A DNA stretch of 64,000 nucleotides from an uncultured Desulfovibrio sp. GTDB lineage: Bacteria; Desulfobacterota; Desulfovibrionia; Desulfovibrionales; Desulfovibrionaceae. Positions within the stretch are counted from its first letter, which is position 1; every line of letters begins with the position of its first letter. Under the pieces are notes generated by a model, which saw nothing but the letters and a program-made list of their open reading frames with translations, made no database searches and had not been told where the DNA came from. Both the position numbers and the translations under genes were made by a program. Where the stretch lies: NCBI GenBank assembly GCA_913063155.1, contig CAJXYU010000001.1, forward strand, positions 372,001 to 436,000. Direction: 5' to 3'. Below are positions 1 through 64,000 of the stretch, one piece after another.

Positions 1-1
1 T

Positions 2-748
2 TGTGTCGATACCCGGGATGACTGGAAGCCCGTCCTCGAAAAACTGCGCAACGAGATCGCCGAATTCAACGCCAACTACCCGGCCGACGTGGTGGATGCG
101 GGCAGATTCATCGTGGAGCAGGCCATCGACGGCGACGAGTACGCCGTGGACGTGTACTGGGACAATGCGGGCAACGCCGTGCCGACCAACATCCTGAAGC
201 ACGTCTTCTCCTCTGGAGACGACGTGAGCGACCGGCTCTATCTGACCTCGCCCGAAATCATGGAGGAATATCTGGAGCCGTTCACCCGGCTCATGCAGGA
301 GATCGGCGAGGCATGCGGATTCAGAGATTTTCCGGCCCACATTGAAGTGCGCGCCGATGCGGCAGGCGACATCCTGCCCATCGAGGCCAATCCTCTGCGT
401 TTCGCGGGCTGGTGCGTGGCCGACATCACCCGGCACGCCTGGGGCTTCGACCCGTACGAATATTATTTCAAGGACCGCCGCCCGGACTGGGAAGCCATTC
501 TGGTTTCGCGCCGGGGCAAGACCTACAGCATGCTTCTCGCCGACCTGCCGGCATCCGTCGACCGCAGCAAAATCGAAGCCGTGGACTGGGACGGTATCGA
601 AGCCCTTTTCGATACCGTGCTGGAATTCCGCAAAATCGACTACCGTGAATTCCCTGTGCTGGCCTTCGTCTTCATCGAAACCTCGCAGGAAAAGCTGAAC
701 ACCCTGGACCGGGCCTTGAGGGAAGATTTCACAAAATATCTGAAGTAA
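2..748 (+). CDS. ATP-grasp domain protein, 5'-truncated by window edge
   Basis: The open frame enters from the left edge and ends at the TAA at 746-748, so the N-terminus and the nucleotide-binding start are missing. The visible part has the features of an ATP-grasp C-terminal lobe: an acidic stretch (DGDEYAVDVYWD) and a late AHIEVR...PIEANPLR segment, which in this fold carries the Mg-binding Glu and Asn. Such enzymes ligate a carboxylate to an amine or thiol using ATP; the substrates here cannot be told. The gene ends 30 bp before the helicase and may share its transcript. The fold is fairly sure, the reaction unknown. Confidence 0.7.
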   Translation, partial: CVDTRDDWKPVLEKLRNEIAEFNANYPADVVDAGRFIVEQAIDGDEYAVDVYWDNAGNAVPTNILKHVFSSGDDVSDRLYLTSPEIMEEYLEPFTRLMQEIGEACGFRDFPAHIEVRADAAGDILPIEANPLRFAGWCVADITRHAWGFDPYEYYFKDRRPDWEAILVSRRGKTYSMLLADLPASVDRSKIEAVDWDGIEALFDTVLEFRKIDYREFPVLAFVFIETSQEKLNTLDRALREDFTKYLK

Positions 749-778
749 CTGCCGTTCCGACGGCGGGAATGACGTTGG

Positions 779-3661
779 ATGATTAATCACGTCGAGGAAT
801 ACATACAATCGCTCCTCGAATCAGAGCGCTTAGGCCACCAGGTGGCGCACCACCGGCTGCTGCCCGGCTCCGAGGCGCGCTTCAGCGAGCCCAAGCGTCC
901 CTGGCACAAGGCCGTCAGACGTGCCCTCGACACCCTCGGCATCGATCACCTCTACACCCACCAGGCCGAAGCCCACAACTACATCCGGGCCGGGCGCAAC
1001 GTGGTGGTGGCCACGCCCACGGCCAGCGGCAAGACCCTGACCTACAACCTGCCGGTCATCGAGGAATGCCTGCGCGACCCGGACGCCAGGGCTCTGTACA
1101 TGTTCCCGCTCAAGGCTCTGGCCCAGGACCAGCTCAAGAGCTTCAATGCTTTGACCGCCCTCATGCCCGAGGAACGCAGGCCCACGGCCGCCATCTACGA
1201 CGGTGACACCACGGCCCACTTTCGGCGCAAAATCCGCCAGAATCCACCCAACGTGCTGCTGACCAACCCGGAGATGGTTCATCTCTCCGTTTTGCCGTAC
1301 CACGACAAGTGGGCCGAAATGCTCTCGGGTCTGACCCACATCGTGGTGGACGAGGTGCACACCTACCGGGGCGTCATGGGCTCGCACATGGCCATGGTCT
1401 TTCGCCGCCTCCTGCGACTGTGCGAATACTACGGGTCAAAACCCACCTTCGTATTCTGCTCGGCCACCGTGGGCAACCCCGGCGAACTGTGCGAAATGCT
1501 CACCGGGCTGGAAGTACACGAAATCCGCGAATCCGGGGCCGCCCAGGGCGCGCGGCACATGGTTTTCCTGAATCCGCACGACGGTCCGGCCCAGGCCGCC
1601 ATCCAGTTGTTGCAGTCCGCCCTGCACCGGGAGATGCGCACCATCGTCTACTGCCAGTCACGCAAGCTCACCGAACTCATCGCCATGTGGTGCGCCGAAC
1701 GGTCCGGGCCGTACAGGAACAAGATTTCCGCCTACCGTGCCGGATTCCTTCCCGAGGAACGACGCGAGATAGAGCAGCGCATGTCAGATGGCGACCTGTT
1801 CGCGGTCATCTCCACCAGCGCCCTGGAGCTGGGCATCGACATCGGCGGGCTGGACCTGTGCATCATGGTGGGCTACCCGGGCACGGTCATGGCCACCCAG
1901 CAACGCGGCGGCCGCGTGGGGCGCGCCAGGCAGGACTCGGCCGTGGTGCTCGTGGCCCAGGAGGACGCTCTGGACCAATATTTCATGCGCAACCCGGACG
2001 ATTTCTTCTCCCGGCCGCCCGAATCGGTCATGCTCAACCCCTTCAATCCGGTGGTCATGGACCGGCACCTCATCTGCGCGGCGGCCGAGCTGACCATGCG
2101 CCGGGGCGAAACATTCCTGAACCAGCCGGAACTGGCCGAACGCGTCGAGTTCCTCGTCCAGCGGGGACAACTCTTCGAGGTCATGGAGGATGCGCCGGGC
2201 CTGCCGCCCGAAATAGTTTCCCAGCGCAAGCGGCCGCACCGGGACGTGGACCTGCGCAGCGCCGGACGCAGCCTGCACATCGAGGACGTGACCAGAGGCG
2301 GAGACAAGGCCCCGGTCATCGGCACCACGGATCAGTACCGGGTCTGGACCGAGACCCATCCGGGCGCGGTATACCTGCACCGGGGCGACACCTACGTGAT
2401 TCAGGAGGTGGATTCGGGCACGAGCGCTGTCCTGGCCATGAAAAAACGGGTCGGCTACTACACCCGGGTGCGCAAGAACAAGTCCACCCAAATCCTGGAG
2501 GTGTTGGGCCAGAAGGCCTGCTACGGAACCCGGGTCTTTTTCGGCAGGCTGCGCGTCACCGAACAGGTCACGGGCTACGAGAAGCGGGCCGTGCGCGGGG
2601 GCAAGCTGCTGGGCATCGTGCCCCTGGAAGTACCGCCCAACGTGTTCGAGACCGAGGGCGTCTGGTTTGAGGTGGGGCACGACATCCGGCGACGCTGCGA
2701 GGACGAATTTCTGCATTTCATGGGCGGCATCCACGCTTTCGAGCACGCGGCCATCGGCATCCTGCCCCTGCTGGTCATGACCGACCGCAACGATCTGGGA
2801 GGAATTTCCACCCCCCTGCACGAACAGGTGGAAGGGCCCGCGGTCTTCATTTATGATGGAGTACCTGGCGGTGCCGGACTGACGCGCCAGGCCTTTGAAA
2901 AAGCCGACGAACTGGTGGAAACCACACTCAAGACCATTCGTGAATGCGAATGCGAACTGGGGTGCCCTTCCTGTGTGCATTCGCCCAAGTGCGGCTCGGG
3001 CAACCGCCCCATCGACAAGGCCGCCTCCCAATTCGTGCTGGAGGCCATCCTTTCCGGCGATCCCAAGACAATCAAACCCAAGGAAATAGACGTGAACCTG
3101 CTCGACTACGATGACAAGCCGCAGATGCCCGAACGATACGGAGTGCTGGATATTGAAACCCGTTACAGCGCCGACGAGGTGGGCGGCTGGAACCGGGCCG
3201 ACCGCATGGGCGTGTCCATAGCCTGCCTGTACGACTCGGAAAACGACGAGATGTACGATTACGAACAGGATCAGGTGGATGAACTGACCAGGCACCTTCA
3301 GCAGTTCGATCTGGTCATAGGCTTCAACCATATCAAATTCGACTACGCCGTGCTGGGCGGCCTGCACCCGTTCAAGTTCCGTACGCTGCCCAGCCTGGAC
3401 CTGCTGGTCAAGGTGCAGGAGCGCCTCGGCTACCGGGTCAAGCTGGACAACATCGCCCAGGCGACCCTGGACGTGGGCAAGTCCGCGGACGGGCTCATGG
3501 CCTTGAAGTGGTGGAAGGAAGGCAAGCTGGACCTGATCACCGAATACTGCCGCCAGGACGTCATCGTCACCCGCGACGTGTATCTCTTCGGTAGGGAGAA
3601 CGGGTATGTCTTTTTTACGAATAAAGCCGGACAGAAGGTAAAATTGCCCGTGAGTTGGTAA
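779..3661 (+). CDS. DEAD/DEAH-box helicase (YprA-like, DUF1998) fused to a DEDDy exonuclease-like domain
   Basis: A 960-residue protein. Walker A ATPTASGKT is at residues 78-86 and motif II DEVH at 191-194, followed by SAT (motif III) and QQRGGRVGRARQ (motif VI), which define a superfamily 2 helicase. A Cys cluster (CECELGCPSC...C) near residues 722-738 is the DUF1998/MZB zinc site typical of YprA-type helicases. From about residue 785 a further domain begins with LDIETR, then GFNHIKFDY and YCRQDVIVTRDVY, spaced like the DEDDy 3'-5' exonuclease active site. The likely role is DNA unwinding coupled to end trimming in repair, by family analogy only. The start lacks a strong ribosome site, but the frame has no better one. 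Confidence 0.85.
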   Translation: MINHVEEYIQSLLESERLGHQVAHHRLLPGSEARFSEPKRPWHKAVRRALDTLGIDHLYTHQAEAHNYIRAGRNVVVATPTASGKTLTYNLPVIEECLRDPDARALYMFPLKALAQDQLKSFNALTALMPEERRPTAAIYDGDTTAHFRRKIRQNPPNVLLTNPEMVHLSVLPYHDKWAEMLSGLTHIVVDEVHTYRGVMGSHMAMVFRRLLRLCEYYGSKPTFVFCSATVGNPGELCEMLTGLEVHEIRESGAAQGARHMVFLNPHDGPAQAAIQLLQSALHREMRTIVYCQSRKLTELIAMWCAERSGPYRNKISAYRAGFLPEERREIEQRMSDGDLFAVISTSALELGIDIGGLDLCIMVGYPGTVMATQQRGGRVGRARQDSAVVLVAQEDALDQYFMRNPDDFFSRPPESVMLNPFNPVVMDRHLICAAAELTMRRGETFLNQPELAERVEFLVQRGQLFEVMEDAPGLPPEIVSQRKRPHRDVDLRSAGRSLHIEDVTRGGDKAPVIGTTDQYRVWTETHPGAVYLHRGDTYVIQEVDSGTSAVLAMKKRVGYYTRVRKNKSTQILEVLGQKACYGTRVFFGRLRVTEQVTGYEKRAVRGGKLLGIVPLEVPPNVFETEGVWFEVGHDIRRRCEDEFLHFMGGIHAFEHAAIGILPLLVMTDRNDLGGISTPLHEQVEGPAVFIYDGVPGGAGLTRQAFEKADELVETTLKTIRECECELGCPSCVHSPKCGSGNRPIDKAASQFVLEAILSGDPKTIKPKEIDVNLLDYDDKPQMPERYGVLDIETRYSADEVGGWNRADRMGVSIACLYDSENDEMYDYEQDQVDELTRHLQQFDLVIGFNHIKFDYAVLGGLHPFKFRTLPSLDLLVKVQERLGYRVKLDNIAQATLDVGKSADGLMALKWWKEGKLDLITEYCRQDVIVTRDVYLFGRENGYVFFTNKAGQKVKLPVSW

Positions 3662-3730
3662 TGAGGCGACAAGTGAGCAGACGCGCAACAGCCAAAATAC
3701 GCCCATCGCACCTTTTTCGAGAACCATTTG

Positions 3731-3753
3731 AGGAGAGGGGGCACCCCTCTCCT
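3731..3753. other. Perfect 10-bp hairpin in intergenic region
   Basis: AGGAGAGGGG, a 3-base loop (GCA) and the exact complement CCCCTCTCCT. It lies 70 bp after the helicase stop, without a T-tract on either side. It could help end the helicase transcript or be a dispersed hairpin element; the sequence does not decide. Confidence 0.4.
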
Positions 3754-3857
3754 GCGACCTCTCCCCCAAACCCTCCAGGCCACCAAGAGAGACGTACGAA
3801 AGCTCAGTTCGGGTCTTGCCACGGACAAGCTGCATCCATGAAACGAGAGTATGCGCA

Positions 3858-3889
3858 AAAAAAGAAGGTCTCCCAAGGGGGCGACCTCC
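3858..3889 (-). terminator. Probable terminator of the TPR gene
   Basis: Read on the minus strand, AGGTC...GACCT forms a short GC-rich stem followed by TTCTTTTTTTGC. It sits about 50 bp past the stop of the minus-strand TPR gene. The stem is short, so strength is uncertain. Confidence 0.55.
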
Positions 3890-3941
3890 CTGAGCGACCA
3901 ATGAACTCAATTGGTGATGCGCGTCAGCACACCTACGCGAA

Positions 3942-4460
3942 CTACCCTTCCAACGCCTTCTCCACGGCCTCGGCCACGGCTTCGGGCGACTCGGCATCGC
4001 CGGTCTCGATGAGTCCCTTCTGGATGTTCAACTCACGCAGCAGGGCCACATTGGAGATGTCGAAGAAATCTTCCCAGACAGCGGCGGCCTGTTCCAGATT
4101 GCCGCCCCGGGCATGGGTCAGCCCCAGATAGACGAGGGCCTCGCTCTCCTTCTCCCGCGCCTTGAGCACCCGCTTGAACTCCACCCGCGAGGCAGTGTGT
4201 TTGCCCGCCTTGTACATGCACTTTCCCAGCTGCAACCGGACGGCGATGTCGTCCTTCTCGATCCTGAGATACTCGCGGTAGACCTCCACGGCTTCGTCGA
4301 ACTCGCCCCGGTCGTAATACTCGTTGGCCCGGGTCAGCAGGGGAATGGTCTCGGTGGTGGCGGCAATGGGCGCGTTGTCCTGCTCCTCGCCCTTGATGCG
4401 CCGAACCGCGCCGAACAAAAAGCTGCGGCGGGATGCGTTGACCTTTGTTTTCTTTGCCAT
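3942..4460 (-). CDS. Tetratricopeptide-repeat protein
   Basis: The protein has 172 residues. The ATG at 4460 is chosen because GGAGTG lies just upstream; an in-frame extension to 4550 has no ribosome site. After a basic N-terminus (MAKKTKVNASRRSFLFG), which resembles a twin-arginine motif but has no hydrophobic stretch behind it, the rest is amphipathic helices with TPR spacing (AxxYYxxGxFDEAVxxYxxYL, then LGKCMYKAGK and LGLTHARGGNLEQAAAVWEDF). TPR proteins are protein-binding scaffolds, and the partner is not evident. It is monocistronic and converges on the helicase. Confidence 0.75.
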   Translation of the reverse strand: MAKKTKVNASRRSFLFGAVRRIKGEEQDNAPIAATTETIPLLTRANEYYDRGEFDEAVEVYREYLRIEKDDIAVRLQLGKCMYKAGKHTASRVEFKRVLKAREKESEALVYLGLTHARGGNLEQAAAVWEDFFDISNVALLRELNIQKGLIETGDAESPEAVAEAVEKALEG

Positions 4461-4585
4461 AATCACTCCTGCATGAAATCTTGCCCAAATCAGGAAAGAG
4501 GTCAACCGGCCTTGCCCAGTTCGCCGCCCAGGCTTACTTTTGCCGGACAACGAATCACCCCCTGCAAATCACAATGGGAGCGGAC

Positions 4586-4981
4586 ATGAAGAAAAGCATC
4601 ATCCACGGCACTGAACTGGAAAAAGAAATCGGATACTCACGCGCCCGCCGCATCGGCAATACCATCGCCGTGACCGGCACCGCTCCCATAGCCGACAACG
4701 GCGGCGTGCATGCTCCCGGCGACATGTACGAACAGGCCAGGCGCAGCCTGACCATCATCAAGGAAGTCGTGGAACTTGCCGGTGGCGCCCTCGACGACGT
4801 CATCCGCACCCGCATCCTCCTGACCGACATGGAACGATGGAAGGAAGCGGCCAAGGCACATGGCGAATTCTTCGGCGACATCCAGCCCGCCTGCACCTTT
4901 GCCGAGGTGAACCGGTTCATCAACCCGGAATGGCTCATCGAAATCGAGGCCGACGCCGTGGTCGAAGACGAGCGATCCTGA
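4586..4981 (+). CDS. Rid-family (YjgF/YER057c) protein lacking the catalytic Arg
   Basis: A 131-residue protein of the trimeric Rid fold. The ATG at 4586 follows GGGAG with proper spacing; the ATG at 4574 lies too close to it. In RidA the segment PARxxxxV carries the Arg that binds the 2-aminoacrylate carboxylate. Here the same place reads PACTFAEVNRF, so the Arg is replaced by Cys while the downstream IEIEA strand is kept. By family knowledge such members usually lack imine/enamine deaminase activity and may bind another small metabolite. A second, canonical RidA lies at 32.5 kb. Fold sure, function open. Confidence 0.85.
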   Translation: MKKSIIHGTELEKEIGYSRARRIGNTIAVTGTAPIADNGGVHAPGDMYEQARRSLTIIKEVVELAGGALDDVIRTRILLTDMERWKEAAKAHGEFFGDIQPACTFAEVNRFINPEWLIEIEADAVVEDERS

Positions 4982-5053
4982 TTCCACACAGGCCTTCAAC
5001 CGATTCATCGCACGTATCTTGACGCAATTGTCACAATATTTTGATTGCCATGC

Positions 5054-5069
5054 ATCCGCATATGCGGAT
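5054..5069. promoter_or_regulatory. 16-bp perfect palindrome, probable ArsR operator
   Basis: ATCCGCATATGCGGAT is a complete palindrome 11 bp before the arsR start codon. Position and symmetry fit an autoregulatory site for the dimeric repressor encoded next to it. The match to a known ArsR box was not checked. Confidence 0.6.
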
Positions 5070-5080
5070 AGATAGCTTTC

Positions 5081-5431
5081 ATGGAAAACATTGCAGAAGC
5101 GTTCAAGGGTCTTTCAGAGCCCGTCCGTGTGCGCATTATCGCCCTGCTCTACCTGGGTGAACTCTGCGTGTGCGACCTCATGGCCGTGCTGGACATGCCG
5201 CAATCCACCATCTCCCGCCACCTCTCCTACCTGAAGCGCACCGGCTGGACCCTGAGCAGGCGCAAAGGCAAGTGGGTCTATTACCGTTGGAACGGCAACG
5301 CCGGCCGCCTGCAGCGCGACGTGCTCGACATGCTGCCGGAATGGCTGGCTGGCAACAAGGAGTTCGCGGCCGACCGCAACGCGCTGGCCGTGCACCTGAA
5401 GAACAAAACCGAAGAAGCATGTAGCGATTAG
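5081..5431 (+). CDS. arsR: ArsR-family metalloregulator
   Basis: A 116-residue winged-helix repressor. It carries the ELCVCDL motif (Cys29, Cys31), the alpha-3 As(III)/Sb(III) site of classic ArsR proteins, followed by the recognition helix (MPQSTISRHLSYLK) and a basic wing (RRKGKWVYYRW). When arsenite binds the Cys thiolates, the repressor leaves DNA and frees the operon. The next gene is an arsenite carrier 9 bp downstream, and a 16-bp palindrome lies just upstream, so control of its own operon is very likely. No arsC or arsA gene lies nearby. Confidence 0.9.
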   Translation: MENIAEAFKGLSEPVRVRIIALLYLGELCVCDLMAVLDMPQSTISRHLSYLKRTGWTLSRRKGKWVYYRWNGNAGRLQRDVLDMLPEWLAGNKEFAADRNALAVHLKNKTEEACSD

Positions 5432-5440
5432 GAGGTGGTA

Positions 5441-6553
5441 ATGTCCGAGTCCCTCACCAAACAGCTCTCTTTTCTGGACAGATTTCTGACCCTGTGGATA
5501 TTCCTGGCCATGTTCATCGGGGTCATGGCCGGATACCTGTATCCCGGCGTCAAGGATGTCATCAACCTGTTCCAGGTGGGAACCACCAACATTCCCATCG
5601 CCGTCGGCCTGATCCTGATGATGTACCCGCCTTTGGCAAAGGTCCGCTACGAAGAGCTGCACCGCGTTTTCCGCAACGGCAAGGTGCTCGGCCTTTCCCT
5701 GGTACAGAACTGGGTCATCGGCCCCGTGTTCATGTTCGTACTGGCCATTGCCTTCCTGTCCGGCCACCACGAATACATGGTGGGGCTGATCCTCATCGGC
5801 CTGGCCCGATGCATCGCCATGGTCATCGTCTGGAACGACCTGGCCAAGGGCGATTGCGAATACTGCGCAGGCCTGGTGGCCTTCAACTCCATCTTCCAGG
5901 TTATTTTCTTTTCCTTTTACGCCTATATTTTCATCACCATTCTTCCGGGCTGGTTCGGCCTTTCCGGCGCAGTGGTGGACATCTCCATGGGTGACATCGC
6001 CGAGAGCGTGTTCATCTATCTGGGAATCCCCTTCCTGGCGGGCATGTTCTCCCGGTTCGCGGGCGTAAAACTCAAGGGTCGCGATTGGTATGAAAACACC
6101 TTTATTCCGGCCATCAGCCCCCTGACCCTGGTGTTCCTGCTCTTCACCATCTTCGTCATGTTCTCCCTCAAGGGCGACGTCATCGTGGAACTGCCCTTCG
6201 ACGTGCTGCTCATCGCCGCTCCCCTGTGCATCTACTTCCTGGCCATGTTCCTGGTCTCGTTCTTCCTTTCCTTCAAGGCCGGGGCCAACTACGAGCAATC
6301 CACCACTCTGAGCTTCACGGCGGCCTCCAACAACTTCGAGCTGGCCATCGCCGTGGCCATCGCCGTGTTCGGCATCGACTCGGGCGTGGCCTTCGCCGCG
6401 GTCATCGGCCCCCTGGTGGAGGTTCCGGTGCTCATCGCCCTGGTGAACGTGGCCCTCAAATTCAAGGCCAGATACTTTCCCCATGCGGTGCAGACGCCCG
6501 GCGGTGTCTGCCACGTGGCCTGCGAGCCGGGCGTGGACAGCCCAGGCAGTTAG
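5441..6553 (+). CDS. acr3: Arsenite efflux permease, ACR3 family
   Basis: A 370-residue polytopic inner-membrane carrier with about ten hydrophobic segments. The signature [19 protein letters not shown] at residues 120-138 holds the conserved Cys (Cys124) that ACR3 carriers need for As(OH)3 export. The ATG at 5441 is preferred over the GTG at 5435 because the GGAGG at 5431-5435 is then correctly spaced. It is co-transcribed with arsR. Without an arsenate reductase in the operon, it would act on arsenite directly or rely on a reductase elsewhere. The C-terminal tail carries two extra Cys (VCHVAC) of unknown role. Confidence 0.93.
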
Positions 6554-6580
6554 CACATCTCTACTTTCACGAAGTAAAGA

Positions 6581-6618
6581 CATATCGCCCCGGATATTGC
6601 CTTTTCCGGGGCGATATG
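6581..6618. promoter_or_regulatory. 14-bp perfect hairpin between acr3 and the CPBP gene
   Basis: CATATCGCCCCGGA, a 10-base loop, then its exact complement. There is no T-run, and the hairpin ends only 14 bp before the next start codon. It could be a terminator-like block after acr3 or a translational control element of the CPBP gene, whose ribosome site is weak. Confidence 0.45.
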
Positions 6619-6631
6619 GTCAGTGGCGGTA

Positions 6632-7471
6632 ATGCGCGCAAAACCCATCCTCCTCTTCCTTGTCCTGACCTTCGGCCTGACCTGGGGCGTTGAATCGTAT
6701 CTCATTGCAGACGGCCTATCCTTCCAGGGCGTCATCGACGCCGGCGCCATGCTCAAACTGGTGGCGATCATGTGGATACCCGGTCTCTGCGCCATGGCTG
6801 TACACCGCTTCGTGGAACGGAGGAGCATGAAGGAACTGGGCCTGCGCTTCGGCTCCTGGCAAGGCTACCTCATCGCCCTGTTGCTCATTTCACTGGGCTA
6901 CTTCATGATATACGGTCTGACCTGGCTCCTGGGGCTGGGCAAACCGGACTGGGACATGTCCGCACTGCTGGCCCTGAACGTGGGCGCATCGCCCGGCGAA
7001 CTCTCGATCATCACCCTGTTGGGGGCCAGCATCCTCATCGGCCCCATCGGCAACATCATCCCGGCCCTGGGCGAAGAGCTTGGCTGGCGCGGCTTCCTGC
7101 TGCCCAGGCTCATGCCTCTGGGCAAAACGCGAGCCTATCCGCTGATCGGCCTTATCTGGGGGCTGTGGCACGTCCCGCTCATCCTGGCGGGGTTCAATTA
7201 TCCGGGCTATCCGACACTCGGAATCCTCATGATGATCCTCGGATGTACGGCATTCGGCGCACTGTTCAACGAAATGACGCTCAAATACCGCTCCGTGCTC
7301 CTGGCCGCTTTCCTGCACGCCGCCCTCAACGCCCAGGGGTACGGTATCTGGCACTATCTGTTCCCGAACGTGAATCCCGTGCTCGGCGGCGATACCGGCC
7401 TCACGGGTTTCATCGTCTGGTCGGCCATGGCGGTGATCGCCGTAAGGACATTCAAGGCACAGCCGGAATAG
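6632..7471 (+). CDS. CPBP-family intramembrane glutamic endopeptidase
   Basis: A 279-residue membrane protein with about eight hydrophobic segments. The CAAX protease / bacteriocin-processing (CPBP, Abi) motifs are all present: GEELGWRGFLLPRL (Glu-Glu 148-149, Arg153), GLIWGLWHVPL (His180) and FLHAALN near residue 229. These build the intramembrane active site that cleaves peptide bonds in the bilayer. Substrates in bacteria are mostly unknown; some members give bacteriocin immunity. GTG at 6623 is an alternative start in frame; neither has a good ribosome site. It stands alone, behind a strong hairpin. Confidence 0.85.
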   Translation: MRAKPILLFLVLTFGLTWGVESYLIADGLSFQGVIDAGAMLKLVAIMWIPGLCAMAVHRFVERRSMKELGLRFGSWQGYLIALLLISLGYFMIYGLTWLLGLGKPDWDMSALLALNVGASPGELSIITLLGASILIGPIGNIIPALGEELGWRGFLLPRLMPLGKTRAYPLIGLIWGLWHVPLILAGFNYPGYPTLGILMMILGCTAFGALFNEMTLKYRSVLLAAFLHAALNAQGYGIWHYLFPNVNPVLGGDTGLTGFIVWSAMAVIAVRTFKAQPE

Positions 7472-7696
7472 CGTGCTGATCATTCCCTTGCCTGACGCCG
7501 CCCATTTCGAAAAGGTGACGTTCAGGCATCGAGTTTTATCAATTAGCAAAATATATCCAAAATCATGGTTCAGGCTCCCGGAAATCGGCTATGGTGGATC
7601 GAGTTCGATGCGAATACCCATTGCGCCAAGCGGAAAAACGAGGCATTACAGCAAGATGCTCATGGCGTACGCCCCAACAATCTTCAGGAGGACATC

Positions 7697-9037
7697 ATGG
7701 CGGATATACTGGATTGGAGCGGATCGAAGCTGGAAAAACTGGATGTGGCGGCATTCGAATCCCGTGCAAACGAAATGGCCGACCGGCTGCGCAAGGATGT
7801 TGCCGACGGCAAGCTGCCCTTCCTGAGCATGCCCTACATGGACACCCTCCTGGAGCGGCTTGAGGACCTGAAAAAATCCCTGAAACAATTCGATCACATG
7901 CTCCTGCTCGGCATCGGCGGCTCGGCCCTCGGCGCCCGCGCCCTGCAGCAGGCGTTCTTTCCGCGACAGGACCAACCCTGCCACGAAGGCCCGTGGCTGT
8001 GGATCGCGGACAACGTGGACGCCTACTCCCTGGAGTCCTACATGGCCAAGCTGCCACCCGAAAAAACCGTGGTGGTCACGGTATCCAAATCCGGCGGCAC
8101 CATCGAAACCGTGGGACAATATTTCATCATCAAGGAATGGATGCAGAAAAAACTCGGCGAATCCTGGGCCGAGCACATGCTGCTGGTCACCGACGAGAAA
8201 CAGGGATTTCTGCGTGAGGAAGCGAACAAATTCGGCATCAAGGCCCTGCCCGTTCCCGACAACCTCGGCGGCCGCTACTCCGTGCTCTCCGCAGTGGGCC
8301 TTATTCCGGCTGTGTTCCTAGGGATCGATGTCCCCGCACTGGTGCAGGGCGCCCGCGAAATGGCCAATGCCCTGGCCGACCCGGGCCTGAACGGAGACAA
8401 ACTTTCCAGACTGCCGTCCTTCCATCTGGCGACCTGGGGCAACGGGCTCATGAAAGCCGGATTTGATGAGCTGATCTTTTTCGCCTACATTCCCCTGTGG
8501 GCGAGCTGGGGCGATTGGTTCGCGCAGCTCTGGGCCGAAAGCATCGGCAAGGAAGGAAAAGGCAGCCAGCCCATCCCGGCCATCGGCGTCACGGACCAGC
8601 ATTCCGTGAACCAGATGTTCCTGGACGGCAAACGCAACAAGGCATGCCTGTTCCTGACCTGCCCCGAGCTTCCGGCCGGGCCCAAGTTCCCCACGGACCT
8701 GCCCGACAAGTTCGACTATGTGCGCGGCAAGGACTTCGGGGAGCTGATCCAGGCAGAAGGACTCGGCACCCGCATGGCCCTGCAGAAAAACGGGGTGCCG
8801 CTCGTGGAGATACGCCTCGAATACGACGATGCGAGGCAGGCCGGAAAGATGATCGTGCTGCTGGGCGCGGCCACCATCCTCACCGGCTGGCTCATGGACA
8901 TCAACCCTCTGGACCAACCCGCAGTGGAGCTGGGCAAGCGCCTTGCCAAGGCGCGCCTGGGAGCGGACGGCCTCACCGAGGAAACCGCGGACTTGGACGC
9001 ATTCCTCACGTCGCAGAGGGACGAACGGGAGTTCTAA
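7697..9037 (+). CDS. pgi: Glucose-6-phosphate isomerase
   Basis: The product, 446 residues, interconverts glucose-6-phosphate and fructose-6-phosphate in glycolysis and gluconeogenesis. The SIS sugar-phosphate sites are clear: LLLGIGGSALGARAL near residue 70, VVTVSKSGGTIETV near 120, and GGRYSVLSAVG near 190; SIGKEGKGSQPIPAIG and TDQHSVNQMF follow later. The size matches the short bacterial form (about 450 residues). The ATG at 7697 follows CAGGAGG; the reading frame stays open upstream but without a start signal. The next gene, a kinase, begins 4 bp after the stop. Confidence 0.94.
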   Translation: MADILDWSGSKLEKLDVAAFESRANEMADRLRKDVADGKLPFLSMPYMDTLLERLEDLKKSLKQFDHMLLLGIGGSALGARALQQAFFPRQDQPCHEGPWLWIADNVDAYSLESYMAKLPPEKTVVVTVSKSGGTIETVGQYFIIKEWMQKKLGESWAEHMLLVTDEKQGFLREEANKFGIKALPVPDNLGGRYSVLSAVGLIPAVFLGIDVPALVQGAREMANALADPGLNGDKLSRLPSFHLATWGNGLMKAGFDELIFFAYIPLWASWGDWFAQLWAESIGKEGKGSQPIPAIGVTDQHSVNQMFLDGKRNKACLFLTCPELPAGPKFPTDLPDKFDYVRGKDFGELIQAEGLGTRMALQKNGVPLVEIRLEYDDARQAGKMIVLLGAATILTGWLMDINPLDQPAVELGKRLAKARLGADGLTEETADLDAFLTSQRDEREF

Positions 9038-9041
9038 CCAT

Positions 9042-10478
9042 TTGAACCAGACGCAACAGAGCGCCGAAAGGCCGCTGCAGTTCGTCAAGCTGCTCTCATG
9101 GAGCGTCATGACGCTCATCCTCGGAACCAGCCTGGCGCTTTCAATCTTCATATCCAAAACGGCCGAAACTGCCCTGCTGAAAAAGCAGGAGCAGTTCGGC
9201 CTTTTGCTGGCCGAAAACCTCAGCCACCAGGTCTATACCCGTTTCGCCCTGCCGGTGATGATCCGCTACGGCAACATCAGCCTGAGCAACAAGGAGCAGT
9301 TCACCCGGCTGGATCAGGTAGTGCGCAACACCATTCACAGTTTCCGGGTGCACGAGCTGCACATCTTCTCCAAGGACGGCACGATCACCTATTCCCTGAA
9401 CAAGGACGAACTGGGCAAAAAAAGCCCCCGTCCCGCAGACCTGGAGGCGGTGGACGCGACCTACCAAAACGAGAGATTCAACGCCAGCATCATCGAAAAC
9501 ATTTCCAAACTCCGGGCCCTGTTCAGCATCGAGAACCCCAAGCCCGGCTCCATCATGCTCAAGGCCTACTATCCCCTGCGTGCCGAGCAGAACCTGGCCG
9601 CCATTTCCGACAATCCCATCATGGGCATCCTCGGTTTCGAGCAGGACATCACCGAGGAATACATGGGCGTCATCAATCTGGAACGGCTCATCGTGGCCCT
9701 TTCCCTGCTCACCTCCCTGGTGCTGTTCGTCGTGATCATGACCCTCATGCGCAGGGCGGAACGCCTGAACATGCAGCGCGTCGAGGAAAAGGAACGGCTT
9801 GAACGGGAGTTGAACCAGCAGGAAAAACTGGCGGGCATGGGCCGCATGGTGGCCGGTGTGGCCCACGAAATACGCAACCCCCTGGGCATCATCTGCTCCA
9901 GCTCGGAGCTGATCCTCAAGAAGGCCAAAAAGGAAAACCATCCCCACACCAGGCTCATAGAGGCCGTGCACGAGGAGGCCAAACGGCTGTCCCGCACCGT
10001 GGGGGAATTCCTGGACTACGCGCGCCCCAAGCAACCCAATCTCTTTGATTTGGACGTGGGCAGGATTCTGGATCAGGTGGCCGTCTTCCTGGAGCCAGAG
10101 TGTGAAAAACTGGGCGTGACCATCGACCGCCTTTACCATGGAGACCTTTCCACCAAGGGGGACAAGGACCTCCTGTACCGCGCCTTCTACAACATCGTCT
10201 CCAACGCCATGCAGGCCATGGATGGAGGCGGCATGGTCAGCATCCGGGCCGTGGGGGAAAACGGCGTGGTCCACGTGACCATTGCGGACACCGGCCCAGG
10301 ATTCGACGAGGAAAACCTCAACAAGGTGCGTGACCCGTTCTTCACCACCAAGGACACGGGTACGGGCCTCGGCCTGGCCATCGTCAACTCCATCATGGAA
10401 AGCCACAAGGCCCAGTTCCAGATCGGCAACAATGCCGACGGCGGCGGCCGAGTGGACATGATCATCCCCAAGGCTTGA
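9042..10478 (+). CDS. Membrane sensor histidine kinase
   Basis: A 478-residue kinase taken from the TTG at 9042, just after pgi, because the first transmembrane helix (VMTLILGTSLALSIFIS) starts soon after it. A periplasmic or extracellular sensor domain of about 190 residues follows, then a second helix (LIVALSLLTSLVLFVVIM) and a short linker. The HisKA box reads GVAHEIRNPLG and the ATPase boxes NIVSNAMQAM, DTGPGF and GTGLGLAI. No response regulator is adjacent, so the partner is unknown. A strong terminator follows. An ATG at 9108 would cut into the first helix and is less likely. Confidence 0.87.
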   Translation: MNQTQQSAERPLQFVKLLSWSVMTLILGTSLALSIFISKTAETALLKKQEQFGLLLAENLSHQVYTRFALPVMIRYGNISLSNKEQFTRLDQVVRNTIHSFRVHELHIFSKDGTITYSLNKDELGKKSPRPADLEAVDATYQNERFNASIIENISKLRALFSIENPKPGSIMLKAYYPLRAEQNLAAISDNPIMGILGFEQDITEEYMGVINLERLIVALSLLTSLVLFVVIMTLMRRAERLNMQRVEEKERLERELNQQEKLAGMGRMVAGVAHEIRNPLGIICSSSELILKKAKKENHPHTRLIEAVHEEAKRLSRTVGEFLDYARPKQPNLFDLDVGRILDQVAVFLEPECEKLGVTIDRLYHGDLSTKGDKDLLYRAFYNIVSNAMQAMDGGGMVSIRAVGENGVVHVTIADTGPGFDEENLNKVRDPFFTTKDTGTGLGLAIVNSIMESHKAQFQIGNNADGGGRVDMIIPKA

Positions 10479-10500
10479 GGGGGTCCCCATCACAAAAGCA

Positions 10501-10532
10501 AACAGCCCGGCACAACGTCGGGCTGTTTTTTT
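10501..10532 (+). terminator. Rho-independent terminator after pgi-kinase unit
   Basis: AACAGCCCG, a 9-base loop, CGGGCTGTT and then a T-run. The upstream AAAAGCA side gives some T's on the other strand, so it may also stop the convergent rdgB transcript. Confidence 0.85.
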
Positions 10533-10599
10533 CATGCCTCCGGCGGGCAAGAGGGATAATCCCCCTTGGCTATCCTTATCAGTTGGGCCGGATTTGTTA

Positions 10600-11205
10600 T
10601 CAATTCGCCTTTTTCCAAAAATCGGGCCACAGTTCAAGCATTTTGCGAATGGCCTTGCCGCGATGAGAGCGGGCATGCTTCACCTCGGGCGGAATCTCGG
10701 CCACATGCTTGTCCAACTCGGGGTCCACGAAGATGACATCATAGCCGAAACCGCCGTCGCCGCGATATTCATAGCCGATGCGTCCTTCGTAGGAACCGTC
10801 GGTGGTTATTTCCACGCCGTTGGGGGCCACGGCCGCCATGACGCAACGGTAGCGGGCCGTACGCTTCTCATCGGGCACGTTCCGGAGCTCCCTCAACAAC
10901 TTCTCGTTGTTGGCGTGATCGTCGTGTCCGTCCCCGGCAAACCGCGCGGAGTAGACACCCGGCGCGCCGTTCAGATAGTCCACTTCCAGGCCGGAATCGT
11001 CGGCCACGGCAACCAGTCCGGTGGCTTTGCACACGGTGCGGGCCTTGATGAGCGCGTTGTCCCTGAAGGTTTCGCCGTCCTCGACGATCTCGCCGATCTC
11101 GGGATAATCGGACAGGGGCTTCACTTCAACGCCCAGCGGTTTAAGCAGTTCCGCAAATTCCCGAATCTTCCCTTTGTTGTTGGTAGCCAGAACAATGGTA
11201 TCCAC
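10600..11205 (-). CDS. rdgB: XTP/dITP pyrophosphatase (HAM1/RdgB)
   Basis: A 201-residue housekeeping enzyme. It hydrolyses non-canonical purine triphosphates (dITP, XTP) to monophosphates, keeping deaminated bases out of DNA. Family marks: the N-terminal LATNNKGKIREF phosphate-binding motif, ETFRDNALIKA, VADDSGLEVDYLNGAPGVYSAR (the catalytic Asp-Asp-Ser-Gly region), GYGYD-like FGYDVIF and SHRGKAIRKM at the end. The start is GTG at 11205, with GAGGGAG in front at good spacing. It is monocistronic and convergent with the pgi-kinase unit. Confidence 0.95.
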   Translation of the reverse strand: MDTIVLATNNKGKIREFAELLKPLGVEVKPLSDYPEIGEIVEDGETFRDNALIKARTVCKATGLVAVADDSGLEVDYLNGAPGVYSARFAGDGHDDHANNEKLLRELRNVPDEKRTARYRCVMAAVAPNGVEITTDGSYEGRIGYEYRGDGGFGYDVIFVDPELDKHVAEIPPEVKHARSHRGKAIRKMLELWPDFWKKAN

Positions 11206-11405
11206 GAATAACTCCCTCTACGGTTGCCCCTGAGCGCGGGATTGCGACGCTGCTTCGTAAAAGACAATCCCTCGAGTGCCATACGAGTACGCGCCGGCCT
11301 TGCCTTTCCCTCTTGTGCTCGTACACTCTTGAACAACCTTGGTGTTGATTTCAACCCCATCGCGCAGCGATAGCCAAAAAACTTTGGGAGGGAGGGATGG
11401 GGGAC

Positions 11406-11451
11406 CACGGGGAAGCGGGCGCTTTTTGAAAAAGGCGCCCGCTTCCCCGTG
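11406..11451. terminator. Perfect 17-bp GC-rich hairpin, probable terminator of the kinase at 11471
   Basis: CACGGGGAAGCGGGCGC and its exact complement surround a 12-base loop (TTTTTGAAAAAG). It lies 20 bp past the stop of the minus-strand kinase. There is no clean T-run after the stem on that strand, so the terminator call rests on stem strength and position. Confidence 0.6.
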
Positions 11452-11470
11452 TTTCTCTTGAAGTGCTTAC

Positions 11471-12955
11471 TTACCCGGCGGTCTCGGATTCCGCAACCGC
11501 GAGAACGGGCGGCAAATACAGGGTGATGCGGGTGCCCTTGCCCACGCTGCTGGTCAAGTCCACTTCCCCGCCTATCTCGTCCATGATCTTGCGGGTCATG
11601 GCCAGACCGAGACCGGACCCCTTGCCCTTGGTGCTGAAAAAGGGACTGAAGACCTTTTCCCGGATCTCGGGTTCGATTCCCACACCGGTGTCCTCCACGG
11701 TCAGGACGACGTAATCACGGGCCATGCCCGTGGAAATGGTCAGCACACCGCCGTTCTCTTCCATGGCCTCGATGGCGTTCTTGACCAAATTGATGAGGCA
11801 CTGCTTGATGACCTCGGGGTTGGCCTTGACCATGGCCATGCCCGCCTCGAAGTTCATGACCAGTTCTATGTGCATGTTGGACAGACCGAGCCCCATGACC
11901 TCCATGGTGCCCCTGACCAGCTCGTTGAGGTCCACTCTGGTGATTTCGGCCTCTGTGGGGCGGGTGAAGTTTATGATGCTCTTGAGAATGACATCGAGCC
12001 GCCGGGACTCGTCGAGGATAATGCCCAACTTTTCCCGCACCTTCTCGTCCACGTCCTTGTTGCGCACCAGAGAGTTGGCAAAACCGCTGATGGTGAAGAG
12101 CGGGTTGCGGATCTCATGGGCGATGTAGGTGGACAATTCACCGATGGAGGCCAGCTTTTCAGACTGTTGCAGCCGCTGTTCCATCTCCATGCGGCGGGTG
12201 ATGTTGCGACGCATGGCCACCACATTGCAGAGATTGCCCGCCTCGTCATGGATGGGGTAGGTGTAGATGCGATAGTACTGGACGCGACCGTCCTCTCCGA
12301 CGTATGAGGCCAGAGCTTCGCCCTGTTCGTCCGTCTGCAGTGTCTGCTCGAAAGGACATTCATGGTTCCCGTTGCCGGGAGTTCGCAGCCCCTTGAAGAC
12401 CGAATGCAGGTCGCAGCCAACGAGCTTTCTGCCGTGCGTGTCGGCGCTCTCGCGGGCCTTCTGGTTGGAATCCAGGACCCGACCGTCCAGGTCGAGAAAC
12501 AGGATTTCCTCGTCCATCTGGTCAACGATGGTTTTGAGCATGCTCTGGGTATGCAGCAAATCCAGCTTGCAGGCCACCCACATCTTGTCCTGGGTAAGCA
12601 GCTTGATGAAAAAATTCGCGGCGGCCCGTTCCACCAGAGTAATGTGCGGCGGCAGGGCCTTGCGAAGCTCCGCCAGAAGCGAAGAACGGCCCGTGGCCTC
12701 GATGATCATGTTTATTTCGGGATGCTGGTCGAGCATCTCCTGATAATCATTGTAGGTACGGATGGTATTCACAGGCTGGTAAACGCCCGGCAGGGCGCTC
12801 TGGCCCGGAAACGCGGCGGCGACGATGCCGATTTCGCGCATGGCGGCGTCATTGGCCTGATCCCGGAACATTTCCCAGAAGGCCATCAGAGCGGGGAGAT
12901 CCCCGATCACGCCGATGGTGTAGCGCTTTCCATTGATTTGTTGACTGGACACCAT
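11471..12955 (-). CDS. Soluble PAS sensor histidine kinase with a Rossmann-like N-terminal domain
   Basis: A 494-residue protein without transmembrane helices. Residues 11-120 look like a dinucleotide-binding fold of the dehydrogenase kind: YTIGVIGDLPAL at the start, a charged strand, and NMIIEATGRSSLLAEL where dehydrogenases have the second half of the nucleotide site. A PAS domain (about 140-260, with a CPF pair) follows. The HisKA box reads YIAHEIRNPLF and the ATPase domain NLVKNAIEAM, DTGVGI and GSGLGLAM. The ATG at 12955 has GGGAGT upstream. A cytoplasmic redox or NAD(H)-linked signal is a reasonable guess but not shown. No response regulator is adjacent. Confidence 0.85.
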   Translation of the reverse strand: MVSSQQINGKRYTIGVIGDLPALMAFWEMFRDQANDAAMREIGIVAAAFPGQSALPGVYQPVNTIRTYNDYQEMLDQHPEINMIIEATGRSSLLAELRKALPPHITLVERAAANFFIKLLTQDKMWVACKLDLLHTQSMLKTIVDQMDEEILFLDLDGRVLDSNQKARESADTHGRKLVGCDLHSVFKGLRTPGNGNHECPFEQTLQTDEQGEALASYVGEDGRVQYYRIYTYPIHDEAGNLCNVVAMRRNITRRMEMEQRLQQSEKLASIGELSTYIAHEIRNPLFTISGFANSLVRNKDVDEKVREKLGIILDESRRLDVILKSIINFTRPTEAEITRVDLNELVRGTMEVMGLGLSNMHIELVMNFEAGMAMVKANPEVIKQCLINLVKNAIEAMEENGGVLTISTGMARDYVVLTVEDTGVGIEPEIREKVFSPFFSTKGKGSGLGLAMTRKIMDEIGGEVDLTSSVGKGTRITLYLPPVLAVAESETAG

Positions 12956-13039
12956 ACAGACTCCCGTTTGCTTGGCACTGTTTGTACTGTATCATCCTCC
13001 ACAATGCACGACAATGCGCAATCTCATTTTGCCGCCATC

Positions 13040-13066
13040 TCGACAGAAAAAGGCATTAATTATAAT
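13040..13066 (+). promoter_or_regulatory. Candidate sigma-70 promoter for rimO
   Basis: A consensus TATAAT at 13061-13066 lies 22 bp before the rimO start, with TCGACA 15 bp upstream of it. The short spacer lowers confidence. Confidence 0.4.
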
Positions 13067-13088
13067 CAGTGTAACAGGAAATGATCCC

Positions 13089-14408
13089 ATGACAAAAAAC
13101 AACGGCGCCATAACCGTCCTGACCATCAGCCTCGGCTGCCCCAAAAACCGCGTGGACACCGAACGTCTCATCGGCTCGCTGGGAACGGACATGCGCCCCG
13201 TGGAAGAGGTGGCCGCCGCGGACCTGGTGCTCATCAACACCTGCGGCTTCATCGAACCGGCCGTGGAGGAATCGGTCTCCACCATCCTGGAAACCGTGCA
13301 GGACATGGAGGAACTGAGCGGCGACCGCCCGGTGCTGGCCGTGGCCGGCTGCCTGGTGAGCCGATACGGCGGCGACTTGAAGGACGAAATGCCCGAAGTG
13401 GACCTGTGGCTGTCCACGGACGAACTGGAAAAATGGCCGGACATGGTCGAAAAAACCTTGGGCCGGAAAGCGGATTCGTCCCTGCCGCGCAACCTGAGCA
13501 CCGGTCCAGGCTACGCTTACCTCAAGGTCAGCGAGGGCTGCTCCCACGACTGCAGGTTCTGCACCATCCCGTCCATCCGCGGCGCACACAAAAGCCGGCC
13601 CGTGGACTTCCTGGCCGAAGAGGCCGCAAAGCTGGTGGGAGAAGGAGTGCCCGAACTGATCATCGTGGGCCAGGACTCCACCCACTACGGCTCGGACCTG
13701 GGGCTCAAGCACGGGCTGCAGCAGCTTCTGGAAAGGCTTCTGCCCCTGCCCGGCCTGGAATGGCTGCGGGTCATGTACCTCTATCCCGCCGGACTGACCG
13801 AGACCCTGCTGTCCTTTCTGCGCGACGCGGGCAAGCCTTTCCTGCCGTATTTCGACATCCCGCTGCAGCACGCCCACCCGGAAGTGCTTTCGGCCATGGG
13901 CCGCCCCTTTGCCCGGGATCCCAACAAGGTCATTGACCGGGTTCGCAAATACTTCCCGGAAGCGGCCCTGCGCACCACCTTCATCGTGGGGTATCCAGGC
14001 GAAACCGACGAACATTTTCAGCACCTCATGGATTTTGTGGAGCGAACCCGTTTCCACCACCTGGGCGTGTTCCCCTATTGGCCTGAAGACGGTACACCCG
14101 CAGCATCCATGAACAACCAAGTTCCCGACGAGGTCAAGACCGAACGGCGCGATGCGCTCATGGAACTCCAGGCCTCCATTTCCGGGGAGATCATGGCCGG
14201 ATACGTGGGTGAAAAGCTGCCCGTGCTGGTGGAAAAACCCTCGCCGGAATGGCCCGGGTTGTTCACGGGCCGGACATGGTTCCAAGCCCCCGAAGTGGAC
14301 GGCATCACCTACGTGAGCGCTGAACCCGGGGTGGAGTTGGTACCCGGCGCCATTGTGGAAGCCGAAATCGAACAAGCCAAAACCTACGACCTGGTGGGAC
14401 TGGTGTAG
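13089..14408 (+). CDS. rimO: Ribosomal protein S12 methylthiotransferase RimO
   Basis: A 439-residue radical-SAM enzyme with two 4Fe-4S clusters, which methylthiolates the conserved Asp of ribosomal protein S12. The N-terminal domain has the three cluster Cys (SLGCPKNRVD, NTCGFIEPA, VAGCLVSRYG). The radical-SAM CxxxCxxC motif is in SEGCSHDCRFCTIPSIRG, and the C-terminal TRAM domain starts near VLVEKPSPEWPGLFTGR. The motif GxxKSRPV after the SAM cluster and the S12-type start (TISLGCPKN) separate it from the tRNA enzyme MiaB. ATG 13089 follows AGGAA. It reads away from the kinase gene. Confidence 0.95.
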   Translation: MTKNNGAITVLTISLGCPKNRVDTERLIGSLGTDMRPVEEVAAADLVLINTCGFIEPAVEESVSTILETVQDMEELSGDRPVLAVAGCLVSRYGGDLKDEMPEVDLWLSTDELEKWPDMVEKTLGRKADSSLPRNLSTGPGYAYLKVSEGCSHDCRFCTIPSIRGAHKSRPVDFLAEEAAKLVGEGVPELIIVGQDSTHYGSDLGLKHGLQQLLERLLPLPGLEWLRVMYLYPAGLTETLLSFLRDAGKPFLPYFDIPLQHAHPEVLSAMGRPFARDPNKVIDRVRKYFPEAALRTTFIVGYPGETDEHFQHLMDFVERTRFHHLGVFPYWPEDGTPAASMNNQVPDEVKTERRDALMELQASISGEIMAGYVGEKLPVLVEKPSPEWPGLFTGRTWFQAPEVDGITYVSAEPGVELVPGAIVEAEIEQAKTYDLVGLV

Positions 14409-14430
14409 CCTTTCCAGCTTGGTGAACCGG

Positions 14431-14465
14431 GCGGTCTTCGGATATTCTTCTGAAGGCCGCTTTCG
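14431..14465 (+). terminator. Probable rimO terminator
   Basis: GCGGTCTTC and GAAGGCCGC pair (one G-T) across a 12-base loop, followed by TTTCG. It lies 22 bp after the rimO stop. The T-run is short. Confidence 0.5.
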
Positions 14466-14503
14466 TTCCCGCTCCAGGCCGAACGGGACCGCCCACCCAA
14501 CCG

Positions 14504-14532
14504 TTGACACCCCCTTCATCCGGGCATACTTT
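14504..14532 (+). promoter_or_regulatory. Candidate promoter of the glcD operon
   Basis: A perfect TTGACA at 14504-14509 is followed after 17 bp by TACTTT, about 30 bp before the glcD start. The -10 is poor, but spacing and place are good. Confidence 0.5.
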
Positions 14533-14564
14533 CCCAACCTGCGCATTCCGTATACAAACGCATC

Positions 14565-15947
14565 ATGCCCATGGAAAACCTCACCCCAGAACAGGAAACA
14601 TTCCTGGCCGATCTTTTTCCGAGCGACGCGCTCCTGCTCAGGCCGGAACAAACCGCCGTCTTCTCGACGGACGCCAGCCGCCTGCGGGCCGCGCCCCTGG
14701 CCGTGGTGCGCCCAAAAAACCGGGAACAGGTGGCCGAGCTGCTGCACTGGGCTCACAGCGAGCGCATTCCGATCTACCCGCGCGCCCGGGGCACGGGCAC
14801 CGTGGGGAATGCCGTTCCCGCAAAACCGGGCATCGTGATTTCCATGTTGGCCATGAACCGCATACTGGACATCGACGACCGGGACTTCGTGGCCGTTGTC
14901 GAACCGGGTGTGGTCACCGGCGACCTGCAACGGACCGTGTCCGAGCGCAATATGTTCTACCCGCCCGACCCGGCCAGTTCCGGATTCTCCACGGTGGGAG
15001 GCAACGTTTCCACCTGCGCCGGGGGATTGCGTGCCGTAAAATACGGCGTCACCCGCGATTATGTGTTGGGCCTGGAGGCCATACTGCCGGGAGGCAGGGC
15101 GTTACGCTCCGGAGGCAGGGCCCACAAGGATGTGGTGGGCCTCGACCTAACCCGGCTCTTCGTGGGCTCGGCAGGCAAGCTCGGCGTCATCACCGAACTG
15201 ACGCTCAAACTGCTGCCCAAACCCGAGACCACCGCGTCCGTGCTGGCGGGCTTTCCGGACATCCGTCGCGCCATGGACGGAGCCGCCGCAATCTTCCGGG
15301 CGGGCATGCTTCCGGCCGCATTGGAATTCATGGACAAGGCCACGCTGACCGCCCTGGACATAGCCGGGACCTCTCCCCTGCCCAAGGAAGCGCAGGCCGC
15401 CCTGCTGGTGCGCGTGGACGGTTCCGAAGCCGTGGTGAATGCGGAAACGGATCGTCTGCAAGCCGCCCTGCAAAAGGCTCGTCCCGTCCATCTCATGACA
15501 GGACGCGATGAGAATGAAGAGGCACTCTGGGATGTGCGCCGGGGCATAAGCCCTGCATCGTTCCACCTCAAGCCCGACAAGCTCGGCGAGGACATCGCCG
15601 TGCCCCGCGGCAAGGTGGCCGAAGCAGTGGAAGGGGTGCACGCCATCGCTGCAAAATACAACCTGACCATTATGTGTTTCGGACATCTGGGCGACGGCAA
15701 CATCCACGTGAACACCATGTACAATGCATCCTGGCCCGAGGAGGCCGACAACGCGGCCATGGCCAAGGGTGAAATATTCCGACTGGCCCTCTCCCTGGGA
15801 GGTTCCATTTCGGGCGAGCACGGCACCGGTCTGACCAAGGCCGCTTACGTGGACCTGCAACTGGACGCTGACCAACAGGCCCTCATGGCCGACATCAAAC
15901 GAATTTTCGACCCCCACGGGATCATGAATCCCGGCAAGGGCTGGTAG
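14565..15947 (+). CDS. glcD: FAD-linked oxidase, GlcD/D-lactate dehydrogenase-like subunit
   Basis: A 460-residue flavoprotein of the FAD_binding_4 / FAD-oxidase_C type. Seen: the PCMH-type FAD fold (IYPRARGTGTVGNA, DPASSGFSTVGGNVSTCAGG, VGSAGKLGVITELTLKLLP) and the C-terminal GHLGDGNIHVN and SGEHGTGLTK, which carry the catalytic and flavin-contact His. Such subunits oxidise glycolate or D-lactate and pass electrons to an Fe-S subunit; that partner (glcF) lies 2.9 kb on in the same run, separated by two MFS genes. Substrate is not decided by the sequence. A second ATG at 14571 is equally possible. Confidence 0.88.
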   Translation: MPMENLTPEQETFLADLFPSDALLLRPEQTAVFSTDASRLRAAPLAVVRPKNREQVAELLHWAHSERIPIYPRARGTGTVGNAVPAKPGIVISMLAMNRILDIDDRDFVAVVEPGVVTGDLQRTVSERNMFYPPDPASSGFSTVGGNVSTCAGGLRAVKYGVTRDYVLGLEAILPGGRALRSGGRAHKDVVGLDLTRLFVGSAGKLGVITELTLKLLPKPETTASVLAGFPDIRRAMDGAAAIFRAGMLPAALEFMDKATLTALDIAGTSPLPKEAQAALLVRVDGSEAVVNAETDRLQAALQKARPVHLMTGRDENEEALWDVRRGISPASFHLKPDKLGEDIAVPRGKVAEAVEGVHAIAAKYNLTIMCFGHLGDGNIHVNTMYNASWPEEADNAAMAKGEIFRLALSLGGSISGEHGTGLTKAAYVDLQLDADQQALMADIKRIFDPHGIMNPGKGW

Positions 15948-15951
15948 CCAT

Positions 15952-17358
15952 ATGCTCAATCGCGAAAGCCTCATCATCCTCAGCGTCTGCTTCGGCGGCT
16001 TCATCAGCTGCCTGGACAGCTCCATCGTCAACATCATCCTGCCCGAGGTGGCCACGGCCATGAACACGGACATTGTCAGCGTGTCCGGCGTCACGGTCTA
16101 CTATCTGCTGCTCATGACCTGCACCATGCTGGTCTGGGGCAAGGCCGCCGACAAGTTCGGCGCGCGGCGGCTCTATCTGCTGGGCTACATCATCTTTACC
16201 GCGGGTTCGCTCCTGTGCGGGCTGTCCCACACCCTGAACATGCTCATCCTGTCCCGCTGTCTCCAGGGCCTGGGTGGGGCGGCCATATTCGCCATCGGAA
16301 TGAGCATCATCGCCATCTACGTGCCTCGGCACATGCTGGGCAAGGCTTACGGTTGGGTGGCCACCACCGCAGCCATCGGCCTGACCCTGGGCGCTCCCTT
16401 GGGCGGGTTCATCACCAGCGCCTTCAGTTGGCGCGGGGTCTTCCTGGTCAACGTGCCTCTGGGCATCATCGCTTGGGTCGTCACCCACCGGGCCATCCCC
16501 AGAAACAAGGAACAACTGGAGGTCCACAAGGGTTTCGACTTTCCGGGCGCGCTGCTCAGCTCGACCTCGCTGTGTTCCTTCATCTGGGCTCTGGCCGCCT
16601 GCGAACGAGAAGGATGGCGATCCCAGGACTTCATGATCTTCCTGGGCATCGGCATGCTGCTGACCATCCTGTTCGTGTTCCAGGAACGCCGCCATTCCAA
16701 CCCGCTGCTCAACCCGGCCGTGTTCGAGCAACGTGGGTTCGCCCTGTGCGTGGGCATGGGCCTGATCCTCATGATCGTGCTGGGCGGCATGGGACTGGTA
16801 ATCCCCTTCCATCTCATCTGGAGCAAGGGCCTTTCCGTAGGGGCCGCAGGCATGCTCATGGCCCTGAACTCCGTCATCGGTTCGATATTCAACCCGTTAT
16901 CAGGCGCGCTGGCCGACAAGATAGGCGCGGCGCGCATGTGCCTGGCCAGCATGACACTGGCATTCCTCATCTCCCTGTATTTCGCATTCAGCGCCCAGGA
17001 GCCGGGCGTGTTCAGCACAGTAGTCCTGCTGTTGGGCCTCGGCCTGGCCTCCAGCCTTTATTTCCCGGGCGGCAATGCCCTGATCATGAAGTTGGCGCCC
17101 AATGGACACAAAGGCGCGGCCAGCGGCGTGAACACCACCGCCAGAACCCTGGGCATCACCATAGGCGCGAGCATCTTCGCTGCTCTGCTGCCGCCCCACG
17201 AGGCGGGAGCCCATCTGCCCGAAACCGCCATGCGCGCTCCCTGGATATTTGCCGCCGCCATCCTGGCGGTGGCCATTGCCATGTGTTTCCCCCTGATCAG
17301 GGATGAACGCCGCAAAAAGCGCGAGACCGTCAAACTCGAATCCACTCTGGCCGCATAG
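15952..17358 (+). CDS. MFS drug/solute transporter (DHA2-like), copy 1
   Basis: A 468-residue carrier with about 14 hydrophobic segments, of the major facilitator superfamily DHA2 (EmrB/QacA) type. It opens with GGFISCLDSSIVNIILPEVA, the family's first helix with the conserved Asp. The motif-A like loop is WGKAADKFGARRLYL, and motif C is found around LGLTLGAPLGGFI. It begins 4 bp after glcD, so its ribosome site lies in the glcD tail. Its job in a glycolate/lactate operon may be export or uptake of an organic acid. It is a close paralogue of the next gene. Confidence 0.85.
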   Translation: MLNRESLIILSVCFGGFISCLDSSIVNIILPEVATAMNTDIVSVSGVTVYYLLLMTCTMLVWGKAADKFGARRLYLLGYIIFTAGSLLCGLSHTLNMLILSRCLQGLGGAAIFAIGMSIIAIYVPRHMLGKAYGWVATTAAIGLTLGAPLGGFITSAFSWRGVFLVNVPLGIIAWVVTHRAIPRNKEQLEVHKGFDFPGALLSSTSLCSFIWALAACEREGWRSQDFMIFLGIGMLLTILFVFQERRHSNPLLNPAVFEQRGFALCVGMGLILMIVLGGMGLVIPFHLIWSKGLSVGAAGMLMALNSVIGSIFNPLSGALADKIGAARMCLASMTLAFLISLYFAFSAQEPGVFSTVVLLLGLGLASSLYFPGGNALIMKLAPNGHKGAASGVNTTARTLGITIGASIFAALLPPHEAGAHLPETAMRAPWIFAAAILAVAIAMCFPLIRDERRKKRETVKLESTLAA

Positions 17359-17449
17359 CACCAGATCGGGCGGCAAACATCCATGAGCGGCATCAAACGG
17401 CAATCCACCCTCAGCGGGAGCATGAATCCCGACAAAGGCCGACAACCAT

Positions 17450-18847
17450 ATGTTCAATCGTGAAAGTCTCATCATCATAAGTGTCTGTCTCGGCGCCTTC
17501 ATCAGCTGCCTGGACAGCTACATCGTCAATATTTCCCTGCCGGACATCGCCACGGCCTTCGGCACGGACGTGGTCAGCGTCTCGGCCGTCACGGTCTATT
17601 ACTCGCTGCTTATGAGCTGCACCATGCTGGTCTGGGGCAAGGCTTCGGACAGGCTCGGCGCACGCAGGCTCTTTCTGGCCGGGTACGCCGTCTTCACCCT
17701 GAGCTCATTGCTCTGCGGACTGGCGCCCAACCTGGAAATACTGGTGCTCTCCCGATGTCTCCAGGGATTCGGCGCGGCATCTCTCTTCGCCATAGGCATG
17801 ACCATCGTGGCTCTGCACATGCCGCAGAACATCCTGGGCAAGGCTTACGGCCTCGTCGCCACATCCGGCGCGCTGGGCCTGACATTCGGCGCGCCCCTGG
17901 GGGGGCTCATCACCGGCCTGTTCAACTGGCGCGGAGTCTTTCTGGTCAACGTGCCCATAGGCATCCTCGCCTGGCTGCTGACCCGTCACTCCATTCCAAA
18001 GGCTGAAGAAAAGAACGAAGAGGGAAAACCTTTCGACGTCATGGGTGCATTGCTCAGTGCGGCGGCCCTGTTCTCTCTGGTCTGGGCCCTTTCCGCCTGC
18101 GAAAGGGAAGGCTGGCAATCGTTCGGATTTCTCTGCTTCTTCACTCTGGCCCTGGCGCTCGGCATCCTTTTCGTGTTTCAGGAGCGCCGGCACCCCAGCC
18201 CGCTCATCAACCCGGCCCTGTTCACGGACCGGGGATTCCCCCTGGCCGTGGGCGTGGGTATGATTCTCATGCTCGCTCTGGGGGGCGTGGCCCTGATCCT
18301 CCCCTTCCACCTCATCTGGGGCAAGGGACTTTCCGTGGAAATGGCCGGGCTGATCATGGCCATGTTCTCCAGCGTGGGGGTCATGCTCAACCACTTGTCC
18401 GGACGGCTGGCAGACAAGGTGGGAGCCGCCCGCCTCTGCCTCGCGGCCATGGTCCTTACCGCCGGGTCTTCGCTCTTCTTCGCCTTCTCCGCCCAGGCCC
18501 CGGGGCTGACCACCACAATCATCTTCCTGTTGGTTTTCGGCGTAGGATGCAGTCTCTTCTTCCCGGGCGGCAACGCCCTGATCATGAAACTGGCCCCGCG
18601 GGAGCACAAGGGAGCCGCAGGAGGCGTCAACGCAACCTCGCGTACTTTGGGCATGACCATGGGAGCTTCCATTTTCGCCGCCCTGCTGCCGCACCATGGC
18701 GCTACCGGGCAGTTGCCTCCCGACGCCATGCGCTTGCCCTGGCTTTTCGGCGCTGCGATCCTGGCCGTGGCGTTCTTGATGTGTCTCCCACTGGTAACGG
18801 ATGAACGCCGCAAAAGGCGTGAACAAGAGAGGAGCATGGTCGCATGA
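17450..18847 (+). CDS. MFS drug/solute transporter (DHA2-like), copy 2
   Basis: A 465-residue paralogue of the preceding carrier, alignable almost without gaps: LGAFISCLDSYIVNISLPDIA at the start, WGKASDRLGARRLFL in motif A, and the same VNVPIGILAWLLTRHSIP after helix 6. Differences are spread over the whole length, so the duplication is old enough for both copies to have been selected. Its stop overlaps the glcF start (ATGA), which keeps translation coupled. The two pumps may have split substrates or doubled the dose; neither can be told from sequence. Confidence 0.85.
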   Translation: MFNRESLIIISVCLGAFISCLDSYIVNISLPDIATAFGTDVVSVSAVTVYYSLLMSCTMLVWGKASDRLGARRLFLAGYAVFTLSSLLCGLAPNLEILVLSRCLQGFGAASLFAIGMTIVALHMPQNILGKAYGLVATSGALGLTFGAPLGGLITGLFNWRGVFLVNVPIGILAWLLTRHSIPKAEEKNEEGKPFDVMGALLSAAALFSLVWALSACEREGWQSFGFLCFFTLALALGILFVFQERRHPSPLINPALFTDRGFPLAVGVGMILMLALGGVALILPFHLIWGKGLSVEMAGLIMAMFSSVGVMLNHLSGRLADKVGAARLCLAAMVLTAGSSLFFAFSAQAPGLTTTIIFLLVFGVGCSLFFPGGNALIMKLAPREHKGAAGGVNATSRTLGMTMGASIFAALLPHHGATGQLPPDAMRLPWLFGAAILAVAFLMCLPLVTDERRKRREQERSMVA

Positions 18848-19965
18848 ACTGCATCCTGTGCGGAAAATGCCTGGAAGTCTGCCCGCTGTTGCGGGCCACG
18901 AATCGGGAAGAACTCAGTCCACGCGCCAAGGCGGACCTGGCGACACTCCTGAAGAACGGCGAGCTCCCCCTTTCCGGCGAGGACGTGGCTGGGCTGACCG
19001 GCCTGTGCCTGGGCTGCCGACGCTGCCGAGACAAGTGCCCGCAAGGTGTGGACGTGCCCGCCTTGGTGGCCGATCTGCGCGCCGCGCACCCGGATTTCAG
19101 GTCCTGGCTCTGGAAGACCTGGCTCAAACGGGCCCGCGAGCTGTGGCCCAGCTCCAGCCTGGCGGCCAAGCTCATCCCCGAAAAATTCCAGCCCGAACGC
19201 CTGGCCCCCTTCCTCAAGGCCCTGGCCCTACTCGAAGGCGGCCCCCATATCGTGCCGTTCGTGAACATAAGGGAGCTGCCCGACCACAAGGGCGAAGCCA
19301 TGCTGCTCTTTTCCGGCTGCACGGCCAGATACGTGCAGGGACATTGGCGAAAAACGGCTGAAAAACTGCTCTCAGCCATGAATATCGAGCTGCGAAAGGA
19401 CAAATTCGAGTGCTGCGGCATCGGACTGGAGTCCGCCGGGTTCGGCGCGGACGCGGGCAAGATGCGCGAAAAGAACGTGCAGACATGGCGCAAGGCGGGC
19501 AAACCCAAAATCGTGACCCTGTGCGTTTCCTGCCACAAAGGACTGACGGGATACTCCGGCTGCTTCAAGAATCCGGAAGAAGCTCTCCAATGGACGGAAG
19601 CGCTGACCCCCATATCCGAACTTTTATTCGACGGGCGTTATGTGCTGTCCGAAAACACTCCTGCACGGGTGGGGTATCATCGTCCCTGCCATGCACCCAA
19701 AAACGACACGGACCATACATTGCTGACGGCAGTCCTCGGAGAAAGGCTGCGGTCACATGACGGTCGCGAATGCTGCGGGTTCGGCGGCATCATGCAGTTG
19801 GGCGCGCCCGAGCTCTGTGCACGGGTCAACGCCCGTTGCCGGCAGAGCCTTGAAGGCGCAGGAGTTGTGCTCACGGGTTGTTCGGCCTGTGCCGCGCAGC
19901 TGACGGCCACTGCCCCCGAAGGGATTCGGGTGGGACACTGGCTGGAGATACTGAAAACACCATGA
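18844..19965 (+). CDS. glcF: Fe-S/CCG-domain oxidoreductase subunit (GlcF-like)
   Basis: A 373-residue cytoplasmic electron-transfer subunit. The N-terminus has two ferredoxin-like 4Fe-4S motifs (CILCGKCLEVCP and CLGCRRCRDKCP). Two CCG domains follow, recognised by FECCGIG...CVSCHKG and ECCGFGG...CSACAAQ, which bind a further Fe-S centre and pass electrons from the flavin subunit to the quinone pool or a heterodisulfide-like acceptor. It is the natural partner of glcD upstream. The ATG overlaps the MFS stop, and its own TGA overlaps the next ATG. Confidence 0.88.
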   Translation: MNCILCGKCLEVCPLLRATNREELSPRAKADLATLLKNGELPLSGEDVAGLTGLCLGCRRCRDKCPQGVDVPALVADLRAAHPDFRSWLWKTWLKRARELWPSSSLAAKLIPEKFQPERLAPFLKALALLEGGPHIVPFVNIRELPDHKGEAMLLFSGCTARYVQGHWRKTAEKLLSAMNIELRKDKFECCGIGLESAGFGADAGKMREKNVQTWRKAGKPKIVTLCVSCHKGLTGYSGCFKNPEEALQWTEALTPISELLFDGRYVLSENTPARVGYHRPCHAPKNDTDHTLLTAVLGERLRSHDGRECCGFGGIMQLGAPELCARVNARCRQSLEGAGVVLTGCSACAAQLTATAPEGIRVGHWLEILKTP

Positions 19966-20776
19966 CAAAAATCCATCCCCTGACCATCGCCAGACAATCA
20001 TACGCCCTGCTCTGGCAGAACCGGCTCACGGCCGGGGCGTTCTGGTTCGCGTACGTGCTCGCGTATACCCTGGCGGGCATGGTCCCTCTCTATCATCTCG
20101 TCCCGGTTCCCCATGTTTTCTACAAACTGCTCACCAGCCTGCTGCTCGCCCCTGCCGCAGTCGTCTTCTACCAAACACTGCTTGCGCCCCCGGATGAGCC
20201 GAGCCTGCTCATTCCTCACGATATCGTCAAAAAGGCGCTCTTTTTTACAGTTGGGTTGTTTTCTGTAAAAATCTTGTACTTCCTGGTTTACTCTTCGCTC
20301 ACAGGACTTATATCACCCCCGGCAGACCCGGAAGTGGCGGAACGCATGACCGCCGTCATGGCGGTCATGGGATACGCGATACCCGCAGTCTTCTATTACT
20401 GCGCCGTCAAGACGGCCCTGTTTTTTCCGGCAGTCGTCCAGGGCAGGGACAGCCCCCTGGCCACGGCGTACACTCTGACGCGCGGCAATACCCTATGGGT
20501 ATTCCTGGGACTGGCCATGGCTCTGGCGCCTGCGTACGTGCTCGTGACAGGCCTCCTGTTGGGCCCCGGCGCGAACCTGATTTTTTGGCTTGGCGACCTG
20601 CGGCTTCCCTTGTGGCTTCAGACCATATATATGAATGCCACCGGGGCGGTGTTCGACGGCCTGCTTTTCATGCTTATTGCCGCAGGACTTTGCGCCGCAT
20701 ACGTAAAACTGCTTTCCGCCCCCGGGATTAACGCCGAAACCGACGAACCAACTCCCGCTAAGGAGAATCACCAATA

Positions 20777-20777
<1 letters not shown>
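19962..20777 (+). CDS. Hypothetical six-helix membrane protein
   Basis: A 271-residue integral membrane protein with six hydrophobic segments (near residues 17-42, 50-72, 86-112, 130-160, 173-197 and 225-250) and no catalytic motif that I recognise. It starts in an ATGA overlap with glcF and ends in a TAATG overlap with secA, so it is translated as part of one chain. The C-terminal tail ([16 protein letters not shown]) is soluble. The position is conserved enough in layout to suggest a role beside SecA or the oxidase, but this is only context. Confidence 0.8.
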
Positions 20778-23317
<2,540 letters not shown>

Positions 23318-23341
23318 GCCGAAGCACAGACAACAGCATCA

Positions 23342-23382
23342 ACAAGGCCGCCGTCCTTCGGGATGGCGGCCTTGTCTTTTTC
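23342..23382 (+). terminator. Rho-independent terminator after secA
   Basis: A 15-bp stem (ACAAGGCCGCC... with one G-T pair) around a TTCG tetraloop, followed by CTTTTTCC. A textbook terminator 25 bp past secA. Confidence 0.92.
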
Positions 23383-23527
23383 CTCCCCAACGAGTCAACA
23401 ATATCAATCCACAAATATTTCATTAAGAAATATAAAGAAATTTTCCTTTTATCCGAAACAGAAAAGACAAGGCGGCAATTCCGACACAAATAATACGCAA
23501 TTAAAAATACTCCAACGGAAAAACGTC

Positions 23528-25333
23528 ATGAGCGGAATCAGCAAATTCAATCCGGTCCTCGGGAACCCCACTTCAGCAACCTTCACCGTGAAGACAACCG
23601 AACGGAACGCAAGTGACTGGAGTCAGGCCGTCAAAGGGGACACGGTCGACATTTCCGAAAAGGCGATTGAAAAATATGACGCGCTGTCCATGGCCGAGTC
23701 CGGTGACATTTCTGCCGACAACCGGGAAAAAATGGATATCCTGAAGCAGGAGATGGCGGAAACAGCCCGGCAAAAAAGGCAGGAATACCGAGATGCCGTC
23801 AACGGCACACCCGCCGAGAAAGAAGAAGGGGAAACCCCTTGGGACACCCGATACGGCCTGAAGGCCGGAACCAGCATCCTTTCCAACGGAAACAAGCAGG
23901 TGATCTCCATCAAGGACGATGAGATCAGCATTCTGGAATACAAGGGAGACAAGCTGGTAAGCAAGACCACCGGCTTCATGGATGACGATTCCCTCACCAC
24001 CTCGGCCGAGTACTACAACGAAGCCGGTGAAATCGTTCAGACCGTGAATACCTTCATCACCGGCCAGAGCGATTCGTCCTCAACACAAACCCAAGCCGCC
24101 ATGAAGAGGGATATCAACTGGTACGAGCACGGAGAACTTGTCCGCGAAATGCACGACAGCCAGAATGTGAACGCCTCATACTCAGGCCTGAACAGGCAGC
24201 AATGGCCTCCGACGGAGGGAACCAGTCTTGAGGAAATGGTCTCCTACTTTACCAGAGATAAGCTCAGCACCAACTACAGTTCCAGTATTCTGGAATATGA
24301 CGACGGTCGACTGATACGTTCTGCTACCATCAATCATACAGCGCAAAGCGACGGCGGCACGGACCGAAGGCATGTCATGGAACGGGTCGAGACAGGGGAC
24401 AAGAACAAGCCGCGTACCGACTTTTCCCAGCCGACGTACAGCCTCTCCATGTCGGTGACCGATTATGACCATGAAGGAAATGTCAGCCGCGATGCGCGGT
24501 TCACGGAATACAACGGCAGTAAATCGAAAGGCCTCTTCAGGCCCTCCGTTGCTTTCCAGAAGCAAACTTCATCAGTCTCCTGGTACGATAACGGCCAGCT
24601 GGTCAAACGCAGCGAGGGTTCCCTTGAGGCTGAGGGCAGCCCTTCGGAGCAACCGTCCGAGCGCTCGGGAATGCTCGGCATTCTGGGGTTGACAGGGAGT
24701 GAGTACGCCACAGCCCAGCCGCAGTCGGCGGGAGAAATCCTGGCAACAAAGTACGGAAAACAGCAGAGGGCCACGGATGGGCAGGCAACCGGTTGGGAAG
24801 ATCATTTCGGCGATGCGGGAGAGCCGGACAGCATGCTCAGGTCCGGTTCGGCATATGAAATCAGCATAACCAATGAAATATACAGCAAGGGAAAAATCGT
24901 TGCCCGCCAGACGGACACCCAGAAGGCCAAGGACAATACCTTGCCCATCCGACCTCAATTCCGCACAGGCAAGGGACTGACCGAGGATGATATCCCGGCT
25001 CTGCTGCACAGCTCGGAACACACCGAAGAAAGTTTTGACGAGAATGGTCAAGTGGAAACACGGGCCGAGCTCTCCACGCATGAAAGTATGAAACGGGGTG
25101 AGAACGATACTTATTCTGTGGAGACTTATCAGCACGGAACGATAACAAGGAACTCAGCCACCAAGCACCTGTCCGCCCTTGTGGATGGGTACGCCGAAGA
25201 TGTTGACAAGGAATTCGACAAGGCCCGCGAGAAGTGGGAACTGGACGCCGATCTCACCGTGGATGATGTCATGGATCTGATGGACGAAAATGATGACAAG
25301 CCACAGTGGAATGTCCGTCTCGAGGCTGACTAG
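23528..25333 (+). CDS. Unknown 601-residue protein with nine YxxxGxLV repeats
   Basis: No signal peptide or membrane helix. The N-terminus (to residue 100) is polar and contains GDTVDISEKAIEKY, a phrase seen in flagellar and related regulatory proteins, then a charged helix. From 137 on a short motif recurs: EYKGDKLV (137), EYYNEAGEIV (161), WYEHGELV (198), EYDDGRLI (256), DYDHEGNV (312), WYDNGQLV (352), IYSKGKIV (451), FDENGQV (503), TYQHGTI (533). This looks like irregular MORN-2/YwqK-type beta-hairpin repeats. The tail is acidic. It is alone between two terminators, in more AT-rich DNA upstream. Function unknown. Confidence 0.75.
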   Translation: MSGISKFNPVLGNPTSATFTVKTTERNASDWSQAVKGDTVDISEKAIEKYDALSMAESGDISADNREKMDILKQEMAETARQKRQEYRDAVNGTPAEKEEGETPWDTRYGLKAGTSILSNGNKQVISIKDDEISILEYKGDKLVSKTTGFMDDDSLTTSAEYYNEAGEIVQTVNTFITGQSDSSSTQTQAAMKRDINWYEHGELVREMHDSQNVNASYSGLNRQQWPPTEGTSLEEMVSYFTRDKLSTNYSSSILEYDDGRLIRSATINHTAQSDGGTDRRHVMERVETGDKNKPRTDFSQPTYSLSMSVTDYDHEGNVSRDARFTEYNGSKSKGLFRPSVAFQKQTSSVSWYDNGQLVKRSEGSLEAEGSPSEQPSERSGMLGILGLTGSEYATAQPQSAGEILATKYGKQQRATDGQATGWEDHFGDAGEPDSMLRSGSAYEISITNEIYSKGKIVARQTDTQKAKDNTLPIRPQFRTGKGLTEDDIPALLHSSEHTEESFDENGQVETRAELSTHESMKRGENDTYSVETYQHGTITRNSATKHLSALVDGYAEDVDKEFDKAREKWELDADLTVDDVMDLMDENDDKPQWNVRLEAD

Positions 25334-25363
25334 ACGCCAACTTCCCATGCCTTATAAAACAAC

Positions 25364-25400
25364 AAAGGCCGTCATCCTCCAAGGACGTCGGCCTTTTTCC
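25364..25400. terminator. Bidirectional terminator
   Basis: AAAGGCCG and CGGCCTTT flank a 17-base loop, with TTTTTCC on one side and an A-rich AAAACAACAAA on the other. It separates the repeat protein from the convergent TetR gene and can serve both. Confidence 0.8.
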
Positions 25401-25421
25401 GTGCCTGCCTGGAACTGACGG

Positions 25422-26006
25422 TCAGGGCAGCAGCTTCATGAAGATGCCCACGGTCTTTTCCGCATGCAGGTCCATCTCTTCCTGCGTGGGAGAAGCGCAC
25501 CGCCCGATGAGCACCTCCGTGGTCATTGAAAGCAGGGTGCTGAGCAAAACCTTGATGGCGTACTCGGGGTCCTCCATCCCAAACCGCTCAACCAGGAAGC
25601 GGGCCAGGTGTTCCCGGGTCTCCCTGGGCCCCAGCGCAAAATGGGCGCGTGTCATCTCCGGAGCCTCCGGCCCCTCCGCCATGAGAAGGCGCATGGTCGC
25701 CAAATGCTCGTTCGAGAGATGCTTGCCGACAAACCCCCTGGCGAAATGCAGCAGGGCTTCGCGCGTATCTTCCCGATCCAGCTCATTGATGAAACGGGAA
25801 TGGGATTTGTCCCGCTGCGCTTCCAGGGCAGCCTGGTACAGGGCCTCCTTGGATTCGAAATAGCGATAGACCGTCTGCTTGGTCACACCGGCCTTGCGGG
25901 CAATGTCATCCATGCTCGCGCCGATGTATCCGTCCGCCCGGAACGTCCCGATGGCGGACTCAAGGATGGCAGCCCGCTTTTGTTCTCTTTTCCGCTCCAT
26001 TTTCAT
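25422..26006 (-). CDS. TetR-family repressor
   Basis: A 194-residue regulator. The N-terminal HTH is typical (AAILESAIGTFRADGYIGASMDDIARKAGVTKQTVYRYFESKEALYQ), and the rest is the helical ligand-binding and dimer domain with no metal or other diagnostic residues. ATG 26006 is chosen with AGGAAG upstream; GTG 26009 is adjacent. It is divergent from a DMT-family exporter with two matching inverted repeats between them, so it most likely represses both itself and the exporter until an unknown compound binds. Confidence 0.9.
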   Translation of the reverse strand: MKMERKREQKRAAILESAIGTFRADGYIGASMDDIARKAGVTKQTVYRYFESKEALYQAALEAQRDKSHSRFINELDREDTREALLHFARGFVGKHLSNEHLATMRLLMAEGPEAPEMTRAHFALGPRETREHLARFLVERFGMEDPEYAIKVLLSTLLSMTTEVLIGRCASPTQEEMDLHAEKTVGIFMKLLP

Positions 26007-26040
26007 CACAGCAACTTCCTTTCAGTCAGCCCAACGGTAA

Positions 26041-26062
26041 AATCATACTAACGGGTATGATT
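26041..26062. promoter_or_regulatory. TetR operator 1
   Basis: AATCATAC and GTATGATT separated by 6 bp. It lies 35 bp before the tetR start, where it can block that promoter. It shares its half-site with operator 2. Confidence 0.75.
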
Positions 26063-26066
26063 GTTC

Positions 26067-26094
26067 TTGACAAGCCTGAAAGTGAATCTTAAAT
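26067..26094 (+). promoter_or_regulatory. Candidate promoter of the DMT exporter
   Basis: TTGACA at 26067-26072, a 16-bp spacer and TTAAAT. The -10 end overlaps operator 2, which fits repression by TetR. Confidence 0.6.
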
Positions 26095-26114
26095 CATACT
26101 CATTAGTATGATTT
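26091..26114. promoter_or_regulatory. TetR operator 2
   Basis: AAATCATACT and its complement AGTATGATTT around CATT: a perfect 10-4-10 inverted repeat, 20 bp before the exporter start and sharing ATCATAC half-sites with operator 1. Confidence 0.8.
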
Positions 26115-26133
26115 TTACCAAAGGAGTCAAACC

Positions 26134-27033
26134 ATGATTGAATCATCAATAAAGTCATTGCTGCCGAAAAACGCCAGGGACCGCGGCTTGCTGGCGGCTC
26201 TTGGAGGATGCTTCCTCATCAGCTTCGACCCCTCTTTCATCCGTATGTCCGGCGTGGCCGGGTTCGACACCGCTTTCCTGTTCGGATTGTTCACAACGAT
26301 TTCCATGTCCCTGATCATCCAGACAACGGACAGCCGAGGACTTGTGGGAACGCTTCGAGAGAGCGGCTGGCCCGCAGTGGTATCAGGCCTGCTTATCGTG
26401 GGCAGCGCCCTGTCGTTCATACTCAGCGTCAAGCACACGTCCGTGGCCAACACCGTGGTCATCCTGAGCGGCAGGCCGGTGCTCACGGCCGTGGTTTCCT
26501 GGATATTGCTGGGCGAAAAAACCACCAGGAACCTGTGGCTGGCCATGGCAGGGGTCATGAGCGGCATCTTCATCGTCATGTCCGGTTCCCTGAAATCGGG
26601 CCACCTCGCCGGGGACGGATTCGCCGTCATCGCCGTACTTTGCCTGGCCCTGAACGGCACCCTCTGGAGACGCTACAAGGATGTGAGCCGGACCGCCATC
26701 GTAGGGTTGGGCGGTTTCTTCCTGGCTCTGGCCACATTCATCCCGGCCAGTCCATCGAACTTTTCGTCTGATACGTGGTTGATCATGGCGGCCATGGGCC
26801 TGGCCACCGCGCCCATCGGACGTGTGCTGAACGCCACCGCCACACGCTATATTCCCGCAGCCGAAGCGGCCATGATCACACTGGGCAATGTCGTGCTTGC
26901 GCCCCTGTGGGTCTTCATCTTCTTCCAGGAGCAACCTCCGCTGACCACGCTGCTGGGCGGGGGCATAGCCCTGTCCACCATCATCACTTACATCGCCCTC
27001 ACCCGCAGGCGTTTGGCCCAGGCCCGGGCATAA
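26134..27033 (+). CDS. DMT-superfamily (EamA) transporter
   Basis: A 299-residue inner-membrane protein with about ten helices arranged as two EamA repeats (first repeat closing at SWILLGEKTTRNLWLAMAGVMSGI, second at WVFIFFQEQPPLTTLLGGGIAL). Both carry the family's typical end-of-repeat E-x-x-x-x-x-x-x-x-G pattern. DMT members export amino acids, metabolites or drugs. Its control by a divergent TetR repressor points to a detox or metabolite-overflow role. Ribosome site AAAGGAG is well placed before ATG 26134. Confidence 0.85.
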   Translation: MIESSIKSLLPKNARDRGLLAALGGCFLISFDPSFIRMSGVAGFDTAFLFGLFTTISMSLIIQTTDSRGLVGTLRESGWPAVVSGLLIVGSALSFILSVKHTSVANTVVILSGRPVLTAVVSWILLGEKTTRNLWLAMAGVMSGIFIVMSGSLKSGHLAGDGFAVIAVLCLALNGTLWRRYKDVSRTAIVGLGGFFLALATFIPASPSNFSSDTWLIMAAMGLATAPIGRVLNATATRYIPAAEAAMITLGNVVLAPLWVFIFFQEQPPLTTLLGGGIALSTIITYIALTRRRLAQARA

Positions 27034-27140
27034 GGCTTGAGACAACAAGCGTCCCCGGTAAAATCAAGCCGTCGACGGAGAGGTTTTTTTTATACCCCAA
27101 GGGGATCCACAAGGAACTGATCAAGAAGGGAAAAAATACA

Positions 27141-27198
27141 GAAAAAAGCCAAGGACAGTCCCTCGTGTCCGCTTCGATCACGCTGGGACTGCCCTTGG
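27141..27198 (-). terminator. Terminator of the DUF3124 gene
   Basis: On the minus strand a stem CCAAGG-CAGTCCC pairs with GGGACTG-CCTTGG (one mismatch, a 22-base loop) and is followed by CTTTTTTC. It sits 38 bp past the stop of the minus-strand gene. Confidence 0.75.
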
Positions 27199-27235
27199 TT
27201 GGATAAGCCAGTGGACATGCCTTTCCAAGCTGAAT

Positions 27236-27703
27236 CTACTTGTCTTCGCTGATGACTATCCCGTCGCAGACAAAGGAGATGCCCTGGGTGGAGGCTGTGC
27301 CGATCATGACCGCCTGAATGATGGGCGCATTGACCTTCTGGGCTGCGGTCCAGTGCACCAGGAAGTTGGCGCCCGAACCGCCGGAGGTGTCCCGTTCGGG
27401 AATGTGGAACTCAATCGTGCCGAGAGGCTGGACGATGACGGGCCGCTCCAGATGGTTCTTCACCAACACGCCGTCGGAGTCGTAGTAGCGCACAATGGTG
27501 ACCTTGATGGCGTTGGACGGGTCGGTGTTGCGAATGCTCAAGAGGGCCGAAAGATTATAGGGCTTGCCCTTGATGCCTTGGTATATGTGAGAATAGACAG
27601 GGACATAGACATCTTGTCCCTTGGACAGCTTGACTGTTTCCGCCGCCAGCGGAGCAGCGGTCAGCAGTAGGACGAAGACGGCGATAACGAACTTTCTGAA
27701 CAT
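27236..27703 (-). CDS. Secreted DUF3124 protein
   Basis: A 155-residue exported protein. The start at 27703 is used because GGAGAG precedes it and it yields a clear signal peptide (MFRKFVIAVFVLLLTAAPLAAE, cleavage after the second AxA). The mature part has the DUF3124 pattern: VYVPVYSHIYQG, LSIRNTDPSNAIKVTIVRYYDSDG, PLGTIEFHIPERDTSGGSGANFLVHW and an end motif GISFVCDG. The family has no known function; it is a beta-rich periplasmic protein. It is monocistronic and divergent from a long non-coding stretch. Confidence 0.85.
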   Translation of the reverse strand: MFRKFVIAVFVLLLTAAPLAAETVKLSKGQDVYVPVYSHIYQGIKGKPYNLSALLSIRNTDPSNAIKVTIVRYYDSDGVLVKNHLERPVIVQPLGTIEFHIPERDTSGGSGANFLVHWTAAQKVNAPIIQAVMIGTASTQGISFVCDGIVISEDK

Positions 27704-28103
27704 GAACTCTCTCCATGCAGGATTATGCTTCTGCTTCTGTATGCCTTGTCCGGAAGCTTGTTGCAAGCGCATTCGGTTTTCCGGCCTTCAACTCCAGCCC
27801 CCTCAATTCCAAGGTTCGTGGCTGGATCAACTCAAGGAGTGACATGAAATTCATTTGCCGCATTACCGGCCCTGAGAAGATTCCACCTGGATGGATGACC
27901 GGGGACGAAACAACAAACACACCTCGAAGCACTCTGTTCATACGAAATATCAATATCCCCCATAGGATCGACAGGACAGCGCATGGAAAGTGCGATATTC
28001 CGGTTTAAATATTGCTATTCTCCCCCACCAGGAAACAATTTCCGGCACAAACCGTTCAAGGCCTTCGAAAAACCACACGATGACACAACTCAAGAGGAAA
28101 GCT
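27704..28103. other. 400-bp region without a recognised gene
   Basis: It lies between two divergent genes. Short frames exist on both strands but have no start signals or codon pattern. No clear promoter pair, hairpin or repeat stands out, apart from a short GCTTGTTGCAAGC inverted repeat near 27755. Confidence 0.5.
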
Positions 28104-28607
28104 ATGGACATTGCATCAACAGCAAGCACATGCCAGACTCAACGAACCAGCTCGCCTCAGCTCTCAAGGAACATTCCATCCGGCCGGGTAAGCGGAAACA
28201 CTTCGACAACTTTCGATGAAGCGGTAAAAGAGCAGCAAGGCTCCATCCCACGAGAGGAACTGAACGAATTGTTCGCGCTTCCTCCCTCCCTTGCGCAATA
28301 CACCCCTGAATTCGCCACCATGACAAAGGCCGACATGACCCTGGGGGCCCACGTCGTACCGCTTTCGCAAAGGGCAAGCGGCGCGCAGTGGCAGGCTTGG
28401 GCCGAATACCAGGACATATTCCGTGAAATCTATTCACAAACCCTTTCCGAAAATGGAATCAAGGGAGGTTTTGACTTAGGCGATCTTCCCCAGGCGCAAC
28501 AGGAGGAATTCGCTGAACTTCTTCACCACAACCTATCCAAAGCGCCCAACAAGGAAAGGATACAGGAACTGATGGATATCATGGGTTTGGATGTACCCAG
28601 GCTTTAA
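28104..28607 (+). CDS. Hypothetical 167-residue protein
   Basis: Not recognised. The ATG at 28104 has GAGGAAAG in front; an upstream in-frame ATG at 28080 is less well placed. It is a polar, soluble, mostly helical protein with no signal peptide: a Ser/Thr-rich N-terminus of about 45 residues, then helices (FDEAVKEQQGSIPREELNELF, QWQAWAEYQDIFREIYSQTL, QQEEFAELLHHNLSK) ending in a short amphipathic tail. Codon use and frame quality look real. The first part may be disordered. No neighbours are co-directional in close spacing. Confidence 0.6.
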   Translation: MDIASTASTCQTQRTSSPQLSRNIPSGRVSGNTSTTFDEAVKEQQGSIPREELNELFALPPSLAQYTPEFATMTKADMTLGAHVVPLSQRASGAQWQAWAEYQDIFREIYSQTLSENGIKGGFDLGDLPQAQQEEFAELLHHNLSKAPNKERIQELMDIMGLDVPRL

Positions 28608-28903
28608 GACAAGCGGAGCGGAAAATCCCCTTTGCCCTGCCATGGGGCCAAGCTCTTCCCCCGGAAAAGACCTGCGGCTGAACGCTATCGGCCTCCAGAG
28701 AGATCCGATGCCCGGAAAAACGGCGCTCGGCAGGGCAGCGCGCGGCGATAAGCGTCGCTTCAGCGTAATATCCATGCCGGGCTGCGCTTCTGCCCATGAA
28801 TGCCATTTCCGACACGCTGCGGCAAGGGCATTCGGCTTTCAGGCTTCTTGTATCCCACTCCCATACTTGCTAAAGACCTCAAAGTACGCACGAGGAGAGA
28901 AGC

Positions 28904-29659
28904 ATGATCCGTTGGGTCCTCACGGCATTGATGACCATATCCATGACCATGCCGGTCATGGCGGGCCAGAAATTCCTCGTTGGAGTGGAGGATATCCGTT
29001 ACTACCCGCAATCCTCCACCAACAACGGAATCTACACGGGATACGGCCGGGCCGTGCTTGACGAATTCGCCCGCAGCCGGGGTTACGAATTCGAATACGT
29101 TCCCTTGCCCGTACTGAGACTGTTCGACCGCTTCTTTCAGACCGACGAACTGGATTTCAAGTACCCGGACAATCCGGAATGGCAACGCTCCCTGCGCCCG
29201 GTCAGGGGAATCTGGTACAGCGACCAGATCTCGGAAGCCTACGACGGGGTCATGGTCCTGCCTCTGCGCAAAACCATGAAGGTGGCCCACTTGCGCGTCC
29301 TCGGCACGGTGCGGGGCTTCACGGCCACCAAGTACGGGCACCTCATCGAATCCGGACAGGTCGAGCTCATTTACACGGACGATTACCTGTCCCTCATCCG
29401 GTTGGTGCTTCAGGGAAGGGTGGACGGAGGCTTCGGCTGCCTCGCAGTTGCCCGGTACAACCTCGAACATATGGAGCGGTCATCGGAAGCCCTTACATTG
29501 GCCCCCAATTTGCCGTATACAAGGGTCGGCTACCGCCTCTCCACGCGGAAGCATCCCGCAATAATCCGGGAACTGAACGAATACCTGCAAAAAAACAAGG
29601 AACGACTCAAGCTGCTCCTGGACCGTTACGGACTGGGCAGACGAATCAGAAAACCTTAA
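28904..29659 (+). CDS. Periplasmic solute-binding protein (SBP_bac_3-like)
   Basis: A 251-residue exported protein with a signal peptide (MIRWVLTALMTISMTMPVMAG). The fold is that of family-3 amino-acid binding proteins: VGVEDIRYYPQ at the first strand, GYGRAVLDEFARSRGYEFEYV, and the hinge FTATKYG...LQGRVDGGFG. No ABC permease or ATPase lies nearby, which is common for stand-alone members in Desulfovibrio-type genomes that may serve signalling or unknown transport. The start follows AGGAGAGAAG. The last 33 codons are copied downstream by a tandem duplication. Confidence 0.82.
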   Translation: MIRWVLTALMTISMTMPVMAGQKFLVGVEDIRYYPQSSTNNGIYTGYGRAVLDEFARSRGYEFEYVPLPVLRLFDRFFQTDELDFKYPDNPEWQRSLRPVRGIWYSDQISEAYDGVMVLPLRKTMKVAHLRVLGTVRGFTATKYGHLIESGQVELIYTDDYLSLIRLVLQGRVDGGFGCLAVARYNLEHMERSSEALTLAPNLPYTRVGYRLSTRKHPAIIRELNEYLQKNKERLKLLLDRYGLGRRIRKP

Positions 29660-30290
29660 TCAGGCGGCCCTGCCGCACCCTGCTTTCCATAAATCATTCA
29701 TCGGAGACACCCATGAAACGAGTAATCCTCTTGCTTATGCTATGCCTGTGCCTTGGTTGCGCCAAACCCGGCCCAAAGCCCGGCCATCGAAGAAAAACTG
29801 CTCCTCACCCCGCGCCCAAGGTGCAGTCGAAGCCGCGCCCAAGAGCCGAGGCGGAAACCATGTCCCCCACTTCCGTGGCCGTCTACGCCTTGGCCGATCA
29901 GGTCAAAGCGGAAACACCTCGAGATAATCCTGGGACTGAATGAACACCTGAAAAGGACAAGGAACGACTCGAGCTGCTCCTGGACCGTTACGGACTGGGC
30001 AGACGAATCAGAAAACCTTAACCAGACGGCCCTGCCGCACCCTGCTTTCCATAAATCATTCATCGGAGACACCCATGAAACGAGTGATCCTCTTGCTTAT
30101 GCTATGCCTGTGCCTTGGTTGCGCCAAGCCCGGCCCACAATCCAAACGTCATGAAAAAACGGCTCCTCACCCCGCGCCCAAGGTGCAGCCGAAGCCGCGT
30201 CCAAAAGCCGAGGCGGAAACCATATCCCCCACCTCCGTGGCCGTCTACGACCTGATCGATCGGCAGTGGAACGTGGACCACAACGATCGC
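29561..30290 (+). repeat. Tandem duplication, unit about 362 bp
   Basis: Copy A runs about 29561-29923, copy B from 29924. Both hold the 3' end of the solute-binding gene, the intergenic spacer and the 5' end of a class D beta-lactamase gene. CCCATGAAACGAGT of copy A (29711) recurs in copy B (30073), an offset of 362 bp, and TTACGGACTGGGCAGACGAA is identical in both. Copies differ by scattered substitutions and a 1-bp indel, so the event is not very recent. Confidence 0.9.
29713..29943 (+). pseudogene. Truncated copy of the class D beta-lactamase 5' end
   Basis: This 76-codon frame starts with the same lipoprotein signal (MKRVILLLMLCLCLGC) and Pro/Lys-rich linker as the full gene at 30075, then leaves homology after TSVAVYALADQ where the duplication joint returns to the solute-binding gene. 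It lacks the whole catalytic domain. If translated, it would make only a small lipoprotein. A degraded tail of the solute-binding gene follows at 29944-30021. Confidence 0.85.
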
Positions 30291-30911
30291 GCCTCCGAGG
30301 CCTTTCTGCCCGCCTCCACTTTCAAGGTCCTCCATACGCTCATAGCCTTACAGTCCGGCGTGGTCAAAAAGGACGAGGTCTTCAAGTGGGACGGCGTGAA
30401 ACGCAAATACGCGCCGTGGAACCAGGACCTGAGCCTGGAGCAGGCCTTCCGCTATTCCGCCATATGGGTCTACCAGCGTATCGCGAAACGCATCGGCAAG
30501 GAGCGCATGCAGAACTACGTGGACCTGGTGGGGTACGGCAACGGCGACATCGGCGGTCGCCTGGATTCCTTCTGGCTGGACGGCAGGCTGCGCATCACCT
30601 CGCGCCAGCAGATATGGTTCCTCAAGCAACTCTACAAAGGCACCCTGCCATTTTCCAAGGGACACATGGACTTCGTGAAACGGATCATGCGCCGGGACAG
30701 CGGCAAAGACTGGGTCATGCGCGCCAAGTCCGGCTGGGCTCAAAGGGTCAACCCCCAGGTGGGCTGGCTCGTGGGCTGGGTGGAAAAAGACGACAACGCC
30801 TGGTTTTTCGCCACCAACGTGCGGATCGACGAACGGAAGGACGCCGCCAAGCGCTACGAACTGACCATGGCCCGGCTCACGGAACTGGGCGTCATCCCCG
30901 CGAAAAAGTAA
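30075..30911 (+). CDS. Class D (OXA-type) beta-lactamase, lipoprotein
   Basis: A 278-residue protein. A lipobox signal (MLCLCLGC) is followed by a Pro/Lys-rich linker of about 40 residues and the penicillin-recognising fold. The class D signatures are in order: PASTFK (nucleophile Ser and carbamylatable Lys), SAIWVY (the S-x-V position), YGNGD (the YGN box), W-x-DG-x-L-x-IT before the last helix, and AKSGW (KSG). It hydrolyses beta-lactams through an acyl-Ser. The lipobox suggests anchoring to a membrane facing the periplasm. It is preceded by a truncated copy of its own start. Such genes are usually chromosomal and intrinsic in this group. Confidence 0.9.
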   Translation: MKRVILLLMLCLCLGCAKPGPQSKRHEKTAPHPAPKVQPKPRPKAEAETISPTSVAVYDLIDRQWNVDHNDRASEAFLPASTFKVLHTLIALQSGVVKKDEVFKWDGVKRKYAPWNQDLSLEQAFRYSAIWVYQRIAKRIGKERMQNYVDLVGYGNGDIGGRLDSFWLDGRLRITSRQQIWFLKQLYKGTLPFSKGHMDFVKRIMRRDSGKDWVMRAKSGWAQRVNPQVGWLVGWVEKDDNAWFFATNVRIDERKDAAKRYELTMARLTELGVIPAKK

Positions 30912-30984
30912 CGGAAAAGAGCTTGGAACCCGGACCGCTCTGCGCTATTTTGCAGCGTCAAAAATATAATTATCGGAGTGTACC

Positions 30985-32169
30985 ATGACCGTCATGCCCA
31001 AGGGCTTCCGCTTCGCAGCAGTCGAGGCCAACCTGAAATACAGCGGCCGCACCGATCTGGCCATGATCGCCAGCGACACGCCCGCCTCAACCGCAGGCGT
31101 GTTCACCACCAACAAATTCCAGGCAGCGCCCGTTCTGCAGTGCCGGGCCATGTTGGAGCGTTCGCGAAAGCATTCCGCATTTCTCACGAATGCGGGATCG
31201 GCCAATGCCTGCACCGGCGACGAAGGCATGCGGAACTGCCGCGAAACCCTGAACATGGCGGCCGAAGCCACGGGTGTTCCGGCCGACGAAATCCTTCCGG
31301 CCTCCACGGGCGTCATCGGCATGCAGTTCGACATGGACAAATGGCGCGCAGCCATGCCCGCTCTGGCGGAGAGTCTCGGCAAATCGGCCCCCGAGGACGT
31401 ATCCGAGGCCATCATGACCACGGACACCCGCCCCAAGCTGGTCTCCACGTCCGTGGAGCTGTCCGGCGGCGAGGTACGCCTGCTGGGCATGTGCAAGGGC
31501 GCGGGAATGATCAGCCCGAACATGGCCACCCTGCTGGCCTTTGTCTGCTGCGACGCGGACGTCGATCCCCTACGCTGGCAGGAAATCTTCGAATACTGTG
31601 CGGACAACAGCTTCAACCGCGTCACCGTGGACGGCGACACCAGCACCAATGACACCTACATGGGCCTGGCCAACGGCGCATCCGGAGTCAGGGCCGAAAC
31701 CGAGGAAGACCTGCGCACCCTGTGCGACGTGCTGCTGCGCATCTCCCAGGAACTGGCCTACATGATCGTTGAGGACGCCGAGGGCGGCACCAAGGTGGCC
31801 CGTATCGAGGTCAAGGGCGCGCGCGACGAAATCGATGCCGAACTGGTGGCCCGGGCTATCGGCGCTTCCCCTCTGGTCAAAACAGCCCTGTTCGGTTGCG
31901 ACGCCAACTGGGGCCGCATCATGTGCGCGGCGGGCTACTCCGGCGCAGAGTTCGATCCCGGGGCCGTGAGCCTGGACATCGGCGGCATCCGCATCTTTGA
32001 AAAAGGCATGCCCGTTCCAGGTGACATGGACGCCCTGCTGGAGCCGGTCATGAACGAGGTGGACATTCCCATCACCGTGACCCTGGGCAGCGGCCCGGGC
32101 ACGGCGTCCCTGCTGGCTTCGGACCTGACCAAGGAATACGTGGAAATCAACGCCGATTACCGGAGCTGA
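30985..32169 (+). CDS. argJ: Bifunctional ornithine acetyltransferase / N-acetylglutamate synthase
   Basis: The 394-residue precursor cuts itself into two chains at the Ala-Thr bond of NMATLLAF (near residue 179), making Thr the nucleophile. It transfers the acetyl group from N-acetylornithine to glutamate and, in bifunctional members, also uses acetyl-CoA. Further family marks: TNKFQAAPV at the start, GSANACTG, PASTGVIG, DGDTSTNDT and GCDANWGRI, and a C-terminus ending in YVEINADYRS. The start follows CGGAGTG. A 4-OT tautomerase gene begins 4 bp after. It supplies the arginine pathway. Confidence 0.95.
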   Translation: MTVMPKGFRFAAVEANLKYSGRTDLAMIASDTPASTAGVFTTNKFQAAPVLQCRAMLERSRKHSAFLTNAGSANACTGDEGMRNCRETLNMAAEATGVPADEILPASTGVIGMQFDMDKWRAAMPALAESLGKSAPEDVSEAIMTTDTRPKLVSTSVELSGGEVRLLGMCKGAGMISPNMATLLAFVCCDADVDPLRWQEIFEYCADNSFNRVTVDGDTSTNDTYMGLANGASGVRAETEEDLRTLCDVLLRISQELAYMIVEDAEGGTKVARIEVKGARDEIDAELVARAIGASPLVKTALFGCDANWGRIMCAAGYSGAEFDPGAVSLDIGGIRIFEKGMPVPGDMDALLEPVMNEVDIPITVTLGSGPGTASLLASDLTKEYVEINADYRS

Positions 32170-32172
32170 ACA

Positions 32173-32373
32173 ATGCCCATACTCACAATGAAGACATGGT
32201 CCGGCATCACCGAGGACCAGAAACGCGACATGGTGGAGACATTTACCCGCGAATCCTGCCGCATCCTGGACTGCAAACAGGAACACGTCATGATCGTCAT
32301 CGAAGAGGTGGATCGGGGCAACTGGGGACTGGAAGGCGGCCTCGCCAAGGACCTTTACCCGAAAAAGAAATAA
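32173..32373 (+). CDS. 4-oxalocrotonate tautomerase family protein
   Basis: A 66-residue protein of the tautomerase superfamily. After removal of the initiator Met, Pro1 (MPILTMKTW) is the expected catalytic base. The pattern GITEDQKRDMVETFTRESCRIL, the HVMIVIEEVDRGNWGLEG strand and the length fit 4-OT/DmpI enzymes, which isomerise unsaturated keto acids. It is translated directly after argJ (3-bp gap), though a link to arginine synthesis is not obvious. The physiological substrate is unknown. A terminator follows. Confidence 0.87.
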   Translation: MPILTMKTWSGITEDQKRDMVETFTRESCRILDCKQEHVMIVIEEVDRGNWGLEGGLAKDLYPKKK

Positions 32374-32410
32374 ACTGCGCACCACACGCAGACACCGATT
32401 CCGTTTGCCT

Positions 32411-32449
32411 GGCCGCTCCGGGAGTTCCCCTGGGCGGCCTTCTTTTTTT
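32411..32449 (+). terminator. Terminator after argJ-tautomerase unit
   Basis: GGCCGC and GCGGCC flank an inner C/G-rich stem, followed by TTCTTTTTTTGG. It lies about 38 bp past the tautomerase stop. Confidence 0.85.
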
Positions 32450-32474
32450 GGCGACGGCATACGCTTGATCGGCG

Positions 32475-32506
32475 CAAAACAAAGGGCGCCCCGAACAGGG
32501 CGCCCT
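32475..32506 (-). terminator. Terminator of ridA transcript
   Basis: On the minus strand AGGGCGCC and GGCGCCCT pair over an 8-base loop and are followed by TTTGTTTTGC. It lies 18 bp past the ridA stop. Confidence 0.8.
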
Positions 32507-32523
32507 GGCGATGGTCCGGTTGT

Positions 32524-32901
32524 CTACTTCACGGCGATCAGCTCGATTTCCACAAGGGCGTCCTTGGGCAATGCGGCCACCTGATACGCCGCCCGTGCCG
32601 GGCAGTCGCTTTCGAAGAACTCCGCATAGACCTCGTTCATGGGAACAAAATCCTTGATGTCCTTCAGGAGCACGGTGGTCTTGACCACCTTGTCCAGTCC
32701 GCTGCCGGCCGCTTCGAGAATGGCCTTTGCATTGGTCAGGGCCTGGCGAGTCTGTTCCTGGACGCCGCCCTCGCGGAATTCCATGGTTGCGGGGTCCAGC
32801 GGCAACTGGCCGGAGACGAAGATGAGGTTGGCGGCGGCCACGGCCTGGGAATAGGGGCCGATGGCGGCGGGGGCGTTGTCGGTGCTGATGATCTCTTTCA
32901 T
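32524..32901 (-). CDS. ridA: RidA, reactive imine/enamine deaminase
   Basis: A 125-residue canonical RidA. It keeps the catalytic Arg in [13 protein letters not shown] and the Glu in VEIELIAVK, together with [10 protein letters not shown] near the start. It removes 2-aminoacrylate and related PLP-enzyme by-products before they inactivate other enzymes. Its place is telling: it starts 3 bp after the 40-residue MetS-like gene, downstream of tnaA, a PLP beta-lyase that itself makes 2-aminoacrylate from Trp or Ser. The operon would thus couple production and disposal of that intermediate. Confidence 0.92.
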
Positions 32902-32904
32902 TGA

Positions 32905-33027
32905 TTACTCCGGAACGCTTACACGTTCATTTTCGATTTTGAGAGCGATGCTCAGGCAGACCAGCAGGCCGCCCCAGACAAGGGCGCAACCAACGGTCAT
33001 CATTGTGATGGCGGATGTACTCATCAT
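32905..33027 (-). CDS. MetS-like small subunit of an NSS transporter
   Basis: A 40-residue protein with one transmembrane helix: MMSTSAITMMTVGCALVWGG, then a short hydrophobic run and a polar tail ending in SVPE. The ATG at 33027 shares one base with the carrier's stop (TAATG) and follows GGAGG. Small subunits of this type are known beside NSS carriers (MetS with MetP in corynebacteria, where both are needed for methionine/alanine uptake). It links the carrier and ridA genes in one transcript. Confidence 0.75.
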   Translation of the reverse strand: MMSTSAITMMTVGCALVWGGLLVCLSIALKIENERVSVPE

Positions 33028-34538
33028 TAGTTGTATCCTCCTGCCGGGCATGCTCCCGGGACTTCATTGCGCCAGGGACGGCGCATAAACAAAGCTGCCA
33101 CGATGACCATGCCGATGGCAACAGTCCATCCGAAAGCGAAAACCGCATCGGCAGGATAGCCGCCGTAGGGCCGGGCAAGCTCGTCGATGATGTTCCTGAC
33201 GATCATGTATCCAAGCACGGCCGGGGTCAGGAACTTGATGCAGTATTCCCACCACACGCCGATCTTGAAATCGGAATATCGGTTCACTTCCGCGCGCATC
33301 CTGGCCGCGTTGTAGAACCAGCCCAGGATGAAGGCCTCCAGCAGGCCGCAGGCGGCGATGCCGTAGTTGCCCACGAAATGGTCCACGATGTCCAGGATGA
33401 GCACGCCCGCGCCCGTGGTGTACAGGGACGAGCCCGCAAACCCGAGGATGGACACGATGGTGATCAGCTTGGGCCGGGATATGTCGAACTTGTCCAGGGC
33501 CGAGCAGCAGAAGGACTCGAGCATGGAAATGCTGGAGGAAAGCCCGGCGATGAACAAGCAGAAGAAAAACATGAACCCGATGAAACTCTTGGCGAACGGC
33601 ATCTGGGAAATGGCCTGCGGGAAGGCCACGAAGGCGATGCCCGGGCCGCCCTTGGCCACCTCGGTGAAGTCCACGCCCATGGAATGGGCCACGAACCCCA
33701 GGGTGCTGAACACGGTGATACCCGCGATGAGGTCGAAGCTGGAATTGGCCAGCACGGTCATGAAGGCGTTGTTCACGATGTCGGATTTCTTGGGCAGATA
33801 GCTGGAATAGGCGATCATGACGCCCACCCCCAGGGTGGCCGAGAAAAAGACCTGGGCATAGGCGGCCACCCAGACCTTGGCTTCCAGCAGGATGCTGAAG
33901 TCGGGCCTGAACAAGTAATTCAGGCCCACGGAAGCCCCTTCCAGGGTCAGGCCGCGGATCATGAAGCAGATCATGAGCACCAGCAACAGCGGCGTGAAAA
34001 TGCGCGAGGCTTTTTCAATGCCGCCGGAAATGCCGTTCTTGGTGATGAACCAGTTGGCGAACCAGACGATGACCGTGGCGCCCAGGATGCCCCAGTTGAC
34101 GCCGCCCAGGTTGAACGGGCTGTCCGAGACGTTGAGGAAATCCACGCCGAAGAACTTGCCCGGGTTGTCGCCCCAGCTCAGGTCCAGGGAAAAGACCATG
34201 TAGTTGAGGCTCCAGGCGACGATGGAGGAGTAGAACATCATGACCAGCAGCGGGATCATGACCTGCCACCAGCCGAGCCACTCGAACTTGCGGTTCAACC
34301 GGGAAAAGGAATAGGCCGCCCCGCCGCGCATGCGGCTCCCGAATCCGTATTCCAGGATCATCAATGGGATGCCCGCGGTGAGCAAGGCGAAAAAATATGG
34401 GAGGAGGAACGCGCCTCCGCCGTTGTTATAGGCCTGGAAGGGAAATCTCCACAGGTTCCCGAGGCCGATGGCGGCGCCCACGGAAGCGAAGATGAACCCC
34501 TTCCGCGAGATCCACTGGTCTCTGTTGTCCTGACTCAT
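33027..34538 (-). CDS. NSS-family sodium:amino acid symporter
   Basis: A 503-residue LeuT-fold carrier with about 12 helices. The first helix holds the sodium and substrate site (FIFASVGAAIGLGNLWRFPF), followed by NGGGAFLLPYF. The long second half ends in a cytoplasmic Arg-rich tail. The gene lies 67 bp after tnaA in the same direction and is followed by a MetS-like subunit, so tryptophan (or another aromatic or neutral amino acid) is the most likely substrate; TnaT carriers of the same family feed tryptophanase in other bacteria. The start follows GGAGGCG. Confidence 0.9.
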   Translation of the reverse strand: MSQDNRDQWISRKGFIFASVGAAIGLGNLWRFPFQAYNNGGGAFLLPYFFALLTAGIPLMILEYGFGSRMRGGAAYSFSRLNRKFEWLGWWQVMIPLLVMMFYSSIVAWSLNYMVFSLDLSWGDNPGKFFGVDFLNVSDSPFNLGGVNWGILGATVIVWFANWFITKNGISGGIEKASRIFTPLLLVLMICFMIRGLTLEGASVGLNYLFRPDFSILLEAKVWVAAYAQVFFSATLGVGVMIAYSSYLPKKSDIVNNAFMTVLANSSFDLIAGITVFSTLGFVAHSMGVDFTEVAKGGPGIAFVAFPQAISQMPFAKSFIGFMFFFCLFIAGLSSSISMLESFCCSALDKFDISRPKLITIVSILGFAGSSLYTTGAGVLILDIVDHFVGNYGIAACGLLEAFILGWFYNAARMRAEVNRYSDFKIGVWWEYCIKFLTPAVLGYMIVRNIIDELARPYGGYPADAVFAFGWTVAIGMVIVAALFMRRPWRNEVPGACPAGGYN

Positions 34539-34605
34539 GAAAACGCCTCCACGTTGTATGGTAAAAAAAGGGCATGGCCGTTTCAGCCACGCCCAAATGA
34601 TTACT

Positions 34606-35991
34606 CTAGTTGGCGACAGGCTCCAGACGCGCGGTGAAATGGCGCAGTATCCTGGGCTCGTAAGTGAAGTCGTACCCGGTGATGCGCTCGGCGCGATTCC
34701 TGATGTTGATGAGCGAGTCGGCGATCACGTCCATGTGATTGTAGGTGTACACACGGCGGGGAATGGTCAGGCGAAGCAACTCCATGGGAGAAGCCTGCTG
34801 CTGCCCGGTCTCGGGGTCGCGGCCCAACAGCAGGGAGCCGATCTCGACGCCGCGGACGCCGCCCTCAATGTACAGCTCATTGGCCAGGGCATGGGCCGGA
34901 AACTGTTCGGCCGGAATGTGCGGCAGCAGACGCTTGGCATCCACGAACACGGCGTGCCCACCGGTAGGATACTGGATGGGAACGCCACCGTCCAGAAGGC
35001 GATCACCCAAATATTTCACTTGGTTGATACGGTAGCCCAGATAGTCTTCCTCGGTGCCCTCGTACAGGCCGCGGGCCAGGCACTCCATGTCGCGCCCAGC
35101 CAGACCGCCGTAGGTGGGAAAGCCTTCCAAGGGCACGGTCATGGCCTGGCAGGTATTGAAGAGTTCCTCGTCGTCCTTGAAGCAGAGCAGGCCGCCGATG
35201 TTCACCAGGGGGTCCTTCTTGGCGCTGACCGTGGTACCGTCACCGTAGGAGAACATTTCCCGGATGATCGCGCGCACGCTCTTGTCGGCGTAACCTTCTT
35301 CGCGCTGCTGCACGAAATAGGCGTTTTCAGCGAAACGGGCGGAGTCGAAGAACATGCGCACGCCATGTTTCTTTGCGCAGGCGTGAACCTCCCTGACGTT
35401 CCGCATGGAAACCGGCTGGCCTCCTGCGGAGTTGCAGGTGATGGTCACCAGGATGAAGGCGATGTTCCCGGCTCCCTTTTCGGTGATGAAGGCGTCCATC
35501 CTCTCCACATCGAAGTTGCCTTTGAACGGGTGATACGTCTCGGTATCGAAGGCTTCCTCGATGACGAAATTGCGGGCCCGGCCCCCCGCCAGTTCGATGT
35601 GAGCCTTGGTGGTGTCGAAATGCATGTTGCCGAGTACGAACTGCCCATTCCCGATGAGCTGGGGAAAAAGCACCTGCTCCGCGCCGCGGCCCTGGTGGGT
35701 GGGAATGGTGTACTTGTAACCGAAGACCTCCCGGACGGCGTCGGCCAGATGATAATAGTTGCGGCTGCCGGCATAGGCTTCGTCGCCCAGCATGAGGCCC
35801 GCCCACTGGGTATCGCTCATGGCGCCCGTTCCCGAGTCGGTCAGCAGGTCGATGTAGACCTCTTCGGACTTGAGCAGGAACGGGTTGTACCCGGCGCGGG
35901 CCAGAGCCCGCACGCGCTCTTCGCGGGAAATCATGCTCAGGGGTTCAACCATCTTTATCTTGAACGGTTCTGCCAGATGTGCGTTGGACAT
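34606..35991 (-). CDS. tnaA: Tryptophanase (tryptophan indole-lyase)
   Basis: A 461-residue PLP enzyme that splits tryptophan into indole, pyruvate and ammonia. The PLP-Lys motif is [13 protein letters not shown]. Other landmarks: [47 protein letters not shown] and the C-terminal [10 protein letters not shown]. It differs from tyrosine phenol-lyase at two diagnostic sites: Asp in NMHFDTTK (Thr in TPL) and Ile in GVRGVEIGS where TPL has the Arg that binds the phenol ring. The ATG at 35991 is preferred, since AGGAG is then 7-8 bp ahead; ATG 35997 is the alternative. Divergent regulator upstream. Confidence 0.93.
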
Positions 35992-36046
35992 TTCCATGCT
36001 CCTGATAGGTGCTCTTGCTGCCTTTCGGCTTGGTGAAACTTTTCTC

Positions 36047-36083
36047 GTTCCCCGTTCCATGGGACCGGCCCATGAAAGGGAAC
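36047..36083 (-). promoter_or_regulatory. Leader hairpin in the tnaA 5' untranslated region
   Basis: In the minus-strand leader two nested stems form: GTTCCC with GGGAAC outside and ATGGG with CCCAT inside. There is no T-run. It lies about 55 bp before the tnaA start and could influence translation or transcription, but no Trp-rich leader peptide or boxA-like pause site could be assigned with confidence. Confidence 0.35.
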
Positions 36084-36132
36084 TTGGATGAAATCATACA
36101 TCAAAAAAAACACCGCGCAAGAAAAAGTCTAA

Positions 36133-36161
36133 ATATTACAAAGTCTTATTTGGCTTTTCAA
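36133..36161 (-). promoter_or_regulatory. tnaA promoter
   Basis: On the minus strand TTGAAA (36161-36156), a 17-bp spacer and TAATAT (36138-36133): close to the sigma-70 consensus. It predicts a leader of about 135 nt. Confidence 0.65.
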
Positions 36162-36166
36162 CTTCT

Positions 36167-36181
36167 TTCAAAATCTTTGAA
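36167..36181. promoter_or_regulatory. Inverted repeat next to the tnaA -35 box
   Basis: TTCAAA-ATC-TTTGAA, a perfect 6-3-6 repeat that ends 6 bp upstream of the tnaA -35 box. It lies between the divergent tnaA and regulator promoters, where a regulator bound there could activate tnaA. Confidence 0.5.
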
Positions 36182-36188
36182 CAAAGTG

Positions 36189-36216
36189 TTGCGGCACATT
36201 GCAAAAATCATATAGA
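36189..36216 (+). promoter_or_regulatory. Candidate promoter of the HTH regulator
   Basis: TTGCGG, a 16-bp spacer and TATAGA, 31 bp before the regulator start. A moderate match. Confidence 0.45.
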
Positions 36217-36246
36217 CAAGCAGAAAAGAAATTTCGGAGGAAGGTC

Positions 36247-37179
36247 ATGGCCAACAGAGGCCTGGACGACATTTCAAGATTCGAAAGCAAGGTGCAGTTC
36301 GCGCTCATGGCGCTGCCCATCTCCGATGTGGTGCGCATCGTCCGCGAGGAATTCGGAAACAACCTGACGTCCGTCACGTTGGAATCCTGGAAGGCCGGGC
36401 GCAACCGGCCGAGCCGGGCCAAGCTCTCACTGTTCAGCCGCGCTCTGGGATTGCGGCTGGAGGACTTCTATGAGGATTTCCACGGATTCGTGGACATTCT
36501 GGCCGACAGGCTGGGCATTTCTGACCGCGACAGGGAGATCTACCTCAAGCGCATCGAGGAGCGCAGGTCCGGCAGCGTGAAGCTCGAGGTTTTTTCCCGA
36601 GTGGACAACGACTACACCCAGCGGCTGTTCGCCAAGATCGGGGGCAACTACATCCTCTACAACCACTCGGTGAACAACACGGCCGAGGTGGACCAGACCC
36701 TGATCTCGATCGAATGCACCTGCCATCCCTTCATCCGCGTCACGGCCGGGAGCGTGCGCGACGACGGACACCTGACCACCTACCAGGGGAGGCTCTTCCC
36801 GGTACGCTCCAACCTGCACATCGTCATGGAAACCGGAGAGACGCACCACGACGAGGTGGTCATGATCGTGACCAACAACCCGGTGCACCAGGGCGGCAAG
36901 GTGCGATTCCTGTACGGCATCATCCTGTCCGGCTCCGAGGACTTCGTGTCCCATCCGTCCGCCGCACGCGTGTTCATGGAAAAGATGCCCGAGGGCATGA
37001 GCGCCGACCAGGTGCTGGACAAAATACGCGCCACAGGCCAGGAGCAGATTTCCTCCTACTGCCGCAAGCTGGTTTCCAACGACATCAACCACGGGGACGG
37101 CCAGTACGTGCTGCGGGCCGAGCAGTTGAACATAGCCTACGCCCAGGGATTGATGAATGAGGATAATGGAGCGGAATAG
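36247..37179 (+). CDS. HTH (XRE-like) regulator divergent from tnaA
   Basis: A 310-residue protein. The N-terminal 80 residues form an XRE-like HTH (VVRIVREEFGNNLTSVTLESWKAGRNRPSRAKLSLFSRALGL). The C-terminal 200 residues are a mixed alpha/beta domain that I do not recognise; they contain ECTCHPFIRVTAG and a His-rich strand (METGETHHDEVVMIV). GGAGGAAGG precedes ATG 36247. Since it faces tnaA across a shared region with an inverted repeat, the likely job is control of tryptophan use, with the C-terminal domain sensing Trp, indole or another ligand. That is inference from position. Confidence 0.7.
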   Translation: MANRGLDDISRFESKVQFALMALPISDVVRIVREEFGNNLTSVTLESWKAGRNRPSRAKLSLFSRALGLRLEDFYEDFHGFVDILADRLGISDRDREIYLKRIEERRSGSVKLEVFSRVDNDYTQRLFAKIGGNYILYNHSVNNTAEVDQTLISIECTCHPFIRVTAGSVRDDGHLTTYQGRLFPVRSNLHIVMETGETHHDEVVMIVTNNPVHQGGKVRFLYGIILSGSEDFVSHPSAARVFMEKMPEGMSADQVLDKIRATGQEQISSYCRKLVSNDINHGDGQYVLRAEQLNIAYAQGLMNEDNGAE

Positions 37180-37274
37180 GCCTTATTCGAAACGTTCGCC
37201 GGAAAGCAGGCCATGCTCAATGAAAAGTATGTACGGGCAGCCGTCGCGTTTCCCTTGGTGAAAGCTCGGAAACG

Positions 37275-39677
37275 CTAGCGGTCCGGCTTCGGCGCGCTCA
37301 GGACCGGCAGTTCGACGACGAACCGGCTGCCTTTTCCTTCCTCTGAAAAAACACTGATGGCGCCGCCGTAGTGGCTGACGATCTGCCTGGCTATGGTCAG
37401 CCCGAGGCCGGTCCCTTTCAGGGTGTCGTGCAGGGTGTCGCCCGTGCCCAGTTGGTAGAAGGTATCGAAGATGTTCTCCAGCTCGTCCTTGGGAATCCCC
37501 TTGCCCGGATCGTCCACCTCCATACGCATGATGGCGTCCTTGGCCGAGACCCGGACAACAATTTCCCCCCGGGTCGTGAACTTGACGGCGTTGTCCAACA
37601 GATGGGTCAAAACCTGCTCCAACCGCCGCCCGTCCATATACAATTCCGGAAGGCCGGGAGCCACTTCGGGGCTCACCCGCACTTCCGGCTTGGCCTGAAG
37701 CCGTTCGCCGATATTGTCCAGGGCTCGTTCAAGAGACGCGGGCGCCGCCACAAGGGAATCCTTCCATTCCATCCGGCCGGACTCGATCGTGGAAAGGTCC
37801 AGAAAATCGTCCATGAGTTTGGTCAGCCGCGCCCCTTCGTTGACGATAATCTCCAGGTTGGAGACGATGCGCGCGGCCTTGCGGGCCAACTTGTCGTCAT
37901 CCTTGACCAACGGCCCGAAACTGCGGTTGAAGTCGCGCTTCATGATCTTGGCGAACCCGAGCACCGAAGTCAGGGGCGTGCGCAGGTCGTGCGCCACGGT
38001 CGTCACCAGTGCGGATTTTGTCTCGTCCAATCGCATGAGCCTCTTGTTGGCCGCCTCCAGCTCTTCGGCCTTTTCCCGCAAATCACGGGTCCGCTCCGCA
38101 ATCACGTCCTCGAGATTCCGATTCAACTCGGCCAGTTCATCCTGGGCCAGCTTGGTGTCGGTGACATTCAGCAGGGACATGAGAATGGCCGGGCGTCCAT
38201 CATAATCAATGGTCTTGGAATAGATTTCGAGCCAGCGCACGCCGCCATCCCTGTCCAGGGCCCGAAACACGTAATTGCCCACCGCGTCCTCGTGTCCATG
38301 CTGCTTCCTGCGGGCCTGCCGCTCCACGAACGCCCTGTCCTCCGGATGAATGAGCTTCAGGACTTCCCCCGGTTCCAGGGCCATGAGGGTCTCCCAGTCA
38401 TGACCAAACACATCGGCCATGGCCCTGTTGCCGAATTGGAACCGATCATCCTGCATGACCGCCACACCCAGCATGGTGTTCTCCACGAAAGAACGGAACT
38501 TGGCCTCGCTTTCCTGAAGGGAACGATAGGTCAGAAGACTGCTGAGCGCATCGCTCAGGCGACGTCCTATCTCGCGAAAAAGCTGCTGTTCCTCTTCCTG
38601 CCAAACACGAGAGTAGCCGCACTGGTGCATACCCAGAAGCCAGGGCTTTCCCGTCCGGGGAAAGAGAACCATGACCAACTGCGCCTTGACCGAAAAATCA
38701 CGCTCCAAAATCCCGGGCACATCCAGACCATCGCCCGAATCATAGGCTACCGGCCCTTCCGCGCCCAGAGCCTGAATGAAGACGCGGCGCATGTCCGGAT
38801 TCATGGGAAGGCCGGTCTCCAATTCCCCCGCACCGGGATAATGCTCCGAGGTGCGCTCCATGGGGACCTCCCAAAACGCGGCCTCAGGATCACAGGGGTA
38901 CAACAGCCAGGCCCGGTCCGAGCCATAGATCTCTCTCATGGCGTCCAGCGCCCCGGACATCATGCTTTCCAGGTCCATGGACCCCCGGGTGGCCCGGTCC
39001 ACGCGGTCCAAATTCTCCAGAAGGCGTACGTGTTCCTGCTGCTCCGCTTCGGAAAGCTTGCGCTCGGTGACGTCGAAGACGGCCCCGTCCACCCATTTGA
39101 ACATGCCCCGACCGTCCAGCACGCCTCGGCCGCGCTCCTGCATCCAACGGATCCGGCCGTCCTTTCGGAGGATACGATATTCAACGGAATAGTCCTGGCC
39201 CTTGACGGCCTGCTCCCAATAGGGAGCCTCCGCTTTTTCCAGGTCGTCGGGATGGATGACGGTTGCGAGAGGACGCGACTGGTGACGCCCCAGCTCCGCG
39301 GCCGTACGGCCGGTGACCAGTTCCGCCGCCTCGCTGAGAAACAGGGTGACCCACCCCTTTTCCGCCGATGCGCAACGAAAGATGATGCCGGGAACATTGG
39401 CTTCCAGGGAGAAAAAGCGGTCCTCGCTTTCGGCAAGGGCCTGCTCGGCCTTGCGACGTTCGCGGACCATGAACCGGGAAAGCAGGGTGGCAAGCACGCC
39501 GGTGACCACGAGAGCCCCGATCTCGATGGACCAGAGCCTGCGATCGGGCGCGCCCTCAAGAAAAAGCAGGACCGTGCCCACGGCCAGTATCACGAGCCAG
39601 CAAACCGCCATCACGCCCATGAGAATCGTATATCCGTCCAACGGGAGCAGCCTTCGCATATCCTTCCTTGCCTTCAT
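37275..39677 (-). CDS. PAS-GAF-PAS sensor histidine kinase
   Basis: An 800-residue membrane kinase. Two helices at the N-terminus (about 16-40 and 46-68) leave almost no periplasmic part. Then PAS-1 (about 80-210, ending FDVTERKLSEAEQ), a GAF domain (about 230-390), PAS-2 (about 395-520, ending LLNVTDTKLAQDE) and a coiled coil. The HisKA box reads VAHDLRTPLTSVLGF and the ATPase NHLLDNAVKF-type box and GTGLGLTIA. The G1 box reads DDPGKGI in place of the usual DTGxGI. No response regulator lies next to it in the same direction of close spacing; the REC-STAS gene 230 bp upstream is a possible partner. Confidence 0.87.
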   Translation of the reverse strand: MKARKDMRRLLPLDGYTILMGVMAVCWLVILAVGTVLLFLEGAPDRRLWSIEIGALVVTGVLATLLSRFMVRERRKAEQALAESEDRFFSLEANVPGIIFRCASAEKGWVTLFLSEAAELVTGRTAAELGRHQSRPLATVIHPDDLEKAEAPYWEQAVKGQDYSVEYRILRKDGRIRWMQERGRGVLDGRGMFKWVDGAVFDVTERKLSEAEQQEHVRLLENLDRVDRATRGSMDLESMMSGALDAMREIYGSDRAWLLYPCDPEAAFWEVPMERTSEHYPGAGELETGLPMNPDMRRVFIQALGAEGPVAYDSGDGLDVPGILERDFSVKAQLVMVLFPRTGKPWLLGMHQCGYSRVWQEEEQQLFREIGRRLSDALSSLLTYRSLQESEAKFRSFVENTMLGVAVMQDDRFQFGNRAMADVFGHDWETLMALEPGEVLKLIHPEDRAFVERQARRKQHGHEDAVGNYVFRALDRDGGVRWLEIYSKTIDYDGRPAILMSLLNVTDTKLAQDELAELNRNLEDVIAERTRDLREKAEELEAANKRLMRLDETKSALVTTVAHDLRTPLTSVLGFAKIMKRDFNRSFGPLVKDDDKLARKAARIVSNLEIIVNEGARLTKLMDDFLDLSTIESGRMEWKDSLVAAPASLERALDNIGERLQAKPEVRVSPEVAPGLPELYMDGRRLEQVLTHLLDNAVKFTTRGEIVVRVSAKDAIMRMEVDDPGKGIPKDELENIFDTFYQLGTGDTLHDTLKGTGLGLTIARQIVSHYGGAISVFSEEGKGSRFVVELPVLSAPKPDR

Positions 39678-39911
39678 GAATTTCCGGCATCGTCGGGATC
39701 ACCGTCCTGAATGCTACCAAAAAGAGCCGCCCGTGTCCCTTAGAATGATATTCGAATATCCCCGTCTTTTATGGGAAAGCGATGTTTCGGGAGTGTTTTC
39801 GCCCTTCTTTCGGCCTGCCGGACAAGACACCCGACAGACTTTCAAACGCAAGGCCGCCCGCATGGGAACGAAAGAACGAGGGCAGAACGGGCCGAGCCGG
39901 AAAGCGGAAAG

Positions 39912-40607
39912 TCAGTGCGTCTTGTCCTTGAACTCGGCGAGTCGCGTGATGCCCACCATGTCGAATACGGTACGGAAATTTTCGGACAGCCCGGAGATGA
40001 TCACGTGGCCGCCCCGCTCGCGAAATCCGGAGAGCAGTTCGCTCAGGGTGGTGATGCCCGCCCCGTTGATGGAAGCGCTCTCGTCGAAATGCAATTCGAT
40101 GCTGCCTTTGCCGAGCCCGATCGCTTTGGCAAAGGATTCCTGAAGATACTTGCCCGTCAGGCCGGTGACGTTTCCCTGAATGCGCAGTACGGCCTTGCCC
40201 GGCCCTTCCACGAGAGAGACCTGGCTCTGTTCGGTGCGCGACAGAACCAGGCGTTCGTCCGCCCGCTCCAGGGCCTGGGAAAGCGCCTGACGCTGCACCG
40301 GCTTGTTGATGAAGTCGGTGGCGTCCAGGTTCAAGGCCTGGATGGCCAGGTCCATGTCGCCATGCCCGGTGATGACGATGACCTCGGCATGCGGGTTGAT
40401 GCTCTTGATGTTCTTGAGCACCTCGATGCCGTCCATGATGGGCATCTTGATGTCCGTGAGCACGATGTCCGGTCGCTCGGAGCGGAAAACATCCACGCCC
40501 GCCCGGCCGTCCTCGGCGGTGAGCACCCCATACCCCAGCGCCTCCAGCAGAAGCGTGAACATCTTCAGCGTCGGCTTTTCGTCGTCAATGACCAGTATCT
40601 TCTTCAT
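39912..40607 (-). CDS. Response regulator with STAS output domain
   Basis: A 231-residue protein. Residues 1-120 are a receiver (KKILVIDDEKP, phospho-acceptor Asp in VLTDIKMPIMDG, Thr in VIVITGHG, Lys in INKPVQ). The second half is a STAS domain (RIQGNVTGLTGKYLQ, ELHFDESASINGAGITTLSELL, RGGHVIISGLSENFRTVFDMVGI), as in anti-anti-sigma factors, though the Ser/Thr phosphorylation site is replaced by DESASINGAG. The output would be protein-protein binding, not DNA binding. It starts 10 bp after the kinase of the same operon. ATG 40607 follows GGGGA. Confidence 0.85.
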   Translation of the reverse strand: MKKILVIDDEKPTLKMFTLLLEALGYGVLTAEDGRAGVDVFRSERPDIVLTDIKMPIMDGIEVLKNIKSINPHAEVIVITGHGDMDLAIQALNLDATDFINKPVQRQALSQALERADERLVLSRTEQSQVSLVEGPGKAVLRIQGNVTGLTGKYLQESFAKAIGLGKGSIELHFDESASINGAGITTLSELLSGFRERGGHVIISGLSENFRTVFDMVGITRLAEFKDKTH

Positions 40608-40617
40608 GAATCGTCCC

Positions 40618-42612
40618 CTAGGCGGCCGGGAAGACCAGCCGGAACACGGTTCCCCGGCCCGGTTCGCTTTCGATCTGCACCTCGCCGCCATAATCCTTTA
40701 CGATTCCATAGGAAATGGCAAGCCCCAGCCCCATGCCCTGACCCGTCTCCTTGGTGGTGTAGAACGGTTCGAAAACCTTGCTGCGCACATCTTCGGACAT
40801 GCCCTGGCCCGTATCCTCCACCTCCAGGTGGACGGAACCGCCGTCGGCATGGGTCCGTATGGAGATGGACCGCTCGCAGCCCGTATCCTGGGCCCGGCAC
40901 TTGTCGTTGATGGCGTCACGAGCATTGGTCACCAGGTTGAAAATGACTTGCTGCAGCCTGTTGCCGTGAGCCAGCACCGCCGGAATATCCTCAGTCAGGC
41001 CCAGCCGGAAGCGGATGTTGTCCAGCTCGAACTGGCGGCGCAGGATCGACAGCACCGCCCACACCGGGTCGTTGATGTCCACCTCCTCCCTGACCAGGTC
41101 GGCCTTCCTGCCGAAAGCCCGCAGGGTGTTGATGATGTCGGAGGCCCGGTCCACCTGCCGGCTGATCTCGGAAATGACCTCGAGGCGCTGCTGCGGCGGC
41201 ACATCCCGGCCCGTCTCGTTCATCATCATCAGAAATTCGCTGCCCATCTTGATGGCGTTCAGGGGTTGGTTCAGCTCGTGGGCGATGCCCGCGGACATTT
41301 CGCCCAGGGATTTCATCTTCCCGGCCTGAATCAGCTGGGCATCCTTTTCGATCATCTCGGTGATGTCGGTGACGGCCACGATGAAGGCATGGCGGCCCCG
41401 GTAGGATATGGGACAGGCGTGCATGTTCACATAGAAGGGCTCGGCCTCCTTCCGGTAGTGAATGACCTTGGGGTAGTAGACGCAACCGCCCTCCTCCTCG
41501 AAAAACTCCAGACACCGACGGCAGTGATCCGGAGCAACCCTGCGGAATTCCATGCCCTTGAGGGCGTTGCGGGAATACCCATACAACTCCTCGGCCCGGG
41601 GATTGGCGTCCACGATGACGCCGTCCGCGCAATCCACCACGAAAATGGGGTCCGGCCCGGAGTCGAACAGGGACCGGTACTTTTCCTCGGATTCCCGCAG
41701 CCGGTGCCGGTAAAGCTTGATGGACCACACCATGTTGCGAAAGGAATCGGCCAGTTGGATGACCTCATCGCCCTCCTGCGTGCGGTAAAATACGCATCGG
41801 CCGCAATTGCGGTATTCCTCGGGTACTCTGGAGGGCCGTTCCTCGGACGGAAGATCGAAATGCCAGCACGGCAGCTCGCTGTTGGCAAAGGCCGGGCAGT
41901 CCGAGAAGTCCCAGTCGTCGTCGGCCGCTCCCACCTTGATGGGAGTGTTGAAATTGCCCCGGCTTATCTCGTCGGCGATGGAGGTCAGGTCCCGGATGGG
42001 CTTGGTGATGTTCCGGGACAGCAGGTTGGAAAGATAGAAGGAGATGAGAACGACCCCGGAAATGAATCCCAGAAACGCCACCCGCAGCTTGGAGATCAGG
42101 CTGTCGATATGACTCTTGCGCAGCCCCACGTGCACGGTGCCGATACGGTACAGGCCCTCGTTGATGCCGGCGGCAATGTCGTAGACCCGTTCACTCCCCA
42201 GGTCCACGAGCCGTATGCTCTGGAGTTGGTCCGCGGGAACCTCGTGCTCCAGCAGCGAGGAGGGCAGCCGGCGCGTCAGGGTGTGCGCCAGCACCTTGCC
42301 GTACTGGTCCTCGATCACGATGTAGGAGATCAGCTTCTTGCGCTCGTGCAGCCGGCGCTCGTCGAAAATGAGGCTCAGGAGCTGGGGGATGTTGTCGTCC
42401 AGGATATAGCTTCCCCCGCGCTCGGCGATGGAATGGGCGATGGCCGTGCCCCGCTGCTCCAGTTCGTTGGTCAGGGAGGAGACCAGAATCCAACGGGCGA
42501 TGAAGGCGATGGCGGCGGAGATGAACAGGATGCCCACCAGCATGGACAGCGCCAGCTTGTTTTTGAGGGAGGCCCGTTCGAACCCCCTCCTCGCCTTCTC
42601 GATGAAGCTCAT
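40618..42612 (-). CDS. HAMP/PAS sensor histidine kinase with a four-Cys insertion
   Basis: A 664-residue membrane kinase. Helix 1 near 19-45, a periplasmic sensor domain of about 130 residues, helix 2 near 180-205 (LRVAFLGFISGVVLISFYL) and HAMP (NITKPIRDLTSIADEIS). Inside the region that follows HAMP there is a Cys-rich insert, with CPAF, CWHF and CGRC, that resembles a metal or Fe-S site. PAS then follows (with its own CRRC and GGCVYYP), and HisKA GIAHELNQPLNAI with the HATPase (NLVTNARDAI, DTGQGM, GMGLGLAI). It overlaps the binding-protein gene (ATGA), so both come from one transcript. Confidence 0.87.
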   Translation of the reverse strand: MSFIEKARRGFERASLKNKLALSMLVGILFISAAIAFIARWILVSSLTNELEQRGTAIAHSIAERGGSYILDDNIPQLLSLIFDERRLHERKKLISYIVIEDQYGKVLAHTLTRRLPSSLLEHEVPADQLQSIRLVDLGSERVYDIAAGINEGLYRIGTVHVGLRKSHIDSLISKLRVAFLGFISGVVLISFYLSNLLSRNITKPIRDLTSIADEISRGNFNTPIKVGAADDDWDFSDCPAFANSELPCWHFDLPSEERPSRVPEEYRNCGRCVFYRTQEGDEVIQLADSFRNMVWSIKLYRHRLRESEEKYRSLFDSGPDPIFVVDCADGVIVDANPRAEELYGYSRNALKGMEFRRVAPDHCRRCLEFFEEEGGCVYYPKVIHYRKEAEPFYVNMHACPISYRGRHAFIVAVTDITEMIEKDAQLIQAGKMKSLGEMSAGIAHELNQPLNAIKMGSEFLMMMNETGRDVPPQQRLEVISEISRQVDRASDIINTLRAFGRKADLVREEVDINDPVWAVLSILRRQFELDNIRFRLGLTEDIPAVLAHGNRLQQVIFNLVTNARDAINDKCRAQDTGCERSISIRTHADGGSVHLEVEDTGQGMSEDVRSKVFEPFYTTKETGQGMGLGLAISYGIVKDYGGEVQIESEPGRGTVFRLVFPAA

Positions 42613-43826
42613 GAGCCGTCTCCCCCGGCGCCCGGAAGCAGGCCTTTCCAGTCGTCCAGGGGTTCGATCCTCCCGCCTCGCAACCGGGTGAAATAGATGC
42701 TGTCCAGCCCCTGGTGGTCGCTGGGCCCAAAGGAAATGTCCAGTCCGGAGCCCAGGGGATAGTCGGTGACGGATTCAATGGCCCGGATGAACCCTTCGCG
42801 CGTCAGCTCACGGCCCGCACGCAAAAGGCCTTCCACCAGGATGCGGGCGTTGAGATACCCTTCCATGCCCACGAAGCTGGGTGTTTCTCCCGGATAGTAA
42901 CGGGCCAAAAGCCGCACATAGTCCAGCGCACTCTCATTGGTGACCTCGGCCACCGGGGCGGGAACCACCTGGGAGACGACCACGGTCGCGCCGGAAGCGG
43001 AACTCACCAGGCGGGCCAATTCCTCGGCCCCCACGAATGAGACGTTATAGAAAACAGGGGTGAACTCTTCGGCCGAGGCCAACTGGATGAACCGGGCGCA
43101 TGCGCCGTACGTGCCGACCATGACCACGGCCCGCGCTCCGGACGCCTTGATCCGGTCCAGCCCTTCCTCCACGTCCTGTGTGCCCCGGATATAGGACCCG
43201 CGGGCCACCGGCTCCAGCCCGAACCGCTTGAGGGCCAGCTCCGTGCCCACCAGCCCGTCGAAGCCATAGGCGTCGAACTGGTAGAAGACCGCAATCCTGC
43301 TGATGCCCAGGTCCCGCACCAGATGTCGTACGGCGGCTTCGGTTTCCTGATAGTAGGAGGCCCGGATGTTGATGATGTATCTGTTGAAGGGGTCGCGCAG
43401 GGCGTTGGCTCCGGTGAACACGCCCAGCAACGGGATGCGCGCCTCCTCCAGCATGGGCATGATCTTCACGGTGGTCGGGGTGCCCACATAGCTGAACAGG
43501 GCGAACACGTCGCCGTCGATGATGAACTTCTGGGTGTTGGCCAGGCACTTGGGCGGGTCGTAGGAATCGTCCGCGGCCACCACCTCGATGGTGCGGCCGT
43601 GAACACCGCCCGCCTCGTTCACCGCCCTGATGTAACTCATGGCCCCACGCAGGGTCTGGGTGCCCAGGTACCCGGCATGGCCGGTGAGCGCCAGCGAAGA
43701 ACCCACGCGCACCATGGTGTCGGTAACGCCGGGCGTGATCGTCTCTTGCGGCTCCACCGGGTCGGCGGCGTCGCATGCGGCGCAAAGGCAAAGAAGCATC
43801 AGCAAGTACGGCGCGAATCGTTTCAA
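42609..43826 (-). CDS. Branched-chain-type ABC binding lipoprotein used in signalling
   Basis: A 405-residue Peripla_BP_6 / LivJ-like protein. The start is set at a TTG (43826), because GGAGG lies right upstream and it gives a proper lipoprotein signal (MKRFAPYLLMLLCLCAAC). Upstream ATGs in the frame lack ribosome sites. Marks: VGSSLALTGHAGYLGTQTLRG, VAADDSYDPPKCLANTQKFI, and RIAVFYQFDAYGFDGLVG in the second lobe. No ABC permease lies near; instead a kinase overlaps its stop, so the ligand signal is probably passed to that kinase. Ligand unknown. Confidence 0.85.
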   Translation of the reverse strand: MKRFAPYLLMLLCLCAACDAADPVEPQETITPGVTDTMVRVGSSLALTGHAGYLGTQTLRGAMSYIRAVNEAGGVHGRTIEVVAADDSYDPPKCLANTQKFIIDGDVFALFSYVGTPTTVKIMPMLEEARIPLLGVFTGANALRDPFNRYIINIRASYYQETEAAVRHLVRDLGISRIAVFYQFDAYGFDGLVGTELALKRFGLEPVARGSYIRGTQDVEEGLDRIKASGARAVVMVGTYGACARFIQLASAEEFTPVFYNVSFVGAEELARLVSSASGATVVVSQVVPAPVAEVTNESALDYVRLLARYYPGETPSFVGMEGYLNARILVEGLLRAGRELTREGFIRAIESVTDYPLGSGLDISFGPSDHQGLDSIYFTRLRGGRIEPLDDWKGLLPGAGGDGS

Positions 43827-43991
43827 GAGTTCCTCCGGAAGCCATGACGGCATAGTGTTGAAGCACACTACGTATCCCGAAGCGAAAATACAAGAAAAGC
43901 CGATTTCCCCAAGGGTTCGCATCAACCGGACATCGTCCCGCGGAACGAAAACCGCACCGCCGCGAGCCGACGCCTTGAGCGCACTTTCCTC

Positions 43992-44019
43992 TTGACCCCC
44001 GGCCGGTTGATCATATACA
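43992..44019 (+). promoter_or_regulatory. tRNA-Thr promoter
   Basis: TTGACC, a 16-bp spacer and TATACA, 12 bp before the tRNA. The layout fits a compact tRNA promoter. Confidence 0.65.
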
Positions 44020-44031
44020 AAATCTATCCTC

Positions 44032-44107
<76 letters not shown>

Positions 44108-44116
44108 ACGAAATCA

Positions 44117-44148
44117 AGCACTTACGACAAGTCGTAAGTGCTTTTTTT
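44117..44148 (+). terminator. Terminator of the tRNA-Thr transcript
   Basis: AGCACTTACGA, a CAAG loop, its exact complement TCGTAAGTGCT, then TTTTTTG. It lies 10 bp after the tRNA. Confidence 0.9.
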
Positions 44149-44150
44149 GT

Positions 44151-44220
44151 GCCTTGGTATACGCCTTGGTATACATTTGAGTGCAAGGGGATGCACTGGG
44201 GTGGTTGGGGTGTATACCCC
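44151..44220. repeat. Dense repeat cluster beside tRNA-Thr
   Basis: GCCTTGGTATAC is repeated twice head to tail (44151-44174). Then GTGCA/TGCAC and GGGGT/ACCCC inverted repeats follow within 50 bp; GTATAC occurs three times. This arrangement is typical of integrase arm sites or a left end of an integrated element, but no integrase gene is present. Confidence 0.5.
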
Positions 44221-44234
44221 AACATCTTTGTTTT

Positions 44235-46181
44235 TTACGAGTATAAAGCTCGGCAAGCTTTAGCCAAAGCCGGATATCGAATTTGCTTAACTGTTTCTTC
44301 CTCTTCGCTCTTAAGAAAAGCTGTGATCGATGGCTCGATGTCTGCCCGTAGAAAGTCCATTGTCTCAATAGTGACATTGGACTTTAAGCTACATGCGACG
44401 ACTGACACAAGACGTGGAGCATATCCTAACTTCTGTAAATAGTATCTCAAGTCATCTGCACATTCTTTCGAAGCATTCCCGCATAACAACGAACGGCGAA
44501 CTAAAATCAGATGAAGATAATGCGCCCATATATCATTATTGCCACGTACAGAATTCAACCATGAACCATAAACGGCTGTCCAAAGGGCGTCCCACAAGAG
44601 CGCAGCCTCGGAGAGACGACCCTCCTCAGGAGATGACAGCCAGTCAAAAGCAGCAATACCAATCATTGGCAAATACCTATTTGCGTCATCAGGAATGCCA
44701 TCGCGTTCGTAAGGAGTATGCTTAAGCCGGAATCTGACAGCTGACATAGCACCCCACAACTCTTCCCAAGTACCAGCAGGGTCCGCAGTTTGTGCTATCA
44801 ACGCTCCAAGAGCATAGTCATTACTAATCGGCTTCGATCCAATGTAACTTGGCTCACTGGAAAAATAGATATCGTTAGTGGCCGAAAATAATACGGCTAT
44901 TAACCAATCTACCAGTTTAGGCTGACTGTCCTCACTTTCACCGATCTCGACGCTCAACGCGGCAACAAACTCATGGATAGTAGGAACACCTTCATATATG
45001 AACTCTTTTCCGACACTCTGAGCACGACTCAGCATCTCTATGGGGGGTAAGCTCCAGCCCAAAACTTCGCTAAAACCATCGAAGGAATAATCAGACATTT
45101 CTTTGGTTAGAACATCCCGGAAGACCGAACCTGGCGACCATTGCTCGTTATCATCACCTCTGCGGATTGACTTCGACAAATAGCACAGCCAGCTACATGC
45201 CAACAGCTTCCCATCCTCACGAGATAGTAGCTCCTCAGTTGCTTCTTTGAACAATTGAGGGGCCTCAACTGTTCTGAAATCTTCCAATTCTGGGTTTGCT
45301 GGACTACGGTAGCCTCTTCTGCGAAGAGAATCAGCTATTCGTGTCACGTGGAGCAGGTAATATCCCAACACAAATGGCGCGACGATCCCTGACACCTGAG
45401 AATGTTCACTACCAGCAGTAAACGAAGGTGCTTTGAAAAGGATTTCAAACATTAGCTGTCTATCGTGAAGGATGTCAGAATGGGTCAAAACCATTTCGCA
45501 AACAGGCGGCAAACATACCGTTTCCAGTAGTTCGACACCCAATTCAATATTTAGGCGCAGAGCCGATGAGAACAGCCCAACACCATGATAGCGGCAATGA
45601 ACATAGTCAAAGGCCCTGTTATAGCTCCACATCATTTGAATGGACGGTGAACGTCTGAATTTTTCAACCTCTCGTAAATAGTAATCGAGCTCATCCTTGC
45701 GTATTCCAATTAATGCCGGATCATCTGCGTAGGCTAAGGCAAGCTCACGAAAAGTTGTTTGCACTTTTTCTTGCTCACAAGAAAACAACTCTTCAAGCCC
45801 TTCATCAAAGCCTTCCCATGCGCAATGCTTATGGGGCAAAGCACGATACGCCAACAAAAGAGATTGATGATTATCAATACCAGCGAGAGCAAAGGCCTTA
45901 GCAAACAGCTTGACACATAAATCCGAAGAACAATTTGAGAATCCACCAGAAATACCATCCAACAACTTGGCTTCTATGGGGAAGTTACTTTCGACAAACT
46001 GCGAAGGGACCGAAATTAATGTCAATGCACTCAAATTCACAACACTCTGACTCTGCATCTCGCTTAAACAAGCCGTGGCCCAATCAACGAGCTGGCTCAA
46101 CTGCTTTTCTGTCATAGGCGGTAATTGCACAGGCTCAGACGACCTTTGAATATGTTCTTCATTCAACCGTTCATCAATCAT
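44235..46181 (-). CDS. Unknown 648-residue protein of a three-gene operon
   Basis: I do not recognise a family. It is soluble, mostly helical, Leu/Ala/Glu-rich, with no signal, Walker or nuclease motif. It starts with an acidic, Gln-rich stretch and has several Trp-rich helices (WSYNRAFDYVH, TWEELWGAMSAVRF, FDWLSSPEEGRLSEAALLWDALWTAVYGSWL). GGGGAGAAGAAG is well placed before ATG 46181. It is the last gene behind a PLD-like gene and a 183-residue gene, all in AT-richer DNA next to a tRNA, so it is most likely part of a mobile, perhaps defensive, module. Confidence 0.6.
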   Translation of the reverse strand: MIDERLNEEHIQRSSEPVQLPPMTEKQLSQLVDWATACLSEMQSQSVVNLSALTLISVPSQFVESNFPIEAKLLDGISGGFSNCSSDLCVKLFAKAFALAGIDNHQSLLLAYRALPHKHCAWEGFDEGLEELFSCEQEKVQTTFRELALAYADDPALIGIRKDELDYYLREVEKFRRSPSIQMMWSYNRAFDYVHCRYHGVGLFSSALRLNIELGVELLETVCLPPVCEMVLTHSDILHDRQLMFEILFKAPSFTAGSEHSQVSGIVAPFVLGYYLLHVTRIADSLRRRGYRSPANPELEDFRTVEAPQLFKEATEELLSREDGKLLACSWLCYLSKSIRRGDDNEQWSPGSVFRDVLTKEMSDYSFDGFSEVLGWSLPPIEMLSRAQSVGKEFIYEGVPTIHEFVAALSVEIGESEDSQPKLVDWLIAVLFSATNDIYFSSEPSYIGSKPISNDYALGALIAQTADPAGTWEELWGAMSAVRFRLKHTPYERDGIPDDANRYLPMIGIAAFDWLSSPEEGRLSEAALLWDALWTAVYGSWLNSVRGNNDIWAHYLHLILVRRSLLCGNASKECADDLRYYLQKLGYAPRLVSVVACSLKSNVTIETMDFLRADIEPSITAFLKSEEEETVKQIRYPALAKACRALYS

Positions 46182-46282
46182 CGTCTTCTTCTCCCCAGTT
46201 CATTAAATACACGCTCAAAGAACTTAGAAAACTGAGCTTGAGAGTCATCCCACCCTCGGCTAACCGCTGTTTGGCCTTGATA

Positions 46283-46834
46283 TCAGCCACCGACGGTAGC
46301 TCCAAAACGCCATAGTTCTTGGTCAGTAACGGCAAATCTACCGTGAGGGTATGGATAGTACCGAGTTAATTCACACTTCAACGTAAGACGGACGTTCTCG
46401 TTGCCTGCCTTCAATCGAAGATCTTTTTCCGCGGTTTTAAAATCAGGGTCATTATCAAGATATTTTCCACATAGAATTTTTACGACTTTAAGCCCTGAGT
46501 TATCCGAAATGACACGACCGAGTGATTCTATAGCAAACACATCCAAGTGCTTATCGAACATTAACAACTTGTTAGAATTCTTTACCTGTTGCCAAAACAC
46601 GCAACACTCGTAATTGCTATCATCCCGTGCATCTATGTCAGCCCTATCCAGAGGGCAGGAAAGGAAATCGCTCGCTATGCGTTTCCCATCAACAATCTTA
46701 CTGGATGGCCAAATCAGTTGAGGCTCAAGGTCTTCTTGGACCGCCACAGGGACTTGTCCAACTTGAGGAGAATCAGGAATCCTCACAGCAAGACTCCTGC
46801 TTGTTTGATCTACGATCTTCAACCCAAGCACCAA
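46283..46834 (-). CDS. Unknown 183-residue protein, middle gene of the operon
   Basis: No recognised family. It begins at a TTG (46834; GTG at 46831 is an alternative), inside the end of the PLD-like gene, a 62-bp overlap that points to translational coupling. The protein is soluble, with CPLDRADIDARDDSNYECCVFW and several charged beta-strand/turn segments near KILCGKYLDNDPDFKTAEKDL. The C-terminus (GRFAVTDQELWRFGATVGG) is well defined. Its fixed place between two larger genes suggests it works with them. Confidence concerns the gene, not its function. Confidence 0.5.
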   Translation of the reverse strand: MVLGLKIVDQTSRSLAVRIPDSPQVGQVPVAVQEDLEPQLIWPSSKIVDGKRIASDFLSCPLDRADIDARDDSNYECCVFWQQVKNSNKLLMFDKHLDVFAIESLGRVISDNSGLKVVKILCGKYLDNDPDFKTAEKDLRLKAGNENVRLTLKCELTRYYPYPHGRFAVTDQELWRFGATVGG

Positions 46835-48341
46835 GCTCTTTAGACCGATTTCCTTTAACTATATCCTCTAACCGCCCCAGCATTTGAGAGGGGTCTGGAA
46901 GTTTAATCATCATCCCAGCTCGCTTGCCTAACGAATTAAGAGAGTTGCCAACAAACCAAACAGCAGCATCAATGACAAGAAATCGATCATGGATTGGAGA
47001 CCTACTGCCGTTTAGCACACGCACAGTGAAAGTATAGTCGTTCTTGAACTGTTCAAGATTCTTCATGAGTACCTCACCAGCTTCCACATGTTCTGCGATG
47101 CTATCATCACCTTGTAAATGTTCTGCCGAAGTGGCTATAACCACTTCTACCGCAGGGGAAGTCGCAGCAAGAGCAAACCTGAATAAGTCAACTGTCGAAA
47201 AATATGGATCAATAACCCAAACCCTTTCTCTGGCTTTGGAAATAAGTCCCCGAACAAAATTTCTCGCTTTAATCGGTTCATTTTCAAACCATTGTTGTCC
47301 AAGCTCCTCGGCTTGACGCTTCAGCTTGCGCACCTGTTTTTTGCTTGAATATAGACGCATGGCATCGGGTACTTCACTCTCTCCGATAACGGAATTCCTG
47401 TCGTAAGAAACTTTGTCTACGATGTATGTCTCGTCAATAGCCCCTCCTTTCCCTGGAACCGCTATTGAAGCTTTTTGAGAATGGAGTCCTAGAGAAAACG
47501 ATATTTGACGCATAAACCCACAAGGATTGCTCTTATCAAGCATTCCCCGTTTTTTGCAGTAAACGACATGCTCAACTTCATCAGCAACACCAGACAAAGG
47601 CAGCGCAAATGATTTTTCAGTGAGCTCTCTGGCCTGAAACCCGGCATAGTCGTCCAAACGCTTTTCGATTTGGTAGAGAGTTACCCCCTCTAGGGATTGT
47701 TGGTGCCGCAACTCGATTTTATAGGCCACCGACTCCACGCCATCATCTGTTCGTCTGAGCTTTACACTCATACCCCGATATAGGGGATTGTGCGCGAGAA
47801 TATGAAAACTCCCAATCAGTTCATCGTAATCTGCAAGAGAAAAAAAGAAACGATCTTCGATCCAGCTGATGTCATCGTCGCTGGAAAGAACTCCTCTCAA
47901 CTCGCTCCCAATGGATTCTGGAAGTAGATGGTGACATCTGGGTTGGACTCCATAAGGAAGATACGGTGCTCCCATAGTCAAACTCAAATTTGGCCACCTA
48001 GGCTCAGCCAGGCAGCGAGGTAGTTCCATCAGAGCAGGCTCGCCAGAGTCCCCCTTAACAGGAAGAAACAGCCCCTTCCCTGATATTGCATTTGAATACA
48101 ACGCTACAGCCTCTGTGGCTATCATCCGAATTCGTGAAAAAAACAGGCGGAAGCCTTTACTACCAGCCGATTTAACCCATTGTTCGTTTATCACATCAAC
48201 AGGAGGCTGCTCCACTGCGAATAGCTCAATAAAACCAAATACGAGAATACGCCTATCGCCTTTCACGAGCCAGACGGCATGAACAAGAGCTTCGCCGTAG
48301 TCTTCATCAAGAAGCATTGGAGGTGAGTTAAGTTCAGACAT
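46773..48341 (-). CDS. PLD-like protein (VPA1262-like N-terminus possible)
   Basis: A 522-residue protein with two regions. The first 320 residues are a novel-looking alpha/beta domain beginning DEDYGEALVHAVWLVKG...VFGFIELFA; it recalls, from memory only, the family named after Vibrio VPA1262. The last 180 residues fit a phospholipase-D/nuclease fold: RVWVIDPYFSTVDLFRFA, then IHDRFLVIDAAVWFVGNSLN, where the usual HxK is HDR, a variant seen in PLD-like effectors of defence islands. Only one such motif is present, so it would work as a dimer. First gene of the operon; ribosome site weak. Confidence 0.6.
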   Translation of the reverse strand: MSELNSPPMLLDEDYGEALVHAVWLVKGDRRILVFGFIELFAVEQPPVDVINEQWVKSAGSKGFRLFFSRIRMIATEAVALYSNAISGKGLFLPVKGDSGEPALMELPRCLAEPRWPNLSLTMGAPYLPYGVQPRCHHLLPESIGSELRGVLSSDDDISWIEDRFFFSLADYDELIGSFHILAHNPLYRGMSVKLRRTDDGVESVAYKIELRHQQSLEGVTLYQIEKRLDDYAGFQARELTEKSFALPLSGVADEVEHVVYCKKRGMLDKSNPCGFMRQISFSLGLHSQKASIAVPGKGGAIDETYIVDKVSYDRNSVIGESEVPDAMRLYSSKKQVRKLKRQAEELGQQWFENEPIKARNFVRGLISKARERVWVIDPYFSTVDLFRFALAATSPAVEVVIATSAEHLQGDDSIAEHVEAGEVLMKNLEQFKNDYTFTVRVLNGSRSPIHDRFLVIDAAVWFVGNSLNSLGKRAGMMIKLPDPSQMLGRLEDIVKGNRSKELGAWVEDRRSNKQESCCEDS

Positions 48342-48440
48342 GTGGCACTCACTTATGTTAGTTTGCTAATGCCACGACGCTACGGATTAAAGCATCCTTT
48401 ATAAAGGACTTTTTCAGCATTGGGTACAAAACAACCCACT

Positions 48441-48749
48441 CTACCCCTCTCTCATCTCCACAATCACGTCTGCAAACCGCCTGACCGTATTCCGGCACAT
48501 AACCATCATTCCCGGCACGGTCATCAGCTCGGACAAGCGGAAGTAGCCCCACTCGGCGTTCTGGTAGTCCCCACTTAAAACGGCGTAGCCGAAGTACAAG
48601 CCCTTGCCGTCTGTCTCAGCCGCCATCCAGTGAGAGTCAGCCCCAAGGACGAAGAAGTGCAGCCAAATCTCCTTGTCATCGAAAGGGACGCCCTCGGTCT
48701 CGTAAAGCCTGGGCATCTTAACCTCATGCCCTCTGAATCCGTCAGCCAT
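48441..48749 (-). CDS. DUF2958-like small protein
   Basis: A 102-residue soluble protein. The ATG at 48749 is chosen because AGGAGG lies 8-9 bp ahead; a longer frame starts in what looks like unrelated DNA. The pattern PRLYETEGVPFDDKEIWLHFF, then W-x-A-x-E-x-D, LYFGYAVLSGDY, and WGYFRLSEL fits the DUF2958 family, which is frequent on plasmids and integrated elements. No function is known. It is monocistronic and followed by a short non-coding gap before the ATPase. Confidence 0.6.
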   Translation of the reverse strand: MADGFRGHEVKMPRLYETEGVPFDDKEIWLHFFVLGADSHWMAAETDGKGLYFGYAVLSGDYQNAEWGYFRLSELMTVPGMMVMCRNTVRRFADVIVEMREG

Positions 48750-48769
48750 GCACTGTGCCTCCTGCCGCG

Positions 48770-48850
48770 CCGCCTGGGCGCGGCAGAAGTGGGTCCACTT
48801 TGGTTTGAAAGCTAAACCCATGGTGGACAAACCCAGAGTGTACAAACTTC
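48770..48850. other. Fragment of a former mobile element
   Basis: AGAAGTGGGTCCACTTTGG at 48785 is echoed by AGAAGTGGGTC at 53700 and, inverted, by ACCCACTTCT near 50190. The pieces look like worn insertion-sequence ends. No transposase is present. Confidence 0.35.
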
Positions 48851-48903
48851 GTCACACCCCATATAATGAGTTCGGAATTTGACACTAAACTTTAGGTTGA
48901 AAT

Positions 48904-48922
48904 TTTACCATTTAGTGGTAAA
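48904..48922. promoter_or_regulatory. Operator-like inverted repeat before the AAA ATPase
   Basis: TTTACCA-TTTAG-TGGTAAA, a perfect 7-5-7 repeat that ends 9 bp before the ATPase start. A TTGACA box lies 20 bp upstream, so the repeat would overlap the -10 region. Confidence 0.55.
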
Positions 48923-48931
48923 TATTTTATC

Positions 48932-50158
48932 ATGATTAGACGAAATATCACCCAAGAACTCCTTGAGGCACTAGCCGACTCACCCGTTCTCTTTCTGCGC
49001 GGAGCGCGACAGGTAGGCAAAAGCACTCTGGTCAAGGACCTGCTCGCTGATGCGTTCGAAGCCAAGTATGTCACCTTGGATAACGCCACGGCCCTGGCCT
49101 TGGCTGGCGGCGATCCTACGGCATTCATCGCAGGTCAACCAAGGCCGTTGATCATCGACGAGGTCCAGCGGGTGCCGGAGTTACTGCTGGCAATCAAGGA
49201 GGCTGTGGACAGAGATCGGAAGCCGGGAGATTTTCTGCTGACCGGATCTGCAAATCTTCTGACACTCCCCCTTGTGAGCGACTCTCTTGCCGGACGCATG
49301 GAAATACAAACTTTGTGGCCGCTCTCTCAGGCCGAAATTCATGAGCGCAAGACGGATTTCGTACAAGCTCTGTTCGACAAAGACTTCGCGCAGCAGGACG
49401 CAGCCGAAGAGTACGACCTGCCGGCCCTCTTGATAGCGGGAGGATACCCGGAAGCCATGACGCGTAAAACGCATAAGCGAAGAAGCGCATGGTTCGATTC
49501 TTACCTGACAACCATCGTTGAGCGCGACATACGCGATATTGCCCGTGTCCAGGAGACAGCCACCATGCTCAGATTGGTGCGCCTGCTCGCAACGCGCACG
49601 TCGAGCCAGCTCAACCAGTCCGAGGTGTCCAGAACCATGCAAGTGCCGAATGCGACGCTTGGACGGTACATGGACCTGCTTGAGAAGGTCTTCCTCATCC
49701 ATTTTCTTCCGGCCTGGGCTCCCAACCTCGGCAAACGCCTCGTCAAGTCGCCCAAGCTTTACATGGTGGACTGCGGCCTTGCAGCCCACCTCATGGGCAC
49801 AGACGCTGATAGGCTGGTAAGCACGCCGGAACTCGCAGGCCAACTCCTCGAAACCTTCGTGGTCAACGAAGTGCTGAAACACCTGACGTGGAGTAATGTT
49901 TCGGCCACCCCCTACCACTTCCGCACCCACGCTGGCCTTGAGGTAGACCTTGTTCTGGAAAAGCCGTCCGGCGAAATCGCGTGTGTGGAAATCAAACACT
50001 CCGCACAAGTCGCACCGAAGCACTTCCGTGGGCTGAAAGCGTTGAAGGAAGACATTGGGGCCAAATTCCAATCGGGGGTGGTGCTGCATGGTGGGACGGA
50101 GGTGGTCCCATTTGGTGAGGATATGTTTGCGGTCCCAATCAGCGCACTATGGGGATAG
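48932..50158 (+). CDS. AAA-family ATPase with DUF4143
   Basis: A 408-residue P-loop protein. The AAA_14 core comes first: FLRGARQVGKSTLV (Walker A, near residue 22-35), PLIIDEVQRVPEL (Walker B), FLLTGSANLL (sensor 1). A DUF4143 C-terminal domain follows (WAPNLGKRLVKSPKLYMVDCGLAAHL, then FRTHAGLEVDLVLEK...ACVEIKHS), which resembles a PD-(D/E)xK-like core. Such proteins are widespread and often on mobile DNA; their exact role is poorly known. It stands alone behind an operator-like repeat. Confidence 0.88.
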   Translation: MIRRNITQELLEALADSPVLFLRGARQVGKSTLVKDLLADAFEAKYVTLDNATALALAGGDPTAFIAGQPRPLIIDEVQRVPELLLAIKEAVDRDRKPGDFLLTGSANLLTLPLVSDSLAGRMEIQTLWPLSQAEIHERKTDFVQALFDKDFAQQDAAEEYDLPALLIAGGYPEAMTRKTHKRRSAWFDSYLTTIVERDIRDIARVQETATMLRLVRLLATRTSSQLNQSEVSRTMQVPNATLGRYMDLLEKVFLIHFLPAWAPNLGKRLVKSPKLYMVDCGLAAHLMGTDADRLVSTPELAGQLLETFVVNEVLKHLTWSNVSATPYHFRTHAGLEVDLVLEKPSGEIACVEIKHSAQVAPKHFRGLKALKEDIGAKFQSGVVLHGGTEVVPFGEDMFAVPISALWG

Positions 50159-50310
50159 GCGCATGGAACGCAAGAGACGTCCAACAAAGTGAACCCACTT
50201 CTGATTCAATGCGTCTTCATCAGACAATCTTATTATGTCCATGATGCCAAGGCTTCTGGCAGATGCTGAAAGGAGAAAATGTTGCGACATGTTTTAGCCC
50301 CTTAATTTAA

Positions 50311-50338
50311 GAATAGTCTACTTAAAAGTAGACTATTC
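50311..50338. promoter_or_regulatory. 28-bp perfect palindrome, probable control site of the R-M operon
   Basis: GAATAGTCTACTT, AA, then the exact complement. It lies 65 bp before the first gene of the R-M set. A second small palindrome, CCAGTT-AA-AACTGG (50341-50354), follows at once. Both lie upstream of the -35 box, in the usual place for a C-protein box. Confidence 0.65.
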
Positions 50339-50366
50339 GTCCAGTTAAAACTGGAAAAAACTAAGT

Positions 50367-50395
50367 TTGACATGATTTATCTTTTTTTGTATTTG
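50367..50395 (+). promoter_or_regulatory. Promoter of the R-M operon; transcript probably leaderless
   Basis: A perfect TTGACA, a 17-bp spacer and TATTTG. With the usual distance, transcription would start at about 50402-50403, on the A of the ATG. No ribosome site precedes that ATG. Leaderless mRNA is known for several C genes of R-M systems. Confidence 0.55.
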
Positions 50396-50402
50396 AAACT
50401 TC

Positions 50403-50633
50403 ATGGAAGAACGAGAAATATACGCCACTGAGGCAAAGCGGATCTTGGAATCCTTGATGGCCAGAAAAGGTGTCAGCTTGAAGGAACTGCACCGGAGACT
50501 TCGTGAAAACGGTGCACAAGGCGGCTACAAGGCTCTGTCGAACAAAATTAACAACGGAAGGTTTCAGTTTGCATTTTTTCTTGAGTGCATGGAACTTCTC
50601 GAAGTCAAAAACATTGATACAAAGCAGATATAA
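50403..50633 (+). CDS. DUF6471-like small protein, candidate R-M control protein
   Basis: A 76-residue protein that resembles a small helix-turn-helix: EAKRILESLMARKGVSLKELHRRLRENGAQGGYKALSNKINNGRFQFAFFLECMELL. The pattern (AK..L..LM...G.S...L...L...G......L.NKI..G.F...FFL..M..L) is that of DUF6471. It is the first gene of the set and stops 8 bp before the methylase. As the probable DNA-binding partner of the upstream palindrome, it may delay nuclease expression after entry into a new host, like C proteins. This is inference from position and size. Confidence 0.6.
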   Translation: MEEREIYATEAKRILESLMARKGVSLKELHRRLRENGAQGGYKALSNKINNGRFQFAFFLECMELLEVKNIDTKQI

Positions 50634-50641
50634 GGTGTGAA

Positions 50642-51283
50642 ATGACAGAAGCAGGCGAATACGCATACGAAGACATCATTTCTTCTTTTACGAAGAAACA
50701 ATTTTATACAGTTCTCGCCGATCCGCCGTGGAGATTTGCGAACAGAACAGGAAAAATGGCCCCTGAACACAAGAGGCTGAACAGATATGAGACCATGAAC
50801 TTGCGCGATATTGAACGTCTACCGGTTGGCGATATCGTACAAGATGCTGCACATCTTTATCTTTGGGTTCCCAATGCTCTGCTCCCGGAGGGAATCAGCG
50901 TCATGAATGCGTGGGGGTTCAACTACAAGACAAACCTTGTTTGGCATAAAATCAGAAAGGACGGCGGTCCTGATGGTCGTGGCGTTGGGTTCTACTTTAG
51001 GAACACAACGGAACTGATTCTTTTTGGAGTTCGGGGCAAAAAGGCCAGAACCCTGCAACCCGGAAGAAGCCAAGTAAACATCATCAAATCCAGAAAAAGG
51101 GAGCATTCCAGAAAGCCGGATGAGCTTTACGATATTATCGAAGCGTGTAGCCCCGGTCCCTACCTTGAACTCTTTGCCAGAGGTCCCAAAGACGGATGGT
51201 CCGTATGGGGCAACCAAGCCGAAGAGTACAGCCCCAATTGGGCCACTTACGCGAATCATTCTCAAAGTCATATTTCCAAGTAA
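50642..51283 (+). CDS. MT-A70 family adenine DNA methyltransferase
   Basis: A 213-residue SAM-dependent N6-adenine methylase. The catalytic motif DPPW is near residue 28 (VLADPPWRF). The following LNRYETMNLRDIERLPV, HLYLWVPNALLPEG and ELILFGVRGKKARTLQPG and the C-terminal HSRKPDELYDIIEACSPGPYLELFARG are typical for MT-A70 enzymes of R-M and phage origin. AAGGTG serves as ribosome site. With the next gene it forms the protective half of a restriction-modification pair; the recognition sequence cannot be read from here. Confidence 0.88.
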   Translation: MTEAGEYAYEDIISSFTKKQFYTVLADPPWRFANRTGKMAPEHKRLNRYETMNLRDIERLPVGDIVQDAAHLYLWVPNALLPEGISVMNAWGFNYKTNLVWHKIRKDGGPDGRGVGFYFRNTTELILFGVRGKKARTLQPGRSQVNIIKSRKREHSRKPDELYDIIEACSPGPYLELFARGPKDGWSVWGNQAEEYSPNWATYANHSQSHISK

Positions 51284-51339
51284 CATTATGAAATCATTCC
51301 CGTTAGTACGAAATTTAAAAACGTGCTACCAATCGAATC

Positions 51340-52206
51340 GTGAGCAAAAGCGAAATGACCAACGATACATTCAAGAAACTCTTCAAAGAAGAGTTGTTCC
51401 CCTCCGGCGACACTTCCCTACAGCCTGGAATGAAGGCTGATGCTCAGTCTGAAGTTGAACAATTTGTTTGTTCTGATATAAGAGAAGTTTATGATGTTTA
51501 CAGTTACAATCATGCCGCCGCGATTTTAAAAAATTCCTTCCCCAAGCTGTTTCAGGAAATTGAAGATGTTTTGCTCGATTTTGAAATAAATCTCGACGAT
51601 ATCAGTGCTCCGGGAAAGAATGAGTCAAATATTCCGCAGAAGCTTTCCAAAGCTCTTCGCCCTTTAGAGTGGTATGAAGCCAAAATCAAAGGCTCTTTGG
51701 TTATCATTCTTGAGAGGCACAAAGAGACATTCATTGCTGAGACAGGGAGAATGAGAAAGGAAAAGCTTCCTGACAGTGATCCTACCATCATCCATGATTA
51801 CATTGATGGGCATAAGATTGATTACGTAAAGGAAAAGATTGCGTTGGATCTGGAATGGAACAGCAAAGATCAAACCTTTGACCGGGATCTCTACGCTTTT
51901 CGCCTTTTCTATGAAGCCGGGGTCATAGAGGTGGGCGTTCTTATCACGAGAAGTGAAAAGCTCACGCCTATTTTTGAGCAGATTCCACGGAAAAACAAAG
52001 ATGGTGTTATCGAGCGAGACAAGGAAGGAAATGCTATCTCGGTGAAGGCAAAATACGGAGCCAGCACAACTTGGATGGGCAAGCTGATTCATCGTCTGAA
52101 TGCTGGCCGGCATGGCGGCTGTCCTGTCCTTGTTTTTGGGATTAGGCCTGATATCGTTCAGGGTTGGCCTGTCAAACTGGAAGATTTCAATTCGGAGTCT
52201 TTTTGA
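51340..52206 (+). CDS. BglII-like type II restriction endonuclease
   Basis: A 288-residue protein. The core IDYVKEKIALDLEWNSKDQTFDRDLYAFRLFYEAGVIEVGVLITR (about residues 160-205) carries Asp, Glu and Asn/Lys at the spacing of the BglII/BamHI-type PD-(D/E)xK site (ALDLEWNSKD). The first half is helical, as in that family. The start is GTG 51340 or ATG 51355; neither has a good ribosome site. It follows the methylase at 56 bp, a standard order that ensures protection first. Alternative: an inactive homologue, since the family varies widely. Confidence 0.75.
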   Translation: MSKSEMTNDTFKKLFKEELFPSGDTSLQPGMKADAQSEVEQFVCSDIREVYDVYSYNHAAAILKNSFPKLFQEIEDVLLDFEINLDDISAPGKNESNIPQKLSKALRPLEWYEAKIKGSLVIILERHKETFIAETGRMRKEKLPDSDPTIIHDYIDGHKIDYVKEKIALDLEWNSKDQTFDRDLYAFRLFYEAGVIEVGVLITRSEKLTPIFEQIPRKNKDGVIERDKEGNAISVKAKYGASTTWMGKLIHRLNAGRHGGCPVLVFGIRPDIVQGWPVKLEDFNSESF

Positions 52207-52301
52207 TCATTGTGCAACTGGTGCATAATACCGTTTAATGCAATATATTAATTATTGATTGTAAATTAAGATTTGCACACAATAATGTTCTTTTATTCTA
52301 A

Positions 52302-53075
52302 TCAATTTGAACTATTTTTCCGAAAAATAAATCGTTTTGTAAACATATCATCCCCAAAACAATAAATTTCAACAACTGCATATTTAAATTTGCTAGGTTC
52401 TTTAAATCTAAATATAACAGGGTTATCATTTACAAATGACAAAATTCCATCATCTCTTGGAGTAAAACTAATAAGCAATGAGTCAACTCGTGTATTAATA
52501 TCGTACGGTGTAATTTGTTTTTTCCAAATATTTATATTATCTAATGAAGTAATCGTACTATCAGCAATTGAAGCATGCCATTTTTCACCCAAACATGTAT
52601 CAATTTCTTCAAAAGTTAAGTTCTCTTGCGAGTGACATCTTATAAAATCTTCTACAGAAAGGGTAGTTCCTAACCGCATATCACCATCAAAATGATCTTC
52701 ATTATTTTCGTTTCTGACCCATCCTTTATTTCTATAAAGCAATGTAGGCTCACCATGTCTTTGATTCATATATTTTATAATTCTTATAGAAATATATGTT
52801 TTTTTCTTTACATCTGATGTATGATTAATTTGAAAATAATGAACTTGATTTGCAGTCAATATGTAATCACTTCCCTTATCATTAAGTATTTTAAACTTAT
52901 TAGCATTTTTAGCATCTTTCTCGCTGAAACATCCTACAAGGTAAGCAACATCACCTGAAATTGTATTTGAATAAAAATCACCAACACCTGTAACAGTGTC
53001 TATAACATCAATAGATTTACTTTGTGCAAAAACAAGAGATGGGCACATTATAATTATAATAATCACTCTAATCAT
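52302..53075 (-). CDS. Secreted hypothetical protein, AT-rich pair
   Basis: A 257-residue protein with a signal peptide (MIRVIIIIIMCPSLVFAQS). Codon use is strongly AT-rich, unlike everything else here. The mature part is beta-rich, with Cys in VGCFSEKD, RCHSQEN and DTCLGEK (and one near the end, EIYCFGDD), possible disulfide partners. No known domain. The start shares 8 bp with the end of the 4-TM gene (ATGATTAG), so the two are translated together. Recent transfer from an AT-rich host is likely. Confidence 0.65.
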   Translation of the reverse strand: MIRVIIIIIMCPSLVFAQSKSIDVIDTVTGVGDFYSNTISGDVAYLVGCFSEKDAKNANKFKILNDKGSDYILTANQVHYFQINHTSDVKKKTYISIRIIKYMNQRHGEPTLLYRNKGWVRNENNEDHFDGDMRLGTTLSVEDFIRCHSQENLTFEEIDTCLGEKWHASIADSTITSLDNINIWKKQITPYDINTRVDSLLISFTPRDDGILSFVNDNPVIFRFKEPSKFKYAVVEIYCFGDDMFTKRFIFRKNSSN

Positions 53076-53430
53076 TTGGACCTCGCATGACTATTGTAGA
53101 AATTACTCCCCAAACAATAATTAAAATAGAGAGTGAATATAATGGAAATCCTAATGAAAGGTATTTATATGATACAACAATCCACCAAACAGGAAATGTA
53201 AGTGTTGAAAATATAATATATTTCCAACTTTTTACTTGCCTAATCAGCCATTGATAAAATGGTGTTAATATAAAAAAAACAATCCCACATCCATATAATA
53301 TATTTTTATCAACTACATTTTGATCCGATATAATATTTATTATTGCTAAATATGCAAATATTATTTCAGTTGGAATAATTTTAGAAAAAATATCTAATTT
53401 ATTATTTGTAGTACTACTATCTAAGTTCAT
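53068..53430 (-). CDS. Four-helix membrane protein, AT-rich pair
   Basis: A 120-residue inner-membrane protein with four hydrophobic segments near residues 24-40, 45-60, 70-88 and 95-112, preceded by a short polar head. The motif IPTEIIFAYLAI opens helix 1; I have seen similar N-termini in small membrane proteins next to effector genes but cannot name the family. A strong GGAGGGG ribosome site precedes ATG 53430. It is the first gene of the pair, so it may anchor, export or neutralise the secreted partner. Confidence 0.65.
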   Translation of the reverse strand: MNLDSSTTNNKLDIFSKIIPTEIIFAYLAIINIISDQNVVDKNILYGCGIVFFILTPFYQWLIRQVKSWKYIIFSTLTFPVWWIVVSYKYLSLGFPLYSLSILIIVWGVISTIVMRGPND

Positions 53431-53819
53431 AACCCCTCCAATATATAGTTATATTACCATTAAATTATCAACAAAATACTTACCCCACCAAAACAGTATT
53501 ATATCTTTAAATTTAAAAAAACATTAAATTTACAATCTTAATGATCATACTATGGCGTATGCACTGTATTAAATTAACCTGACAGGCCCTCCAAATAACA
53601 TTAACTACTTACTCACACTTCGGAGTACTCCACTGAGTAAATTATCCCCCATTTCATCGTATTGGAATTATAAAATCTCAGAACCAGAAGGGATGGTCAG
53701 AAGTGGGTCTAAAAAACTGGACCACAGTTTAAGGTGAACGATTCTTCCCCAGACGCCCGCAGATAAGGGCACGGCGCTGGAATGCCGCCCTGCCCTCCCC
53801 CCCATATATGCGTTGAGAT
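53431..53819. other. 389-bp junction without genes: AT-rich to GC-rich
   Basis: Base composition flips near 53700: the left part is strongly AT-rich with short A/T runs, the right part GC-rich. At the junction lies AGAAGTGGGTCTAAAAAACTGGACCACAG-like sequence, an echo of the fragments near 48785 and 50190. It probably marks the right edge of the AT-rich insert. Confidence 0.45.
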
Positions 53820-54206
53820 TTATCCGCGCTTCAAATGCAGCCGCGCCCGCTCCCGTATGGCGGCGATCTTCAGACCCCAGAACGGGCAGTTCGGAACATG
53901 GCCCCGGGCCGTGGCGGCCCCACAGCAATCGTACCGGATTTCGCCGGTCTCCGAGTCAAAGCTCGTGGGCGGCTCGTATTCCTCCAGGAACTGTTCGACC
54001 GCCGCGAGCAGGCCCGTGGAGGTCAGGTTGCCGCCCGTGCGGAAGTCCGTCTCCAGGGTCTCGGCGCGTCGGATCAGCGGGAAAGCGCCGTCCACGGCGG
54101 CTGTCCGCAGAACCCGGCTCATGCCCCGGATAAGGGCCAACTGGAGCAGCGCCTGCGTCTCAACGGCGTGCAGCCGCGACAGCGGGATTGTTTTTTCGGC
54201 TACCAT
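53820..54206 (-). CDS. Hypothetical phage-type protein with a Cys/His cluster
   Basis: A 128-residue protein in GC-rich DNA. The ATG at 54206 is preceded by GGGAGG at about 8 bp; a longer frame to 54272 lacks a site. The central part is helical, and the C-terminus has YDCCGAATARGHVPNCPFW, a CC-x7-H-x3-C arrangement that could bind zinc. I have no family name. Together with the truncated gene and repressor to the right it is best read as part of a degraded prophage. Confidence 0.55.
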   Translation of the reverse strand: MVAEKTIPLSRLHAVETQALLQLALIRGMSRVLRTAAVDGAFPLIRRAETLETDFRTGGNLTSTGLLAAVEQFLEEYEPPTSFDSETGEIRYDCCGAATARGHVPNCPFWGLKIAAIRERARLHLKRG

Positions 54207-54585
54207 GTCCCGGTCCTCCCATGATTGACCTTTGTATGCTCCGGTTCCTCCCGCTCCGGCCAGGGCGCTCAAACCTCGGGCACTCGACGGCGCTCCGAAA
54301 ACCGCACAGGAGGAACCGGAAATAACGGAAAACGAAGAGTTGAACGATTTCGACCGCAGCCTGATCCCCCTCCCCTTTCGCCCTCTTCCTTCCTTACAGC
54401 CCCGACCGGCTCCACAGCGGACGTGCGATTAGACATTGCGGACAGCCCGTATTGTCGCTACAAAGTTGAACATATCCGTCAGGCGTTGATGGCCGTGACA
54501 CATTCGTTGTCCGGAACGATTTTGCCGTCCTCGAGCCCGGCTCGACGGCGATGTTGTGGGACCGGCCCCGAATGGGGCGCGTTCG
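54207..54585. other. 379-bp stretch without a gene
   Basis: GC-rich. Short frames on the plus strand (for example 54232-54432) have no ribosome site or plausible composition. It is probably worn prophage DNA between two remnant genes. Confidence 0.4.
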
Positions 54586-54702
54586 TCAGGTGGAATTGTG
54601 CGGGTAAAGATCAGCGCCGTAGCCTATGGCTCGCGCCCAGACGGCTACCGGAATGCCCGTGCGGGCAAGATCTTCGAGTGCTTCCTTGGAGGCTCTTGGC
54701 AT
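54586..54702 (-). pseudogene. Truncated phage DNA-binding protein (Mu-like early gene remnant)
   Basis: From the ATG at 54702 (AAGG in front) the frame reads MPRASKEALEDLARTGIPVA and then VWARAIGYGADLY, resembling small DNA-binding proteins that sit divergently to the repressor in Mu-like prophages. Homology ends there, with a short out-of-family tail, so the helix-turn-helix is incomplete. It faces the repressor gene across a 124-bp control region, as expected for a former lysis/lysogeny switch. Confidence 0.5.
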
Positions 54703-54769
54703 AGTCCAATACCTTGTTTTTACAGGGTTCGCATTGTGCGAAAGTCGTCGTTTGTTATGTAGCGCACCT

Positions 54770-54805
54770 ATTGTCTGACACCATTCAGGTGCATTGTCAA
54801 GCACC
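54770..54805. promoter_or_regulatory. Repeated operator for the phage-type repressor
   Basis: ATTGTCTGACACC (54770-54782) and ATTGTCAAGCACC (54793-54805) are direct repeats 23 bp apart, about two helical turns. The second also forms GGTGC/GCACC. They lie between the repressor and the truncated divergent gene. Confidence 0.5.
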
Positions 54806-54826
54806 CAATTGGATATAAGAGTTTTT

Positions 54827-55159
54827 ATGACCAAATCAATATTAGGGGAAAGAATTACGCAACTCAGAGGAGAGCTGAGTCAAAAAGCTTTCGCCGACAA
54901 ACTAAATGTTAGTCGCAATACACTGAGCCGTTATGAAAACGGTGACCGTACCCCTGACGCGGAATTCCTACAAAAGCTAATTGAAGAATTTCGAGTGGAC
55001 GCCAACTGGCTGCTGCTTGGCGCGGGCGAACCGCCCCAGGAAGAGGACCGGCGGGAAGCGATGTTGCTGTCCCACTTCCGGCACTGCGACGAGACCGGCA
55101 AAGACGCCATGCTCACCACCGGGGCCGCTCTGGCGCAGCCACAATCCAAAAAGGATTAG
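54827..55159 (+). CDS. Phage-type XRE repressor
   Basis: A 110-residue protein. The N-terminal HTH is complete (ITQLRGELSQKAFADKLNVSRNTLSRYENGDRTPDAEFLQKLIEEF), followed by VDANWLLLGAGEPP, a phrase common in lambda/Mu-type C repressors. The tail after residue 80 is short, without a LexA-type peptidase domain, so it cannot be inactivated by self-cleavage. ATG 54827 lies 22 bp past the operator repeats. It may still act on related phages as an immunity repressor. Confidence 0.75.
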   Translation: MTKSILGERITQLRGELSQKAFADKLNVSRNTLSRYENGDRTPDAEFLQKLIEEFRVDANWLLLGAGEPPQEEDRREAMLLSHFRHCDETGKDAMLTTGAALAQPQSKKD

Positions 55160-55236
55160 ACGGCCAGGCGGTTCGAAGCCGCTTCCGCGGATACAGCCAC
55201 CGCCAAGCGCATAACAAATCGGTGGATCATGAAATC

Positions 55237-55271
55237 AAACGACCTCCCGGGGCTTCCCCGGGAGGTCGTTT
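55237..55271. terminator. Perfect 16-bp hairpin, terminator-like
   Basis: AAACGACCTCCCGGGG, a CTT loop and the exact complement, ending in TTTCG. It lies 78 bp past the repressor and 124 bp past the end of zraR on the other strand. It can serve either side. Confidence 0.75.
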
Positions 55272-55394
55272 CGTTCATGGCTTTCAGGTTCGATACGTGT
55301 AAGAGCCTTTCACATCCGCAAATATCAGCGCATACCTTTCCCCCGCCACTGAGCGGCGCTCTCAAGGTGGACGGCCTACACGCCGCGCCGCCGT

Positions 55395-56765
55395 CTATTT
55401 CGTGACATCAACCCCGTATTTCTTGATCTTGTTATCCAAAGTCGTCCTGGTGATGCCCAGCAGCTTGGCTGTTTCGCTTTTGTTGCCTCCCGTCTGGGCG
55501 AGCGTTTCCGCTATGGCGACCTTTTCGATCTCCTGCAGGGATTTGCCCCCAACGCGGTGCCGTCCGCCGGGGGCGCCGCAGACTTCCTCGAAATGCCTGG
55601 TCAGCGCCGGAGGCAGGTCCTTCTCGGACACGTATTCGCCCGGGGCCATGATGACCGCACGTTCCACGGCGTTTTCCAATTCACGGACATTGCCGGGCCA
55701 GTCGTATTTCACGAGCACGTCCATCGCCATGGGGGTGAAGCCCTTGATCGGTTTCCTGTTGAGCTCGGAGAACCGCTTCAGGAAGAACGTCGCCAGCAAC
55801 GGCACATCCTCTCCGCGTTCCTTCAAGGGCGGAATCCAGAGATTGACGACATTCAACCTGTAGTACAGGTCTTCCCTGAAAGTTCCCTTTCCGACTTCGG
55901 CCAGGAGATCCCTGTTGGTGGCCGCGATGATCCGGACATCGACCTTCAGCACCTTGTCGCTGCCGACGCGTTGGATCTCGCGTTCCTGAATCGCCCGCAG
56001 CAGTTTGGCCTGCATGGGCATCGGAATCTCTCCGACCTCGTCCAGGAAGAGAGAGCCGCCGTCGGCCCGCATGAACCGGCCGTCCCTTTTCCTGTCCGCG
56101 CCGGTGAACGCACCTTTTTCATGACCGAAGAGCTCCGACTCCAGAAGCGTGTCCGTCAAGGCCGCGCAATTGACGGTGACAAGCGGAGCCTCCTTTCTGT
56201 TGCTGTTCGCATGGATCGCTTTGGCGAAAAGCTCCTTGCCCGTGCCGCTTTCCCCGGAAATCAAGATCGTGGCCTCGGTCGAGGCCACGGTTTTCACCAT
56301 GTCGACGAGCTCTTTCATCGGCTTGCCGGCGCCGATTATGTTCGTCAGGCTGGCGTCTTCCGATATGCGCTCCCTGAGAGACCGGTTCTCCTTGAGGAGC
56401 GTCATGTGATCCAACGACCGTTCCAGGGTCATCTTGAGTTCATCAAAGTTGAGCGGCTTGGTCAGATAGTCGTACGCCCCCAACTTCATCGCCTCCACGG
56501 CGGTGTCGACGGAAGAGTATGCCGTCATGATCACGATGGGAATGGCCGGGTTGTAGTCCTTGATCCGGCTCAGGGCCTCGATGCCGCCGACCTTCGCCAT
56601 GCGCACATCCATCAAGACCGCGTCGAACGGTCTTTCCTTCACCTTGTCGATGGCGTCCGCGCCATCCTCGACACCCGCAACGGCATACCCCCACCCCTTG
56701 AGCATGGTTTCAAGCATCGAGAGATGCGCCTTGTCGTCGTCCACAACTAAAATCTTGGCGCTCAT
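55395..56765 (-). CDS. zraR: Sigma-54-dependent response regulator, ZraR-like
   Basis: A 456-residue NtrC-family activator. Receiver: ILVVDDDKAHL and LMDVRMAKVGG (phospho-Asp), then Lys in YLTKPLN. AAA+ domain: GESGTGKELFAKA (Walker A), ESELFGHEKGAFTGA (the GAFTGA loop that contacts sigma-54) and DGGSLFLDEVGEI. C-terminal Fis-type HTH: NKSETAKLLGITRTTLDNKIKKYG. ATG 56765 sits next to the kinase stop. The kinase, regulator and the sigma-54 promoter in front of zraP match the zinc/envelope-stress ZraPSR system of enterobacteria. Confidence 0.9.
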   Translation of the reverse strand: MSAKILVVDDDKAHLSMLETMLKGWGYAVAGVEDGADAIDKVKERPFDAVLMDVRMAKVGGIEALSRIKDYNPAIPIVIMTAYSSVDTAVEAMKLGAYDYLTKPLNFDELKMTLERSLDHMTLLKENRSLRERISEDASLTNIIGAGKPMKELVDMVKTVASTEATILISGESGTGKELFAKAIHANSNRKEAPLVTVNCAALTDTLLESELFGHEKGAFTGADRKRDGRFMRADGGSLFLDEVGEIPMPMQAKLLRAIQEREIQRVGSDKVLKVDVRIIAATNRDLLAEVGKGTFREDLYYRLNVVNLWIPPLKERGEDVPLLATFFLKRFSELNRKPIKGFTPMAMDVLVKYDWPGNVRELENAVERAVIMAPGEYVSEKDLPPALTRHFEEVCGAPGGRHRVGGKSLQEIEKVAIAETLAQTGGNKSETAKLLGITRTTLDNKIKKYGVDVTK

Positions 56766-56766
56766 G

Positions 56767-58605
56767 CTACGCTTCTCCTGTTTCCAGTGGAATGAGGATG
56801 GTGAAAGTCGTTCCATCGGGCCCCGTCCGCTCAACCTTGACCTCGCCCGAATGGGCTTCGATGATCTTGCTGACGATGGCGAGCCCCAACCCGGTGCCGG
56901 TCTGCTTGGTCGTGAAGTACGGATCGAAAACGCGCGAGACGTCTCCACCGGGAAGCCCCGCCCCGGTATCCGCCACCTTCAGTTGCAACATCGCGTCCAG
57001 CCTGTCGGCGCTGACGCTGAGCTTCCCGCCTTCCGGCATGGCCTGGATGGCGTTGACGTAAAGATTGATCATGGCCTGCGTCATGCGGTCCGGATCGAGG
57101 GCGACCAGCCCGACATCCCGTGCCGTATCCAGGGAGACGGACACGCCCGCTCCATCGGCCTCCTGCCTGATCAGCCGCAGGGAGCCTTCTAGAAGGGTCG
57201 AAACATCCGTGTCGCGCAGCTTGACATCGGCAGGGCGGGCCATCTCGAGCAGCTCGGATATGACCCGGTTCAGCCTGTCCACTTCCGAGGTCATGACTTC
57301 CGCGGCCTTGCGGTTGTCGCTGCCCTCTTCAAACAGGGAGCCGAAATACGTCGCATACCCCTTGATGGAGCTGAGGGGATTGCGCACCTCGTGGGCGACG
57401 CCTGCGGCAAGATGCCCTACCGCCGCCATCCTGTCCGCCTTGCGGATCTCCTCCTGGAGTTCCTTGACCTGGCTCAGGTCGCGGACCATGAACAACTGCC
57501 CGACGGAGGCCCCCTCGTCGGTGACGATGCCGGTGACGGCCGCCGCAATGGGCAATTTCCGCCCGCCGTTCAGCACAAGCTCCATTTCCCTCTCGACAAC
57601 CGGCTGCTCCTCGTTCACGGAGGAACGCAGGCTCCACAGTTCGTCGGGCAGAAGCGCCCCGGCCTGCCGGCCGACAACCTGGGCCGTGTCCTTGAACCCG
57701 TGCGGCAGTATGCTCATGGCGATTTCATTGACATAGGTGATTCGTCCATCAGGATCGCACACGACCAGCCCCACCGGGATGCTCGCCACCATCTCCGCGG
57801 TCAGGGCCCGGGAATCCTGCAGCAGCTTTCTGGACCGCAAGTGACTCTGCATCCAGAACAGGGACATCACGCCGCCGAGCCCCAGAAGCAACAGGATGCC
57901 GGACATGGTCAGCGTCAAGGAAACATCCTTGGCGACCGCCGCCTCGAAAGGCGCCACATCCATGCCGATGAAGATGACCGGCCTTCCGGCGGGGTCCAGG
58001 ATCTTGCGCCTCTTCAGCCCCCGCATCCAGCCCGGTGGACCCCACGCTTCGGGCGTGTCGCCGGAACCGTTCCCCATCATGCCTTGCATCATCCGCCGCT
58101 TCCGGTGGTGCATGGAACCGGGGTGCCCGGGCAGCGGGCGTCCCTTCATAACGGGAAGAAACAATTTGTAGGCCACGAACGCCTTGGGTTCGCCCGGCTT
58201 GTCCACCACGCGCCACTGGGTTTCCCTGGTGACGTTCAGGTCGGCCATTTCCCCGGCGGAGAGGAACCGCTTGCCGAGTTCCTCCTCGTCGCTGTGGGCC
58301 AGTATCTCGCCGGCCCCATCCACCACGGCGATGTAGAGAATGTCCGGTTGGGTCGAAATCTCTTCCAGCAAGACCTGCAAGGTGGGGCCGTCGCCGAACA
58401 TGCCCATCATGCCGGTCCGCGTCCCGGCCTCGAAGGCCTTGATCAAGGCCGCGCCCTTTTCGCTGAGCACCCGTCCCATATATTGCTTTTCGCGATTGTA
58501 GTTCATGGCCGCCAGCACAAGGACCACAACCACGAGAATAAGACTCATCCCGATAACGACCCACGGCGAAATGCTTCCCAGAAAATTATTGAATCTTTTT
58601 GTCAT
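56767..58605 (-). CDS. zraS: Membrane sensor kinase, ZraS-like
   Basis: A 612-residue kinase. Helix 1 at about 15-35, a periplasmic sensor domain of about 190 residues, and helix 2 near 230-250. The sensor contains a His/Met/Arg-rich stretch (GHPGSMHHRKRRMMQGMM), fitting a metal-responsive or chaperone-linked role. PAS (about 265-370), HisKA GVAHEVRNPLSSIKGY, ATPase with DTGAGL and GTGLGLAIV. GGAGAAGG stands before ATG 58605. Gene order kinase-regulator with divergent zraP copies the zra locus, though the His/Met loop has no exact counterpart in the enteric sensor. Confidence 0.87.
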   Translation of the reverse strand: MTKRFNNFLGSISPWVVIGMSLILVVVVLVLAAMNYNREKQYMGRVLSEKGAALIKAFEAGTRTGMMGMFGDGPTLQVLLEEISTQPDILYIAVVDGAGEILAHSDEEELGKRFLSAGEMADLNVTRETQWRVVDKPGEPKAFVAYKLFLPVMKGRPLPGHPGSMHHRKRRMMQGMMGNGSGDTPEAWGPPGWMRGLKRRKILDPAGRPVIFIGMDVAPFEAAVAKDVSLTLTMSGILLLLGLGGVMSLFWMQSHLRSRKLLQDSRALTAEMVASIPVGLVVCDPDGRITYVNEIAMSILPHGFKDTAQVVGRQAGALLPDELWSLRSSVNEEQPVVEREMELVLNGGRKLPIAAAVTGIVTDEGASVGQLFMVRDLSQVKELQEEIRKADRMAAVGHLAAGVAHEVRNPLSSIKGYATYFGSLFEEGSDNRKAAEVMTSEVDRLNRVISELLEMARPADVKLRDTDVSTLLEGSLRLIRQEADGAGVSVSLDTARDVGLVALDPDRMTQAMINLYVNAIQAMPEGGKLSVSADRLDAMLQLKVADTGAGLPGGDVSRVFDPYFTTKQTGTGLGLAIVSKIIEAHSGEVKVERTGPDGTTFTILIPLETGEA

Positions 58606-58784
58606 GATTCGCCTTCTCCCCCCGCACCGAAGAGGTTTGTCCAGATTTTAGACACATGCCGTGCTCCTTGTGTACATTTTTTAAGCATATATGCCTGATT
58701 CCGCAATCATGATTTCGCTGCCGAATCCAACAAAAAATCAAATTCATTAATTATTATCAGCACGTTATGCCAAACAAAGCCTTT

Positions 58785-58801
58785 TTGGCACCGCTCTTGC
58801 C
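58785..58801 (+). promoter_or_regulatory. Sigma-54 promoter of zraP
   Basis: TTGGCAC, 5 bp, TTGC: the -24/-12 consensus with exact GG-N10-GC spacing, 50 bp before the zraP start. An inverted pair TGCCAAA/TTTGGCA overlaps the -24 box and could be part of regulator binding. Confidence 0.85.
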
Positions 58802-58850
58802 CTAGTCAGTGCAAAGGTTGTTCACAAAACACTCAACAGGAGAAAGTATC

Positions 58851-59294
58851 ATGAAGAAGAACATCATCGCTTTGGCGCTGGTTGCGGTTATCGGTCTCGC
58901 ATTCGTCTCCACCGACGCCATGGCCAGGGGACGCGGCAACTGCCCGGGCTGGGGCGGCAACGCTTATAATGCGCAATCCTTCGACACCAAGGCCTACCAG
59001 GATTTCCTGAGCTCGACGCAAAAGCTGCGCATTGACATCGCCGCGGACCGGGCTGAACGCGCGGCCATCATGGCGGGGTCGGAACCTGATGCGAAGAGGG
59101 TTCGCACCCTCACCATACAGATCAATGAAAAGATCGCCACCCTGAACGAAAAGGCGGCTGCCCTGAACCTCCCGCCCTATGAAGTGATGGGACGCGGTAT
59201 GGGTCGCGGCATGGGCCCCGGCATGGGCCCCGGCATGGGACGCGGCATGGGACGCGGCATGGGCCCCGGTAGTGGAAACGGGTGCCTCTGGTAA
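58851..59294 (+). CDS. zraP: ZraP-like periplasmic zinc-binding chaperone
   Basis: A 147-residue exported protein. A signal peptide (MKKNIIALALVAVIGLAFVS, cleaved after AMA) is followed by the ZraP/CpxP-type helical hairpin (AYQDFLSSTQKLRIDIAADR, then GSEPDAKRVRTLTIQINEK). The C-terminus is a run of GRGMGPGM repeats with Met, Gly and Arg, and a Cys near the end (GNGCLW); another Cys in GNCPGW near the N-terminus fits metal-bridged oligomers. The protein limits envelope damage and restrains ZraS by binding zinc. The start follows AGGAGAAAG. Confidence 0.85.
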   Translation: MKKNIIALALVAVIGLAFVSTDAMARGRGNCPGWGGNAYNAQSFDTKAYQDFLSSTQKLRIDIAADRAERAAIMAGSEPDAKRVRTLTIQINEKIATLNEKAAALNLPPYEVMGRGMGRGMGPGMGPGMGRGMGRGMGPGSGNGCLW

Positions 59295-59367
59295 CAGGCC
59301 CGGTTGTTTGGACACGAGAGGGAGATCATTCCCTCTCGTATCTCATCCTCAATAAGGAGATCGGCTC

Positions 59368-59628
59368 ATGTGGAATTGCGGTTGGGGAATCTGGAACGGT
59401 GGCGGCCCAGGCTGGTTCATGGGAGGCGGCATGTTCGGATTCATTTGGATGATTCTTCTCATACTGGCGGCGGTGTACCTCGCAACCAGGCTCTTTCAGG
59501 CTTTCAACGCCCGCCGAAACGGCGGCCCGGACAAATCCGACTCCCTGAATATCATCAAGGCGAGATTCGCCAAGGGAGAGATCGGCACGGAGGAATACGA
59601 ACGCATGAAGGAAGTCTTGACGAAATGA
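59368..59628 (+). CDS. SHOCT-domain membrane protein
   Basis: An 86-residue protein with one helix (FGFIWMILLILAAVYLATRLF), a Gly/Trp-rich N-terminus (MWNCGWGIWNGGGPGW) and a C-terminal SHOCT motif (LNIIKARFAKGEIGTEEYERMKEVL). SHOCT parts are short oligomerisation helices. It follows zraP at 73 bp with AAGGAGATCGG as ribosome site and likely belongs to the same envelope-stress unit. The function is not known. Confidence 0.82.
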   Translation: MWNCGWGIWNGGGPGWFMGGGMFGFIWMILLILAAVYLATRLFQAFNARRNGGPDKSDSLNIIKARFAKGEIGTEEYERMKEVLTK

Positions 59629-59665
59629 CACGGCCTGGCGTCTTTGACGGTATGGCACATCGGGA

Positions 59666-59713
59666 AATCAAGGGGCCGACTGGAGTTTCCACCCAGGTCG
59701 GCCCCTTTTGATT
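59666..59713. terminator. Terminator after the zraP unit
   Basis: AATCAAGGGGCCGAC pairs with GTCGGCCCC-TTTTGATT across a 16-base loop. A T-run is included in the right arm, and the A/T flanks make it usable from both sides; the minus-strand LysR gene ends 98 bp away. Confidence 0.8.
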
Positions 59714-59810
59714 CCGTCAAAACACCACATTGCCGGTGCGTCGCATTCAACCCACCGGCCTTGCCTCGAAATCGAATCCCCGTTCCGGGTTGAACGCCGC
59801 TTGAACGGCA

Positions 59811-60710
59811 TCAGACCAGATCATCACGCCTGAATGAGCTGTTCTCCAACGATGACACCAGTTCCTGAAGGTCCGGCGGAAAGTTGTTCTCATCAAGAAA
59901 AACCAGGGAAAATCTGGCGGTCGGCAACCCCTCGGCCACCCTGATCTCCTGAAACACTCCGCTGTCGAGCTCATCCTGCACCGTGAACCGCATCAAAATC
60001 GCCCCGCCCATGTCCTGCAAAATGAACTGCTTGATGACATCGGCGCTGATATTGTCCATGACGATGTTCGGTGGAACTCCGGTCTTCTTGAGATATTCAT
60101 CGACAATATAGATGCTATGCTCCTGTTGCAGCAGGGGAAACGACGCAACCTCCTGCGCGGAGATCTTTTTCCTCCGAATATGCCTTGACCCCTTCAGCGC
60201 GACGAGCACCATTTCTTCGAAAAAGAGAGGAATCGTCTTCAAGCGTGACTTCGGGGGCAGGCTGGCCGTCAGGACAAAATGCAGTTCATTGGCGTGAAGC
60301 CGGTCAATAAGCTGAGGAACGGAATCCAACACGATCTTCACGTTCAGCTTCGGATGCAGCCGTTTTATCCGCGCAATGAATTTCGGCAGGATGTATTTGG
60401 CAAGAATGTGGTGGGAGCCGATGATCACCTCACCCTTTTGCGATCTCATCTGCTTTTCCAGCAGTTGCTCCAGGGCTTCCGCTTCCCGAAAGACCTTTTC
60501 CGCCTGCGCATAGATCGCTTCCGCCCCATGGGTGAGCTTGATGGCGTTGCCCTCGCGCATCAGCAGCCGAAATCCAAGCCAGCGCTCCAGCTTCTTTATC
60601 TGCATGGTGACGGCCGAAGGGGTCACGAAGAGTGCTTCCGCCGCCCTGGAAACGCTCTTAAATTTCGCTGCGAGGTAAAAACAACGCAACTGATTCAGAT
60701 TGATTCGCAT
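59811..60710 (-). CDS. LysR-family regulator of the DASS-Trx-AssT operon
   Basis: A 299-residue LysR protein with the N-terminal HTH (LNQLRCFYLAAKFKSVSRAAEALFVTPSAVTMQIKKLE) and a two-lobed effector domain. It is divergent from the DASS transporter by 294 bp, so control of that operon is most likely. Typical for its class, it should bind both shared-region half-sites and activate when a small ligand (perhaps a sulfated aromatic or dicarboxylate) is present. The start is at ATG 60710, with a weak site in front. Confidence 0.88.
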   Translation of the reverse strand: MRINLNQLRCFYLAAKFKSVSRAAEALFVTPSAVTMQIKKLERWLGFRLLMREGNAIKLTHGAEAIYAQAEKVFREAEALEQLLEKQMRSQKGEVIIGSHHILAKYILPKFIARIKRLHPKLNVKIVLDSVPQLIDRLHANELHFVLTASLPPKSRLKTIPLFFEEMVLVALKGSRHIRRKKISAQEVASFPLLQQEHSIYIVDEYLKKTGVPPNIVMDNISADVIKQFILQDMGGAILMRFTVQDELDSGVFQEIRVAEGLPTARFSLVFLDENNFPPDLQELVSSLENSSFRRDDLV

Positions 60711-60898
60711 TTTTTTCCCGAAAAATCGTCAATTCAGCAACTTCCGGCACACGGCTTCCGCCCCTCATGACATGTTCAATTTTTCACAATGATTTCCGCA
60801 AATTCTCTTTCCCCCACCTGGAAAAAACGCTTTTCGGGGCACTCGATTTCCATCTGCGGATTAAGAAAAAATTAAAAGTATCTCATTTTAATTGTCTT

Positions 60899-60963
60899 GT
60901 ATACACCCAAATGAGCAGGCAGATATCCCTGAATTCGTAAGGAATCGTATACTTTTCGATTCC
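60899..60963. promoter_or_regulatory. Repeats in the LysR-DASS shared region
   Basis: Two GTATAC boxes (60899, 60947) lie 48 bp apart, and GGAATCG/CGATTCC form an inverted repeat (60941-60963). These are candidate LysR sites about 40-105 bp before the DASS start. Confidence 0.4.
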
Positions 60964-61004
60964 GTGTCAGGAATAGATTTATTCAACTCATTGGAGGACG
61001 TTAC

Positions 61005-62423
61005 ATGAATGCTACCGTAGCATCATCCCCCCCGGCAAAAATCACTCTCTTGCAAAAAATCGGCTGGATTTTATCTCTGGCAATCCCCGTTCTCATCCTG
61101 CTGACCGCCGGCGGCGAAGGCATCACCCGTTCAATGGTGCTGTTTTTGGCGCTGACCGCCTGGGCGGTAATCTGCTGGGCCACCGAAATCCTGCCCGCCC
61201 CCATGGTCGGCATCATTCTTCCCATTCTATATTTCTCCGCCAAGATCGCCCCGGCGCCCATCGCCCTTGCCAAACCCTTCGCCACGGTCATCCCGTGGGC
61301 GGTCATCGGCGCTCTCATGATCGGCGTCATGGCCCAGAAAACCGGCCTTGCAAAACGCATCGTACTGAAATGCATGGTTATGACCGGCTCCACCTATCCC
61401 GGACTGTTCTTCGCCATGTTCCTCAGCGGATTGATTCTCACTCCGTTGGTGCCTTCGGCTACCGCCAAGTGCGCCATCATGCTCGCTCTTGGCGTCGGCG
61501 CTTGTGACGCTTTGAACTTGGAGAAGGGAACCAGGGAAGCGACGGCCGTCGTCTTCGCCTCCTTTCTCGCCGTATGCGGCCCCCGCTTCGGCATCCTCAC
61601 CGCATCCCTTGAAAACCTGACCGTCACCAGACTCATGAGCTCCGTCACCGGCTCTTCCATCGGATACGCCGACTTCGCCGCCCAGAACTTCATCCCCGCC
61701 ATAGCATACAGCGCGCTTTCCATGTGCCTGGCGCTCCTGATGGTCCGCGGCAAAGGCAAGCTCAACAAGGAAGTGCTCCTTCAGCAGTATCACGACATGG
61801 GCCCCATCACCCGCGACGAACTCATTGCCGGGTTCCTCGCCGTGTTCGCCGTGGTCCTCGCCGCAACCTCGAAGTATCACGGTCTTCCGGGCATGCACCT
61901 TTTCGTGGCGGTCGGTGCGCTGGCCTTCATCCCGAAAATCAACATCCTGGACCAGAAGGCATTCGGTTCCGTTTCCTTCCCCATGGTCTTTTTCGTTGCG
62001 GGCTCCCTGTCCATCGGCTTTGTGGCGGGACATGTCGGCGTCGGCAAGTGGCTGAGCGCGCAGATGCTCCCTCTGGCCCAGTCCATGAACAGCGTTTTCG
62101 GCCTCTCCACGCTTTCCTATGCCTTCGGCGCCGTCCTCAACTTCATCCTCACCCCTCTGGCCGCCCAGGCGCTCATGACCGTCCCGCTTTCGGAACTGGC
62201 GGTATCCATGCACATACAGCCGCATGCCGTCATCTACAGCTTCCTCTACGGGACGGACCAGTATCTCTTCGCCTACGAATTCGCCCTGCTTCTCCTGTTC
62301 TGCTCCACGGGGCACCTGCGCCTGAAACACGTCATGTCGCTCCTCGCCGTCAGAATGGTCCTGACCCCCGCTTTCCTGGGGCTCATCGCCATCCCGTACT
62401 GGTCGCTGGTGGGAATCATCTAG
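61005..62423 (+). CDS. DASS-family (SLC13) anion:sodium symporter
   Basis: A 472-residue carrier with about 11 helices. Family marks are the two substrate-binding helical hairpins: ILTPLVPSATAKCAIMLAL (with the SNT-like site written PSATAK) and LNFILTPLAAQALMTVPL near the end. GGAGG is well placed before ATG 61005. DASS carriers move di- and tricarboxylates or sulfate-like anions with sodium. Since the operon goes on with a thioredoxin and a sulfotransferase, uptake of an organic sulfate or sulfonate is an attractive guess, not shown. Confidence 0.88.
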   Translation: MNATVASSPPAKITLLQKIGWILSLAIPVLILLTAGGEGITRSMVLFLALTAWAVICWATEILPAPMVGIILPILYFSAKIAPAPIALAKPFATVIPWAVIGALMIGVMAQKTGLAKRIVLKCMVMTGSTYPGLFFAMFLSGLILTPLVPSATAKCAIMLALGVGACDALNLEKGTREATAVVFASFLAVCGPRFGILTASLENLTVTRLMSSVTGSSIGYADFAAQNFIPAIAYSALSMCLALLMVRGKGKLNKEVLLQQYHDMGPITRDELIAGFLAVFAVVLAATSKYHGLPGMHLFVAVGALAFIPKINILDQKAFGSVSFPMVFFVAGSLSIGFVAGHVGVGKWLSAQMLPLAQSMNSVFGLSTLSYAFGAVLNFILTPLAAQALMTVPLSELAVSMHIQPHAVIYSFLYGTDQYLFAYEFALLLLFCSTGHLRLKHVMSLLAVRMVLTPAFLGLIAIPYWSLVGII

Positions 62424-62476
62424 CCGCCGAAACGGCAAAACGAAGACAACCTATTTAATTTATAGGAGATATAAAC

Positions 62477-62785
62477 ATGATCAAAGAAATCAACACAGAA
62501 GAATATGACGCCATGGACAAATCCGGCGCCATGATGCTGGAGTTCTACTCCAAAACCTGCGGTCCGTGCAAAATGCTCGCTTTCGTCCTGAAGGACATCG
62601 CCAAAATGCACCCGGATTTCCCCATCTACACTGTCGATTTCGACGAAAACGTGGAGCTCAAGGAGCGCCTCGGCGTCAAAGGATTCCCCACCATGCTGCT
62701 CATGAAGGACGGCCAGGAAGCCTCGCGCATGGAAGGTCTCAAGCAGAAGCCCGCAATCGCCAAAGAAATCGAAGCAATCGCATAG
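62477..62785 (+). CDS. Cytoplasmic thioredoxin-like protein
   Basis: A 102-residue thioredoxin fold with CGPC in the usual place (FYSKTCGPCKMLA) and the cis-Pro in GFPTMLLMKDG. No signal peptide. TAGGAGAT precedes ATG 62477. It lies between the transporter and the sulfotransferase genes, 53 bp after one and 15 bp before the other. In uropathogenic E. coli, assT is paired with dsbL/dsbI, which oxidise the periplasmic enzyme. Here a reducing CGPC thioredoxin replaces them, in line with a cytoplasmic AssT. Confidence 0.9.
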   Translation: MIKEINTEEYDAMDKSGAMMLEFYSKTCGPCKMLAFVLKDIAKMHPDFPIYTVDFDENVELKERLGVKGFPTMLLMKDGQEASRMEGLKQKPAIAKEIEAIA

Positions 62786-62800
62786 ATTGGAGATAATATC

Positions 62801-64000
62801 ATGAGCAATCGTATAACCTACACTTGTGAAGACCACCTGATCACCAAGCAGGCCAAGGCCGAGAAAGCCTTTCTGGAGACCTTCGAAAAGGGCGACTACA
62901 CCCTGGGGAATCCGCTGGTCATCGAAAACCCGTACTTCATCAACCCGCTGTGCGCTCTCGTCCTGTTCACCACCCCCCAGGAAACGGCAGCCACCGTCAC
63001 CGTCCGCGGAAAGCTCGTCGAGCGTGAAGACGTGACCCACACCTTTGCCCCCGGCAAGGTGCACAGGCTTCCCGTCCTCGGTCTGTATGAAGACTTTGCC
63101 AACACCGTGGACATCACCCTGGCCGACGGCACCTCCACCACCCTGACCATCAAGACCGGAAAGCTGCCCGCCCGGGTGAGCCGCTGCCGGCACATCAGCA
63201 CCTCCAAGGACTACCTCGGCGATGATCTGATGTTCCTGAGCACCGCGGGCAAGAACAGCCCCGCCGCCTATGACTACAAGGGCAACATCCGCTGGATGTT
63301 GACGGTCAACACCATGTTTGACCTCAAGCGGGCCGAAAACGGCAACCTGCTCACCGGTTCCCCCCGTTTCTGCCGCATGCCCTATAACGCCACCGGCCTC
63401 ATCGAATTCGACATGCTGGGCAAGATCTACAAGGAATACCGCCTTCCCGGCAACTACCACCACGACCAGTGGGAAATGGAAGACGGCAACCTGCTGATTC
63501 TCACCCAGGATTTCCATACCGACACCGTGGAAGACCAGTGCGTTCTGGTGGACCGCAACACCGGCGACATCCTCAAGACCTGGGACTTCAAGGACTGCCT
63601 GCCCCAGGACGTGGCCGGTTCCGGCTCCCAGGACCCGCATGACTGGTTCCACAACAACTCCGTCTGGTACGACAAGAAGACCAACAGCCTGACGCTGTCC
63701 GGCCGTCACCAGGACGCCATCATCAACATCGACTACGAAACCGGTGAACTGAACTGGATCGTGGGCGATCCCGAAGGCTGGCCCCAGGAAATGGTGGACA
63801 AGTACTTCTTCACCCCGGTTGGCGACGTGGACAACTTCGACTGGCAGTACGAGCAGCACGCAGCCCTGATCACCCCGGAAGGCGACGTCATGTGCTTCGA
63901 CAACGGCCAGTACCGCGCCAAGTCCAAGGAAAACCACCTCAAGAACAAAGACAACTTCTCCCGCGGCGTCCGCTACCGCATCGACACCGAAAAGATGGAA
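62801..64000 (+). CDS. assT: Aryl-sulfate sulfotransferase (AssT), 3' end beyond window
   Basis: 400 codons are visible; the frame is open at the right edge. PAPS-independent enzyme that moves sulfate between phenols through a sulfo-His. Family residues: His in NYHHDQWEMEDGN, HN in DWFHNNSVWYD, Arg-His in SGRHQDAIINID and His in WQYEQHAALITPEGD followed by CFDNG. These correspond to His252, His356, Arg374 and His436 of E. coli AssT, by eye. There is no signal peptide: the protein starts MSNRITYTCEDHLITKQ, so a cytoplasmic location is implied, unlike the periplasmic enteric enzyme. Confidence 0.88.
   Translation, partial: MSNRITYTCEDHLITKQAKAEKAFLETFEKGDYTLGNPLVIENPYFINPLCALVLFTTPQETAATVTVRGKLVEREDVTHTFAPGKVHRLPVLGLYEDFANTVDITLADGTSTTLTIKTGKLPARVSRCRHISTSKDYLGDDLMFLSTAGKNSPAAYDYKGNIRWMLTVNTMFDLKRAENGNLLTGSPRFCRMPYNATGLIEFDMLGKIYKEYRLPGNYHHDQWEMEDGNLLILTQDFHTDTVEDQCVLVDRNTGDILKTWDFKDCLPQDVAGSGSQDPHDWFHNNSVWYDKKTNSLTLSGRHQDAIINIDYETGELNWIVGDPEGWPQEMVDKYFFTPVGDVDNFDWQYEQHAALITPEGDVMCFDNGQYRAKSKENHLKNKDNFSRGVRYRIDTEKME

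Follow-up and report, generated by a model that had tools for sequence, protein, structure and literature searches.

A restriction-modification (R-M) system that enters a new host has to hold back its nuclease while the DNA there is still unprotected, and one established means to this end is a controller protein. In the excerpts of two papers (PMC4824078, PMC12707154), C proteins such as C.BclI, C.Esp1396I, C.AhdI and C.Csp231I are described as small helix-turn-helix (HTH) proteins whose genes head the R-M genes, with palindromic sites upstream of the controller's own gene and, possibly, a leaderless start. These sites are usually paired palindromes, with operators of the form GACT-tat-AGTC or CTAAG-n5-CTTAG (excerpts of PMC4824078). 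The type I R-M controller HsdC of Mycoplasma gallisepticum is encoded upstream of type I genes and binds direct repeats, (GTGTTAN5)2, and no palindromes (PMC5282649).

The locus described here lies in the window, by which we mean the whole 64,000-nucleotide stretch of an uncultured Desulfovibrio genome that was analyzed. We infer, with a probability of roughly three in four, that it is a type II R-M set in which a DUF6471 protein acts as a C-protein-like autoregulator that would bind upstream of its own gene. As in the C protein systems, a small protein, here with a predicted model of the same fold, heads the R-M genes, possibly has a leaderless start, and has palindromic candidate sites upstream that are known from sequence alone. 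The locus differs from those systems in that DUF6471 is a different Pfam family, without a match to HTH_3, in that the sequences of the palindromes are not those of C protein operators, and in its order of controller, methylase and nuclease on one strand. The literature searched, in which work on controller proteins is mainly on classical C proteins, holds no mention of DUF6471 or PF20075. Within that literature, an earlier note's remark that DUF6471 was not known to be described as a controller holds; a systematic prediction of C-protein sites, reportedly made by Sorokin in 2009, lies outside it.

The DUF6471, Methylase and Nuclease Genes

The set consists of three plus-strand genes separated by gaps of 8 and 56 bp. 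The first, at 50403–50633, encodes the 76-aa DUF6471 (PF20075) protein, a predicted XRE-like HTH protein with a Pfam E-value of 4.4e-20 (71.8 bits against a cut-off of 26.8, over model positions 1–65 of 65). It heads the R-M genes, as C protein genes do. An MT-A70 adenine methyltransferase of 213 aa follows at 50642–51283 (E 1.7e-30, DPPW motif intact), and then a BglII/BstYI-family restriction endonuclease of 288 aa at 51340–52206 (Endonuc-BglII E 2.7e-45, model covered from 1 to 163 of 163), whose start is GTG 51340 or ATG 51355. These matches and the shared strand bear out the earlier note, which had an MT-A70 methylase and a BglII-like nuclease following the small gene. Six residues of the nuclease (D161, E172, W173, N174, K176 and D177) are invariant across seven aligned members, and both enzyme genes appear intact and of the right families for a predicted type II R-M set; from the nuclease family one might guess at a target of the RGATCY type. 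With NCBIfam, none of the three proteins had a match over the cut-off, and the DUF6471 protein gave a sub-threshold match to an IS21 transposase model. A single-sequence structure prediction of the nuclease was unusable (pLDDT 37).

Related enzyme pairs were found on plasmids. The methylase is 62–73% identical to six plasmid homologues, each of which is accompanied by a BglII/BstYI-family nuclease (L006, L007, L009–L012), and the six nucleases compared are 24–52% identical to that of the window. The plasmid pairs differ in that the nuclease gene comes first or is convergent and in that they are without DUF6471. The region from 50159 to 52300 has a G+C content of 43%, versus 57% in the whole window, which fits a horizontal acquisition.

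Paired Palindromes Upstream of the DUF6471 Gene

The putative operator op1 (50311–50338) has the sequence GAATAGTCTACTT-AA-AAGTAGACTATTC, a perfect inverted repeat of 13 bp around an AA center. The earlier note had described an exact complement following after 2 bp, and the arms are indeed exact complements, with a dyad score (14.1) beyond that of all 1000 dinucleotide shuffles of the upstream region (maximum 11.1). Its description of the whole as a 28-bp perfect palindrome needs a small correction, as the AA center is asymmetric and symmetry therefore extends to 26 of the 28 positions. No other sequence in the window matches op1 at ≤3 mismatches, and none of 100 shuffles held a match.

The follow-up analysis found a second putative operator, op2, which was absent from the earlier note. 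It occupies 50340–50355 and reads TCCAGTT-AA-AACTGGA, that is, TCCAGTTAAAACTGGA. The inner 14-mers of the two are CTA-CTTAAAAG-TAG in op1 and CCA-GTTAAAAC-TGG in op2, and together they form an in-register direct repeat with a distance of 23 bp (17 nt, 76% identical). The DUF6471 gene is thus preceded by what appear to be paired palindromic operators, and their arms shorten toward the promoter from 13 bp in op1 to 7 bp in op2. A possible third dyad, AAACTAAGTTT, at 50358–50368 and touching the −35 element, is speculative: its score of 5.2 falls short of what shuffles attain on average at their best (5.9), so that on its own it is within chance.

Exact matches to the pattern common to op1 and op2 occur in the 4.3-Mb genome at the DUF6471 locus only. 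The other matches have two mismatches, and reversing the pattern as a control yields no fewer of these; a wider regulon governed through op1/op2-like sites was therefore rejected.

Promoter and Transcript Start

The top-scoring promoter pair in 50159–50410 (score 9.6) is a plus-strand TTGACA at 50367–50372 and, after a 17-bp spacer, a weak TATTTG at 50390–50395. This pair would place +1 at the ATG of the DUF6471 gene (50403) or 1–3 nt before it, giving a leader of 0–3 nt. The promoter scoring was based on hexamer frequencies, and 28.5% of 200 shuffles reached the same score (shuffle mean best 8.7). A consensus scan omits the pair because its −10 is without T at position 6. A second candidate, TTAAGA-16-TAGACT, scored 8.1 and overlaps op1, with its −10 at 50329–50334. 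Leaderless transcription, with a start on the ATG as the earlier note had proposed, is accordingly no stronger than plausible: the best-scoring promoter would produce it, but that promoter is no better than those of shuffled sequence, its −10 is missed by the consensus scan, and there is a second candidate over op1. The same note had seen no ribosome site before the 76-residue reading frame, and by eye there is no Shine-Dalgarno-like stretch before this ATG.

Predicted Fold and Sequence Relations of the DUF6471 Protein

An AlphaFold2 model of the DUF6471 protein, based on an alignment of 61 sequences with that of the window first, had a pLDDT of 93 and predicts helices at residues 3–22, 26–35, 42–51 and 56–65. 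The third of these (GYKALSNKIN, residues 42–51) was taken to be the recognition helix. When the model was compared to the PDB with Foldseek, the first four matches were chains of C.BclI and C.Esp1396I, ahead of HipB; the probability for C.BclI was 0.96 and the TM score 0.66, with every Foldseek E-value >0.5. VIA-align gave Z scores of 8.4 for C.Esp1396I and 8.1 for C.BclI, values that can reflect a common arrangement, as the program warns; the XRE-like fold is common, and the XRE protein 3f6w, which is no C protein, ties with C proteins at Z 7.9. Overall, the model is consistent with a small, single-domain XRE-like HTH protein, as the C proteins are.

Relations at the sequence level were different. 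The protein matches no Pfam HTH family, with Pfam giving DUF6471 and a sub-threshold AprA_N, and a DUF6471 profile searched against PDB sequences had no meaningful match, C proteins included. Alignment of the DUF6471 profile with hhalign to an HTH_3 regulator beside a BglII-family nuclease had a probability of 0.9%. These comparisons place DUF6471 outside the HTH_3-type sequence family of known C proteins and, because of this negative membership, we do not class it as a classical C protein. The hhalign probability was 95 for the XRE protein L200, a comparison that is not independent since L200 had been retrieved with that profile in the first place, and relative to L200 the DUF6471 protein has five more residues before the third helix. 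Weak matches to the profile were mostly ORFs of about 240–320 aa, and the four that were inspected (L200, L201, L202 and L251) resemble XRE regulators.

Distribution of the DUF6471 Family and Its Upstream Sequences

Members of the family were collected by a pattern scan and by genome searches. Based on record titles, DUF6471 genes occur in several phyla, among others Pseudomonadota, Bacteroidota and Campylobacterota. They are uncommon: when 395 genomes were drawn from the phylum of the window, 2 had one. In the window's taxonomic family, 8 of 288 genomes have one (the window's own included), all in one genus, and the other DUF6471 proteins there and their upstream palindromes are unlike those of the window. 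A search of viral contigs with the window's DUF6471 protein alone returned no relative, and phages likewise gave no match.

The best dyad within 150 bp upstream was scored for the 123 of 125 DUF6471 ORFs that had enough upstream sequence, the window's included. Dyads with p ≤ 0.05 preceded 47 of these 123 genes versus 25 of 212 other upstream regions of the same loci, and at p ≤ 0.01 the counts were 19/123 and 12/212, with the control regions themselves somewhat above chance. A core resembling CATATATG, counted in five spellings, was counted 70 times, spread over 58 of 154 single-domain DUF6471 loci (shuffles: mean 5.2, maximum 10) and absent from the 212 control upstream regions; these family operator counts include related, non-independent sequences. 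The promoter consensus in Bacteroidota is TTTG and TAnnTTTG, and part of the CATATATG motif in that phylum may be this consensus.

Other arrangements were noted as well. By eye, a promoter in L070, L083, L116, L122, L150, L161 and others, mostly Alphaproteobacteria according to their titles, had as many as three copies of the putative operator: an inverted pair about 50–110 bp upstream and a copy over the likely −10. Tandem two-domain DUF6471 proteins were found in L013 (3953–4507), L062, L063, L079, L092, L110, L112, L125, L135, L156, L163 and others, the named records being Burkholderiales, and by eye several of these loci had a palindrome resembling GTGTGTTTNCACAC near the start codon.

Putative Recognition Helix and Operator Arms

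The core of the window's putative operators, TTAAAA, differs from the family core CATATATG. To compare arms and helices, with the window left out, we took 14-mers that fit NNN-C[AT]....[AT]G-NNN and whose arms are near-symmetric, and a third-helix pattern, YK....K[IVL][NT] (the YK helix). Of 11 YK-helix loci with such a 14-mer, 6 had CTA or CCA on one or both sides, and none of 52 other loci did (Fisher p 6.8e-6); in 4 of the 11 both sides had them. In the window, op1 carries CTA on both sides and op2 CCA on both sides, the core of op2 falling outside the 14-mer pattern. Half-sites TCYAC/GTRGA numbered 28 in 16 YK loci (mean 5.6 and maximum 15 in 100 shuffles) and 45 in 154 other loci, versus 55 in shuffles. 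Neither test was blind, because the helix pattern and the arm sequences had been spotted at the same time.

A tree places the protein of the window on a long branch next to L100 and L108 (support 0.76), outside the YK clade, so its tie to the YK group is through the third helix, not through the tree. The palindrome upstream of L100 has different arms (AATCATATATGATT). Like the differing core and the place in the tree, this tells against the link.

Genes Neighboring DUF6471 and a Possible Wider Role

With the window left out, 86 of 133 DUF6471 ORFs were followed on the same strand, within 400 bp, by a gene of 90 aa or more. Among these 86 directly downstream genes, Pfam identified 24 with C5 DNA_methylase, 8 with N6_Mtase and 3 with N6_N4_Mtase, and clustering with motifs counted 35 of the 86 as DNA methylases; the 24 C5 genes are one cluster, largely of Bacteroidota, and so fewer independent events. 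As a control, 77 genes elsewhere in these loci gave one N6_Mtase among the best 25 of 82 families. With its N-6 DNA methylase and S subunit downstream of DUF6471, L004 has an arrangement comparable to that of HsdC (PMC5282649), and the eight N6_Mtase genes recall it too; the likeness is one of gene arrangement.

In the window, a putative controller and R-M genes may be joined in a way that is rare. This is because MT-A70 was not among the best 25 of 36 families downstream of the other DUF6471 genes, and because DUF6471 was found in none of 37 MT-A70 loci fetched, of which 6 came from 57 plasmid records and 31 were viral, with some truncated by contig ends. The search for DUF6471/MT-A70 pairs elsewhere that the earlier note had suggested thus returned none from these 37 loci. 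In the genus, just one further BglII-family locus passed the cut-off (L266, in genome G614); it was rejected as a counterpart, having no MT-A70, nuclease or DUF6471 match to the window proteins; a neighboring gene there resembles a C5 methylase by eye. The small genes beside three other BglII-family systems had no match to DUF6471 and were weakly RHH-like (L007, L009) or HTH_3 (L008).

The C-protein-like role may extend to part of the DUF6471 family, beyond this locus. We lean, by a modest balance, toward DUF6471 being a second, phylum-spanning family of R-M controllers, separate from the classical C proteins, that would autoregulate varied methylase operons (type I, C5, N4/N6 and MT-A70) through tandem palindromes NNN-CATATATG-NNN. 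The outer triplet would follow the recognition helix, being CTA/CCA with YK helices, CAT with alphaproteobacterial helices and TTG with Bacteroidota helices, and the window member would have moved to a TTAAAA core. If DUF6471 is a controller in several phyla, this could explain the timing of type I and C5-type systems without a recognized C protein; it would also provide a directly testable relation of helix to operator, and the presence of DUF6471 would then mark out R-M genes.

A broader alternative, which we regard as quite possible but somewhat short of even odds, is that DUF6471 is a general regulator on mobile islands with R-M genes as one client, which for the present locus is compatible with control of the R-M set. 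The 51 of 86 downstream genes that are not methylases would suit such a regulator, as would the transposition genes of these loci: TnsD (3/77), TniB (2/77) and TniQ (2/77) were among the control genes and a TnsA-domain gene is near DUF6471 in L004. Set against this, the commonest identified class downstream is DNA methylase, whether C5, N6 or N4, and further downstream genes are R-M- or defense-like (HSDR_N_2 in 2/86, SIR2_2 in 1 and DUF4007 in 1). By eye, a 285-aa ORF in L003 is also TnsA-like. Four related proteins directly downstream of DUF6471, in L064, L084, L093 and L113, formed one cluster and are a possible second class of DUF6471 partner; they are probably the DUF5131 genes that were identified in 4 of the 86.

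Proposed Mode of Control

Fold, operators and neighborhood support a predicted C-protein-like logic for the locus, and in these respects the earlier note's view of DUF6471 in the controller position stands, with its leaderless start weakened and its palindrome reduced as described above. In the mechanism that we propose, DUF6471 dimers would bind op1 and op2 upstream of their own gene, and this binding would set, by feedback, the transcription of DUF6471, the methylase and the nuclease, the three genes probably being co-transcribed. As to the sign of control, our tentative first choice, by analogy with C proteins, is activation from the distal sites at a low level of the protein and repression at a high level. 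This is because both sites, at −78.5 and −55.5 relative to the best-scoring promoter, lie upstream of its −35, and the shortening of the arms toward the promoter is as expected of an activator that turns repressor.

Repression only is our next choice and a less probable one. Such a pure autorepressor would share the core of the preferred reading, with DUF6471 acting as in those relatives whose operator covers the −10, and the operative promoter in the window could then be TTAAGA-16-TAGACT over op1, giving a leader some 62 nt long. Of the 154 loci searched, 17 showed a promoter pattern, and the core was over the −10 in nine of the 17, mostly in alphaproteobacterial groups (TTGTCA...TATGAT type; 4/5 and 2/4); the promoter over op1 scores 8.1, versus 9.6 for TTGACA/TATTTG and a mean best of 8.7 in shuffles. 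Against repression alone, both palindromes are upstream of the best-scoring promoter and away from its core, and the promoter pattern was found in 0 of 17 loci of the YK group and 0 of 26 of the Bacteroidota group, leaving it without support from those groups.

That the palindromes serve another regulator or function, for example as a recombination site or a terminator, with DUF6471 adjacent by chance, is improbable: long palindromes can have many roles, op1 and op2 are putative operators, and the window core is not that of the family, but on neither strand is the palindrome followed by a T-run and a terminator scan omits it (an intrinsic terminator was rejected on these grounds), palindromes recur upstream in the DUF6471 family, the arms in the window are common to the YK-helix group, and two in-register copies are found, genome-wide, at the DUF6471 locus only.

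Flanking Genes and Frequencies of BglII/BstYI-Type Sites

The palindromes and R-M genes are flanked by genes of other kinds. Directly upstream of the palindromes is an AAA_14/DUF4143 ATPase gene (48932–50158), which corresponds to the PADLOC candidate defense family PDC-S01 (E 6.7e-165), and a minus-strand gene at 46773–48341 matches PDC-S05 (E 2.9e-13). After the R-M genes, 52302–53430 holds two minus-strand genes in AT-rich DNA, one for a 257-aa product with sub-threshold similarity to DUF6709 and the other for a 120-aa product without a clear Pfam match. In the whole window, RGATCY occurred 27 times, whereas 30 dinucleotide shuffles had 77 on average; for GATC the counts were 234 versus 339 in shuffles, and for AGATCT 8 versus 12. 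The scarcity of RGATCY might point to a site of the BglII/BstYI type being avoided.
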